From the NCBI GenBank assembly GCA_903920145.1, contig CAIXKV010000215.1, positions 1 through 40,185 on the forward strand: DNA of 40,185 bases, in the 5' to 3' direction. A program made the position numbers and the translations under genes. The DNA comes from an uncultured Rhodospirillales bacterium (GTDB taxonomy: Bacteria > Pseudomonadota > Alphaproteobacteria > Azospirillales > Azospirillaceae). Shown here piece by piece: positions 1 through 40,185 of the stretch. Position 1 is the stretch's first letter. The number at the start of each line of letters is the position of its first letter. Under the pieces are notes generated by a model. That model saw nothing but the letters and a program-made list of their open reading frames with translations, made no database searches and was not told the DNA's origin.

Positions 1-37
1 ATACCGGCGATGTGTCAGTATCAGGGCTCGCCGGTAT
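1..37 (+). repeat. Dispersed hairpin element, tail fragment (copy A)
   Basis: This is the last hairpin of the dispersed element, cut by the window edge. Arms ATACCGGCGA (1-10) and TCGCCGGTAT (28-37) are perfect reverse complements around a 17-base loop. The same hairpin ends copies B, F and G. A nearly complete copy follows six bases later in the same direction, so the window opens inside a tandem array. Confidence 0.85.
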
Positions 38-42
38 GACAC

Positions 43-187
43 CATCAGGCCTTGATGTTGACTCATCAAGGCTGCCCTCAGACGCCGGGCGGGCGCATCC
101 GCGCCCTTGGCTTCGCGCGCATGGGCGCGCGGGGCCGCCGTCGCGGCCCGATACCGGCGATGTGTCATCGTTATAGCTCGCCGATAT
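43..187 (+). repeat. Dispersed multi-hairpin element, nearly complete (copy B)
   Basis: Five hairpins follow one another. I: GCCTTGATG / CATCAAGGC (49-57, 64-72) with loop TTGACT. II: GGGCGC / GCGCCC. III: CGCGCGC / GCGCGCG around ATGG. IV: GGGCCGC / GCGGCCC around CGTC. V: ATACCGGCGA (151-160) / TCGCCGATAT (178-187) with one mismatch. Bases 188-228 resemble a decayed start of another copy (a diverged form of the CAGACGCCGGGCGGGCGC stretch). The copy lies beyond the secB 3' end. Stems I and III differ from those of copy G by paired changes that keep base pairing. Confidence 0.85.
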
Positions 188-227
188 CAGACGCTGGGCA
201 GGCGCGTCCGTCTCTTCACGGCGCATG

Positions 228-258
228 AAAAGAAAGAGCGGGCAAGAGGCCCGCGCTC
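228..258 (-). terminator. Likely Rho-independent terminator of secB
   Basis: Read on the minus strand, GAGCGCGGGC (249-258) can pair with GCCCGCTC (236-243) with a two-base bulge and a short loop. A T-rich run (TTTCTTTTC) follows at once. It lies about 30 bases past the secB stop codon, where a terminator is expected. Confidence 0.6.
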
Positions 259-291
259 CTAGGACCGCAACATGGCTCAGAAAGACTGGTA

Positions 292-774
292 TCAGTGAGC
301 CTCAGCTTGACGACGATACAAATCGGCGAAGTCAATTGGATGAAGCAGCAATGCCGGATAGCCACCATTGCGCGTCGCATCGGCAATGATCGCCCGAACA
401 AAGGGGAACAATAGTCTTGGCCCTTCGATCAACAGCACCGGACGCAAATGTTCCGGCGGTAAACCCGGCAGAGCAATCAAAGCAGCGTAGGCTACTTCGA
501 TTAGAAATACAATATCGGTACCAGTCTTGGCTTCTACCCTTAATTTCAAGGTCACTTCATGGACATTTTCGGCTTGAAGCGCACTTTCCAGGTCAACTTG
601 GACGCTGATTTCTGGCGCCGCTTGGCCCTGCATCAGACTTTGGGGCGCCCGAGGATTTTCAAAAGATAAATCCTTGAGATATTGCGCCAGCACATTGATC
701 GGCAACGTGGCCAATTTAGCTTGGCCATTGGCACCGCTGGCGCCATTGACGGGTGTTGAAGGCTGATCGGTCAT
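292..774 (-). CDS. secB: Protein-export chaperone SecB
   Basis: The 160-residue product matches the SecB family in length and sequence. SecB is a cytoplasmic tetramer that keeps preproteins unfolded and hands them to SecA. Visible family features are the early INVLAQYLKDLSFENP segment (about residues 26-41), the central beta-sheet region with VEVTLKLRVEA-like strands, and the C-terminal RAIIADATRNGGYPALLLHPIDF block, which is strongly conserved. The first 25 residues are a Ser/Gly/Ala-rich flexible lead. The ATG at 774 is preceded by GGGAG at a suitable distance. The gene lies downstream of fxsA on the same strand with a 131-base gap that holds a small GAGCG/CGCTC hairpin in the leader. A terminator-like hairpin follows the stop codon. 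The assignment is secure. Confidence 0.95.
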   Translation of the reverse strand: MTDQPSTPVNGASGANGQAKLATLPINVLAQYLKDLSFENPRAPQSLMQGQAAPEISVQVDLESALQAENVHEVTLKLRVEAKTGTDIVFLIEVAYAALIALPGLPPEHLRPVLLIEGPRLLFPFVRAIIADATRNGGYPALLLHPIDFADLYRRQAEAH

Positions 775-905
775 GGTGACAAACTCCCGAGGAACGAGCG
801 CACACGCTCCCGGTTAGGGGTTGCTGGTGGCTCCGGGACTGGAGTCACAGCCTTTAAACGGTTTCACGAGCTAACATGGATCACCGGGGATCGGCAACGG
901 GCCGC

Positions 906-1409
906 TTACCGTCGCGACGACGGTTTCGGAGGAATATCTTCGAATTCCACATCAATAATCGGACCTTGGGGCATGACCGATGACGGCGGCGGCGGTGGCG
1001 ATGAAAAGGCCGATTCCGACGGAGTCCAGGACGAAGGCCGCCCACGTCGCCGCCCCTGTAAGCCACGAAAAGCGATCACCGCCAAATAGATAATGGCCCG
1101 ACGCACGGGAGGAATCAGCAGCGCCGCCGCGACTAGGTCCGTCACAAACCCAGGAATCAGCAACAACACACCGGCCGCAGCCAGCCACAGCTCGTCTAAC
1201 CGCAAGCCTTCGGGCTGCCCCCCACTGTCCAGTTGGCTTTTGGCGCGCCGTAGCGATGCTAGACCATAATGCCGAAGCAGGAGTCCTCCCGCCAGCGATC
1301 CCAACAGCACCAGCCCTAGGGCATTCAAAAACCCTATGAGCATCCACACCAGGATGAAAGCGACCAGTTCAACGACCGGAAGAATGAGAAAGGGGACGAA
1401 CGGGGCCAT
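906..1409 (-). CDS. fxsA: FxsA family membrane protein
   Basis: This 167-residue protein belongs to the FxsA family of small inner-membrane proteins. FxsA of E. coli is known for suppressing F-plasmid exclusion of phage T7, but its cellular role is unclear. The sequence shows an N-terminal hydrophobic pair of helices (residues about 4-42, with the FxsA-like LILPVVELVAFILVW start), a cytoplasmic stretch, then another hydrophobic segment (about 72-112, LLLIPGFVTDLVAAALLIPPVR) that carries the conserved PGF.TD motif. The tail (from about 118) is Arg- then Ser/Pro-rich, including a run of five prolines, and ends in IIDVEFEDIPP, a motif often seen in alphaproteobacterial members. AAGGA precedes the ATG. 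It is divergent from the Tim44-like gene with 153 bases between, a common alphaproteobacterial arrangement. Confidence 0.88.
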   Translation of the reverse strand: MAPFVPFLILPVVELVAFILVWMLIGFLNALGLVLLGSLAGGLLLRHYGLASLRRAKSQLDSGGQPEGLRLDELWLAAAGVLLLIPGFVTDLVAAALLIPPVRRAIIYLAVIAFRGLQGRRRGRPSSWTPSESAFSSPPPPPSSVMPQGPIIDVEFEDIPPKPSSRR

Positions 1410-1562
1410 GGCTATCCTTGCTCTTTCTCGCGCGGCGGCCTATGTAGAGCAGAGGGCCGCAGGTAGAGGGCGGTTGTGCCCGGATGAGGTATCGAGTCCG
1501 ACGCGCAACAGGTAATACCCTGCGGTCAATGGGTCCAGCTTGATCCGATCAGGACAGAGGCC

Positions 1563-2240
1563 ATGGGCGAGGGTTTCTATTACGTGGATATTATCGTCTT
1601 TGCGCTAATCGCCGGGTTCCTGGTGTACCGGCTGCGTAGCGTGCTCGGCCAACGCAGCGGCGAAGAGCGGCAGCGGCCGAACCCATTTGCCACCGATGCG
1701 AACAACCAAGCGCCTCGGGATAATGTCATCCCCATGCCCGATCGGAGTCGGGTTGTGACGCCAGCGGTGCCGGTCGATGAACCCTTCTCGCTGAGTGCCG
1801 GAATCGTGCAGATTCAAACGGCAGACCCCAGCTTTGAGGAAAAGCGGTTTATTCAGGGCGCCGGCGCAGCGTTTGAAATCATCGTCAATGCCTATGCAAC
1901 CGGAGACACCGCTACGTTGCGGCCCCTGGTTAGTGATGATGTTTACGACAGCTTCTCTGGAGAGATTCGCCGGAGAGTCGCGGCGGGAGACAGTCACGAA
2001 ACTCATATCGAGCGAATCCGAACCGTGGAGCTGTTAGAGGCCCGGTTGGATGGGCGCAACGCCGTGGTTACGGTCAAGATCGTCAGCGATCAGATGAACG
2101 TAACCCGGAACGCTGCCGGTGTGATTTTGGATGGCGATCCAAATCGGCTGCTTGAAGTCACCGATATCTGGACCTTCGCCCGCAACACCCGCCTCAAAGA
2201 CCCCAATTGGCTATTGGTTGAGACCAGAACCTCGAATTGA
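1563..2240 (+). CDS. Tim44/TimA family membrane-anchored protein
   Basis: The 225-residue product has one N-terminal membrane anchor (residues about 5-24, YYVDIIVFALIAGFLVYRL), a polar linker rich in Asn/Pro/Arg, and a C-terminal Tim44-like domain (about 85-222). That domain begins with FEEKRFIQGAGAAFEIIVNAYATGD and contains the LRPLVSDDVYDSF motif and the closing VTDIWTFAR segment typical of alphaproteobacterial TimA. The mitochondrial relative Tim44 links the import channel to Hsp70; the bacterial role is not well settled. A purine-rich ribosome-binding site (AGGACAGAGG) precedes the ATG. In many relatives a lytic transglycosylase gene (mltA) follows. Here the next gene is parB on the opposite strand, so the usual downstream neighbour is missing. 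Confidence 0.9.
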   Translation: MGEGFYYVDIIVFALIAGFLVYRLRSVLGQRSGEERQRPNPFATDANNQAPRDNVIPMPDRSRVVTPAVPVDEPFSLSAGIVQIQTADPSFEEKRFIQGAGAAFEIIVNAYATGDTATLRPLVSDDVYDSFSGEIRRRVAAGDSHETHIERIRTVELLEARLDGRNAVVTVKIVSDQMNVTRNAAGVILDGDPNRLLEVTDIWTFARNTRLKDPNWLLVETRTSN

Positions 2241-2285
2241 GAGAGGGTGGTAGGGCCCCATGGGCGCTAGGATAGGCTGATCTTG

Positions 2286-2328
2286 GGAGAGCGGGGGAGG
2301 GCGGGATGCTCGCCCTCCCCCGCTCTCC
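2286..2328. terminator. Strong 18-bp hairpin between convergent genes
   Basis: GGAGAGCGGGGGAGGGCG (2286-2303) and its exact reverse complement (2311-2328) flank a 7-base loop. It sits between the 3' ends of the Tim44-like gene and parB and could stop transcription from both sides. There is no T run on either side, so it may instead be a 3' RNA-stabilising hairpin or a member of the GGGAGAG hairpin family seen elsewhere in this window. Confidence 0.6.
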
Positions 2329-2358
2329 GGGGGCTATGCGGGATAGCCGTTGCCCAAG

Positions 2359-3258
2359 CTACTCGCGCTTCAGACGGCGTAGGATGTCGTCGAACTGATC
2401 CAAGCTTTTGTATTGGATCGTCAGGCTGCCGCCGTTGCCTCGGCTGGCAATACTGACCTTGAGCCCCAGCTCGGTGGCCAATTCCTGTTCGAGATGCACA
2501 AGATCGGCGTCCTTGGGTGGGGCGGCTTTAGCCACCATGACCGGACGCAAGGCGTCTTCGCCTCGTGCCAATTGCTCGGTCTGACGAACATTCAACCCCT
2601 TGGCTACCACCTCGTCGGCAATTTCCAAGGCATTCGGTGCTGTCAGCAAAGCACGGGCATGACCGGCTGTGAGCGCACCGTCATAAACCAGGCTCTTGAT
2701 CTGATCGGGTAGCGCCAACAGCCGCAGTGTATTAGCGATATGGCTACGGCTTTTGCCGACCACGCGCGCCAACTCTTCCTGTGTGCGTTGGAACTCTTCC
2801 AACAACCGACGATACCCCTCGGCCTCTTCTAACGGACTGAGATCTTGTCTCTGGACATTCTCGATGATCGAGATTTCCAGGGCCTCGCGATCGCTGAGAT
2901 CACGAATAATGACCGGAACTTCATGCAGACCAGCGGCCTGAGCCGCCCGCCAACGACGCTCTCCGGCAATGATCTCATAGGAATTGGCTTGATTCAGGTC
3001 TCGACGAACCAACAACGGCTGAAGAACACCCTTTTCCTTAATCGACTGGACCAGATCGGCAATCGCGCTCTCGTCAAAACGTCGACGTGGCTGGAATCGA
3101 CCCGCGTGGATAAATTCAACCGGAAGCTGCTTATCCGACGATGGCCGGATGCGATCCGGGGGCGCATAACTTTCGCTGGCTTCGCCGAACAGAGCACTGA
3201 GCCCACGGCCTAAAGAATTACGCTTTCCGGCCTCTGGGCGTTTGAGCGGTTCGTTCAC
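2359..3258 (-). CDS. parB: Chromosome-partitioning protein ParB
   Basis: ParB is the CTPase clamp that loads at parS and spreads, organising the origin region for segregation by ParA. The 299-residue sequence shows the classic order: a basic N-terminus with the LGRGLSALFGE motif (residues 17-27, ParA-contacting), the ParB/Srx CTP-binding domain with GERRWRAAQAAGL (about 98-110) and ENVQRQDLSPLEEA (about 133-146), the helix-turn-helix with VGKSRSHIANTLRLL (about 166-180), and a C-terminal dimerisation domain ending in QFDDILRRL. Its start overlaps the parA stop codon by four bases, so the two are translationally coupled. Two perfect parS sites lie 3.4 and 4.5 kb away, at 6668 and 7769. Confidence 0.97.
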   Translation of the reverse strand: MNEPLKRPEAGKRNSLGRGLSALFGEASESYAPPDRIRPSSDKQLPVEFIHAGRFQPRRRFDESAIADLVQSIKEKGVLQPLLVRRDLNQANSYEIIAGERRWRAAQAAGLHEVPVIIRDLSDREALEISIIENVQRQDLSPLEEAEGYRRLLEEFQRTQEELARVVGKSRSHIANTLRLLALPDQIKSLVYDGALTAGHARALLTAPNALEIADEVVAKGLNVRQTEQLARGEDALRPVMVAKAAPPKDADLVHLEQELATELGLKVSIASRGNGGSLTIQYKSLDQFDDILRRLKRE

Positions 3259-4040
3259 GCCACCATCCTCTTGTTTTCACGTTTCAACACTTCACCGGCC
3301 AGCAGAATATAAGCCTGACTGCCAGGGCATCGCATATCGTAAATGATGACCGGCTTCCCGTGGGACGGTGCCTCGGAGATTTTGACATTGCGGGGAATCA
3401 CGGTGTCATACACCTTATCACCGAAGAAACCCCGAACGTCTGCCGCCACCGAATCCGAAAGGTTATTCCGCTTATCGAACATGGTCAACACCACCCCTTG
3501 AATATCCAAGGTGGGATTGAACGTTCGTTTCACTCGCTCGATGGTCCGAACCAGATGACTGAGACCTTCCAAAGCGTAGAACTCGCATTGCAATGGCACC
3601 AACACGGCATCTGCCGCCACCAAGGCATTCAGCGTCAACAGACCCAGCGCCGGGGGGCAATCGATCAAAACATAATCGAAATTCATGCGGCTGGCATCCA
3701 GGGCCTTTCGAAGCCGAAACTCCCGATTCTCAGCCCCGACCAGTTCGACCTCGGCACCGGAAAGCTCGACCGAAGACGTAATCACGGCCAAGTTCGGAAT
3801 CGCCGTCGGAATCACCGCCCGATCCAGTTCCAAATCGTCGAACAACACATCATAGATACCGATATCCCGCTTGGCGGAGGAAATGCCAAGACCTGTGGAG
3901 GCGTTGCCTTGGGGATCGAAATCGATCACCAAAACCGTCTTGCCGACGGCGGCCAGTGCGGTTGCCAGATTGATAGTCGTGGTGGTTTTGCCGACGCCGC
4001 CTTTTTGGTTGGCAATGGCAAGGACGCGAGATCGCGACAT
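3255..4040 (-). CDS. parA: Chromosome-partitioning ATPase ParA
   Basis: ParA is a Walker-type ATPase that binds DNA non-specifically and drives origin segregation with ParB. The deviant Walker A box KGGVGKTTT lies near residue 13, the switch I region near DFDPQGNASTG, and the Walker B-like VLIDCPPALGLLTLNAL in the middle. The length of about 261 residues is normal. I chose the ATG at 4040 because AGGAG lies about 8 bases before it; an upstream TTG at 4046 would add two residues but sits too close to that site. The gene follows rsmG by 15 bases and overlaps parB, so rsmG-parA-parB probably form one transcript with mnmG. Confidence 0.97.
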   Translation of the reverse strand: MSRSRVLAIANQKGGVGKTTTTINLATALAAVGKTVLVIDFDPQGNASTGLGISSAKRDIGIYDVLFDDLELDRAVIPTAIPNLAVITSSVELSGAEVELVGAENREFRLRKALDASRMNFDYVLIDCPPALGLLTLNALVAADAVLVPLQCEFYALEGLSHLVRTIERVKRTFNPTLDIQGVVLTMFDKRNNLSDSVAADVRGFFGDKVYDTVIPRNVKISEAPSHGKPVIIYDMRCPGSQAYILLAGEVLKRENKRMVA

Positions 4041-4055
4041 GAACAAGGCTCCTGG

Positions 4056-4784
4056 TTAGAATCCTAGGGTCAAGGGATGCGAAAGCGGCGAGAGCGCACC
4101 AAGGCGAACAATAACGCCGGTCGGATCGGAGCGACTGGGAAGACGTTCGACGGTCATCGACCACTTGGCCAAAGCCTCGGCCAACTCCGGCTCCACCTGC
4201 TGCCCCTTTAAGAACAGACAAGTCCCCGTAGAGCCCTCTTGGGAGCGAAGCAAAGGTAACGCATATCCGATCAGAGACGCAAGGGGCGCCAGCGCCCGCG
4301 CGGTGATCACATCAGCCGCCAACGGCGGTACCGTTTCGATTCGTGCGGCATGGATGGTGATCCGTGTGGCCGTTGCCGCCGAGACGGCCCGCAAAAAGGC
4401 GACCTTGCGTTGGTCGCTTTCGATCAGGTGAACATCGGGGACGCCCAAGATAGCCAGCACCAATCCAGGAAACCCGGCTCCGCTTCCCAGATCAACCAAA
4501 CGCTCGGTGGCCTCGGGAAGCAATGGCAACAGTTGGGCTGAATCGAGGAAATGCCGCCGCCAGCGATCCCGCAGAGTCGCTGGCCCCACGAGGTTGATGC
4601 GTGGCTGCCATTTCTCTAGAAGCGCGGCGTAGGTTTCCAGGCGGGCCATGATATCCGATGAAACCGCCGTCAGACGTTGAAAATCCGGTGCCGTCAACGG
4701 GCTTTCAGCGAGCGCGGGCTGTCCGCCCTCACGTCCGGCCTCCCGTCGAGGGAAAGGCTCCCGGTCAGCGGGAGAGCGGGTCAT
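4056..4784 (-). CDS. rsmG: 16S rRNA (guanine-N7) methyltransferase RsmG (GidB)
   Basis: RsmG methylates N7 of G527 in 16S rRNA with S-adenosylmethionine. The hallmark [11 protein letters not shown] motif lies at residues 97-107, preceded by [18 protein letters not shown], both typical of the family. The ATG overlaps the mnmG stop codon (ATGA), so the two are translationally coupled. At 242 residues it is longer than the E. coli protein (207). The excess is an N-terminal extension of about 28 residues, rich in Arg/Glu/Pro, before the family-like LTAPDFQRL. That extension is encoded by a GC-rich hairpin stretch (about 4732-4780) that resembles intergenic hairpins elsewhere in the window, so it may be a repeat absorbed into the reading frame. 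Confidence 0.95.
4732..4780. repeat. GGGAG hairpin inside the rsmG 5' coding region
   Basis: CTCCCG (4758-4763) and CGGGAG (4769-4774) form a hairpin, with a second CTCCCG-like segment just upstream (CCTCCCGTCGAGGG). The sequence resembles the intergenic CTCTCCCG/CGGGAGAG hairpin at 23303-23328. Here it encodes the unusual N-terminal residues of RsmG. That it is a shared repeat is inferred from similarity by eye. Confidence 0.4.
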
Positions 4785-6643
4785 TGAACGGCGGTCCTTC
4801 TTTTCAAGAACCGCAGAATCGCCACCACCGCCGCCGGTGTCACTCCGGGAATCCGCGCCGCTGCGCCCAAGGTTGCCGGGCGAGCCTGACGCAGTTTGGC
4901 CCGAACTTCGGTCGATAGGCTGCCGATGGCGTCAAGGTCCAGATCAGGAGGCAGGGTCAAGGCTTCGTCTTTGCGGAAGGCTTGGATATCCGCCGTTTGC
5001 CGATCCAGATAGCCGGCATATTTGGCGTCGATTTCGATCCGTTCGGCCACAAGAGGAGGTAGAGTGGCCAGTTCCGGCCATAAGGTCGCCAAGCGCCCCA
5101 GAGTCACCTCTGGATAGCGCAACAGATCGGCAGCGCACCGCCGCACGCCATCGAGATTCACTGGAATGCCACGCCGCTGCAATTCATTCGGCGTTGCGGT
5201 CAATCGCTCGACTAAGCCTTGACCGGCGGCCATCTCCTCAGCCCGAAGGGTAAAATGAGCCGCACGTCGTCCTCCGATGCAGCCCAGTTCCAGGCCTCGA
5301 GGTGTCAAGCGTTGGTCGGCATTATCCGCCCGCAACAGCAGCCGATATTCCGCGCGGGATGTGAACATTCGATACGGCTCACTGGTGCCGAGCGTCACCA
5401 GATCGTCGATCATCACGCCGATATAGGCTTCGGCGCGATCCAGAGTGAAAGAGCGTTCCCGACCCCCTGCCGTCAAGGCCGCATTCAGACCCGCAATCAA
5501 ACCTTGGGCAGCGGCTTCTTCATAGCCCGTGGTGCCATTAATCTGGCCAGCGAGAAACAGGCGCGGAACTCGGCGGGTTTGAAGCGTCGGCGCCAACTCC
5601 CTGGGATCGACATAGTCATACTCGATGGCGTATCCCGGACGCAGCATCACCACCCGTTCGAGACCAGGAATCAAGGGCAGAATCGCCCTTTGAATATCTG
5701 CCGGCAGCGATGTTGAAATACCGTTGGGATACACCGTGTCGTCGTCCAACCCTTCCGGTTCCAAAAACACCTGATGACGATCCTTGTCGCCAAAGCGCAC
5801 CACCTTGTCTTCGATGGACGGGCAATAACGCGGGCCAATGCCGGTGATCTGGCCAGTATAAAGCGGCGCCCGGTCGAGATTATCCCGGATCAGCGCATGA
5901 ACGGCGGGCGTGGTCCAGGTGACGCCGCAATCCCGCTGAGGCGTGGTGATACGATCGGTCAGGGTGGAAAAAGGGGGGGGTGGATCGTCGCCGCTTTGGC
6001 TTTCGATGGCTCCCCAATCGATGCTGCGCCCATCCAGCCGAGGCGGCGTTCCGGTTTTCAGTCGACCTAACGGAAAGCCCAAACGGGCCAGAGCGGTAGA
6101 AAGGCCAATGGCCGGCGGTTCGCCGTGACGCCCACCAGGACGGGTGTCAGTTCCGACATGGAGAACGCCACATAAAAAAGTCCCGGTGGTGATCACCACC
6201 GCGCCCGCGCGAATCTCCTGACCATCTCCGGTGACAACGCCCACAGCCTGGCCGGCGTCGTCGGTCAACAGGTCTTCGACGGTTGCCGCCAGCAGATGCA
6301 AATTGGCCTGCTCGTGGAGCAATGCGGTCATGGCTCGGCGGTACAAGGCCCGATCCGCTTGAGCCCGAGGACCGCGCACCGCAGGCCCTTTGCTGCGGTT
6401 CAGGATACGGAATTGGATACCCGCCTGATCAATCGCCCGCGCCATCACGCCATCCAGCGCATCGATCTCGCGAACAAGGTGCCCCTTGCCCAAGCCCCCA
6501 ATGGCCGGGTTACAAGACATTTCGCCGATCGTATCCAATCGATGGGTGATTAAAAGGGTTCGAGCGCCCAAACGAGCCGCTGCCGCAGCGGCCTCGCAAC
6601 CGGCATGACCCGCTCCGATCACGACCACGTCGTGAAACTTCAT
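4781..6643 (-). CDS. mnmG: tRNA uridine-5-carboxymethylaminomethyl modification enzyme MnmG (GidA)
   Basis: MnmG is the FAD-binding partner of MnmE. Together they install the cmnm5 group on U34 of several tRNAs. The 620-residue product has the FAD dinucleotide motif [12 protein letters not shown] (about 8-19), the [23 protein letters not shown] block (about 45-67), the KTGTPPRL motif, and the GLIAGLNAA and [15 protein letters not shown] signatures of the family. It begins the mnmG-rsmG-parA-parB string. In many alphaproteobacteria mnmE lies directly upstream on the same strand. Here mnmE is 4 kb away on the other strand. A parS site lies 25 bases before the start codon, so ParB bound there could affect its promoter (inference). 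Confidence 0.98.
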
Positions 6644-6660
6644 GATGTCCGGGAACCCCT

Positions 6661-6690
6661 GCTATGGTGTTTCACGTGAAACACCATAGC
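6661..6690. promoter_or_regulatory. parS: parS site within a 30-bp perfect palindrome
   Basis: TGTTTCACGTGAAACA (6668-6683) is an exact match to the conserved bacterial parS consensus. The symmetry extends seven further bases on each side (GCTATGG / CCATAGC), giving a 30-bp perfect palindrome. It lies in the gap between mnmG and the oxidoreductase gene, near parAB, as expected for an origin-proximal ParB loading site. Confidence 0.95.
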
Positions 6691-6775
6691 AGGGAATGTT
6701 TGTCGGTTCCAAGAGCTTTGCCCATCGAGTCGATTCCGCCCCTGGGGCCCCAACCCGTTTGGGTGGTGAGGAGCA

Positions 6776-7750
6776 TCAGGGAATCAGTACGGTTGCCCCG
6801 GTGGTGGATCGAGAGATCAAAGCCTGATGGGCCAGCGCCGCATCGGCCAAAGGAAAATGTTGTCGGACATCAAGCTTCAGCCCTCCAGTCCGCACCGCCT
6901 CGAAAACAGTCGCTGCCGAAGCCAACAACTCTTCCCGACTCGCGATATAATGAAAAAGGCTGGGTCGAGTCAGAAACAGAGAGCCCTTGGCCGAAAGGAT
7001 TCCGATATCGAAGGGTGGAATCGCCCCAGAGGCCTGTCCAAAGCTAACCATCATTCCGCGAGGCTTCAGGCACTCCAGGCTTCCCTGAAACGTGCTTTGG
7101 CCAACACCATCGTAAACCACCGAAACCCCGGCCCCTTTGGTCAGGTCACGAACCCGGCTGACAAAATCATCCTGAGTGTACAGGATCACATGATGGCAAC
7201 CCCGAGCCCTGGCTAACTCGGCCTTGGCTTCGTTCGAAACCGTTCCAATCACGGTCGCTCCCAACCGATTGGCCCACTGGCACAGCAGCAGACCAACCCC
7301 ACCCGCAGCGGCCTGGATCAGAATTTGGTCGCCTGGCCCCACTCGATAGACCCGGTGGAGCAAAAACTCTGCCGTCATTCCTTGGAGCATCAAGGCTGCC
7401 GCTTGGGTATCATCAAGCCAATCGGGCAACAGCACCAGCCGATCCGCCGCAATCACGCGGGACTCGGCATAGGCGCCAAGAGGCCCGGCATAGGCCACAC
7501 GATCACCAGGTTTGACCGCCGTGACCTCTGAACCAATGGCCTCGACCACGCCAGCCCCTTCGACTCCCAGAATTGCCGGCAGACTCGGCAAACGATACAG
7601 TCCCGAGCGGTGATAGGTATCGATATAGTTCAAGCCAATGGCCGTCTGTCGGATCCGAGCCTCGGCTGGTCCTGGCTCGGCAACCATCACCTCCTCCCAG
7701 CGAAGCACCTCAGGTCCACCGACCTCGTGTATTCGAATGGCGTGCGTCAT
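6776..7750 (-). CDS. Quinone oxidoreductase, zinc-independent MDR family (Qor-like)
   Basis: The 324-residue protein is a medium-chain dehydrogenase/reductase of the quinone oxidoreductase (zeta-crystallin) type, which uses NADPH to reduce quinones or enones. Visible features are the N-terminal GroES-like domain with ETGLNYIDTYHRSGLY-like sequence (here IGLNYIDTYHRSG, about 38-50), GVEGAGVVEAIG, and the Rossmann motif AAAGGVGLLLCQWA (about 148-161). The YDGVGQSTFQGSLECLKPRG segment is the usual quinone-reductase signature. The zinc-ligand cysteines of alcohol dehydrogenases are absent, consistent with the zinc-free class. The gene sits between two parS sites, an unusual place within the mnm/par neighbourhood. 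The exact substrate cannot be told. Confidence 0.9.
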   Translation of the reverse strand: MTHAIRIHEVGGPEVLRWEEVMVAEPGPAEARIRQTAIGLNYIDTYHRSGLYRLPSLPAILGVEGAGVVEAIGSEVTAVKPGDRVAYAGPLGAYAESRVIAADRLVLLPDWLDDTQAAALMLQGMTAEFLLHRVYRVGPGDQILIQAAAGGVGLLLCQWANRLGATVIGTVSNEAKAELARARGCHHVILYTQDDFVSRVRDLTKGAGVSVVYDGVGQSTFQGSLECLKPRGMMVSFGQASGAIPPFDIGILSAKGSLFLTRPSLFHYIASREELLASAATVFEAVRTGGLKLDVRQHFPLADAALAHQALISRSTTGATVLIP

Positions 7751-7768
7751 GCTTTGCCTCTTGGTTTT

Positions 7769-7784
7769 TGTTTCACGTGAAACA
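7769..7784. promoter_or_regulatory. parS: Second parS site
   Basis: TGTTTCACGTGAAACA occurs here as an exact 16-base consensus match, with symmetry extending one base each side. It lies 18 bases before the oxidoreductase start codon, in the 49-base gap after the YyaL-like gene. The spacing to the first site is about 1.1 kb. Confidence 0.95.
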
Positions 7785-7799
7785 AGCAGCGCCTTGCCG

Positions 7800-9881
7800 T
7801 TATGCCGATCTCACCAGAGATCGAGCCAACGCTTCTGGCTCGGTCACAGGAGGGCCGCAGCGACTCTCTGCACAAAGATACGCGGTTGCGATACCCCCGG
7901 CCATAACCTTTCCATAGCCCGGATGGGTAACCGGCAACCGGGCATCCGGAGTCACCACCACCAGCACGAAATCCGGGCCAGCGCCAGTCATCGCCGCCCG
8001 TCGCAGAGCTTCGGTATCATCGGCCCCGGCCTTGCCAACAATCACCATGACGGTCGGCGAATCCAGAGTCTCGATGTGATTGAGCAAAGCCGCAAACCCC
8101 AGCGCGTCTCGGCCAAGCTGTCCAGAAAAGGCCCGAATCAAGGCATCGGCCCGCTGACGATAGGCCACTTCGCCGGTTAGGTGATGCAGCCGGGCCAACA
8201 CCCCAAGCATCAAGGCATTGCCATTAGGCGTGGCGCCATCCGAGGCGCTTTTGGTCCGCACCAGCGTCACTTCGGCATCGTTTGCCGAAAAGAAATAGCC
8301 GCCGCTGTTCGAATCCCAAAAATGCCGATCTGCTATGACCACCCAACGCCGGGCTTGGTCGAGATAGCTCGAATCGTCCGTGGCTTCGAACAGCGTTAGG
8401 GCCGCCCCACTCATCGCGGCGTAGTCATCCAGCAGTCCCGGAGCCCCCAACCGCCCCAGTCGCCAATGATGATGGAGTCGATCCATGACGGTCATCGCCT
8501 CTTGAACGAAGCGAAACGCCCGCTGTGCCGACGCGATCCACTCTGGGCGTCCGAACGCCATCCCCGCACGGGCTAAAGCTTCGATCATCAAGCCGTTCCA
8601 GTCCGCCAGAACTTTATCATCCTTCCCCGGCGGGGGGCGTTGCTTGCGTATTGCTAACAGGCGGGCCCGCGCGGCGGCCAATTGCGCCTCGATCTCTGGC
8701 GATTCGGGCATCGCCGCCCCTACCGTCTGCCCGACATCTGAGGGCGGCGATGGGATCAACCTTTCAGTCCGGTTGAGGATGCACACCCCTTCCCAATTGC
8801 CCAACGGATCGACTCCATAGTGATCCTTGAACAAGGTCGCCGTATCCCCCAAGCCGGCGTCGATCTCGGCGGCGGTCCAGACGGCAAACTTGCCTTCCTG
8901 ATGTTCGCTATCCGCATCGATGGAACTGGCAAAGCCACCATCAGCGGCGGTCATTTCACGCAGCACCCAACCAATCGTTTCCTCAACGCGGGCGGCGTAC
9001 AAAGAAAGGCCGGTCCCTTGCCAGACCCAAGTCAAGAGGCCGATCAGCAGGGCGTTGTCGTAGAGCATCTTTTCAAAATGTGGGACCAGCCATTCGTCAT
9101 CGGTGGCATAGCGGGCGAAACCGCCGGCTAAATGATCATAAATACCCCCCTGGCTCATCCGAGTCAGGGTTGTGATCACCGCCTGCCGGTAGGGCCCCTG
9201 CCCCGTGCGCCTCCAGGTCCGCCACAGCAATTCGAAGACGGGAACGTGAGGGAATTTTGGCGCACTCCCCACTCCTCCCCAGATCGGATCGACTTCGTGA
9301 AGCAGGCGTTCGGCAACCCGATTGATCAGCGCCACCGACACGGCCCCACCCCTCTCCCCTTCCCCCAACGGGGACAGAGCCTCGTGAATCTGGCTCGCAG
9401 CTTGGGCCACGGCCTGGGGCTGTTGGCGATAGGCATGGGCAACCCGGATCAGAACATCGCTGAATCCCGGTCGGCCATAACGGGAAACCGGGGGGAAATA
9501 GGTGCCGCCCCAAAATGGCACCCGCTCCGGGGTTAGAAACAGGGTCAGAGGCCAACCTCCTGGCTGGCCCAACACTCCCAAGGCCGCCTGATAGATTTGA
9601 TCCAAGTCGGGCCGCTCTTCCCGATCCAGCTTGATGTTGACGAACAAGGCATTCATCAAAGCCGCGATCCTGGCATCTTCGAAACACTCCCGCGCCATGA
9701 CATGGCACCAATGACAGGCGGCATAGCCTACCGACAGGAGAACCGGCTTTCCCTCACTCCGCGCCCGAACAAAGGCATCGTCGCTCCACGGAAGCCAATG
9801 GACCGGATTTCCCTGATGTTGCAGCAGGTAGGGACTGGTTTCAAAACCAAGCCGATTGGTGGCGGGCTCGATATTTGCCAT
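7800..9881 (-). CDS. Thioredoxin-domain protein, YyaL/SPATA20 family (DUF255)
   Basis: The 693-residue protein has an N-terminal thioredoxin-like DUF255 domain (about 1-165) with the family signature NPVHWLPW and the CHWCHVM redox motif (Cys56, Cys59). A long (alpha/alpha)6-barrel-like part follows, with EGKFAVWT and KDDKVLADWNGLMIEALARAG blocks typical of the family. Relatives include human SPATA20 and B. subtilis YyaL. The function is not firmly known. Between the domains (about residues 167-180) it carries SPLGEGERGGA, encoded by a C/G-rich hairpin-like stretch (9345-9380) that resembles intergenic repeats, so this looks like an in-frame insertion. The ATG at 9881 is divergent from the DUF6489 gene, with an 84-base shared promoter region. 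Confidence 0.93.
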   Translation of the reverse strand: MANIEPATNRLGFETSPYLLQHQGNPVHWLPWSDDAFVRARSEGKPVLLSVGYAACHWCHVMARECFEDARIAALMNALFVNIKLDREERPDLDQIYQAALGVLGQPGGWPLTLFLTPERVPFWGGTYFPPVSRYGRPGFSDVLIRVAHAYRQQPQAVAQAASQIHEALSPLGEGERGGAVSVALINRVAERLLHEVDPIWGGVGSAPKFPHVPVFELLWRTWRRTGQGPYRQAVITTLTRMSQGGIYDHLAGGFARYATDDEWLVPHFEKMLYDNALLIGLLTWVWQGTGLSLYAARVEETIGWVLREMTAADGGFASSIDADSEHQEGKFAVWTAAEIDAGLGDTATLFKDHYGVDPLGNWEGVCILNRTERLIPSPPSDVGQTVGAAMPESPEIEAQLAAARARLLAIRKQRPPPGKDDKVLADWNGLMIEALARAGMAFGRPEWIASAQRAFRFVQEAMTVMDRLHHHWRLGRLGAPGLLDDYAAMSGAALTLFEATDDSSYLDQARRWVVIADRHFWDSNSGGYFFSANDAEVTLVRTKSASDGATPNGNALMLGVLARLHHLTGEVAYRQRADALIRAFSGQLGRDALGFAALLNHIETLDSPTVMVIVGKAGADDTEALRRAAMTGAGPDFVLVVVTPDARLPVTHPGYGKVMAGGIATAYLCAESRCGPPVTEPEALARSLVRSA

Positions 9882-9965
9882 GGTGGGATGCTTTCCTCGT
9901 GGCGGGGGCTATTCTATAGTCGGCATCCGCCGGACCCTTGGTAATCTAGGTCGGGAGTCGCCAAC

Positions 9966-10217
9966 ATGAAGATCACCGTCAATCTCGAATGTACCCCCGA
10001 GGAGGCGCGCGCCTTTCTCGGCCTACCGGATTTGAAGCCGATGCAGGAGGCCCTTCTGACACAGCTTCAGGAACGGTTAACCGCCGGGCTTCAGGCGGCG
10101 GATGCCGATATGCTCATTCGCAACTGGCTGCCGACAGGCGTCCCTGGTATGGAACCTCTGATGAAAGCCATGTTCACCCAGTTTGAAGCCTTTCTTGGCC
10201 GGGAAGCCCGAAAATGA
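9966..10217 (+). CDS. DUF6489 family small protein
   Basis: The 83-residue protein begins KITVNLECTPEEARAFLGLP, which matches the alphaproteobacterial DUF6489 family as I recall it. It appears amphipathic and helical (QEALLTQLQERL, MKAMFTQFEAFLG) with no signal peptide and no cysteines apart from one near the start. No function is known to me; the C-terminal helix looks loosely like phasin helices, but this is only a resemblance. Its stop codon overlaps the start of the next gene by four bases (ATGA), so the two are coupled. It is divergent from the YyaL-like gene. Confidence 0.82.
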   Translation: MKITVNLECTPEEARAFLGLPDLKPMQEALLTQLQERLTAGLQAADADMLIRNWLPTGVPGMEPLMKAMFTQFEAFLGREARK

Positions 10218-10579
10218 CCGAATCCACCCCCACCCCGTACTATCGAGCTCATCTGTTTTTTTGCACCCACCGCAAACCCCCTGATAATCCCCGGAAGGAT
10301 TGCGCCCGCTATGATGCGGCGGCCTTGGCCCAATATCTCAAAGAGCGGATCAAGGAGCATGGACTGAAACAGGTCCGGGTCAATACCGCCGGCTGCCTGC
10401 ATCGGTGCAGCCTAGGGCCGGTGCTGGTGGTCTATCCTGAAGGCGTCTGGTATACCTACCAAAACGAGGCCGATTTGGATGAAATCCTGGACTCGCATCT
10501 GATACGCGGCCAACCTGTCAAGCGCTTATTGCTCCCCGAACGGGGGGAGAATGTCGAAGCCCACGGATCCACGTCCTGA
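10214..10579 (+). CDS. (2Fe-2S) ferredoxin-like thioredoxin-fold protein
   Basis: The 121-residue protein matches small thioredoxin-fold ferredoxins. Cys17 (in FFCTHRK), Cys30 (KDCARYD), Cys61 and Cys65 (AGCLHRCSLGP) are spaced like the four ligands of the [2Fe-2S] cluster in that class. YPEGVWYTYQNEADLDEILDSHL is the usual closing segment. It probably serves as an electron carrier or as a cluster-bearing regulatory protein; the partner is unknown. It overlaps the DUF6489 gene by four bases and precedes mnmE by 45 bases, so the three may share a transcript. The last 20 residues are polar and variable. Confidence 0.88.
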   Translation: MTESTPTPYYRAHLFFCTHRKPPDNPRKDCARYDAAALAQYLKERIKEHGLKQVRVNTAGCLHRCSLGPVLVVYPEGVWYTYQNEADLDEILDSHLIRGQPVKRLLLPERGENVEAHGSTS

Positions 10580-10624
10580 CAGCCTCCCGTCCCTCCCCAG
10601 CGCATCTTACTTTTGGATCGTAAC

Positions 10625-11962
10625 GTGTCGACATTTAGCGGAACCATCTTCGCTCTCGGCACGGGGGTTGGGCGGGCGGCTCTGGCCGTGGTACGGCTGT
10701 CGGGCTCCGACGCCGGCCCGGCCCTGGACGCCCTTACCCGAACTCGCCGGCCTGCGCCCCGCCACGCCACACGGGCTACGCTTCGGCACCCGCGTAACGG
10801 CGAAATTCTGGATCAGGCCCTGGTGCTATGGTTTCCCGCTCCGGCCAGTTATACTGGGGAAGATGTGGTGGAGCTGCATCTTCATGGGGGCCGAGCGGTA
10901 ATCCAAGGCGTCACCGAGGCCCTAGCGGCCCTGCCCGGCCTGCGCCCCGCCGAGCCCGGCGACTTCACCCGCCGCGCCTTTGCCGCCGGGAAATTCGATC
11001 TGACCGAGGCCGAAGCAATCGCCGATCTCATCGATGCCGACACCGCCGCCCAACGCCGCCAAGCTCTCCGGCAATTGGATGGCGCGTTATCCGCGCTTTA
11101 CGACGATTGGCGGGACCGACTGATTCGACTGCTGGCCTATCTGGAAGCGGGGATCGACTTTCCCGAAGAAGACCTCCCAGACGGCTTGGACCAAACGGCC
11201 CTGGCCAATCTTTCGGCCCTGATCGATGACCTTAACCGGCATCTTCAGGATGGGCACCGGGGCGAACGTTTGCGCGACGGTCTGTCGGTGGCCATCATCG
11301 GTCCTCCCAATGCCGGCAAATCCAGCCTGCTCAACCGATTGGCCCGCCGAGAAGCCGCCATCGTTTCGGCCCAATCGGGCACCACCCGCGACGTAATCGA
11401 GGTTCACTTGGACATTGCCGGTTATCCGGTGATCCTCGCCGATACCGCCGGGTTGCGGGAGAGTGCTGATGCCGTGGAAAGCGAGGGCATCCGTCGCGCT
11501 CTCGAGCGGGCGGCCCATGCCGATATCAAGATTGCCGTGTTCGATGGCGCCTGTTGGCCGAATGCGGATTCCGTCACCGCCGGACTGGTTGATGACGATA
11601 CTCTGATGGTGGTCAATAAACTCGACCAGCATGGTGTGGCGGTGCCGCTGATGGACGGGCGTATTGGCATCGGGGTTTCAGCCCAATCGGGCGTGGGGCT
11701 GTCGATACTGATTGAGCGGCTTGGCGCCATGGTCGCGGCGCGCCTTGACACGGCAGGGCGTCCCCCCTTAACCCGCTTGCGGCACCGGATTGCTCTTCAG
11801 GACTGTCACGAGGCTTTGGTTCGGGCCAAAACCGCAGCCCTACCGGAACTGGTGGCCGAAGATGTTCGGTTAGCGGTGCGAGCCTTGGGCCGCATCACAG
11901 GCCGGGTTGCGGTCGATGATGTGCTTGACGTGATTTTTCGGGATTTCTGCATCGGAAAATGA
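10625..11962 (+). CDS. mnmE: tRNA modification GTPase MnmE (TrmE)
   Basis: MnmE works with MnmG to modify U34 of tRNA. The N-terminal formyl-THF-binding domain (GTIFALGTGVGRAALAVVRLSG, then YTGEDVVELHLHGG) is followed by a helical domain split by the G domain. The G domain carries GPPNAGKSSLLN (P loop), GTTRDV, DTAGLRES and NKLD. The protein ends FCIGK, containing the invariant CIGK with the catalytic Cys. I prefer the GTG at 10625: an upstream in-frame TTG at 10613 is possible, but there is a GGA about 7 bases before the GTG and the family usually starts just ahead of TIFA. It lies apart from mnmG and in the opposite direction, unlike the usual mnmE-mnmG order. Confidence 0.96.
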   Translation: MSTFSGTIFALGTGVGRAALAVVRLSGSDAGPALDALTRTRRPAPRHATRATLRHPRNGEILDQALVLWFPAPASYTGEDVVELHLHGGRAVIQGVTEALAALPGLRPAEPGDFTRRAFAAGKFDLTEAEAIADLIDADTAAQRRQALRQLDGALSALYDDWRDRLIRLLAYLEAGIDFPEEDLPDGLDQTALANLSALIDDLNRHLQDGHRGERLRDGLSVAIIGPPNAGKSSLLNRLARREAAIVSAQSGTTRDVIEVHLDIAGYPVILADTAGLRESADAVESEGIRRALERAAHADIKIAVFDGACWPNADSVTAGLVDDDTLMVVNKLDQHGVAVPLMDGRIGIGVSAQSGVGLSILIERLGAMVAARLDTAGRPPLTRLRHRIALQDCHEALVRAKTAALPELVAEDVRLAVRALGRITGRVAVDDVLDVIFRDFCIGK

Positions 11963-12085
11963 CGCCATTCCCTTGGCGTTCCCGGCACCCGTAAAAAGAG
12001 GGGGGCAGAGCCCACGAAAAGCTCTATCCTAACATCCATAGGACTTCGCCCCCGGAACTTCGAGACGTTATGCGGGTCTATCATC

Positions 12086-13660
12086 ATGAACGCGGCTAAT
12101 CCCCTGGTTTTTCTCCTGCCCGATGAAGCGGCCACTCAGCGATTGGCAACGCGGCTAGCTCCCTATGTTGCGAGCGGCGGCGGTCTCGTGACGTTGGTCG
12201 GAGAGCTGGGAGCCGGCAAGACGGCGTTTGCCCGAGCCCTGATTCGGGCCTTGACCGGCGACCCCAATGAAGAGGTGCCAAGCCCCACCTTCACCCTGGT
12301 TCAGAGCTATGACACCCCCCAAGGGCTGGTCACGCATTTCGACCTGTATCGGATCACCGACGCCGAAGAGCGGATCGAACTGGGATGGGACGATGCCGTG
12401 GCCAACGGAATCGTGCTGGTGGAATGGCCCGAACGGCTGGGGACGTTCTTGCCGCCCGAACGTCTTGAAATCACCCTGTCTCCTGATCCCGCCGCTGGCC
12501 CCGATGCCCGAATCGCAACCCTCACCGCCCATGGCCAGCCCCAAAGCCGTTGGGCGAGTGTGCCATCAGCCCTGGCTGATCCCATGATACCGGCGAGCCC
12601 TGATACTGACAGATCGCCGGTATCGGGCCGCGACGGCGGCCTTGCAGACTCCGAGCCTCCCCTCCTCCGGTTCCTGGCCGCTCATGATCTGATGGCGGCG
12701 GAACGGCAGACTCTTGCCGGCGATGCCTCGACCCGGCATTACCAACGCCTGCGCCTTTCAAACCGACCATCCTTGATTCTGATGCAAGCCCCCGATCCCG
12801 AGCGGGAGCTGCTGCCCTTTATCACCGTCGCCGAATGCCTGCGTCCGCTGGGCCTGTCGGTGCCGGAGATTTACGCCGTCGATGCCGATGCCGGTTTGAT
12901 GCTTCTGGAAGACTTCGGCGATGCTTCTTTTGCACAGTGTTTAGACGCGGGCGCCGAACCAGAGCCGCTGTATCGTCTGGCCGTGGATGCCCTGATCACA
13001 CTGCATAAAACCTTTATCCCCGATTCTGGCTCCGGTTCTTCCTCTGCAACGGCGACGCTGCCGATTTTCGACGCCGCCCGCTTTCTCGATCAGGCCATGC
13101 TTTTTGCTGAATGGGCCCCGCCTGCGATGAGGGGCCATCCCCTGGACAGCGCTGCCCGCTCCGCATTCGAAGCCGCTTGGCAGGCGGTTCTCCCCCAGGC
13201 CCTCACCCGGTCAACCCTGCTATTGCGCGACTTCCACGCCGGCAATCTGATGCACCTGCCCGATCGGGCCGGAGTGCGAGCTTGTGGTTTGCTGGACATC
13301 CAAGATGCCGGACTTGGCCCGGCGACTTATGATCTGGTCTCTCTGATCGAAGATGCTCGCCGTGATCTGGCCCCGACCGTGGCTGAAGCCATGATCGGGC
13401 ATTATGAGGCCGCCTTCCCAGACCTAGATCCGGCGGCCCTTCGGCGGGAATGGTCGGTGCTGGCGGTCCTCCGCCATACCCGCGTGATAGCGGTCTTTCT
13501 GCGCCTTGCTGCGCAGGGCAAACGGGGCTATCTGGCCCACCTGCCCCGTGTACAACGCTATTTAAGTCGGGCATTGGCGCATCCCGCCCTCGCCCCCATG
13601 GCGGATTGGTTTGCCTGCCACATGCCGATGATCCATGGCGATGATACCGGCGAGCCCTGA
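12086..13660 (+). CDS. Bifunctional TsaE / APH-fold phosphotransferase (AmgK-like) fusion
   Basis: Residues 1-150 form a TsaE domain, the ATPase of the threonylcarbamoyl-A37 tRNA machinery: Walker A GELGAGKT (39-46), SPTFTLVQSYD (66-76) and HFDLYRI (84-90), with VEWPERLG. Residues about 192-510 form an aminoglycoside-phosphotransferase-fold kinase: LMLLEDFGDASFAQ, LLRDFHAGNLMHL (about 378-390, catalytic loop) and LLDIQDAGLGPATYDLVSLIED (metal-binding Asp). Such fusions are known in alphaproteobacteria, where the kinase resembles AmgK (N-acetylmuramate/GlcNAc 1-kinase of cell-wall recycling). Residues 167-186 of the linker are encoded by a dispersed-repeat copy (12586-12641), and the last residues and stop come from another repeat fragment. 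The usual downstream nucleotidyltransferase gene (murU) is absent. The kinase substrate is inferred. Confidence 0.9.
   Translation: MNAANPLVFLLPDEAATQRLATRLAPYVASGGGLVTLVGELGAGKTAFARALIRALTGDPNEEVPSPTFTLVQSYDTPQGLVTHFDLYRITDAEERIELGWDDAVANGIVLVEWPERLGTFLPPERLEITLSPDPAAGPDARIATLTAHGQPQSRWASVPSALADPMIPASPDTDRSPVSGRDGGLADSEPPLLRFLAAHDLMAAERQTLAGDASTRHYQRLRLSNRPSLILMQAPDPERELLPFITVAECLRPLGLSVPEIYAVDADAGLMLLEDFGDASFAQCLDAGAEPEPLYRLAVDALITLHKTFIPDSGSGSSSATATLPIFDAARFLDQAMLFAEWAPPAMRGHPLDSAARSAFEAAWQAVLPQALTRSTLLLRDFHAGNLMHLPDRAGVRACGLLDIQDAGLGPATYDLVSLIEDARRDLAPTVAEAMIGHYEAAFPDLDPAALRREWSVLAVLRHTRVIAVFLRLAAQGKRGYLAHLPRVQRYLSRALAHPALAPMADWFACHMPMIHGDDTGEP
12586..12641 (-). repeat. Dispersed element fragment read in frame inside the TsaE-kinase gene (copy D)
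   Basis: In minus orientation this fragment matches the last part of the element (hairpins IV and V) with, by eye, a single substitution in 55 bases (AGA in place of ACA in the loop). It is read without interruption as residues 167-186 of the fusion protein, between the two domains. Confidence 0.9.
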
Positions 13661-13661
13661 T
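13643..13661 (-). repeat. Half-hairpin fragment of the dispersed element (copy E)
   Basis: GATACCGGCGAGCCCTGAT matches the end of hairpin V in minus orientation. It supplies the last residues (DTGEP) and the TGA stop codon of the TsaE-kinase fusion, so the natural C-terminus may have been altered here. Confidence 0.75.
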
Positions 13662-13699
13662 GCGGGATTTGAGAACCAAACCAAGGAAGAGCGGACCCT

Positions 13700-13740
13700 A
13701 TGACGATCCCTCATCAGCCAGAAGCCAAGTGCGACGGCGA
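13700..13740 (+). pseudogene. Possible 5' remnant of a gene cut by the repeat
   Basis: An ATG at 13700 is preceded by AAGGAAG at a good ribosome-binding distance and starts MTIPHQPEAKCDGD, which then runs directly into repeat copy F. In relatives the kinase gene is commonly followed by the nucleotidyltransferase murU, so this could be the broken start of such a gene. The 14 residues are too few to identify, and the idea rests on position and the ribosome-binding site only. Confidence 0.25.
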
Positions 13741-13866
13741 CCCATCAAGGCTGCCCTCAGACGCCGGGCGGGCGCATCCGCGCCCTTGGCTTCGCGTCCA
13801 CGAGGACGCGGGGCCGCCGTCGCGGCCCGATACCGGCGATGTATCAGTATCAGGGCTCGCCGGTAT
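13741..13866 (+). repeat. Dispersed multi-hairpin element, 5'-truncated (copy F)
   Basis: The copy starts at the right arm of hairpin I (CATCAAGG) and lacks its left arm. Hairpins II (GGGCGC/GCGCCC), III (CGCGTCC ACGA GGACGCG), IV and V are complete. Hairpin V has perfect arms ATACCGGCGA / TCGCCGGTAT. The copy lies between the TsaE-kinase gene and the 3' end of prpE. Confidence 0.88.
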
Positions 13867-13930
13867 TATTATGATGCTTAACCGCTCTCATCGGGACCAC
13901 ACAACGGTCTCGATGAGAGCGCGCCAGATA

Positions 13931-15841
13931 TCACGCCTCGGAGGCCGTTTTGGCGTAGCCTAACGTCCGAAGCGCATCGGCGATTTCCGGCAGAATGGCC
14001 GGATCGTCAATGGTTGCCGGTGCCTTAAACGGCGAGCTGTCGGCGATTTTTTGCATAGTGCCGCGCAAAACCTTACCCGAACGGGTCTTGGGAAGCCGTT
14101 GAACCACCAAAGCCCGCTTGAAGTCAGCAACCGGGCCAATCGTATCGCGCACCGCCTGTACGACTTCTTTAATAATTTCGTCGTCGGAACGCTTGACTCC
14201 AGCCTTCAGAACCAGGAACCCGAGCGGCACCTGGCCCTTGAGCTGATCAGACACCCCAATCACCGCGCATTCGGCAACATCCTTGTGGGATGACAGCACC
14301 TCTTCCATGGCGCCCGTGGACAGGCGATGGCCGGCAACATTGATGATATCGTCGGTTCGGGCCATGATGCTGATGTAGCCATCATCGTCGATGAATCCGG
14401 CGTCCCCGGTCTGATAGTACCCAGGATACTCGGTCAAATACGCCTTCAGGAAGCGATCATCGGCATTCCATAAGGTCGGCAATGATCCCGGAGGCAGCGG
14501 TAGCTTGATGACAATCGCGCCGATATCTCCGTGCGGCACTTCTTGATTTTCAGCGTTGACGATCCGCACATCCCATCCCGGCAACGGCTTGGTCGCCGAG
14601 CCATATTTGATCGGGAACAATTGGATTCCCAGTGGATTCCCCGAGATACCCCAGCCGGTTTCGGTCTGCCACCAGTGATCGATCACCGGCACCTTGAGCT
14701 TGTCTTCGGCCCAATGCAGGGTATCGGGATCGGAACGCTCTCCGGCTAGGAACAGGGCGCGAAAACCGCTCAGGTCATATTTGGCAAGATGGGTTCCCTC
14801 TGGGTCTTCGCGCTTGATCGCCCGAAACGCCGTGGGTGCGGTGAACAGAGTGGCAACCTTATGCTCGCTGATGACCCGCCAAAAAGCGCCGGGATCGGGA
14901 GTTCCCACCGGCTTGCCTTCGTAAAGCAAGGTGGTGCAACCGTACAGCAGCGGCGCGTAACAGATATAAGAGTGACCCACCACCCATCCCACGTCAGACG
15001 CCGCCCAAAACACCTCGCCTGGTTTCATATTATACATATAACGCATGGTCCAGGTCAGTGCGACCGCGTGGCCGCCATTGTCGCGGACAATGCCCTTGGG
15101 CTGGCCGGTGGTGCCGGACGTGTAAAGGATGTATAGGGGATCGGTTGCGGCCACCGGAACACAAGGCGCCGGTTCCGCCGCCGCCGCACCCTGGACCCAA
15201 TCGACATCGCGCCCGGCGATCATCGGCGCCGTTTCCTGGGGCCTCTGGAAGATCACCGTGTGCGCCGGCTTATGGGCCGACATCTCGATGGCGGCATCCA
15301 ACATTGGCTTATAGGGCAGCACCTTCTTGCCCTCGATGCCGCACGAGGCCGAAACGATAACTTTGGGCTTGGCGTCATTGATCCGGGTCGACAGTTCGCT
15401 GGGCGCAAAGCCGCCGAACACCACCGAGTGAACGGCCCCAATGCGGGCACAGGCCAACATCGCTTCGACCGCCTGCGGGATCATCGGCATGTAGATGATG
15501 ACCCGATCACCTTTTTCGACCCCCAATTGAGTCAACAGGCCCGCAAAACGACTAACCCGATCTTGCAACTGGCGATAGGTTATGCTCTCTCCGGCGGCCG
15601 TGACGGGACTGTCATAAATGATCGCAACCTGATCGCCCCGCCCCCCTTCTACGTGACGGTCAACGGCGTTGTAGCAGGTGTTGAGCAGACCGCCCCTGAA
15701 CCATCGGTAAAAAGGCGGATTGCTTCGATCAAGAACCGTGTCCCAGGTTTTATCCCAATGGATTGCTGCTGCGGCATCCCCCCAGAAACCATCCGGATCA
15801 GAGATCGACTGCGCAAACATTTGTTCATAGAGAGTGGTCAT
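13931..15841 (-). CDS. prpE: Propionyl-CoA synthetase PrpE (AMP-forming)
   Basis: The 636-residue enzyme is an acetyl-CoA-synthetase-like ligase that activates propionate (or acetate) to its CoA thioester through an acyl-AMP. Visible motifs are LYILYTSGTTGQPKG (P loop, AMP binding), DVGWVVGHSYICYAPLL, WWQTETGWGISG, YYQTGDAGFIDDDGYISIMARTDDIINVAGHRLSTG and the catalytic-lysine end TRSGKVLRG. The CGIEGKKVLPYKPMLDAAI segment and the length favour PrpE over Acs. I chose the ATG at 15841: GAAGGG lies about 6 bases before it and family members start near TLYEQMF. The frame stays open 42 codons upstream but that stretch has no family resemblance. Its product could feed propionyl-CoA into the methylcitrate or PHA routes. 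Confidence 0.92.
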   Translation of the reverse strand: MTTLYEQMFAQSISDPDGFWGDAAAAIHWDKTWDTVLDRSNPPFYRWFRGGLLNTCYNAVDRHVEGGRGDQVAIIYDSPVTAAGESITYRQLQDRVSRFAGLLTQLGVEKGDRVIIYMPMIPQAVEAMLACARIGAVHSVVFGGFAPSELSTRINDAKPKVIVSASCGIEGKKVLPYKPMLDAAIEMSAHKPAHTVIFQRPQETAPMIAGRDVDWVQGAAAAEPAPCVPVAATDPLYILYTSGTTGQPKGIVRDNGGHAVALTWTMRYMYNMKPGEVFWAASDVGWVVGHSYICYAPLLYGCTTLLYEGKPVGTPDPGAFWRVISEHKVATLFTAPTAFRAIKREDPEGTHLAKYDLSGFRALFLAGERSDPDTLHWAEDKLKVPVIDHWWQTETGWGISGNPLGIQLFPIKYGSATKPLPGWDVRIVNAENQEVPHGDIGAIVIKLPLPPGSLPTLWNADDRFLKAYLTEYPGYYQTGDAGFIDDDGYISIMARTDDIINVAGHRLSTGAMEEVLSSHKDVAECAVIGVSDQLKGQVPLGFLVLKAGVKRSDDEIIKEVVQAVRDTIGPVADFKRALVVQRLPKTRSGKVLRGTMQKIADSSPFKAPATIDDPAILPEIADALRTLGYAKTASEA

Positions 15842-16339
15842 GTCGTACCCTTCTTGCGCTCCCCGGAGCCTATTCGTTATTGGTCGCGGCGTTTGGCCCG
15901 CGTTCGCCAAGTGTGCGACAAAACAGTGATCCAATGCAAACCTTGTTTCTTTGCTGCACTGCCGCAAGTGGTTGGTATTCGCGCCAGCATATCTTGATCG
16001 TGCCGCTACGGCCCGTCATTGGGAAAGAATGATCACTACCAATTCAAGGATGGCGTCGTCACAATCGTCTTCAGTTTGTAACAGTCGAACCGAACCCATC
16101 TGGCGATATTCAGACACGTTCTGATAAATTGCAAATAACCGTTACCAGCTAGGTATGGTTAATATCCTTACCATACTCAACCGCGACATCATGACCGATT
16201 TGCAGCTAGATCTTGCTAGTATAAGATGATCACTTACGTATGAACAAAAAACCCGGTTGCGGTGCGCGTCGTAAGGCGCGAACGAGGCGCCAGGGATATA
16301 AAAACAGGCTGAAAAGCCTTTCCGGGAGATCCGCCGATC
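15842..16339. other. Intergenic region between divergent prpE and chemoreceptor genes
   Basis: No gene is visible. On the prpE side there is a small inverted repeat TGCAAA (15935-15940) / TTTGC (15950-15954), which could be an operator for a short-chain-acyl-CoA regulator (weak). GTATGGT (16153-16159) / ACCATAC (16170-16176) form a 7-bp inverted repeat with a 10-base AT-rich spacer upstream of the receptor gene. TATAAG (16220-16225) could be a -10 box, but I see no well-spaced -35. A small AGGCT GAAA AGCCT hairpin lies about 20 bases before the receptor start codon. Confidence 0.5.
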
Positions 16340-18022
16340 ATGTCGATCTTAAAATTGCAAATAGGCGGTCGCATTTTGCTGATCGTGGTCGCAGCCGTCG
16401 TGGGCATGAGCGCCGTTGCAGCCCTCAGCCTCAACCGGCTCCATAAAGTCCTGTTGCAGGATCGCCAGGACAAAGCCCAGCAATTGGTCGAAACTGCCTA
16501 TAGCATTCTTTCAAGCTTCGATGCTCAGGTTCAAGCTGGTATTCTTAATATCGATGATGCAAAGAAGAAAGCACTCGCCACCCTGGCTCCATTACGTTTT
16601 GGAGGTGATAATTATTTCTTTATTACGGACTATCAGTTAATCATGCTGATGCACCCAACTGTTAGTTTGGTTGGAAGAGACATGACTAACGATAAGGATT
16701 TCGACAATAAGCCTATTTTTATACAAATGATCCATCTTATTCAAGAAAAAGGCGCTGGTTTTGTTTCATATTTATGGCCAAAACCAGGATATGACCAAGC
16801 TGTCGCAAAAATAAGCTATGTTAAAGGGTTTAAACCCTGGGGATGGATGGTTAGTACAGGGATTTATCTGGATGATGTCGATTCTATTTTCCAAAAGCAA
16901 ATCCGCATTTTGGGCGGTACGATACTCGCATTGATGCTTCTCGTGGTCGGCCTGTCGCTGCTGGTATCCCGTGGCATCGTCCGACCGATCCACAAAATGA
17001 CCGAGGCCATGGCTCGATTGGCCCAGGGAGACCTGGATGTCGTTATTCCTCCGCATCACGGGGCCGACGAAATCAGCGCCATGAGTCGCGCCATGGCCGT
17101 CTTCAAAGCCAATGCCACCGAAGTGCGGCGTATGACCCAAGAGCAGGAGCGAGTTAAGACCGAGGCCATCGAAGCCCAGCGACAAGAGCGATATCGTCTG
17201 GCTGATGTTTTTGAAAGCAACGCACTATCCGTAATGGACCTAGTCCGGGCCAACTCCAAGCGAATCGTCAGCACAGCGGGCAAGATGGGAAAGCGGGTGG
17301 GCACATCATCCGACCAATCCATGGATGCCGCTGCGATTTCTCAACGGACGGTCGACAGCATCCAGGCGTTGACCAACGATACCCGGCAGCTCAGCGAATC
17401 TTTTGCCAGCGTTTGTCGCCGGGTTTCCGAATCGAGCGCGATCTCCCATCAAGCCGTCAATCAGGCTGAAACCACCAATCGTCAGGTGGACGGATTGTCA
17501 GAATCCGCCGAACGCATTGGTCAAGTGGTCAGTTTGATTTCAGACATTGCCAACCAAACCAATTTGTTGGCACTCAATGCGACCATCGAGGCTGCACGGG
17601 CCGGTGAGGCGGGCAAAGGGTTTGCGGTGGTAGCCACCGAAGTCAAAAATCTGGCCGGACAAACGGCTAGGGCAACCGAGGAAATATCCAATCAGGTTGC
17701 GGCGATCCAGGAGGCCACCAAAAACGCCGCCGAAGCTATCACTGAAATTTCGAGGATCATCGCCAGCATGTCCGATATCGCCAGCGATGTGGCCGGCTCG
17801 GTCGCGCGCCAGGATGATGCCACCGCCGATATTCTGAGGCGGGTTCAAGAGATTGCTCGTGACGCCGAAGTGTTCACCAGCCGCTTCAGCATGGTCGCTC
17901 GCACATCGGCATCGTCTTACGCTTCAGCCATTAAGGTGATATGGACCGCCAACGATCTATCGAAACCCACCGATGCCTTGATCAACGAGCTGGATACCTT
18001 GATGCGGGCACTGCGAGTATAA
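16340..18022 (+). CDS. Methyl-accepting chemotaxis protein with Cache sensor
   Basis: The 560-residue receptor has an N-terminal membrane helix (about 9-31), a periplasmic single-Cache domain (about 35-190; [11 protein letters not shown], the MLMHP segment, [26 protein letters not shown]), a second membrane helix (about 192-212), a HAMP domain (about 213-270, [23 protein letters not shown]) and a cytoplasmic signalling domain. Its tip reads [37 protein letters not shown], the CheA/CheW-contacting hairpin. It should sense a small ligand and drive CheA. No C-terminal CheR-tethering pentapeptide is seen. The Cache part (about 16540-16880) is clearly richer in A/T than the rest of the gene, which suggests a different origin of the sensor domain. 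The che operon at 29-35 kb may serve it, though they are not linked. Confidence 0.95.
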
Positions 18023-18052
18023 AAAAAGGGGCTTGCAGAAAAGCAAGCCCCT
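18021..18052 (-). terminator. Rho-independent terminator of phaB
   Basis: On the minus strand a 9-bp perfect stem (GGGGCTTGC / GCAAGCCCC, positions 18043-18051 and 18028-18036) with a 6-base loop is followed by seven T. It ends phaB transcription. On the plus strand the stem follows the chemoreceptor stop codon without a T run, so it may also trim that transcript. Confidence 0.9.
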
Positions 18053-18097
18053 CAAGATGCCGATCAGAACAGGGATTATACGGCGAACAGGCCGTGA

Positions 18098-18817
18098 TTA
18101 GATGGTGAACTGAGCACCATTGACCGAGAACGTCGCGCCGTTGACGAACTGGGCTTCGTCAGCAGCCAGGAACACCACGGTGCGGGCAATTTCGCTCGGC
18201 TCGCCGAGACGGCCAGTCGGGATCTTGGCAACGATCTTGGACAGAATGTCCGGAGCAATCTTTGCCACCATCTCGGTGTTGATGTAGCCGGGGCAGATGG
18301 CATTGGCCGTGATGCCCTTGGCCGCGCCTTCTTGCGCCACCGCACGGGTAAAGCCCAACACGCCGGCCTTGGCTGCCGAGTAGTTGGCCTGACCGAACTG
18401 ACCGACCTGACCATTGACGGAGCTGATGCTGATAATCCGGCCATAGCCCTTTTCACGCATGCTCTCGATCACCTGACGGGTGACGTTGAACATGGAGTTC
18501 AGGTTGACGTTGATCACCGCATTCCAGTTCTCGGCGCTCATCTTGTGCAGCGGGGCGTCGCGAGTGATGCCGGCGTTATTGACCACGATCTCGATGGGGC
18601 CGTGCTCGGCAACGATCTTGGCAATGCCTTCCTTGGTGGCGTTAAAATCGCTGACGTCAACCAGATAGACGGGAATGCCAGTCTTCTCAGTAAATTCTTT
18701 GCCAGTTTGTTCGTTCACGTCAATAGCAACGACGCGATGGCCCGCTTCTTTCAAGCCGACGGAAATCGCCGCGCCGAGACCACGAGCGCCACCAGTAACC
18801 AGTGCCAGACGAGCCAT
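18098..18817 (-). CDS. phaB: Acetoacetyl-CoA reductase (PhaB/PhbB)
   Basis: This 239-residue short-chain dehydrogenase reduces acetoacetyl-CoA to (R)-3-hydroxybutyryl-CoA with NADPH, the second step of polyhydroxybutyrate synthesis. It shows the TGGARGLG cofactor motif (8-15), NNAGITRD, and the Ser...Tyr-x-x-x-Lys catalytic set in ISSVNGQVGQFGQANYSAAKAG. The SVNGQ.GQFGQ.NYSAAKAG wording and PGYI.TEMV are more typical of PhaB than of FabG. AGGGAG precedes the ATG. The gene stands alone with its own terminator; phaA and phaC are not in the window. It is read toward the chemoreceptor gene. Confidence 0.9.
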   Translation of the reverse strand: MARLALVTGGARGLGAAISVGLKEAGHRVVAIDVNEQTGKEFTEKTGIPVYLVDVSDFNATKEGIAKIVAEHGPIEIVVNNAGITRDAPLHKMSAENWNAVINVNLNSMFNVTRQVIESMREKGYGRIISISSVNGQVGQFGQANYSAAKAGVLGFTRAVAQEGAAKGITANAICPGYINTEMVAKIAPDILSKIVAKIPTGRLGEPSEIARTVVFLAADEAQFVNGATFSVNGAQFTI

Positions 18818-19229
18818 AGAGTATTCTCCCTAATGAGTTTGACGGTTTTAAGATCCTTGCGGATTAGTCTTGACAGCCGACGAAGCCACCGGAGCGAATC
18901 AAGCCGGCGGCACCGCGACCGTATCTTCGATGTTCATACTCGCAACGCTCGCTCCAAGCAACGGGCAACCGAGCACCGGACATCATTATTGCAATGCAGC
19001 AAAGTCAACGTGGTGGAGTTTCTCGGATGCCGCCTTGGTAACGAAGGGAAATTACCGAAACGGCATCGAATTACGAAATTTTGCTGCCTGACAACCAACC
19101 AAGTCTTGGCAACGCCTGAAATGATGGCTCACGAAGTCTTGAATCAAGGGGCTTGCCTGATCCCAGCACTCGGCCCCTGAACCCTCTTAAAAAGCCACCT
19201 GTTCCCGGTATCGATTATCAGAGAAGCAA
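18818..19229. other. Gap upstream of phaB
   Basis: No gene is visible in these 412 bases. The region should hold the phaB promoter, though I cannot point to a convincing -35/-10 pair. TTGCAATGCAGCAAA (18989-19003) contains, on the minus strand, CTGC-ATT-GCA, close to the CTGC-N3-GCAG pattern described for the PHA regulator PhaR in Rhodobacter; this is a weak candidate operator. The part next to the ABC transporter (19150-19229) contains AAGGGGCTTGCC and CCCCTGAACCCTCTT stretches without a clean terminator. Confidence 0.4.
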
Positions 19230-20600
19230 CTATTCGGCGGCGTCCCGGCGCCCATCCCCTTCCTGCTCCGCCTTTTCGTTCTCCACCTCCTCCTCTTCGA
19301 GGCTAAACATCTCTGCTTCGTCGTCATAACTATACAACACGGCGTAGCGGCCCCAACTGATCGCTGCCAGCAAGGTCTCTTCGGCATAAGATTCGCTGAG
19401 TTGATCTTCCAATTCAGGCTCAAAACGTAAACGCGGAGCCCGATGCCGAGGCCGACCTTCCAAAACCCGCCGAATATGAGCAACCAGCGGCACATATTTC
19501 AGAAGATGCTCGCCAAAGAGCGCTTTGCGGTCATCTGTGTCTGCTTCTGCGAAGGCAAAGGCCGCAGGCAGCAACCGGATATCTCCTTCGGCCAGATCGG
19601 CAAAGCGCAAGATATGCAGAGCCTCGGCAATCGGAAACAACTCGTCAACCTCCATTTGAAGGTCTTCCGAAAGCACTGGTAGGTCAACATGTCCCTGATA
19701 CGGTGCCGCTGCCAAAGTTTCGATCAGACCAGCCAATAGGTTGGCCGAAACTTGTGGCAGCTTGTCGGCAATTCCCGACAAAACACCAACCTGTCCTGAC
19801 ACCGGAGCTGCCGCTAGAACAGATCGTTGAGTCATCAAAGCATAAATATCATCAACCAATTTACGGAAATCCGGGTCCAAACGGTTGCGTGGATGCTTAA
19901 AAGGAACCGGAATTTCCGCGCGAACTCGTCCAGGATTGGTTGAAAAGACCAAAACCCGGTCACACAATAGTACGGCTTCTTCAATACCATGGGTAACCAG
20001 GATCATTGATTTGATCGGAAGCTTCCCCTCACTCCACAGTTCGATTAAATCTGTACGCAAATTCTCGGCGGTCAGAACATCTAAGGCCGAGAACGGTTCA
20101 TCCATCAACAGTAGATTGGGATTGACCACCAGCGCCCGAGCGAATCCGACTCGTTGACGCATGCCACCCGACAGTTCGCGAGGATAGGCCGACTCGAAAC
20201 CATCAAGGCCGATCAGCTCAATCGCCGCCTCAGCCCGCTGGCGTTTTTCCTTGGACGGAACCCCGAGAGCCTCCAACCCGGCCTCGACATTCTCCAGCAC
20301 AGTCAACCAGGGAAACAGAGCAAAGCTCTGGAACACCATGGCGATGCCCCGCGCCGGCCCACGAACCAGCTCCCCCTGGTAACGCACGATGCCACTGCTA
20401 GGGCGAATCAGACCGGCGACCACTCGCAGCGTCGTCGATTTGCCCGACCCCGAGCGCCCTAACAAACCGACGATCTCGCCCTCACGCACCGTCATATTGA
20501 CGTCGTCCAGAACCATCAACTCACCGCCTGCCGGCTTCGGGAAGGCCTGCCGAACGCCCACAAGCTCAAACAAAGGCGGCGTTGCCGTACCCTTGGTCAT
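19230..20600 (-). CDS. NitT/TauT-type ABC transporter ATPase with AAA-associated C-terminal domain
   Basis: The 456-residue protein has an ABC ATPase domain (about 1-265): Walker A GRSGSGKST (about 48-56), Q loop VFQSFALFPW, signature LSGGMRQRVGFARAL, Walker B LLLMDEPFSALD and the switch VTHGIEEA. It resembles nitrate/sulfonate/taurine transporters. A second domain follows (about 285-430), resembling the AAA-associated C-terminal domain found on a subset of these ATPases (VSANLLAGLIETLAA, DLQMEVDELFPIAEALHILRFADLAEGD). The last 25 residues are very acidic (SLEEEEVENEKAEQEGDGRR). The permease gene lies 35 bases upstream (to its left in transcription order), so the two form one unit. No binding-protein gene is next to them. 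The substrate is unknown. Confidence 0.9.
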   Translation of the reverse strand: MTKGTATPPLFELVGVRQAFPKPAGGELMVLDDVNMTVREGEIVGLLGRSGSGKSTTLRVVAGLIRPSSGIVRYQGELVRGPARGIAMVFQSFALFPWLTVLENVEAGLEALGVPSKEKRQRAEAAIELIGLDGFESAYPRELSGGMRQRVGFARALVVNPNLLLMDEPFSALDVLTAENLRTDLIELWSEGKLPIKSMILVTHGIEEAVLLCDRVLVFSTNPGRVRAEIPVPFKHPRNRLDPDFRKLVDDIYALMTQRSVLAAAPVSGQVGVLSGIADKLPQVSANLLAGLIETLAAAPYQGHVDLPVLSEDLQMEVDELFPIAEALHILRFADLAEGDIRLLPAAFAFAEADTDDRKALFGEHLLKYVPLVAHIRRVLEGRPRHRAPRLRFEPELEDQLSESYAEETLLAAISWGRYAVLYSYDDEAEMFSLEEEEVENEKAEQEGDGRRDAAE

Positions 20601-20635
20601 GGCAAAGTTCCTCTAAAAGATCATTCGGAAAAGGC

Positions 20636-22405
20636 TCAACCCAGGCGCATCTTGCGCTCGGCATAGCGGTAAAGGGGACGCCATAACAGACGATTAAACA
20701 AGATGACGTAAAGCGACATCACCGCAATTCCAAGTACGATATGCGGGTAGTCACCAGACGCGGTATTATCGGCAATGTAAGCGCCGATTCCAGCGGCTGA
20801 TAACTTGGTATCGCCCCAACTGACGACCTCGGCGACAATACTGGCATTCCACGCCCCCCCCGAAGCCGTGATCGCACCAGTCACATAGTAAGGTAAGATG
20901 CCGGGCAGCATTACAGTCCGCCACCACTGCCAACCGGAAATTCGGAAATTGACGGCTGCTTCCCGCAAGTCATTGGGAAAAGCTGTGGCTCCAGCAATGA
21001 CATTGAACAGGATATACCACTGAGTCCCAAGGATCATCAGCGGGCTTAGCCAAATGTTGGGGTTAAGACTAAAGGTTACAATGCCGACAACGGCCACTGG
21101 AAATAACAGGTTGGCTGGAAATGCGGCAAGGAACTGCGCCAAAGGCTGAACCCGCTCGGCCAGCCGAGGCCGAAGACCAATCATCACCCCCAACGGCACC
21201 CAGATCACCGTAGCAACCGCAATCAACAAGGCAACCCGGATCAAGGTATAAAGGCCGAGGATCGCGACCTGTTCCAGTTCGTTCCAACTGACCGATGCCG
21301 AAACATAATCGATCACGGACCAAGCGACCCAAGCCGCACCGACCGCCACGAAGATGTACCAGATAACGTCCATGGCAATCATCGCAATCCGCCATCCCAA
21401 CCCATCCGGAGACGGCAGACGCAAACGCGAGGGCAATCCCGGCAAAGCCGGCATCAATCGCAACCGTAAATCCGAAAGTGCCTGAAATCCCGCCGCCAGG
21501 CTCCCCGTCAAGCGAACCAAAAAGCGGGTCCGCAAGAAGATATTCAGCACCCAGGATTCCGGCTTGGTCTGAGAGGCAGTCTGATCACAGCGAAACTTGT
21601 CGGACCAAGCCACCAGCGGGCGGAACAAGACTTGATCATAGATGATGATCACGACCGTCATGGCCAAAATCGCCCAGCCAACCGCAGCCAGATCACGTTG
21701 CTCGATAGCCGTCGCCACATAGGCACCGATGCCTGGCAAGGTGATGGTTTTATCCCCGACCGTAATCGCCTCTGACGCCACCACAAAAAACCAGCCCCCG
21801 GACATGGACATCATCATGTTCCAGATCAGGCCCGGCATGGCAAACGGCACCTCCAACCGCCAAAACCGTTGCCAGGCCGAAAAACGGAAGCTACGGCTGG
21901 CCTCGTCCAAATCCCGAGGCACGGTACGCAAAGATTGATAAAAACTAAACGCCATATTCCAAGCTTGGCTGGTAAATATGGCAAATATACATGCCAATTC
22001 TGCGCCCAAGACTGAACCAGGAAATAGCGATAAAAAGAATACAACGGTAAAAGAAATATAACCAAGAACCGGAACGGATTGCAAAACATCCAATACTGGT
22101 ACCAATATCATTTCAGCATATCGGCTTTTTGCTGCCAGCGTTGCATAAATAAAAGTAAAAATGAGAGATGCCGCCAAAGCCGCCAGCATTCTTAAGGTGG
22201 TTCGTAAAGCATAATCCGGTAAATTAGCCGGGTCTAATGAAACCGTTGTCCCCTCGATCTCGCCAAGCGGGACAGACGCTTGGTGCAAGCCCAGCAGGAT
22301 CAACACCACCGCACCCAAAACCAACGGGATCGCCACCAGATCCCAGCGATTGGGCAGAAGCCCTCCGGCTTTTCGACCAAGAGCAAGATAGGGATGCGCG
22401 TGCAT
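20636..22405 (-). CDS. ABC transporter permease with two fused transmembrane domains
   Basis: The protein of about 589 residues has two consecutive BPD_transp_1 permease domains, each with about six membrane helices and an EAA-like coupling loop (first half DEASRSFRFSAWQRFWRLEVPFAMP; second half REAAVNFRISGWQWWRTVMLPGILP). The halves are separated by a polar linker at about 275-340. One polypeptide can thus form the whole channel for the ATPase encoded downstream. I chose the ATG at 22405 because GGAGG lies about 8 bases before it; an upstream TTG at 22420 is less likely. The segment 21930-22240 (first domain) is noticeably A/T-rich. Fused permeases of this type are commonly found with AAA-associated ATPases and without a binding protein; the substrate is unknown. 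Confidence 0.9.
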   Translation of the reverse strand: MHAHPYLALGRKAGGLLPNRWDLVAIPLVLGAVVLILLGLHQASVPLGEIEGTTVSLDPANLPDYALRTTLRMLAALAASLIFTFIYATLAAKSRYAEMILVPVLDVLQSVPVLGYISFTVVFFLSLFPGSVLGAELACIFAIFTSQAWNMAFSFYQSLRTVPRDLDEASRSFRFSAWQRFWRLEVPFAMPGLIWNMMMSMSGGWFFVVASEAITVGDKTITLPGIGAYVATAIEQRDLAAVGWAILAMTVVIIIYDQVLFRPLVAWSDKFRCDQTASQTKPESWVLNIFLRTRFLVRLTGSLAAGFQALSDLRLRLMPALPGLPSRLRLPSPDGLGWRIAMIAMDVIWYIFVAVGAAWVAWSVIDYVSASVSWNELEQVAILGLYTLIRVALLIAVATVIWVPLGVMIGLRPRLAERVQPLAQFLAAFPANLLFPVAVVGIVTFSLNPNIWLSPLMILGTQWYILFNVIAGATAFPNDLREAAVNFRISGWQWWRTVMLPGILPYYVTGAITASGGAWNASIVAEVVSWGDTKLSAAGIGAYIADNTASGDYPHIVLGIAVMSLYVILFNRLLWRPLYRYAERKMRLG

Positions 22406-22496
22406 GGTCACGTCCTCCAAACGCCGTCAGGAATCAGCCGCCGGAGTAGGCTTTTTGAAACACCCTTATGTCAAATGATAGATTTATGATTAATAC

Positions 22497-22641
22497 CATC
22501 AAGCTTTAATGTTGACCCATTAAAGCTGCCCTCAGACGCCGGGCGGGCGCATCCGCGCCCTTGGCTTCGCGTCCACGAGGACGCGGGGCCGCCGTCGCGG
22601 CCCGATACCGGCGATGTGTCAGCATCAGGGCTCGCCGGTAT
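22497..22641 (+). repeat. Dispersed multi-hairpin element, complete (copy G)
   Basis: All five hairpins are present. I: AGCTTTAATG (22502-22511) / CATTAAAGCT (22518-22527), loop TTGACC, 10 bp perfect. II: GGGCGC/GCGCCC. III: CGCGTCC/GGACGCG around ACGA. IV: GGGCCGC/GCGGCCC. V: ATACCGGCGA/TCGCCGGTAT. Compared with copy B, stems I and III carry paired substitutions. The copy lies between the ABC permease start and the small secreted-protein gene and fills most of that 428-base gap. Confidence 0.92.
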
Positions 22642-22833
22642 AAGACTCTGTCATCCTGTGGGGGCGGAAACGCAGGTCTGGGCAACGGACTCAACTGATA
22701 TCCAAAGCGCCTTATCTCGGGCTGTATCCTCAGAAAAGCGGCCTGCCGGCCTTACGTTCGCGGCGGGTACTGGCAATCCTCACAGGTTCTGTGTTAAGGA
22801 CCGGACATGATGTTTCCCAGAGGGAGAGCCCCC

Positions 22834-23190
22834 ATGCGCATCCTGGCCCTTGTTTTTGCCTGCCTGCTTGCCACACCGGTCGTGACGGCCGTGACAACCG
22901 GGACCGCCCTGGCTCAGGTTCAAACCGAAGCCCAGCAATCCCAGGAAGCCGTCGATAATATGCGAACCCAGGCACGCGGCGCGCTGAATACAGCCCGCCA
23001 GTTTCTCGGAGATTTGTTCGTCAATACCAAAGAAACTCTGGGGATGAATGACGAACAGTTGTTTGGGGCTGGCGTCGGCATCCTGACGGGGTTACTGGTG
23101 GCCGATATCGTCGGCTCTGGCGGCTTTGGCAGCTTCGTCTTCGCAGCAGCAGGGGGGTTGTTCGGAAAGTGGGTCACCACCCCCAAGTGA
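22834..23190 (+). CDS. Small secreted or membrane protein with glycine-rich hydrophobic tail
   Basis: I do not recognise this 118-residue protein. It starts MRILALVFACLLATPVV, a clear signal peptide, with likely cleavage after ALA before QVQTEAQQ. The middle (about 30-70) is polar and helical (AVDNMRTQARGALNTARQFLGDL). The tail (about 75-118) is Gly/Ala/Val/Phe-rich (GAGVGILTGLLVADIVGSGGFGSFVFAAAGGLFGKW), like glycine-zipper segments that insert into membranes. I chose the ATG at 22834 because AGGGAG lies just before it and the signal peptide begins there; an in-frame ATG at 22807 lacks a ribosome-binding site. It lies between a dispersed repeat and carB, where carA might be expected. Confidence 0.7.
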   Translation: MRILALVFACLLATPVVTAVTTGTALAQVQTEAQQSQEAVDNMRTQARGALNTARQFLGDLFVNTKETLGMNDEQLFGAGVGILTGLLVADIVGSGGFGSFVFAAAGGLFGKWVTTPK

Positions 23191-23302
23191 CCGCTTTTGC
23201 CACCGCTGCCACAAAGCAACCCTCCAGTGACCGGGCACTGGCACGGCGGGACTAGGCGGAATGGCCGGCGACCGTTATAAGACGGTGACCGGACGGAATT
23301 GT

Positions 23303-23328
23303 CCCCTCTCCCGGCGACGGGAGAGGGG
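23303..23328. terminator. 11-bp perfect GGGAGAG hairpin before carB
   Basis: CCCCTCTCCCG (23303-23313) and CGGGAGAGGGG (23318-23328) pair perfectly around GCGA. It may end transcription of the small secreted-protein gene or lie in the carB leader, 36 bases before the start codon. A T run is absent. A weaker ACCGT/ACGGT hairpin lies 30 bases upstream. The sequence resembles hairpins at 2286, 4758 and 9345. Confidence 0.5.
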
Positions 23329-23363
23329 TTTGTCGTACATCGTCCCCTGAGAAACAGACCGCC

Positions 23364-26300
23364 ATGCCCAAACGCACCGATATTAAATCCATCGTCATCA
23401 TCGGCGCCGGGCCGATCGTCATCGGCCAGGCCTGCGAATTCGACTACTCGGGCGCCCAGGCGTGCAAAGCGTTACGCCAGGAGGGGTACCGCGTCATCCT
23501 GGTGAACTCTAACCCGGCGACGATCATGACCGATCCGAGCCTGGCTGATGCTACCTATATCGAGCCGATCACCCCCGAGATCGTGACGCTGATCCTGGAA
23601 AAGGAGCGTCCCGACGCGCTGTTGCCGACCATGGGTGGCCAGACCGCGCTCAATACCGCTATGACGTTGTCCGATAATGGTACGCTGGCGCGTTTGGGGA
23701 TCGAACTGATCGGTGCCAAGCGCGACGTCATCGCTAAGGCCGAAGACCGGCTTTTGTTCCGCGACGCCATGACCAAAATTGGTCTGGAAAGCCCGCGTAG
23801 CCGAGTCGTCCGTTCCGAAAGCGAAGCCCTTGCGGTACTGCCCGATATCGGCCTGCCGGCGATCATTCGGCCCAGCTTCACCTTGGGCGGCACCGGCGGC
23901 GGAATTGCCTATAATCGCGGTCAATATGAAGAAATCGTGCGCGGCGGTCTCCGAGCCTCGCCCGCCCACGAAGTTCTGGTCGAAGAGTCAGTGCTGGGCT
24001 GGAAAGAATATGAGATGGAAGTCGTCCGCGACAGCGCCGACAACTGTATCATTATTTGCTCCATTGAGAATGTTGATCCAATGGGGGTCCATACTGGCGA
24101 TTCCATCACAGTCGCGCCGGCTCTGACCCTAAGCGATAAAGAATACCAGATCATGCGCGATGCCTCGATCGCGGTTTTGCGCGAGATCGGGGTGGATACC
24201 GGCGGCTCCAACGTCCAATTTGCCGTCAATCCGGAAACAGGTCGCTTGGTGGTCATCGAAATGAACCCACGGGTCAGCCGATCGTCGGCGCTGGCCTCCA
24301 AGGCCACTGGTTTTCCCATCGCCAAAGTCGCGGCTAAACTGGCGGTTGGCTATACCCTTGACGAATTGCTGAATGACATTACCGGCGTCACGCCAGCGTC
24401 ATTCGAGCCAACCATCGACTATGTCGTCACTAAAATTCCTCGCTTCACCTTTGAAAAATTCCCCGGCGCCGAGCCCCTTCTCACCACCTCAATGAAGTCG
24501 GTCGGCGAAGCCATGGCCATTGGCCGCAGCTTTGCCGAGTCGGTTCAAAAGGCTCTGCGTTCGATGGAAACCGGCTTGACCGGATTCGACGAGGTTTTCG
24601 GCCAAGCTGGGGAGGTCGTGGACTCTAAGGCCGTGTTAGCGGCGTTGTCCAAGCCGACGCCCGACCGGCTGTTGCTGATTGCCGACGCCTTCCGTTGCGG
24701 TCTTTCGGTCGCGGAAATTCAGCGCACCTGCAAATATGATCCGTGGTTCCTGGAACAGATCAAAGCCATCGTTGAAACCGAGCAGGCGATCCGTACTCAT
24801 GGCCTGCCCACCACGGCTCAAGATTGGCGTCAAATCAAACAGATGGGGCTTTCGGATGCCCGGTTGGCCTTGCTGGGGGGCGTCACCGAAACAGCCGTCG
24901 CCCTGTCCCGGCGGCGGCTCGGCGTCACCCCCGTCTACAAACGAATTGATACCTGCGCCGCTGAATTTGCCTCGCGCACGCCTTACATGTACTCGACCTA
25001 TGATAGCAACGCCGACGGCAAAACTGAATGCGAAGCGGAACCTAGCGACCGCCGCAAGGTTATCATCCTTGGCGGGGGTCCGAACCGGATTGGGCAAGGA
25101 ATCGAGTTCGACTATTGTTGCGTTCATGCAGCTTACGCCCTGCGCGAGGCTGGCTTTGAAACCATTATGGTCAATTGCAACCCGGAGACAGTGTCTACCG
25201 ATTACGACACCTCTGATCGCCTGTATTTCGAGCCTCTGACCGCCGAAGATGTGATCGAGCTGGTGCGGGTCGAACAGCGGCGGGGTACATTGTTAGGGTT
25301 GATCGTTCAATTTGGTGGCCAAACCCCACTTAAACTTGCCAATCGGTTGGAAGCCGCCGCGATTCCGATCCTGGGAACATCGCCTGATGCCATTGATTTG
25401 GCCGAGGATCGTGAACGGTTCCAAAAACTACTTCACCAGCTCGGCCTACGGCAGCCCGACAACGGCTTGGCCCGCAGCCTTGCCGAAGCCGAAGCCATTG
25501 CCGAAACCATTGGCTTTCCGTTGGTCATTCGCCCGTCCTATGTCTTGGGCGGACGGGCCATGGAGATCGTCCATGATCGCGCGGGCCTGACCCGTTACAT
25601 GGGACAAGCGGTGCGCGTCTCCGGTGATAATCCGGTGTTGATTGATCGCTATCTTCAAGACGCGATCGAAGTTGACGTGGATGTTGTGGCCGATGGCGAC
25701 GGGCAGGTCTACGTCGCCGGCATCATGGAGCATATCGAAGAAGCCGGGATTCATTCCGGTGACAGTGCATGCGCTCTGCCCCCCTACACCCTGCCCCCCT
25801 CTATGGTTGCCGAGATCGACAAGCAGGCTACGATACTTGCGCGCGCCTTGCATGTGGTCGGCTTGATGAATGTGCAGTTCGCGATTAAGGACGGTACAGT
25901 TTATGTCCTGGAGGTCAACCCCAGGGCCAGCCGCACCGTTCCCTTTGTCGCCAAGGCCACCGGGACCGCCATTGCCAAAATCGCCGCCCGAGTCATGGCT
26001 GGCGAATCGCTGTCGGGCTTTACTCTGGCTGGACCCAATCCCCCCCACACCGCCGTCAAGGAAGCCGTGTTCCCCTTTGCGCGCTTTCCCGGCGTCGATA
26101 TCCTATTGGGGCCGGAAATGCGTTCGACTGGCGAAGTCATGGGGTTGGACCGGGATTTTAACCGGGCGTTTGCCAAGTCTCAATTGGGTGCGGGAACGGC
26201 TCTGCCAACAAGCGGAACGGTTTTCATCTCGGTTAAAGACCGCGATAAGCCAGCTTTGGCGGTCGTTGCTGGTGCTTTGCACCAAATGGGTTTCACGCTG

Positions 26301-26615
26301 CTCGCCACCGAAGGAACCGCCAGCGTCTTTGCCGCCGCAGGACTGCCGGTCAAACGCATCAACAAAGTTCTTGAAGGCCACCCCGACATCGTTGACGCCA
26401 TGATCAATGGCGAGGTTCAGCTTGTCTTTAACACTACCGAAGGCGCCCAAACGATTTCTGATAGTTTCAGCCTTCGGCGCACCGCCCTGGTCAATAATAT
26501 TCCCTATTACACCACTGTCGCCGGGGTTCGTGCCGCCGTCGCCGCAATTACCGCTCTCCGCAACGGCAGTCTTGAAGTTGCGCCATTACAATCGTATCTT
26601 ACCGGCTCGTACTAG
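23364..26615 (+). CDS. carB: Carbamoyl-phosphate synthase large subunit
   Basis: CarB makes carbamoyl phosphate from bicarbonate, ammonia (from CarA) and two ATP, for arginine and pyrimidine synthesis. The 1083-residue protein has the family's duplicated layout: first carboxyphosphate half ([28 protein letters not shown] at about 9-36; ATP-grasp around [15 protein letters not shown]), an oligomerisation region, the second half ([39 protein letters not shown]), and a C-terminal MGS-like allosteric domain (about 940-1083, [18 protein letters not shown]). Length is normal. The glutaminase partner carA is not upstream as in many alphaproteobacteria; a small secreted-protein gene and a repeat are there instead. 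greA follows on the same strand after 247 bases. Confidence 0.98.
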
Positions 26616-26793
26616 GCGAATTCACCGCACGGCGGTCGTTGATCGTCGTTGCGGTGCCCGTTGGTGTTGGCGTGTGGATGTTGTGAGTTCTGCCCTGCTT
26701 CTCGGGGTGACGGGTTTGACGGTGCGGCCCCGACCATAGGGGGCGCTCGTTCTGGTTTAGCTTACCGAAATGGTTTCAAAGTGGATGCCCGAA

Positions 26794-26824
26794 GGTTCGG
26801 TATTATAAAGTACGGTACCGAACC
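26794..26824 (+). promoter_or_regulatory. Stem-loop in the greA leader
   Basis: GGTTCGGTA (26794-26802) and TACCGAACC (26816-26824) form a 9-bp perfect inverted repeat around a 13-base AT-rich loop, about 40 bases before the greA start codon. It could be an operator or an RNA leader hairpin. The carB-greA gap (26616-26862) holds nothing else I can name. Confidence 0.5.
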
Positions 26825-26862
26825 GGCTCGAAGCATCATGAAAGGGTGATGGACCGGGGACG

Positions 26863-27336
26863 ATGGAAAAAATCCCGATGACCGTGGCGGGGTACAACCG
26901 CCTACAGGAGGAATTACGGCATCTGAAGACGGTGGAACGGCCGGCCGTGATCAAGGCGATTGCCGAGGCTCGGGAGCACGGGGATCTTTCTGAAAATGCC
27001 GAATATCACGCAGCGCGTGAGCGGCAAAGTTTCATTGAGGGCCGTGTTCTGGAGCTGGAAGACCGGATTAGTCGCGCCGAAGTGATCGACGTGGCGAAGC
27101 TGTCGGGAAGCGCCATCAAGTTCGGTGCCACTGTGACCGTGGCCGACGAAGATACCGACGAAGAGTCCGTGTTCCAAATCGTCGGCCAGGATGAAAGCAA
27201 CATTAAAAACGGCTTTCTTTCCATCACATCGCCTCTGGCGCGAGCCTTAATCGGCAAGACTGTCGGTGACAATGTTGAAGTCGCCACGCCCGGCGGTTCC
27301 AAAAGTTATGCCGTCGTTGCCGTGACCTACCGTTGA
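26863..27336 (+). CDS. greA: Transcription elongation factor GreA
   Basis: GreA enters the RNA polymerase secondary channel and stimulates cleavage of backtracked RNA. The 157-residue protein has the N-terminal coiled coil (about 1-75) with the tip residues of [21 protein letters not shown] (Asp-Leu-Ser-Glu-Asn-Ala-Glu-Tyr, the catalytic tip loop) and a C-terminal FKBP-like domain (about 80-157) ending in [14 protein letters not shown], with [23 protein letters not shown]. Start MEKIPMT is the family norm. It follows carB, a usual alphaproteobacterial pairing. A GGGG run precedes the ATG. Confidence 0.97.
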
Positions 27337-27551
27337 CGTTAAGAGCCCCTGTCGTCGCCTTGGGTTTTTGCAGGGCTTTGCCCTGCGCCCATGGGGGGAG
27401 ACTCTCTCCGGCTCTGGCATCCTCGGGGTGCCAAGAAGACTGAAAGACCTTGCTGGGCCCCCGCTTTGCGAAGTGGGCTGGGGCTTGTGGGCGTCGCTTT
27501 AGGCGCCCACAGAGGAGCCGCTAGCCCCTACCACGCGCCGCCGGTTCTGGC
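27337..27551. other. Hairpin-rich region between convergent greA and nfeD
   Basis: No gene is visible. GCAGGGC TTT GCCCTGC (about 27374-27390) follows a TTTTT run and could be part of a terminator on the minus strand. GTGGGCG / CGCCCAC (about 27487-27510) forms another stem. The stretch resembles decayed GC-rich intergenic repeats. It separates convergent genes, so one or both hairpins may end transcription. Confidence 0.45.
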
Positions 27552-27986
27552 CTAGGATTTTTCGACCAATAAGGTCGCGCCGTTCGCTCCCGTCACCCTA
27601 ACGGTTGCGCCGGCTGGCTGATCGCCCCCTTCCACCGACCACAACGTATCACCGACAAAAGCCCGGCCACGACCGTTGATAATCGGCGACTCCAAAACAA
27701 CCAACCGACCGATATACTGATCGCCCCGCCGATTGAGGGTTGACCGATCCGACAGCCCCGGTAAACGCCGCAACAAGGGACGAGCCAACACCAGGGCGGC
27801 TATTGCCAAGCTCGCAAAAACCAACATCTGCCCTTGCCAGGACATATCTGAAAAGACAAAAACGACCAGCCCCACAATCAGCGCGGCGACCCCAAGCCAT
27901 AGAAAAAACCCGCTTTGGGCGAGCATATCCAAGGCTCCGAAGGTCGCCGCAAGCACCCACCAATGCCAGAACTCGATCTCATTCAT
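27552..27986 (-). CDS. NfeD family membrane protein
   Basis: The 144-residue protein belongs to the short NfeD group that partners SPFH (stomatin-like) proteins. It has hydrophobic segments at about 8-25 (HWWVLAATFGALDML), 26-48 and 52-70, then a soluble OB-fold domain (about 85-144; RGDQYIGRLVVLESPIINGRGRAFVGDTLWSVEG) typical of the NfeD C-terminus. NfeD partners are thought to help organise membrane microdomains or quality control with QmcA. The qmcA-like gene lies 21 bases upstream on the same strand, so they form one operon. The ATG at 27986 starts MNEIEFWHWW, the usual type of beginning for this group. Confidence 0.92.
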   Translation of the reverse strand: MNEIEFWHWWVLAATFGALDMLAQSGFFLWLGVAALIVGLVVFVFSDMSWQGQMLVFASLAIAALVLARPLLRRLPGLSDRSTLNRRGDQYIGRLVVLESPIINGRGRAFVGDTLWSVEGGDQPAGATVRVTGANGATLLVEKS

Positions 27987-28007
27987 GGCACAGTCCCGAG
28001 TGCGACC

Positions 28008-28958
28008 CTAGGAATGCGGGCGATGATCCAAAGAGGTCGCACCACCGAAAGCTTCACGAGCAATTTCGGCAATACCACCAAGCGCACCAATAACATTGGC
28101 GGCTTCCAATGGCAGGAACAGAACTTTCTGATTCGGGGCAGATGCCACCGCCTTCAACGCCCCGACATACTGCTGGGCGACAAAGTAGTTGATGGCCTTG
28201 ACATCACCATTGCTGATCGCCTGGGACATCAAACGCGTTGCTTCCGCTTCGGCCTGGGCTTCCCGTTCGCGCGCCTCGGCATCCCGATAGGCCGCTTCCC
28301 GCCGACCTTCGGCCTGAAGAATAATCGCCTGCTTTTCGCCTTCAGCCCGCAAAATCGCCGCTTGGCGCTGACCTTCGGCCTCCAGAATTGAAGCCCGACG
28401 ATCCCGCTCGGCCTTCATCTGGCGAGCCATACTGTCCACCAAATCGCGCGGAGGCTGAATGTCCCTGATCTCGATTCGCGTGACCTTAACGCCCCACGGC
28501 GAAGTGGCGTCATCCACCACATGCAGCAACTGAGCATTAATCTTATCGCGCTGAGACAACAGCTCATCCAGATCCATCGAGCCCATGACCGTCCGAATAT
28601 TGGTCATGGTCAAATTCAGGATCGCCAAATGCATGTTGCTGACCTCGTATGAGGCTTTGGCGGCGTCCAGAACCGAATAAAATACCACGCCATCGACCGT
28701 CACCATGGCGTTATCCTTGGTGATCACTTCCTGAGAAGGCACATCAAGGACAGTTTCCATCATGCTGATCCGATGGCCGATTTTGTCAACCAAGGGCACA
28801 ATCAAATGCAGGCCGGGAGAGAGGGTTCGCGTATAGCGACCAAAACGCTCAACCGTATACTCCTTGCCCTGAGGTACGGTTTGAACTCCGAGCCAAACCA
28901 AGATCAGCGCGAAAGCGAAGATCGCAACCGCAAAGAGCGTAAAACCGGTAAATTCCAT
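28008..28958 (-). CDS. qmcA: SPFH/stomatin-like membrane protein QmcA
   Basis: The 316-residue protein has one N-terminal membrane helix (about 5-24), an SPFH/PHB domain (about 25-180; VPQGKEYTVERFGRYTRTLSPGLHLIVPLVDKI and the VITKDNAMVTVDGVVFY strand), and a long Ala/Glu/Arg-rich coiled coil (about 180-250) made of repeats of the type ILEAEGQRQAAILRAEGEKQ. This is the QmcA/paraslipin pattern, a protein linked to FtsH protease function in E. coli. It is followed by the nfeD gene in the same operon. No unusual feature. The 239 bases upstream (28959-29197) hold no gene that I can see. Confidence 0.93.
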   Translation of the reverse strand: MEFTGFTLFAVAIFAFALILVWLGVQTVPQGKEYTVERFGRYTRTLSPGLHLIVPLVDKIGHRISMMETVLDVPSQEVITKDNAMVTVDGVVFYSVLDAAKASYEVSNMHLAILNLTMTNIRTVMGSMDLDELLSQRDKINAQLLHVVDDATSPWGVKVTRIEIRDIQPPRDLVDSMARQMKAERDRRASILEAEGQRQAAILRAEGEKQAIILQAEGRREAAYRDAEAREREAQAEAEATRLMSQAISNGDVKAINYFVAQQYVGALKAVASAPNQKVLFLPLEAANVIGALGGIAEIAREAFGGATSLDHRPHS

Positions 28959-29197
28959 CGTAATCCCCTCGTTTGGGCCTCTATACCGATCATGCCTGAG
29001 TCCGCACTGCGATCAGCTGCGAACCGTAATGAACAAAAGCCAGAGCGCCGCCCCGTTGCGGACCCGCCCTGCCCGACCGAAACCCATCCAGCGCGGCAAC
29101 GCCAGATTAATCCAGCCCCCTGCCAATCGCCAGATGATTGTGAACCGTCCCGCCTCGCCTCGCCAGAACCCCCAAGCCCCCTGCCGACGCGGGTTCC

Positions 29198-30043
29198 CTA
29201 GGGTTTCTTTATGCCTCCGTTGGCCGCCGCTGAACCGGCCACCACATAGAGACCACGCTGATTCTCCAACGGTTTGAACCGCTCTGTAATTCCAAGAACG
29301 GTCTCGGCCCCGCCCAAATACAATAACCCGTCAGCCGGCATCAGTCTCGCAATTTGCTCCAGCACTCGTGACTTAGTTGGTTGATCAAAGTAGATTAAGA
29401 CATTACGACAAAATACCACATCAAATTGCCCTAACGGCATCAAATCTCCCAGTAGATTAAATTCTCGGAAGCTTGCCATCTGGCGAATTTGGGGGCTGAT
29501 CTGCCACTTATCGCCATTTTGTTTAAAATGCTTAACCAACATCTGAATAGGCAGACCTCGCTGAACTTCAAATTGGGTATAGATCCCAGATTTTGCACGT
29601 TCAACCATCTCTGCCGAAATATCGGTGCCGATGATCTCGATTCGCCAGCCGGCAATTTTAGCCGCTTCATCTTGCAGCAACATGGCCAGAGAGTAAGCTT
29701 CCTGACCACTCGAACAGGCCGCCGACCAAATGCGAATCTGGCGACGAGACGAGCGACTCTCCAATAACTGCGGCAATACCAAATTGCGAAACAGATCAAA
29801 CGGCTTCTGGTCGCGAAAGAACGACGACTCGTTGGTGGTCATCGCCTCTGTGATATCCCGCAACAGCGCCTCTTCCTTGCGCATTCGCACGGTAACAGCC
29901 AGCTCATCCAGCCCCTTCATGTTCCATTTGCGGGCAACCGGCATCAGGCGCGACTCAAGCAGATACGCCTTGTCCTTGGTCAGGACCAGGCCCGAACGCT
30001 GCTTCAGCAGGTTGGAGAACATGTCGAAGTCTTCGACCTTCAT
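29198..30043 (-). CDS. cheR: Chemotaxis protein methyltransferase CheR
   Basis: CheR methylates glutamates on chemoreceptors using S-adenosylmethionine. The 281-residue protein has the small N-terminal helical domain (FDMFSNLLKQRSGLVL) and the methyltransferase domain with NESSFFRD, the SAM-binding IWSAACSSGQEAYSLAMLL, EIIGTDISAEMV, and FDVVFCRNVLIYFDQPTKSRVL. Length and order are normal. The start overlaps the cheB stop codon (ATGA), so it is coupled to cheB. It is the last gene of cheA-cheW-cheY-cheB-cheR. The last 20 residues (SAAANGGIKKP) are loose and variable. It has no pentapeptide-binding peculiarity that I can detect. Confidence 0.96.
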   Translation of the reverse strand: MKVEDFDMFSNLLKQRSGLVLTKDKAYLLESRLMPVARKWNMKGLDELAVTVRMRKEEALLRDITEAMTTNESSFFRDQKPFDLFRNLVLPQLLESRSSRRQIRIWSAACSSGQEAYSLAMLLQDEAAKIAGWRIEIIGTDISAEMVERAKSGIYTQFEVQRGLPIQMLVKHFKQNGDKWQISPQIRQMASFREFNLLGDLMPLGQFDVVFCRNVLIYFDQPTKSRVLEQIARLMPADGLLYLGGAETVLGITERFKPLENQRGLYVVAGSAAANGGIKKP

Positions 30044-31221
30044 GCCGCGGTCCTCAGTGCAAACTTGCGAATGTAGGGTCCAATCTCCTTAAGCGGCAGA
30101 ATGGCGCTGCATAGACCGGCCTGCGCCACCGCACCGGGCATGCCCCAAACCACACTGCTCGCCTCGTCCTGCCCAATCACCGCGCCGCCAGCGGCCGTTA
30201 CGTCTTGGCATCCCTTCAGACCGTCTTGCCCCATCCCGGTCAGAATCGCGGCCAGCACCTTGCGCCCATAAGCTCGAACGATGCTGCGTAACATGGGATC
30301 CACGGCCGGCCGGCAAAAGTTCTCAGGGGCCTCTTTACTCAAAGACAACACCAAACCGGCCCCACGATTGACCACCAACATGTGATAGTCGCCGGGCGCA
30401 ACATAAGCCCGCCCCTCCATGATCGGCTCACCGTCTTTGGCCTCGGCGCACACGATACCGCATTGCCGGGAGATATGCTCCGCTAGAATGGTGGTAAAAG
30501 TCGCGGGCATATGCTGAGTGATTAGAATGGGCTGACTGACACCACCCTTGAGATGGGACAGCACCTCGAACAAGGCTTGCGGACCGCCGGTTGAACTGCC
30601 GATAGCTATTACATCAGGACGAATTGGCAGAGTCGCCGTCCGCAAGCTAGGAATGGCAGAAGGTTCAACTTTTGGGCGAATTCCTCCCCCCACAGGCGGT
30701 AGGACCGTCGTTCGCACGTCGGTCCGAGCCCGCGAGCCAGCCCGGCGAGCGGTGGCCCCCAATGCTTTGACCTTAGCAACCAGTTCGGTCTTAAAAACGT
30801 CTGCCCCGCTGATCTCTCGAGTCGTCGTCGGCTTCGGAATGTAATCCGCCGCCCCGGCCTGAAGCGCCCGTAAGCTGATATCGGCGTTGCGGAGGGTCAG
30901 CGTCGAAGCCATGATGATTTTGACGGAGGGGCTAACCGCCAACAGCTTGGGAATGGCCGTCAGGCCATCCATCACGGGCATTTCAACGTCAAGCACGATG
31001 ACATCAATGGCGTTCCGCTGGAGTGCATTGATGGCCATCTGACCATCCCCCACCGACGCCACCACCCGTATTTCAGTGTCCCCTTCCAAGGCCCGCGTCA
31101 GCAATCCGCGAATAACGGCGGAATCATCAACCACCATGACCCGGAACGGATCCTGATTGGAAGCGCCAAACGCACTCTCCGGCTTCACTGGGGGGCGACC
31201 CCTGTTGAAAAATTCGCTCAT
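30040..31221 (-). CDS. cheB: Chemotaxis response regulator protein-glutamate methylesterase CheB
   Basis: CheB removes receptor methyl groups when phosphorylated by CheA. The 393-residue protein has a receiver domain (about 25-145; VMVVDDSAVIRGLL, VIVLDVEMPVMDGL with the phospho-Asp) and, after a basic Ser/Thr/Pro linker, a C-terminal methylesterase domain (about 205-385). The catalytic triad is visible as Ser in IGSSTGGPQAL, His in ITQHMPATFT and Asp in LTGMGQDGLKG. The N-terminal 24 residues are a polar lead. It lies 17 bases after cheY and overlaps cheR. Confidence 0.96.
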   Translation of the reverse strand: MSEFFNRGRPPVKPESAFGASNQDPFRVMVVDDSAVIRGLLTRALEGDTEIRVVASVGDGQMAINALQRNAIDVIVLDVEMPVMDGLTAIPKLLAVSPSVKIIMASTLTLRNADISLRALQAGAADYIPKPTTTREISGADVFKTELVAKVKALGATARRAGSRARTDVRTTVLPPVGGGIRPKVEPSAIPSLRTATLPIRPDVIAIGSSTGGPQALFEVLSHLKGGVSQPILITQHMPATFTTILAEHISRQCGIVCAEAKDGEPIMEGRAYVAPGDYHMLVVNRGAGLVLSLSKEAPENFCRPAVDPMLRSIVRAYGRKVLAAILTGMGQDGLKGCQDVTAAGGAVIGQDEASSVVWGMPGAVAQAGLCSAILPLKEIGPYIRKFALRTAA

Positions 31222-31238
31222 TCCCTGCGCTCAAGTCC

Positions 31239-31604
31239 TTATAATAAGCCAACCTGAGCGAATTTCGTCTGAATGATATCGCTGTCGAACGGCTTCATGA
31301 TGTATTCATTGGCGCCGGCACTCAGGGCTTCCTGAATATGGGCCAAATCATTTTCAGTCGTACAAAAGACCACCTTCGGCTCGTGACCGCCGGTCATTTT
31401 GCGCAAACGACGCAGAAACTCAATGCCCGTCATGACCGGCATGTTCCAGTCAAGAAGAATGGCATCAGGCATCTTGGCCGCGCACAACTCCATGGCCTGT
31501 TTGCCGTCCTCCGCCTCACTGCATATAAAATGCAATTCCTCAAGTATCTTCCGCGCGACTTTGCGGACAACACGACTATCGTCAACAACCAGACAGGATT
31601 TCAT
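31239..31604 (-). CDS. cheY: Chemotaxis response regulator CheY
   Basis: This single-domain receiver (121 residues from my start) carries the signal from CheA to the flagellar motor or to another sink. It shows LVVDDSRVVRKVARKIL (acid pair), AILLDWNMPVMTGIEFL (phospho-Asp), VVFCTTENDLAHI (conserved Thr) and EYIMKPFDSDII (Lys), so all active-site residues are present. I start at the ATG at 31604, which has GAGG about 8 bases ahead; an in-frame TTG at 31643 would add a 13-residue lead without family resemblance. It follows cheW by 43 bases and precedes cheB. Confidence 0.95.
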   Translation of the reverse strand: MKSCLVVDDSRVVRKVARKILEELHFICSEAEDGKQAMELCAAKMPDAILLDWNMPVMTGIEFLRRLRKMTGGHEPKVVFCTTENDLAHIQEALSAGANEYIMKPFDSDIIQTKFAQVGLL

Positions 31605-31647
31605 CGGGCAAGCCTCGGCCAGGGCATCATTGGCAAGGGCCAAAGCC

Positions 31648-32142
31648 CTACGCCGCCTCCATGTTGGCGAAGTTCAACAAGCGGGATACATCCAACACCA
31701 CCATCAACTGATTATTCAGCCGATAGATACCGGTCGAGACCTCCCGCCAGCGCATATCCAGCGTCGCCGGATTGCGCTCGAAATCTTCGGAGGACAAACT
31801 CAGCACTTCACCAACGCTATCGACTATGAGGCTATAAAGCTCCCCGCGCAAGTCCACGACGATACTCATCTTCGGTTTATCCTTGGGCCGGGATGCCAGC
31901 CCCAGGCGAAGACGCACGTCAATGGCAGTCACGATCCGTCCGCGCAGATTCAGAGATCCAGCAACCTCTGGTGGCGCCAACGGAATGCGCGTAATCCGTT
32001 GATGCCCCAAGACATCCTGAACCTGGAGCACGGGAATGCCGAACATCTGGTCGGCAATCGTCATGGTCACAAAGTCTTGGCTACCGCTGACGATTGTTTC
32101 TTCGCTCTTGCCCCTTTTAGCGGGCAATTTGGCATTGCTCAT
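31648..32142 (-). CDS. cheW: Chemotaxis coupling protein CheW
   Basis: CheW links receptors to CheA in the sensory array. The 164-residue protein is one CheW/SH3-like domain: FVTMTIADQMFGIPVLQVQDVLG (about 25-47), ITRIPLAPPEVAGSLNLRGRIVTAIDVRLRLG (a strong family stretch), and VVDLRGELYSLIVDSVGEVLSL. The start overlaps the cheA stop codon (ATGA), so CheW and CheA are made together. The N-terminal 20 residues are basic and polar. Confidence 0.96.
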   Translation of the reverse strand: MSNAKLPAKRGKSEETIVSGSQDFVTMTIADQMFGIPVLQVQDVLGHQRITRIPLAPPEVAGSLNLRGRIVTAIDVRLRLGLASRPKDKPKMSIVVDLRGELYSLIVDSVGEVLSLSSEDFERNPATLDMRWREVSTGIYRLNNQLMVVLDVSRLLNFANMEAA

Positions 32143-34883
32143 GCTGCACCCCTATGCTCGGAAAGGGTTTGCGCTAAGGTATAAAGCAGCGCATCCCGAT
32201 CGAACTTGGCTACGTAATCGTCGAAACCAGCCTGTCGGCCCCGATCAAGGTCGCGAGCCGAAGCATGACTGGATAGCGCGACCAATGGCGTGTCTTGCCA
32301 ACGGCTACCATTCCTCACGGCCTGAGCAAATTCCAGACCACTCATCCCCGGCATCTCAATGTCACTGACGATGACATCGAAGGTCTCTCCGGCTTCACAA
32401 AGATTCAGAGCCTCATTGGCGCTATCCACCGTGGTCACCGCATAACCGGCCACACTGAGTAAGGGCGTCAACAGGTTACGGAAGAACGGACTGTCATCAA
32501 CCAAAAGAACCCGATGCGCCCGCTCCTCTTCGAAGGTCTCGCCACTGCTCGATCCGAACCAATCCTTATAAGCCCTAGTCAGATAATGACCGGCATCCAG
32601 AACATCGGTAGCCTTTCCAGCGATGATGGCGCTACCCATGTAACCAGGGCGATCCGCCGCCAACTGGACCATCAACTTTTCTTCAACAATGTCGAGAATT
32701 TCATCGACAATCAGCCCCATCGAGCGATCGCCATCCGCGAACACCAACACGGGCTGGCGACCTTCGCCATGACGTTCAAAGGCCGGATCAATGGGCACCA
32801 ACGGCATCAACTTCCCGCGATACTGAACCACCGGCTGGCCATTGGACAACTCGATGGACGCCATGTCCACATCTTCCAAACGGGCCACCAGAGACAACGG
32901 AACCGCCTTGGGTGCGCCGCCGCCAGCCATGAACAACAGCAACGCCATCCGATCATCCTGACGCGCCGTCTGAACCGCTGTGGTTTCGCCTCGACCGCCT
33001 TCAGAAATGGTGATTTCCCCGCTGGCCGACGCAATCCCGTTCGGATCCAGGATCATAATCACACTGCCATCGCCAAGGATGGTATTGCCCGAGAACATCT
33101 CGATATGGCGCAGAATTGGCGCCACCGGCTTGACCACGATTTCTTCGGTATCGAACACCCGATCAACCATGATCCCGAAGGTATAAGTGCCAACCTGGGT
33201 CACAACGATAAAGGTCTCGTCATCGTTGGCGTTATCCTCGCGCTCCAAACGCAGCAAAGACTGCAAGGACACCAGTGGCAACAACCGATTCCGCAACCGC
33301 AAGACCGGCGTCCCTTTTAGGCGCTCGATCGTATGCTCGCTGTCCGAAGCCGCCCGCACCAACTCGACCACACTGATCTGCGGGATTGCGAAACGCTCGC
33401 CGGCACATTCGACAATCAACGCCGAAACAATGGCTAGCGTCAGCGGGATCTTAATGATGAAAGTCGACCCTTTGCCCTTGGTCGATTTCATCTCGATGGT
33501 GCCGCCGATCTTCTCGATATTGGTTTTCACCACATCCATACCGACACCGCGTCCGGAAACGCTGGTGACCTTGGCTGCGGTGGAGAAGCCTGGCTTCATA
33601 ATGAATTGCTGGATCTGCTGATCCGACATGGTGGTCAATTCGGCCTCGGTCGCAAGGCCGTTCTGCACCGCTTTTTGCTTGATCTTCTCGATGTCGAGAC
33701 CGCGACCATCATCAGAAATCTCGATGATGATGTGACCGCCTTCATGGTAGGCATTGAGCGTAACCCGCCCGGTCTCGCTTTTACCAGCCCGTTGCCGTTC
33801 AGCGCCAGTTTCCAAACCATGATCAGCCGAATTGCGGACCATGTGGGTCAGAGGATCTTTGATCAACTCCAACACCTGGCGATCCAATTCGGTATCGGCG
33901 CCCAGCATTTGAAGGTCGATCTTCTTACCCAATTCATGCGCCAGATCGCGCACCAACCGGGGCAATTTTGCCCAAGCGTTGCCGATCGGCTGCATCCGGG
34001 TCTTCATCACCCCTTCCTGAAGTTCGGAAGTGACGTGATTGAGCCGCTGAAGGGGCGCGGCGAACTCGCTATCTTTCTGGCTCCGCAGGATCTGCAACAA
34101 CTGATTCCGGGTCAGCACCAACTCGCTGACCATGGTCATCAAATTTTCCAGCAGATCGACGTTGACCCGGATGGTCTGGGCCGCAACGGCGGATTCCTTG
34201 TTGGCAGCATCCCGAACATCGCCACCATCACCAGGAGGCGGAGGCGGCGTCTCGGGCTCATGCACCGCCACTTCACGCTTGGGTGCGGCCTTGCCTTTAT
34301 TGGCCGCAGGGGCCGGTGTCGGAACCGAGGGGGCCGGCACGGGCGCCGGTTCCGGCTCGCGAACAACCGCAACAGGCGGGGGCGGCGGGGGTGGTGGCGG
34401 GGGCGGGGCTGCCGCCGGCGCAGACACCGGCGCGGGGGGCGTAACAGGCGGCGGGGGTGGCGCGGGTGGCGGCGGCGAGGCTGCCACTCCCATCGCCGAG
34501 ACTTCCTTACCGCCTTCCACGTCACGCAATAGGGCAATCAACACGCCGTCGTCGCCGGGGGGCTCGGCTTCGGTGGCTTCCAGCACCGCCAGAATGCCTT
34601 TGATGGTATCCAGCGACCGCAGAATCACAGACACCGCGCCGGGTGTAATGATCAGCGTCCCGTCGCGAAACTTTCCAAGCACATTTTCCGAGGCGTGAGC
34701 AACCCGTTCCAACCGGGGCAAACCCAGAAAACCGCATGTTCCCTTGATGGTGTGGACCAGCCGGAAGATATTGCTCAACAGCTCTGGGTTATTCGGATTT
34801 TGTTCCAGACGAACCAGTTCCACGTCGAGGACCGACAGGTTCTCCGCGGTCTCCGTCAGAAATTCGCTGAGCAAATCATCCAT
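32139..34883 (-). CDS. cheA: Hybrid chemotaxis histidine kinase CheA with two CheW-like and one receiver domain
   Basis: The 914-residue kinase has: Hpt domain (about 1-105) with phospho-His44 in LVHTIKGTCGFLG; a Pro/Ala-rich linker (about 137-217, including eleven consecutive prolines) where the CheY-binding P2 domain would be; a dimerisation domain (about 238-310); an ATPase domain with N box HMVRNSADHG (347-356), ISDDGRGLD and GRGVGMDVV; a CheW-like domain (about 495-625); a second, diverged CheW-like domain (about 655-785, ALLLFMAGGGAPKAVPLSLVARLEDVD); and a C-terminal receiver (about 797-910; VLLVDDSPFF, VIVSDIEMPGMSG, and Lys in YVAKFD). Hybrid CheA proteins with a receiver are known in alternative chemosensory clusters. 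The receiver may act as a phosphate sink or adapt signalling (inference). It heads the operon. Confidence 0.95.
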   Translation of the reverse strand: MDDLLSEFLTETAENLSVLDVELVRLEQNPNNPELLSNIFRLVHTIKGTCGFLGLPRLERVAHASENVLGKFRDGTLIITPGAVSVILRSLDTIKGILAVLEATEAEPPGDDGVLIALLRDVEGGKEVSAMGVAASPPPPAPPPPPVTPPAPVSAPAAAPPPPPPPPPPPVAVVREPEPAPVPAPSVPTPAPAANKGKAAPKREVAVHEPETPPPPPGDGGDVRDAANKESAVAAQTIRVNVDLLENLMTMVSELVLTRNQLLQILRSQKDSEFAAPLQRLNHVTSELQEGVMKTRMQPIGNAWAKLPRLVRDLAHELGKKIDLQMLGADTELDRQVLELIKDPLTHMVRNSADHGLETGAERQRAGKSETGRVTLNAYHEGGHIIIEISDDGRGLDIEKIKQKAVQNGLATEAELTTMSDQQIQQFIMKPGFSTAAKVTSVSGRGVGMDVVKTNIEKIGGTIEMKSTKGKGSTFIIKIPLTLAIVSALIVECAGERFAIPQISVVELVRAASDSEHTIERLKGTPVLRLRNRLLPLVSLQSLLRLEREDNANDDETFIVVTQVGTYTFGIMVDRVFDTEEIVVKPVAPILRHIEMFSGNTILGDGSVIMILDPNGIASASGEITISEGGRGETTAVQTARQDDRMALLLFMAGGGAPKAVPLSLVARLEDVDMASIELSNGQPVVQYRGKLMPLVPIDPAFERHGEGRQPVLVFADGDRSMGLIVDEILDIVEEKLMVQLAADRPGYMGSAIIAGKATDVLDAGHYLTRAYKDWFGSSSGETFEEERAHRVLLVDDSPFFRNLLTPLLSVAGYAVTTVDSANEALNLCEAGETFDVIVSDIEMPGMSGLEFAQAVRNGSRWQDTPLVALSSHASARDLDRGRQAGFDDYVAKFDRDALLYTLAQTLSEHRGAA

Positions 34884-35216
34884 GTCGCAGTTCCCAACCC
34901 GTTGTTGCCGCTACCATCACCGCCCCTACACGCAGGTGTCCATACCATCATACTTTAAGGACCCTGGGGGATTAACGTCCCCACCGTGCTAACCCTTAAG
35001 CAACGCCCTTCGTCCGATCAGCGCCCGCATTCAACGCACCCACGTCTCCGGCCACGAAGCGACGGCTCATGATTCCAGAATATCGATCGGCAGGCAAATG
35101 CTGTTTCGAGTATCCTAAACCCAATTCAACCGCTACAGCGAAGCCATCAAGGCCGATGCCGAGAGCGACGCCGACACTCTACCTGACGAACGCATCAAAA
35201 ACGAGGACTGACATCA
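34884..35216. other. Gap upstream of cheA
   Basis: This should hold the cheA promoter, but I see no convincing -35/-10 pair. Apart from a 37-codon remnant (35098-35211) no gene is visible. Its composition is close to that of the flanking genes. Confidence 0.4.
35098..35211 (+). pseudogene. Short broken reading frame of unknown origin
   Basis: From an ATG at 35098 the frame reads six residues, a TAA at 35116, then thirty codons with a protein-like composition (QFNRYSEAIKADAESDAD ... ERIKNED) to a TGA at 35209. A single change of TAA to CAA would make one 37-codon frame. Five bases after its stop begins the next small gene, an operon-like spacing. I do not recognise either product. It may be a remnant of a larger, perhaps mobile, cluster; that is a guess. 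Confidence 0.3.
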
Positions 35217-35393
35217 ATGATCGATGAATACGTCGCAAAAACCGTCCGTGACGCACTGGCGCGCCTCAACGAAGCGCTGGCCGAGGCCGCCCGTGCCGAA
35301 CTCTCCGTCACGCTCCGCACAACCACTCATCAAACCACCACCGCAGGAATCGAACAGGTGGTGGTTGAGGCGCGAATCTGTAAGCTTTTGTAG
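35217..35393 (+). CDS. Small hypothetical protein, 58 residues
   Basis: The frame encodes MIDEYVAKTVRDALARLNEA followed by a Leu/Ala/Glu-rich helix and a Thr-rich section (TLRTTTHQTTTAGIEQ), ending VVVEARICKLL. Codon use is like the neighbours, with G/C at most third positions, which argues for a real or recently real gene. It starts five bases after the short broken frame upstream. A weak purine-rich stretch (ACGAGGACTG) precedes the ATG. It is convergent with chpT. I do not recognise a family; the pair may be leftover small genes from an inserted element. Confidence 0.4.
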   Translation: MIDEYVAKTVRDALARLNEALAEAARAELSVTLRTTTHQTTTAGIEQVVVEARICKLL

Positions 35394-35438
35394 ACATGAT
35401 CCGGCAGACTTCGACCTTTCCCGTGAAGAATTGGCACA

Positions 35439-36095
35439 TCACCATGATAACCGGAGGCTCAAGCTTTCGCTGTCGGACTGCTCCCATGTCACAATCATGC
35501 AATAATGCGCTGCGAATCGACCCGTGATGGCAGCATGGACAGCGCGTGAACTCGCCTCTCGAGTCTGCCAATCGGTTAGAGCTGTAGCCATGTCCGGGAG
35601 CCAATTCACCGTGCGACCCGTGACGGTAACGGTAGCCGACCCGGTCGTTACCGTTCCGTTGCCGGCCACAGTGACCACACCTCCCAGAGGGATGGTTTCG
35701 ACGGCCAAAACCACCAAATTCAAAAGCAGCCGGCCTAACCCTGGTCGCGCGGCCAGTTTGTCTTCGGGGTGACCGGCAGGCCAGTGCAGAGTCGTCCGCC
35801 CACCATCCAGCCAATCCCGAGCGGTTTCGCGCACATCGGCAAAGCTGCTCGCGTCTCGACCGGCCCGGCCATAGGCCAATCGGAAGAGCCGCAATCGCCG
35901 GGCCCCCTGTTCGGCGCTGTGGCCGATCAGGTCTAGCGCGTGATCATCGCCACGGGTTCCTTCTGCTTCACTGATCAATTCCACTCCGTTACGAATGGCT
36001 CCGATCGGGCCCGCCATGTCGTGGCACAGCCGGGAACAAACCTGTTCCAGCAGTTCCATTGACAGGACAACACCGGCCTCTGGTTCCCGCCTCAT
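35439..36095 (-). CDS. chpT: Histidine phosphotransferase ChpT-like
   Basis: ChpT relays phosphate from the hybrid kinase CckA to CtrA and CpdR in alphaproteobacteria, controlling the cell cycle or motility. The protein of about 218 residues has the phospho-His motif in VCSRLCHDMAGPIGAIRNGVELI (about 19-41), the first helix of the DHp-like domain, followed by the FRLAYGRAG segment and a degenerate ATPase-like C-terminal domain (about 90-215; GLGRLLLNLVVLAVETIPLGG). I start at the ATG at 36095, because GGGGAG lies 5 bases before it; an adjacent GTG at 36098 is also possible. It lies 27 bases after the S49 peptidase gene on the same strand, so they may share a transcript. cckA and ctrA are not in the window. 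Confidence 0.88.
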   Translation of the reverse strand: MRREPEAGVVLSMELLEQVCSRLCHDMAGPIGAIRNGVELISEAEGTRGDDHALDLIGHSAEQGARRLRLFRLAYGRAGRDASSFADVRETARDWLDGGRTTLHWPAGHPEDKLAARPGLGRLLLNLVVLAVETIPLGGVVTVAGNGTVTTGSATVTVTGRTVNWLPDMATALTDWQTREASSRAVHAAITGRFAAHYCMIVTWEQSDSESLSLRLSW

Positions 36096-36122
36096 CACGT
36101 CTCCCCAAAAGCATAGCGAGAT

Positions 36123-37022
36123 TTAAAGGCCATGACGGGCCCACCACGAGCGCTCTTCCAGTGCCGCCAGAACACCTCCAATACCCGTAGCAACCCAATC
36201 AACCGGAGCCCTGCCCCTAGCCAGCCCGGTTCGTCCACCCAAATCCAAACGCAACCACCCACGCGACTCGGTCACCGGACGCAAACGGACCTTCGGACCG
36301 AAACGCTCCTGCAACTTAGAAGAAAGGTCGCCGAGTCCATCCACCAATCCCAAAGCCATCCCTCGCCGCCCGGTCCAAAACTCACCCGAGAATAATATAT
36401 GCTCACGGCCTTCATCGTCCAGCCCCAGACGATCCCCCCGCCGATGCCGAACCATTTCCTTGAAACTCTCGTGAATCTCGACCTGAATCGCTTTCAAGCG
36501 CTCCAAATCGTCGGGGCTTTCCGGTTGGAACGGATCCAGCATCAGCTTACGCTCGCCTGCCGTATGCACCCGCCGCTCGATCCCGTGACGAGCGATCAAA
36601 TCCTGGAACCCAAAACTGGCGGAAATCACTCCGATCGAGCCGACAATGGAATTTTCATCGGCATAAATCTCGTCTGCCGCACAAGCCAGCCAATAGCCGC
36701 CAGAAGCCGCCACATCTTCAACAAAAGCCAGCACCGGCACTTTTTTCTCGTCGGCCAGAGCCCGAATCCGCTTGGCGATCAAGGCCGACTGAACCGGAGA
36801 GCCCCCTGGAGAATTGATCACCAGCGCCACCGCTGCCAACCGTGACGGCGCAAATGCCCGTTCCAGCAACGGCGCCAGCCCCCGGATTGTCAGCCCGCCT
36901 CGCATGGCGGAATCGACCCCAATCACCCCAGCCAACCGAATCACCGACACCGTCGGCGGCCCACGCCACCATTTCCGACACCGCGCAACAAGCGAAGAAG
37001 CGCCCGCGAACAGACTCGCCAT
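36123..37022 (-). CDS. S49 family signal-peptide peptidase (SppA-like)
   Basis: The 299-residue protein is a short S49 peptidase, a membrane-associated serine protease that degrades leftover signal peptides or membrane proteins. It shows VALVINSPGGSPVQSALIAKRIRAL (about 65-89), the nucleophile Ser in VEDVAASGGYWLACAADEIYA (about 101-121), NSIVGSIGVI, and the likely catalytic Lys in HTAGERKLMLDPFQP (about 152-166). A basic N-terminus with a hydrophobic start replaces a long anchor. The C-terminal part includes LVDGLGDL. A GGGGGAT ribosome-binding site precedes the ATG. It is followed closely by chpT. Confidence 0.93.
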   Translation of the reverse strand: MASLFAGASSLVARCRKWWRGPPTVSVIRLAGVIGVDSAMRGGLTIRGLAPLLERAFAPSRLAAVALVINSPGGSPVQSALIAKRIRALADEKKVPVLAFVEDVAASGGYWLACAADEIYADENSIVGSIGVISASFGFQDLIARHGIERRVHTAGERKLMLDPFQPESPDDLERLKAIQVEIHESFKEMVRHRRGDRLGLDDEGREHILFSGEFWTGRRGMALGLVDGLGDLSSKLQERFGPKVRLRPVTESRGWLRLDLGGRTGLARGRAPVDWVATGIGGVLAALEERSWWARHGL

Positions 37023-37100
37023 GTCCCGAATCCCCCTGATAGCAGTAAAGGTTGCAATGCTTTTGGGAGCGTTCCCCTTGTCGGCCCGCCTCTTTAACTT

Positions 37101-37940
37101 TCACAGATCCAGCCCACGGCCCCCGCGTAACACGGCGTCCGCTTCGGCCGTAAAACGCCCATCGCCTTCATGCAGCACCAAACCCGGCGCCAGCCGAGCC
37201 GGTGATGCTGCACCGCGTCGTCCCGTCACCAGAATACGCCGGGCCGCGACCCCGGTCCGTGGCCAAACCGGAAACAGCACCAAGGCCCCAAAGTCCTTAT
37301 GCATCAATGCCAAGACTTCGTCCAGCCGATCGGCCCGATGGATCAGGGTCAGAACCCCGCGCGGTCGCAACGCCAGCGCCGCGCAACGCAACCATGCTGC
37401 TAACCCGGCCTCGCCCTCGCCATTGGCGACGGCTCGAGAGGGATCGATGGCCCGTGTGTGGGCGCCGGCCCGCATGTAGGGCGGATTCGCCATGACTCGG
37501 TCAAACGAGCCGGGTTTCAGGGGAGAACGGGCGACATCTCCAACCACCACCGAGACCCGTCCGTCCAAAGCGTTGTCGGTGATGTTGGCGGCCCCCAAGG
37601 CCGCCAACTCGAGTTGCAGCTCGAGTCCAACCACGCAAACCTTGGGAACCCGCGTCGCTAGGCATAAAGCCGCCCCTCCAACGCCGGTTCCCAGGTCCGC
37701 CACCCGTTCGCCGGGCGTTGCGGCGGTGGCTGCCGCCAACAAAACCGCATCCACCGCAACCCGATAGCCCCGGCGCGGCTGCCTTAACCGAACCAAGCCA
37801 TTCAACAGCGCATCATTGGAAACCCCGTCTGATGACGAGTCCCCGGCTTTTTCGGAAGATTCAGTCAAACTGGTGTCCGGGGGACACGCCTTAACTCGGG
37901 ACAACGGCCCCTGATCGGTGGTACGAAGCATTTCCTGCAT
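37101..37940 (-). CDS. TrmN6-like SAM-dependent methyltransferase (tRNA1Val adenine-N6 type)
   Basis: The protein of about 279 residues has LRQPRRGYRVAVDAVLLAAA, the SAM-binding VADLGTGVGGAALCLA, VVGLELQLELAALGAANI and the adenine-specific catalytic motif NPPYMR, followed by the RAIDPSRAVANGEGEAGLAAWLRCAALAL block. This matches the family of E. coli TrmN6 (YfiC), which methylates A37 of tRNA1(Val). The reading frame is open to 38198, but the upstream part overlaps the divergent synthase gene and lacks family resemblance, so I start at the ATG at 37940; 37931 is also possible. The first 50 residues are a variable polar lead. The exact target is inferred. Confidence 0.85.
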   Translation of the reverse strand: MQEMLRTTDQGPLSRVKACPPDTSLTESSEKAGDSSSDGVSNDALLNGLVRLRQPRRGYRVAVDAVLLAAATAATPGERVADLGTGVGGAALCLATRVPKVCVVGLELQLELAALGAANITDNALDGRVSVVVGDVARSPLKPGSFDRVMANPPYMRAGAHTRAIDPSRAVANGEGEAGLAAWLRCAALALRPRGVLTLIHRADRLDEVLALMHKDFGALVLFPVWPRTGVAARRILVTGRRGAASPARLAPGLVLHEGDGRFTAEADAVLRGGRGLDL

Positions 37941-37991
37941 TTCATGCCGTTGCGCACCGGCAGCGCGCTTGACCCTGGGAGTGTGGTCGTT

Positions 37992-39095
37992 ATGCTCGCC
38001 CTGCCGAGAGCTGTCGTCATTGACCGTATGGTGGAGACCGAGTTGGCGGTTGTAACGAATTTGGACCCGAAGCGACACGAGGCGCCCTTGCCCCAGGCCC
38101 CTTCGACCCCGGCCCCGTCGACCCCGCTGGACGCCCTCGCCGATCTGGTTGCCGATGACCTCTTGGCAGTCAACGAGCTGATTGTCCAGCGCATGCATTC
38201 ATCCGTCGAGATGATTCCGCGCTTGGCCAGCTATATCGTTTCGGCGGGCGGAAAGCGGCTGCGTCCTTTGCTGACCCTGGCTTCGGCACGTCTGTGCCGC
38301 TACACCGGGGATCGCCACCTGGGCTTGGCCGCTGCGGTGGAGTTTATCCACACCGCGACTCTGCTGCACGACGATGTGGTGGACGAAAGCAATTTGCGTC
38401 GGGGCTTGGCTTCGGCAAATGCCGTGTTCGGCAATAAGTCCAGCGTGCTGGTCGGGGATTTCCTGTTCTCACGAGCCTTTTTGCTGATGGTCGAGACCGG
38501 CTCGTTAGAGGTTCTGCGCATCCTGTCCCAAGCGTCGGTGGTGATCGCTGAAGGCGAAGTGCTTCAACTTCAAACCACCAACGACACCAACACCACCGAA
38601 GAATCCTATCTTGAGGTCATCTGTGCCAAGACGGCGGCCCTGTTCGCGGCAGCCTGCCGGTCTAGCGCGGTGGTGGCGGGGCGACCAGAGGCAGAAGCCG
38701 CCGCTCTTGACGACTATGGCATGAATCTCGGCATCGCCTTCCAGTTGGTGGATGACGTGCTGGATTATTCGGCGCTCCAAGCCCGGTTGGGAAAGACCGT
38801 CGGGGACGACTTCCGGGAAGGCAAAATCACATTGCCCGTGGTTCTGGCCTTCCGGCGCGGCAGCGAAGAGGAGCGGGTTTTCTGGCGGCGAGTGCTGGAA
38901 GACACCGAACAGACCGAAGGCGACCTCGATCACGCGATCCGACTGATGACCCAACACAGGGCCTTGCGCGACACCATGGACCGGGCGCGCCAATACGGCA
39001 CCCTTGCCCGTAACGCCCTCAGTGGGTTCGACGACAGCCCCGAGAAGCGCATTTTGCTAGAGATCATCGACTTCGTGATTGATCGGGAATACTGA
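37992..39095 (+). CDS. Polyprenyl diphosphate synthase (IspB-like, long-chain)
   Basis: This trans-prenyltransferase builds the long isoprenoid side chain of ubiquinone (or a related quinone) from farnesyl diphosphate and isopentenyl diphosphate. It shows GGKRLRPLLTLASA, the first Asp-rich motif LLHDDVVDES, GDFLFSRAF, and the second Asp-rich motif FQLVDDVLDY, followed by GKTVGDDFREGKITLPVVLA, all typical. I start at the ATG at 37992, with GGGAG ten bases before it; the in-frame ATG at 38028 (MVETELAVVTNLDPKR) is an equally fair choice. The stop codon at 39093-39095 overlaps the first bases of a dispersed-repeat copy. Divergent from the methyltransferase gene. The chain length cannot be read from sequence with confidence. 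Confidence 0.92.
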   Translation: MLALPRAVVIDRMVETELAVVTNLDPKRHEAPLPQAPSTPAPSTPLDALADLVADDLLAVNELIVQRMHSSVEMIPRLASYIVSAGGKRLRPLLTLASARLCRYTGDRHLGLAAAVEFIHTATLLHDDVVDESNLRRGLASANAVFGNKSSVLVGDFLFSRAFLLMVETGSLEVLRILSQASVVIAEGEVLQLQTTNDTNTTEESYLEVICAKTAALFAAACRSSAVVAGRPEAEAAALDDYGMNLGIAFQLVDDVLDYSALQARLGKTVGDDFREGKITLPVVLAFRRGSEEERVFWRRVLEDTEQTEGDLDHAIRLMTQHRALRDTMDRARQYGTLARNALSGFDDSPEKRILLEIIDFVIDREY

Positions 39096-39240
39096 TACCG
39101 GCGGAGCCATGACGCTGACACATTGCCGGTCCTCGGGCCGCGACGGTGGTTCTGCGTCCTCGTGGACGCGAAGCCAAGGACGCGGACGCGCCCGCCCGGC
39201 GTCTGAGGGCGCCGCAGACGTGTCAACGTCCAAGGCCAAT
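39094..39240 (-). repeat. Dispersed multi-hairpin element, diverged (copy H)
   Basis: In minus orientation the copy carries hairpin I (CCTTGGACG / CGTCTGCGG on the minus strand, loop TTGACA, with one mismatch and two wobble pairs), II (GGGCGC GTCC GCGTCC with one G-T), III (CGTCC/GGACG), a damaged IV and a diverged V. The start overlaps the stop codon of the polyprenyl synthase. It is the most diverged of the long copies, yet stem I is largely kept by different bases. Confidence 0.85.
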
Positions 39241-39308
39241 GAGCCCCTGCCCGATCCCCTCGCCTTGAAGAAGCGTCCCGAATAATGGCCCAACAGTCGT
39301 AAAAGTCC

Positions 39309-39337
39309 TTGCGGTGAGCCGGAGAAGCCGTTATACA
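39309..39337 (+). promoter_or_regulatory. Sigma-70-type promoter of tRNA-Pro
   Basis: TTGCGG (39309-39314) and TATACA (39332-39337) are separated by exactly 17 bases and lie 18 bases before the tRNA. This matches a strong housekeeping promoter for a stable RNA. Confidence 0.75.
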
Positions 39338-39354
39338 CCCGTCTCACCGGCGGT

Positions 39355-39431
39355 CGGAGAGTAGCTCAGCCTGGTAGAGCACTGCTTTCGGGAGGCAGGG
39401 GCCGGAGGTTCGAATCCTCTCTCTCCGACCA
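39355..39431 (+). tRNA. tRNA-Pro (anticodon CGG)
   Basis: The acceptor stem CGGAGAG / CTCTCCG is a perfect 7 bp. The anticodon stem CTGCT / GGCAG closes the loop TTCGGGA, giving anticodon CGG, which reads CCG (proline). The T arm GGAGG TTCGAAT CCTCT is regular, and ACCA is encoded at the end. The 77-base length is normal. It has its own promoter and a terminator. Confidence 0.97.
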
Positions 39432-39442
39432 GATCTTTTCAA

Positions 39443-39474
39443 GGGCTTCCGGGAAACCTCGGGAGCCTTTTTGG
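39443..39474 (+). terminator. Rho-independent terminator of tRNA-Pro
   Basis: GGCTTCCGGG and CCTCGGGAGCC pair (one G-T and loop AAA) and are followed by TTTTT. It lies 12 bases past the tRNA. Confidence 0.8.
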
Positions 39475-39648
39475 TTTTCTGGGGCCGTATCGCGCCCACT
39501 CGCCGGATGGAAATCAACGCGCGCGCCAGCACCCCGGCTCAAGTTTGCGATCACGGCGGCGGCGATGGCGATACGACGATGCAGATCGGGCGGTAGCGCC
39601 TGTGGATGGATCGAAAAATCGTGCTACCCTTAAGGCCGAAGGTGAGCG

Positions 39649-40185
39649 ATGGCGGCGGTGGCGTTCGATACCTACAAGATGGTCAAGCGGCTTCGTGAGT
39701 CGGGGTTCACCGACGTGCAGGCTGAAGCCGTCACGGCGGCCGTCCAGGAGGCTGGCTCAGTCGATCTGTCTCACTTAGCGACCAAGGAAGACGCGGCCAC
39801 GGTCAAGACCGAGGTCGTCGCTGTAAAGGTCGACGTCGCTGCGGTGAGAACCGAAGTCGCCGCTGTGAAGACCGATGTTGCTGCGGTCAAGACCGAAGTC
39901 GCCGCTGTGAAGACCGATGTTGCTGCGGTCAAGACCGAAGTCGCTGCGGTCAAGACCGAAGTCGCCGCTGTGAAGACCGATGTCGCTGCGGTCAAGACCG
40001 AAGTCGCCGCTGTGAAGACCGATGTTGCTGCGGTCAAGGCCGAAGTTGCCGCTGTGAAGACCGACGTTGCTGCGGTCAAGGCCGAAGTCGCCGCTGTGAA
40101 GACCGATGTTGCTGCGGTCAAGGCCGAAGTCGCCGCTGTGAAGACCGATGTTGCTGCGGTCAAGGCCGAAGTTGCCGCTGTGAAG
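39649..40185 (+). CDS. DUF1640-like (CCDC90 family) coiled-coil protein, 3' end outside the window
   Basis: The frame is open for all 179 codons to the window edge. It starts MAAVAFDTYKMVKRLRESGF, followed by TDVQAEAVTAAVQEAGSVDLSHLATKEDAA, which resembles bacterial DUF1640/CCDC90 proteins: small coiled coils normally ending in a membrane helix. From residue 52 it is a run of heptads of the form VK(T/A)(E/D)VAA, 18 complete repeats so far, with Val and Ala at positions fit for a coiled coil. AAGGTGAG precedes the ATG. The usual C-terminal membrane helix would lie beyond the window. The opposite strand is also open (Thr/Ala/Val/Ser repeats), but it has no start signal and is a shadow. The function is unknown. 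Confidence 0.8.
   Translation, partial: MAAVAFDTYKMVKRLRESGFTDVQAEAVTAAVQEAGSVDLSHLATKEDAATVKTEVVAVKVDVAAVRTEVAAVKTDVAAVKTEVAAVKTDVAAVKTEVAAVKTEVAAVKTDVAAVKTEVAAVKTDVAAVKAEVAAVKTDVAAVKAEVAAVKTDVAAVKAEVAAVKTDVAAVKAEVAAVK
39802..40185 (+). repeat. 21/42-bp tandem repeat encoding heptads
   Basis: Eighteen 21-bp units and part of another are visible. They mostly alternate as VKTEVAA and VKTDVAA pairs (42 bp). From the twelfth unit the first type changes to VKAEVAA (ACC to GCC) and then repeats regularly, showing that recent expansion copied a pair. The array runs off the window. Confidence 0.95.

Follow-up and report, generated by a model that had tools for sequence, protein, structure and literature searches.

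A probable high-copy MITE in an uncultured Azospirillaceae bacterium, with TNA target duplications and a three-hairpin module shared among alphaproteobacteria

An important question raised by this locus is what kind of repeat places five hairpins in a constant order several times in one contig of an uncultured Azospirillaceae bacterium, and whether the fold itself has been maintained for a reason. The window, namely the whole stretch of 40,185 nt analysed here, is contig C215 of a genome of 4.26 Mb in 269 contigs. The four copies and the fragments that a first-pass annotation had reported in this window do exist, with the limits listed below, and a half copy can be added to them. The repeat is about 147 bp long and non-coding, no gene being called inside, and it is very probably a non-autonomous mobile element (MITE), whose terminal inverted repeats (TIRs) and hairpins I to V are located as follows.

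1 to 36, + strand: hairpin V from the right end of an adjacent copy, which TGA joins to copy 1
40 to 186, + strand: MITE copy 1, full length, flanks TGA and TCA
49 to 57 paired with 64 to 72, + strand: left TIR/hairpin I of copy 1
75 to 80, + strand: CCCTCA of copy 1
84 to 111, + strand: hairpin II of copy 1
114 to 131, + strand: hairpin III of copy 1
132 to 149, + strand: hairpin IV of copy 1
152 to 186, + strand: right TIR/hairpin V of copy 1
about 187 to 228, + strand: a further core, fragment (CAGACGCTGGGCAGGCGCGTCCG)
12588 to 12641, + strand: right half of a MITE (hairpin V and one arm of hairpin IV), inverted, preceded by TGA
about 13733 to 13865, + strand: MITE copy 2, truncated at the left end, core at 13754 to 13831, TTA after the right end
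22494 to 22640, + strand: MITE copy 3, full length, TAA on both flanks, between divergent genes
39096 to about 39243, - strand: MITE copy 4, left TIR decayed, directly after a TGA stop codon (39093 to 39095)
39649 to 40185, + strand: coiled-coil protein with a CCDC90-like match, cut off by the contig end; its 7-residue repeat TEVAAVK/TDVAAVK comes from 21-bp repeats

Five hairpins had been assigned to every copy, and this holds for copies 1 and 3 (starting at 43 and 22497 in the first-pass annotation), the only two of the four window copies in which all five fold, with z values of -3.6 and -5.1, respectively, against 200 dinucleotide shuffles. It does not hold for copy 2 (13741), which lacks the 5' arm of hairpin I, or for copy 4 (39094), in which hairpin I has decayed to the pairs GACGT/ACGTC and the fold is less distinct from dinucleotide shuffles (z -1.9). 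The half copy at 12588-12641 lies in frame in the linker of a TsaE-APH fusion ORF (12086-13660, + strand); the same fusion occurs without the MITE insert in the sister genome G001, and the TsaE and APH parts are separate matches in other relatives.

The repeat is real and far beyond chance, because the end pattern TACC..CGAGCC.TGAT..TGAC.CATC has 812 matches (409 + 403) in the genome while the reversed-pattern control has none. The same pattern was found 17 times in G001 and 0-1 times in each of the sisters G002-G004. An initial similarity search of the genome gave about 40 copies of 92-97% identity, and a covariance model of the core gave 67 copies in stretches that total 290 kb and were almost all chosen for holding copies. 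On the basis of the pattern counts and these sampled stretches, we roughly estimate the copy number in the genome at 400-900.

Limits of the element are sharp among aligned copies, with T-N-A outside both ends. Its left part reads T-N-A, TACC(A/C)TCGAGCCTTGATG-GTGAC-TCATCAAGGCTG-CCCTCA, and this is followed by hairpins II, III and IV, by TACCGGCGATGTGTCAGTATCAGGGCTCGCCGGTA and again by T-N-A. When the right end is reverse-complemented, it matches the left end at 22 of 28 positions, and hairpins I and V thus lie inside imperfect 28-bp TIRs. Length varies (102, 123, 148, 152 and 165 bp), the right end has alternative forms and an additional internal hairpin occurs, all of which shows mosaic evolution.

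The flanks indicate where the element inserts: its target is TNA, and these 3 bp appear to be duplicated on insertion. T.A was found beside 131 of 148 MITE ends and, in pairs flanked by TNA, the middle base was equal in 21 of 32 (expected 38%, p = 0.0013), the 11 unequal pairs being largely nested or tandem copies; ten element-TNA-element junctions were counted in the stretches read, some of which overlap. At one locus, that of copy 4 at 39096, whose right junction is decayed, the orthologous site is empty in G001, G002 and G003, where the gene is followed by a short spacer. All 45 copies counted in 290 kb are intergenic and none is intragenic, against 79% of coding DNA, the in-frame half copy at 12588-12641 being left out of this count. 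Among copies with genes on both sides, 13 gaps are tandem, 8 convergent and 4 divergent, and the MITE strand relative to the genes shows no preference (6 same, 7 opposite); these gene calls come from a simple home-made codon-usage caller that rewards Shine-Dalgarno motifs. The first-pass annotation had considered a mobile unit that needs its hairpins, and the hairpin ends agree with this suggestion, while the TIR nature of these ends, the TNA duplication and the separate module of hairpins II-IV had been missed.

Because the MITE codes for nothing, it must be moved in trans. A clue to the mover was found in a relative, G041, which has a 181-bp MITE with TTA on both sides and a TIR that matches an IS630-family end of Sinorhizobium, connecting the two TIR types. 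The IS630 elements of Sinorhizobium and Rhizobium have the ends TACCAACGAGCG...TGATCATGACCGATG and a frameshifted transposase (PF13358), and 8 of the 9 copies read are flanked by TTA/TTA or TAA/TAA. After TACC, 15-16 of 24 bases are identical between the TIRs of the present genome and the rhizobial IS630 end (shuffle p about 1.5e-4 and 1e-5). A related end is present in an IS630 element of Azospirillum G020, and two IS630 copies of G002 have TAG/CTA flanks; the duplication usually described for IS630 is TA. No IS630 element bearing the exact ends of the MITE was found in this genome or the relatives examined. No intact IS630 transposase was found in this assembly, and its single PF13358 match is a remnant without such ends; for this reason we infer the mover, and the MITE is most likely served by an IS630-type transposase.

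Several other candidates for the parent element have been rejected. Most IS630 loci in relatives were set aside, as only those of G020 and G002 have TACC ends and these are not the MITE's own. A TIR pair 1.5 kb apart (L089, 1346-2842) encloses an ordinary ion-channel gene. The IS4/IS5-type transposases (PF01609), seven of which occur in the genome, have no matching TIR or are remnants; those at L131 and L134 are decayed remnants near which MITEs have inserted. A different MITE, having long near-perfect TIRs (TACCAATGAGCGCTGATAATGACCCATAGAGATCGCC), TTA on both sides and no hairpin core, was observed in G041 (L109, 2040-2222; L110, 4498-4785).

Hairpins II-IV constitute a separate, widely shared module, which is distinct from these TIRs. 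Its consensus is CCCTCA-R-N-C-(GCC GGGC stem ATCC stem TT GGC)-T..-(III)-(IV), with invariant CCCTCA, GGGC bulge, ATCC loop and TTGGC framing the stems. Exact copies of the 28-nt hairpin II GCCGGGCGGGCGCATCCGCGCCCTTGGC are present in at least 64 stretches of many alphaproteobacteria, including, among the matches listed, Azospirillaceae, Magnetospirillum, Tistrella, Sphingomonadaceae, Nitratireductor, Phyllobacterium and Acetobacteraceae. The bulge and loop of hairpin II are almost fixed while its stem varies (GGGCGC/GCGCCC, GCGCGC/GCGCGC, GCCCGC/GCGGGC, GGCGGC/GCCGCC, GCAGGC/GCCTGC and GCGGAC/GTCCGC). With the core covariance model, matches were obtained in 27 genomes out of 289 in the class, representing about 17 families; for many of the 27 the copy count is a lower bound, and no organism outside Alphaproteobacteria was among the matches listed in the core searches. 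Rfam gave only tRNA in the window and nothing above gathering in five related loci, and a literature search by sequence string and topic found no published description of the core or the MITE.

Outside the present lineage the core often occurs without TIRs. The complete set of five hairpins, bounded by TACC and flanked by TNA, was also found in other genera and families; it is present in Azospirillum sp. RU38E, A. ramasamyi, G020, G041, G260 and two uncultured lineages, where stems I and V are wholly different and mostly near-perfectly paired; the TNA is equal in 13 of 16 such copies under a scoring that favours equality, and a copy of A. ramasamyi folds with z = -9.1. Other arrangements have been observed as well. 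In Sphingomonadaceae, tail-to-tail inverted core pairs of about 200 bp (L147, 1930-2135; L150, 2568-2790; L167, 4920-5111) carry ACCTCA/TGAGGT at their two ends or close to them, and a target duplication is not obvious. A second core type (L153, L201, L145), in which CCCTC-GCCGGGC...TTGGCC is followed at once by a short hairpin, e.g. GCGGCCTCAATGGCCGC, is repeated in tandem about every 63 bp in an uncultured Rhodospirillaceae and in Tistrella. The exact 28-base hairpin II is also present in seven IMG/VR contigs (L301-L307), and hence (pro)phages may carry it between hosts.

Whether the stems covary had been the central claim on this DNA, and it stands across genera and is weaker within the genome, where pair-breaking changes are common. 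Stem variants quoted earlier for copies B, F and G are exact, but the "two paired substitutions" seen in hairpin III are instead a swap between whole-hairpin alleles: in this genome hairpin III has mainly three discrete alleles, accounting for 23, 14 and 5 of 64 rows. Pairing in hairpin I is lost in 47 changed cells and kept in 40. It had been stated that unpaired stem changes at the rate of loop changes would point to chance, and within the genome this is in part what we found (8.7% in stems versus 11.5% at unpaired positions); covariation within the genome, which reduces to a few hairpin alleles, was dropped as a proof. Stems II, III and IV covary across genera, and the evidence is strong. 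In 58 aligned cores, 130 double-change cells were found versus 44.7 +/- 4.8 in shuffles and 29-55 in slid-partner controls. A statistical check was made with a null in which the changes of each column are scattered over the tree. Of 2926 column pairs, the ten that scored best are all within the structure, in an alignment that was itself fitted to the structure; four pairs in stems III and IV have E < 0.05, and pairs of stem II have E of 0.06-0.11. In a MAFFT alignment E was below 0.05 for two pairs, which both belong to the structure. Variation in hairpin II is hidden because many of the sequences were selected by an exact hairpin II match; at an orthologous place between the same two genes of two Sphingomonadaceae (L147, L167), two changes, both fully compensatory, separate the stem II sequences.

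In genomes having solo cores without TIRs, the CCCTCA end is close to a gene edge: the core may follow a stop codon by 1-16 nt (overall within about 20 nt) or, on the other strand, place GAGGG 6-9 nt before the starts of ruvC, ruvA, aroB, moxR, a VTT-like gene and others. Two Magnetospirillum share the sites at ruvC and ruvA, and an orthologous placement is also kept in two Sphingomonadaceae. Because the home-made caller rewards Shine-Dalgarno motifs and at least one call (L162) is doubtful, the placement at gene edges is a lead, not a count.

These placements, together with unpaired bases that are invariant across orders while the stems covary, could be read as a structured RNA with a function in host mRNA, either 3'-end protection or translation control through the GAGGG Shine-Dalgarno sequence, the MITEs being merely carriers. 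We regard this as possible but doubtful: in the present genome neither strand is preferred and tandem, convergent and divergent gaps are used alike, which argues against a simple cis-regulatory role there, and at the threshold applied 262 of the 289 genomes of the class lack the core. That the unpaired bases stay fixed favours a conserved partner recognising the fold. We tentatively propose, as an idea with a similarly modest chance of being right, a structured RNA (or single-strand DNA) motif not described before: hairpins II-IV, alike in fold and unpaired bases across alphaproteobacteria, would be recognised by a cellular partner that is itself conserved, and they would occur both as a solo element at gene edges and as the load of IS630-type MITEs from several independent families. 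A process of mutation alone, in which template switching between the arms of quasi-palindromes keeps the hairpins perfect with no selection, agrees with the whole-hairpin alleles that differ at several pairs at once, and GC-rich palindromes are known substrates for template switching. This process could explain stem complementarity but not fixed loops, since it leaves the conserved unpaired CCCTCA, GGGC bulge, ATCC loop and TT across many families unexplained, and we consider it unlikely.

Much less likely is a palindromic repeat of the REP/REPIN kind, in which hairpin II would be the REP and a RAYT (Y1 tyrosine transposase) would move it; the bulged GC-rich stem of hairpin II is REP-like and the inverted core pairs in Sphingomonadaceae fit. 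The first-pass annotation did not recognise a REP, and rightly so, because a core or TIR adjoins none of the 21 Y1 transposase loci inspected, of which two are in this genome and the others in relatives, the tetranucleotide beside the hairpin is not conserved, with the bases after TTGGC varying between copies, and single-strand HUH transposition is not expected to give TNA duplications. Numerous contigs start or stop inside a MITE copy, as an assembly artefact or chance similarity might produce, but a true high-copy repeat causes such breaks by itself; the absence of control matches, the unique flanks with TNA duplications and the fact that Niveispirillum and Azospirillum have this element in finished replicons leave this explanation with a negligible probability.

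We therefore prefer MITEs that are mobilised in trans by an IS630-type transposase and carry an old structured module, a reading that we hold to be highly probable as a whole. In the mechanism proposed, hairpins I and V are imperfect TIRs resembling the ends of the -1 frameshift IS630 subgroup, and an IS630-type transposase would move the non-coding MITE in trans into TNA, duplicating three bases. The MITE would be an IS630-type carrier of the older structured repeat (II-IV), which is much more widespread than these ends and keeps its fold, with the invariant unpaired bases, in many alphaproteobacteria; the MITE has been amplified explosively in the present lineage. A conserved partner would recognise the folded module, most likely at the RNA level because the module adjoins transcribed gene edges. 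Solo cores without TIRs need other means of spread or strict vertical inheritance.

Comparison with known systems places the MITE near, but not within, described families. Correia elements of Neisseria and RUP of pneumococcus are MITEs derived from IS630. The present MITE resembles them in being short, non-coding, TIR-bounded, high in copy number and intergenic, and presumably in using an IS630-type transposase in trans; it differs in the 3-bp TNA duplication (TA in Correia and RUP), in the hairpin ends and in a three-hairpin core shared across families, and no related sequence links them. The -1 frameshift IS630 elements of Sinorhizobium/Rhizobium (NZ_CP023069, WP_086018031) and Azospirillum G020 are similar in the TIR TACCAACGAGCG...TGATCATGACCGAT and the TWA duplication, and they differ in being about 1.16 kb long, encoding a transposase and lacking the core. 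GTAG-REP/REPIN sequences with RAYT are likewise dispersed intergenic hairpins with hundreds of copies, sometimes in inverted pairs (PMC3733652, PMC2817692); unlike them, the MITE has neither a nearby RAYT nor a GTAG tag, and it has a target duplication and a multi-hairpin unit. CGTC-tagged REPs are, like the core, dispersed palindromes prevalent in alphaproteobacteria with no dedicated transposase known, having 8-9 bp stems that start with AT and a CCA tail (PMC3733652); compared with this description, the core differs in its bulged GC stem with GCC-GGGC, its ATCC loop and its CCCTCA lead.

Bacterial repeats are usually lineage-specific, and an identical 28-nt hairpin in many alphaproteobacterial families is unusual; together with the covarying stems, it suggests that some partner recognising it is shared. 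With hundreds of copies in one genome and none in the sisters at the locus checked, the element provides a natural experiment. If the module acts in RNA, mobile DNA would have supplied ribosome-binding sites and transcript ends to genes across the class, including ruvC, ruvA, aroB and others.
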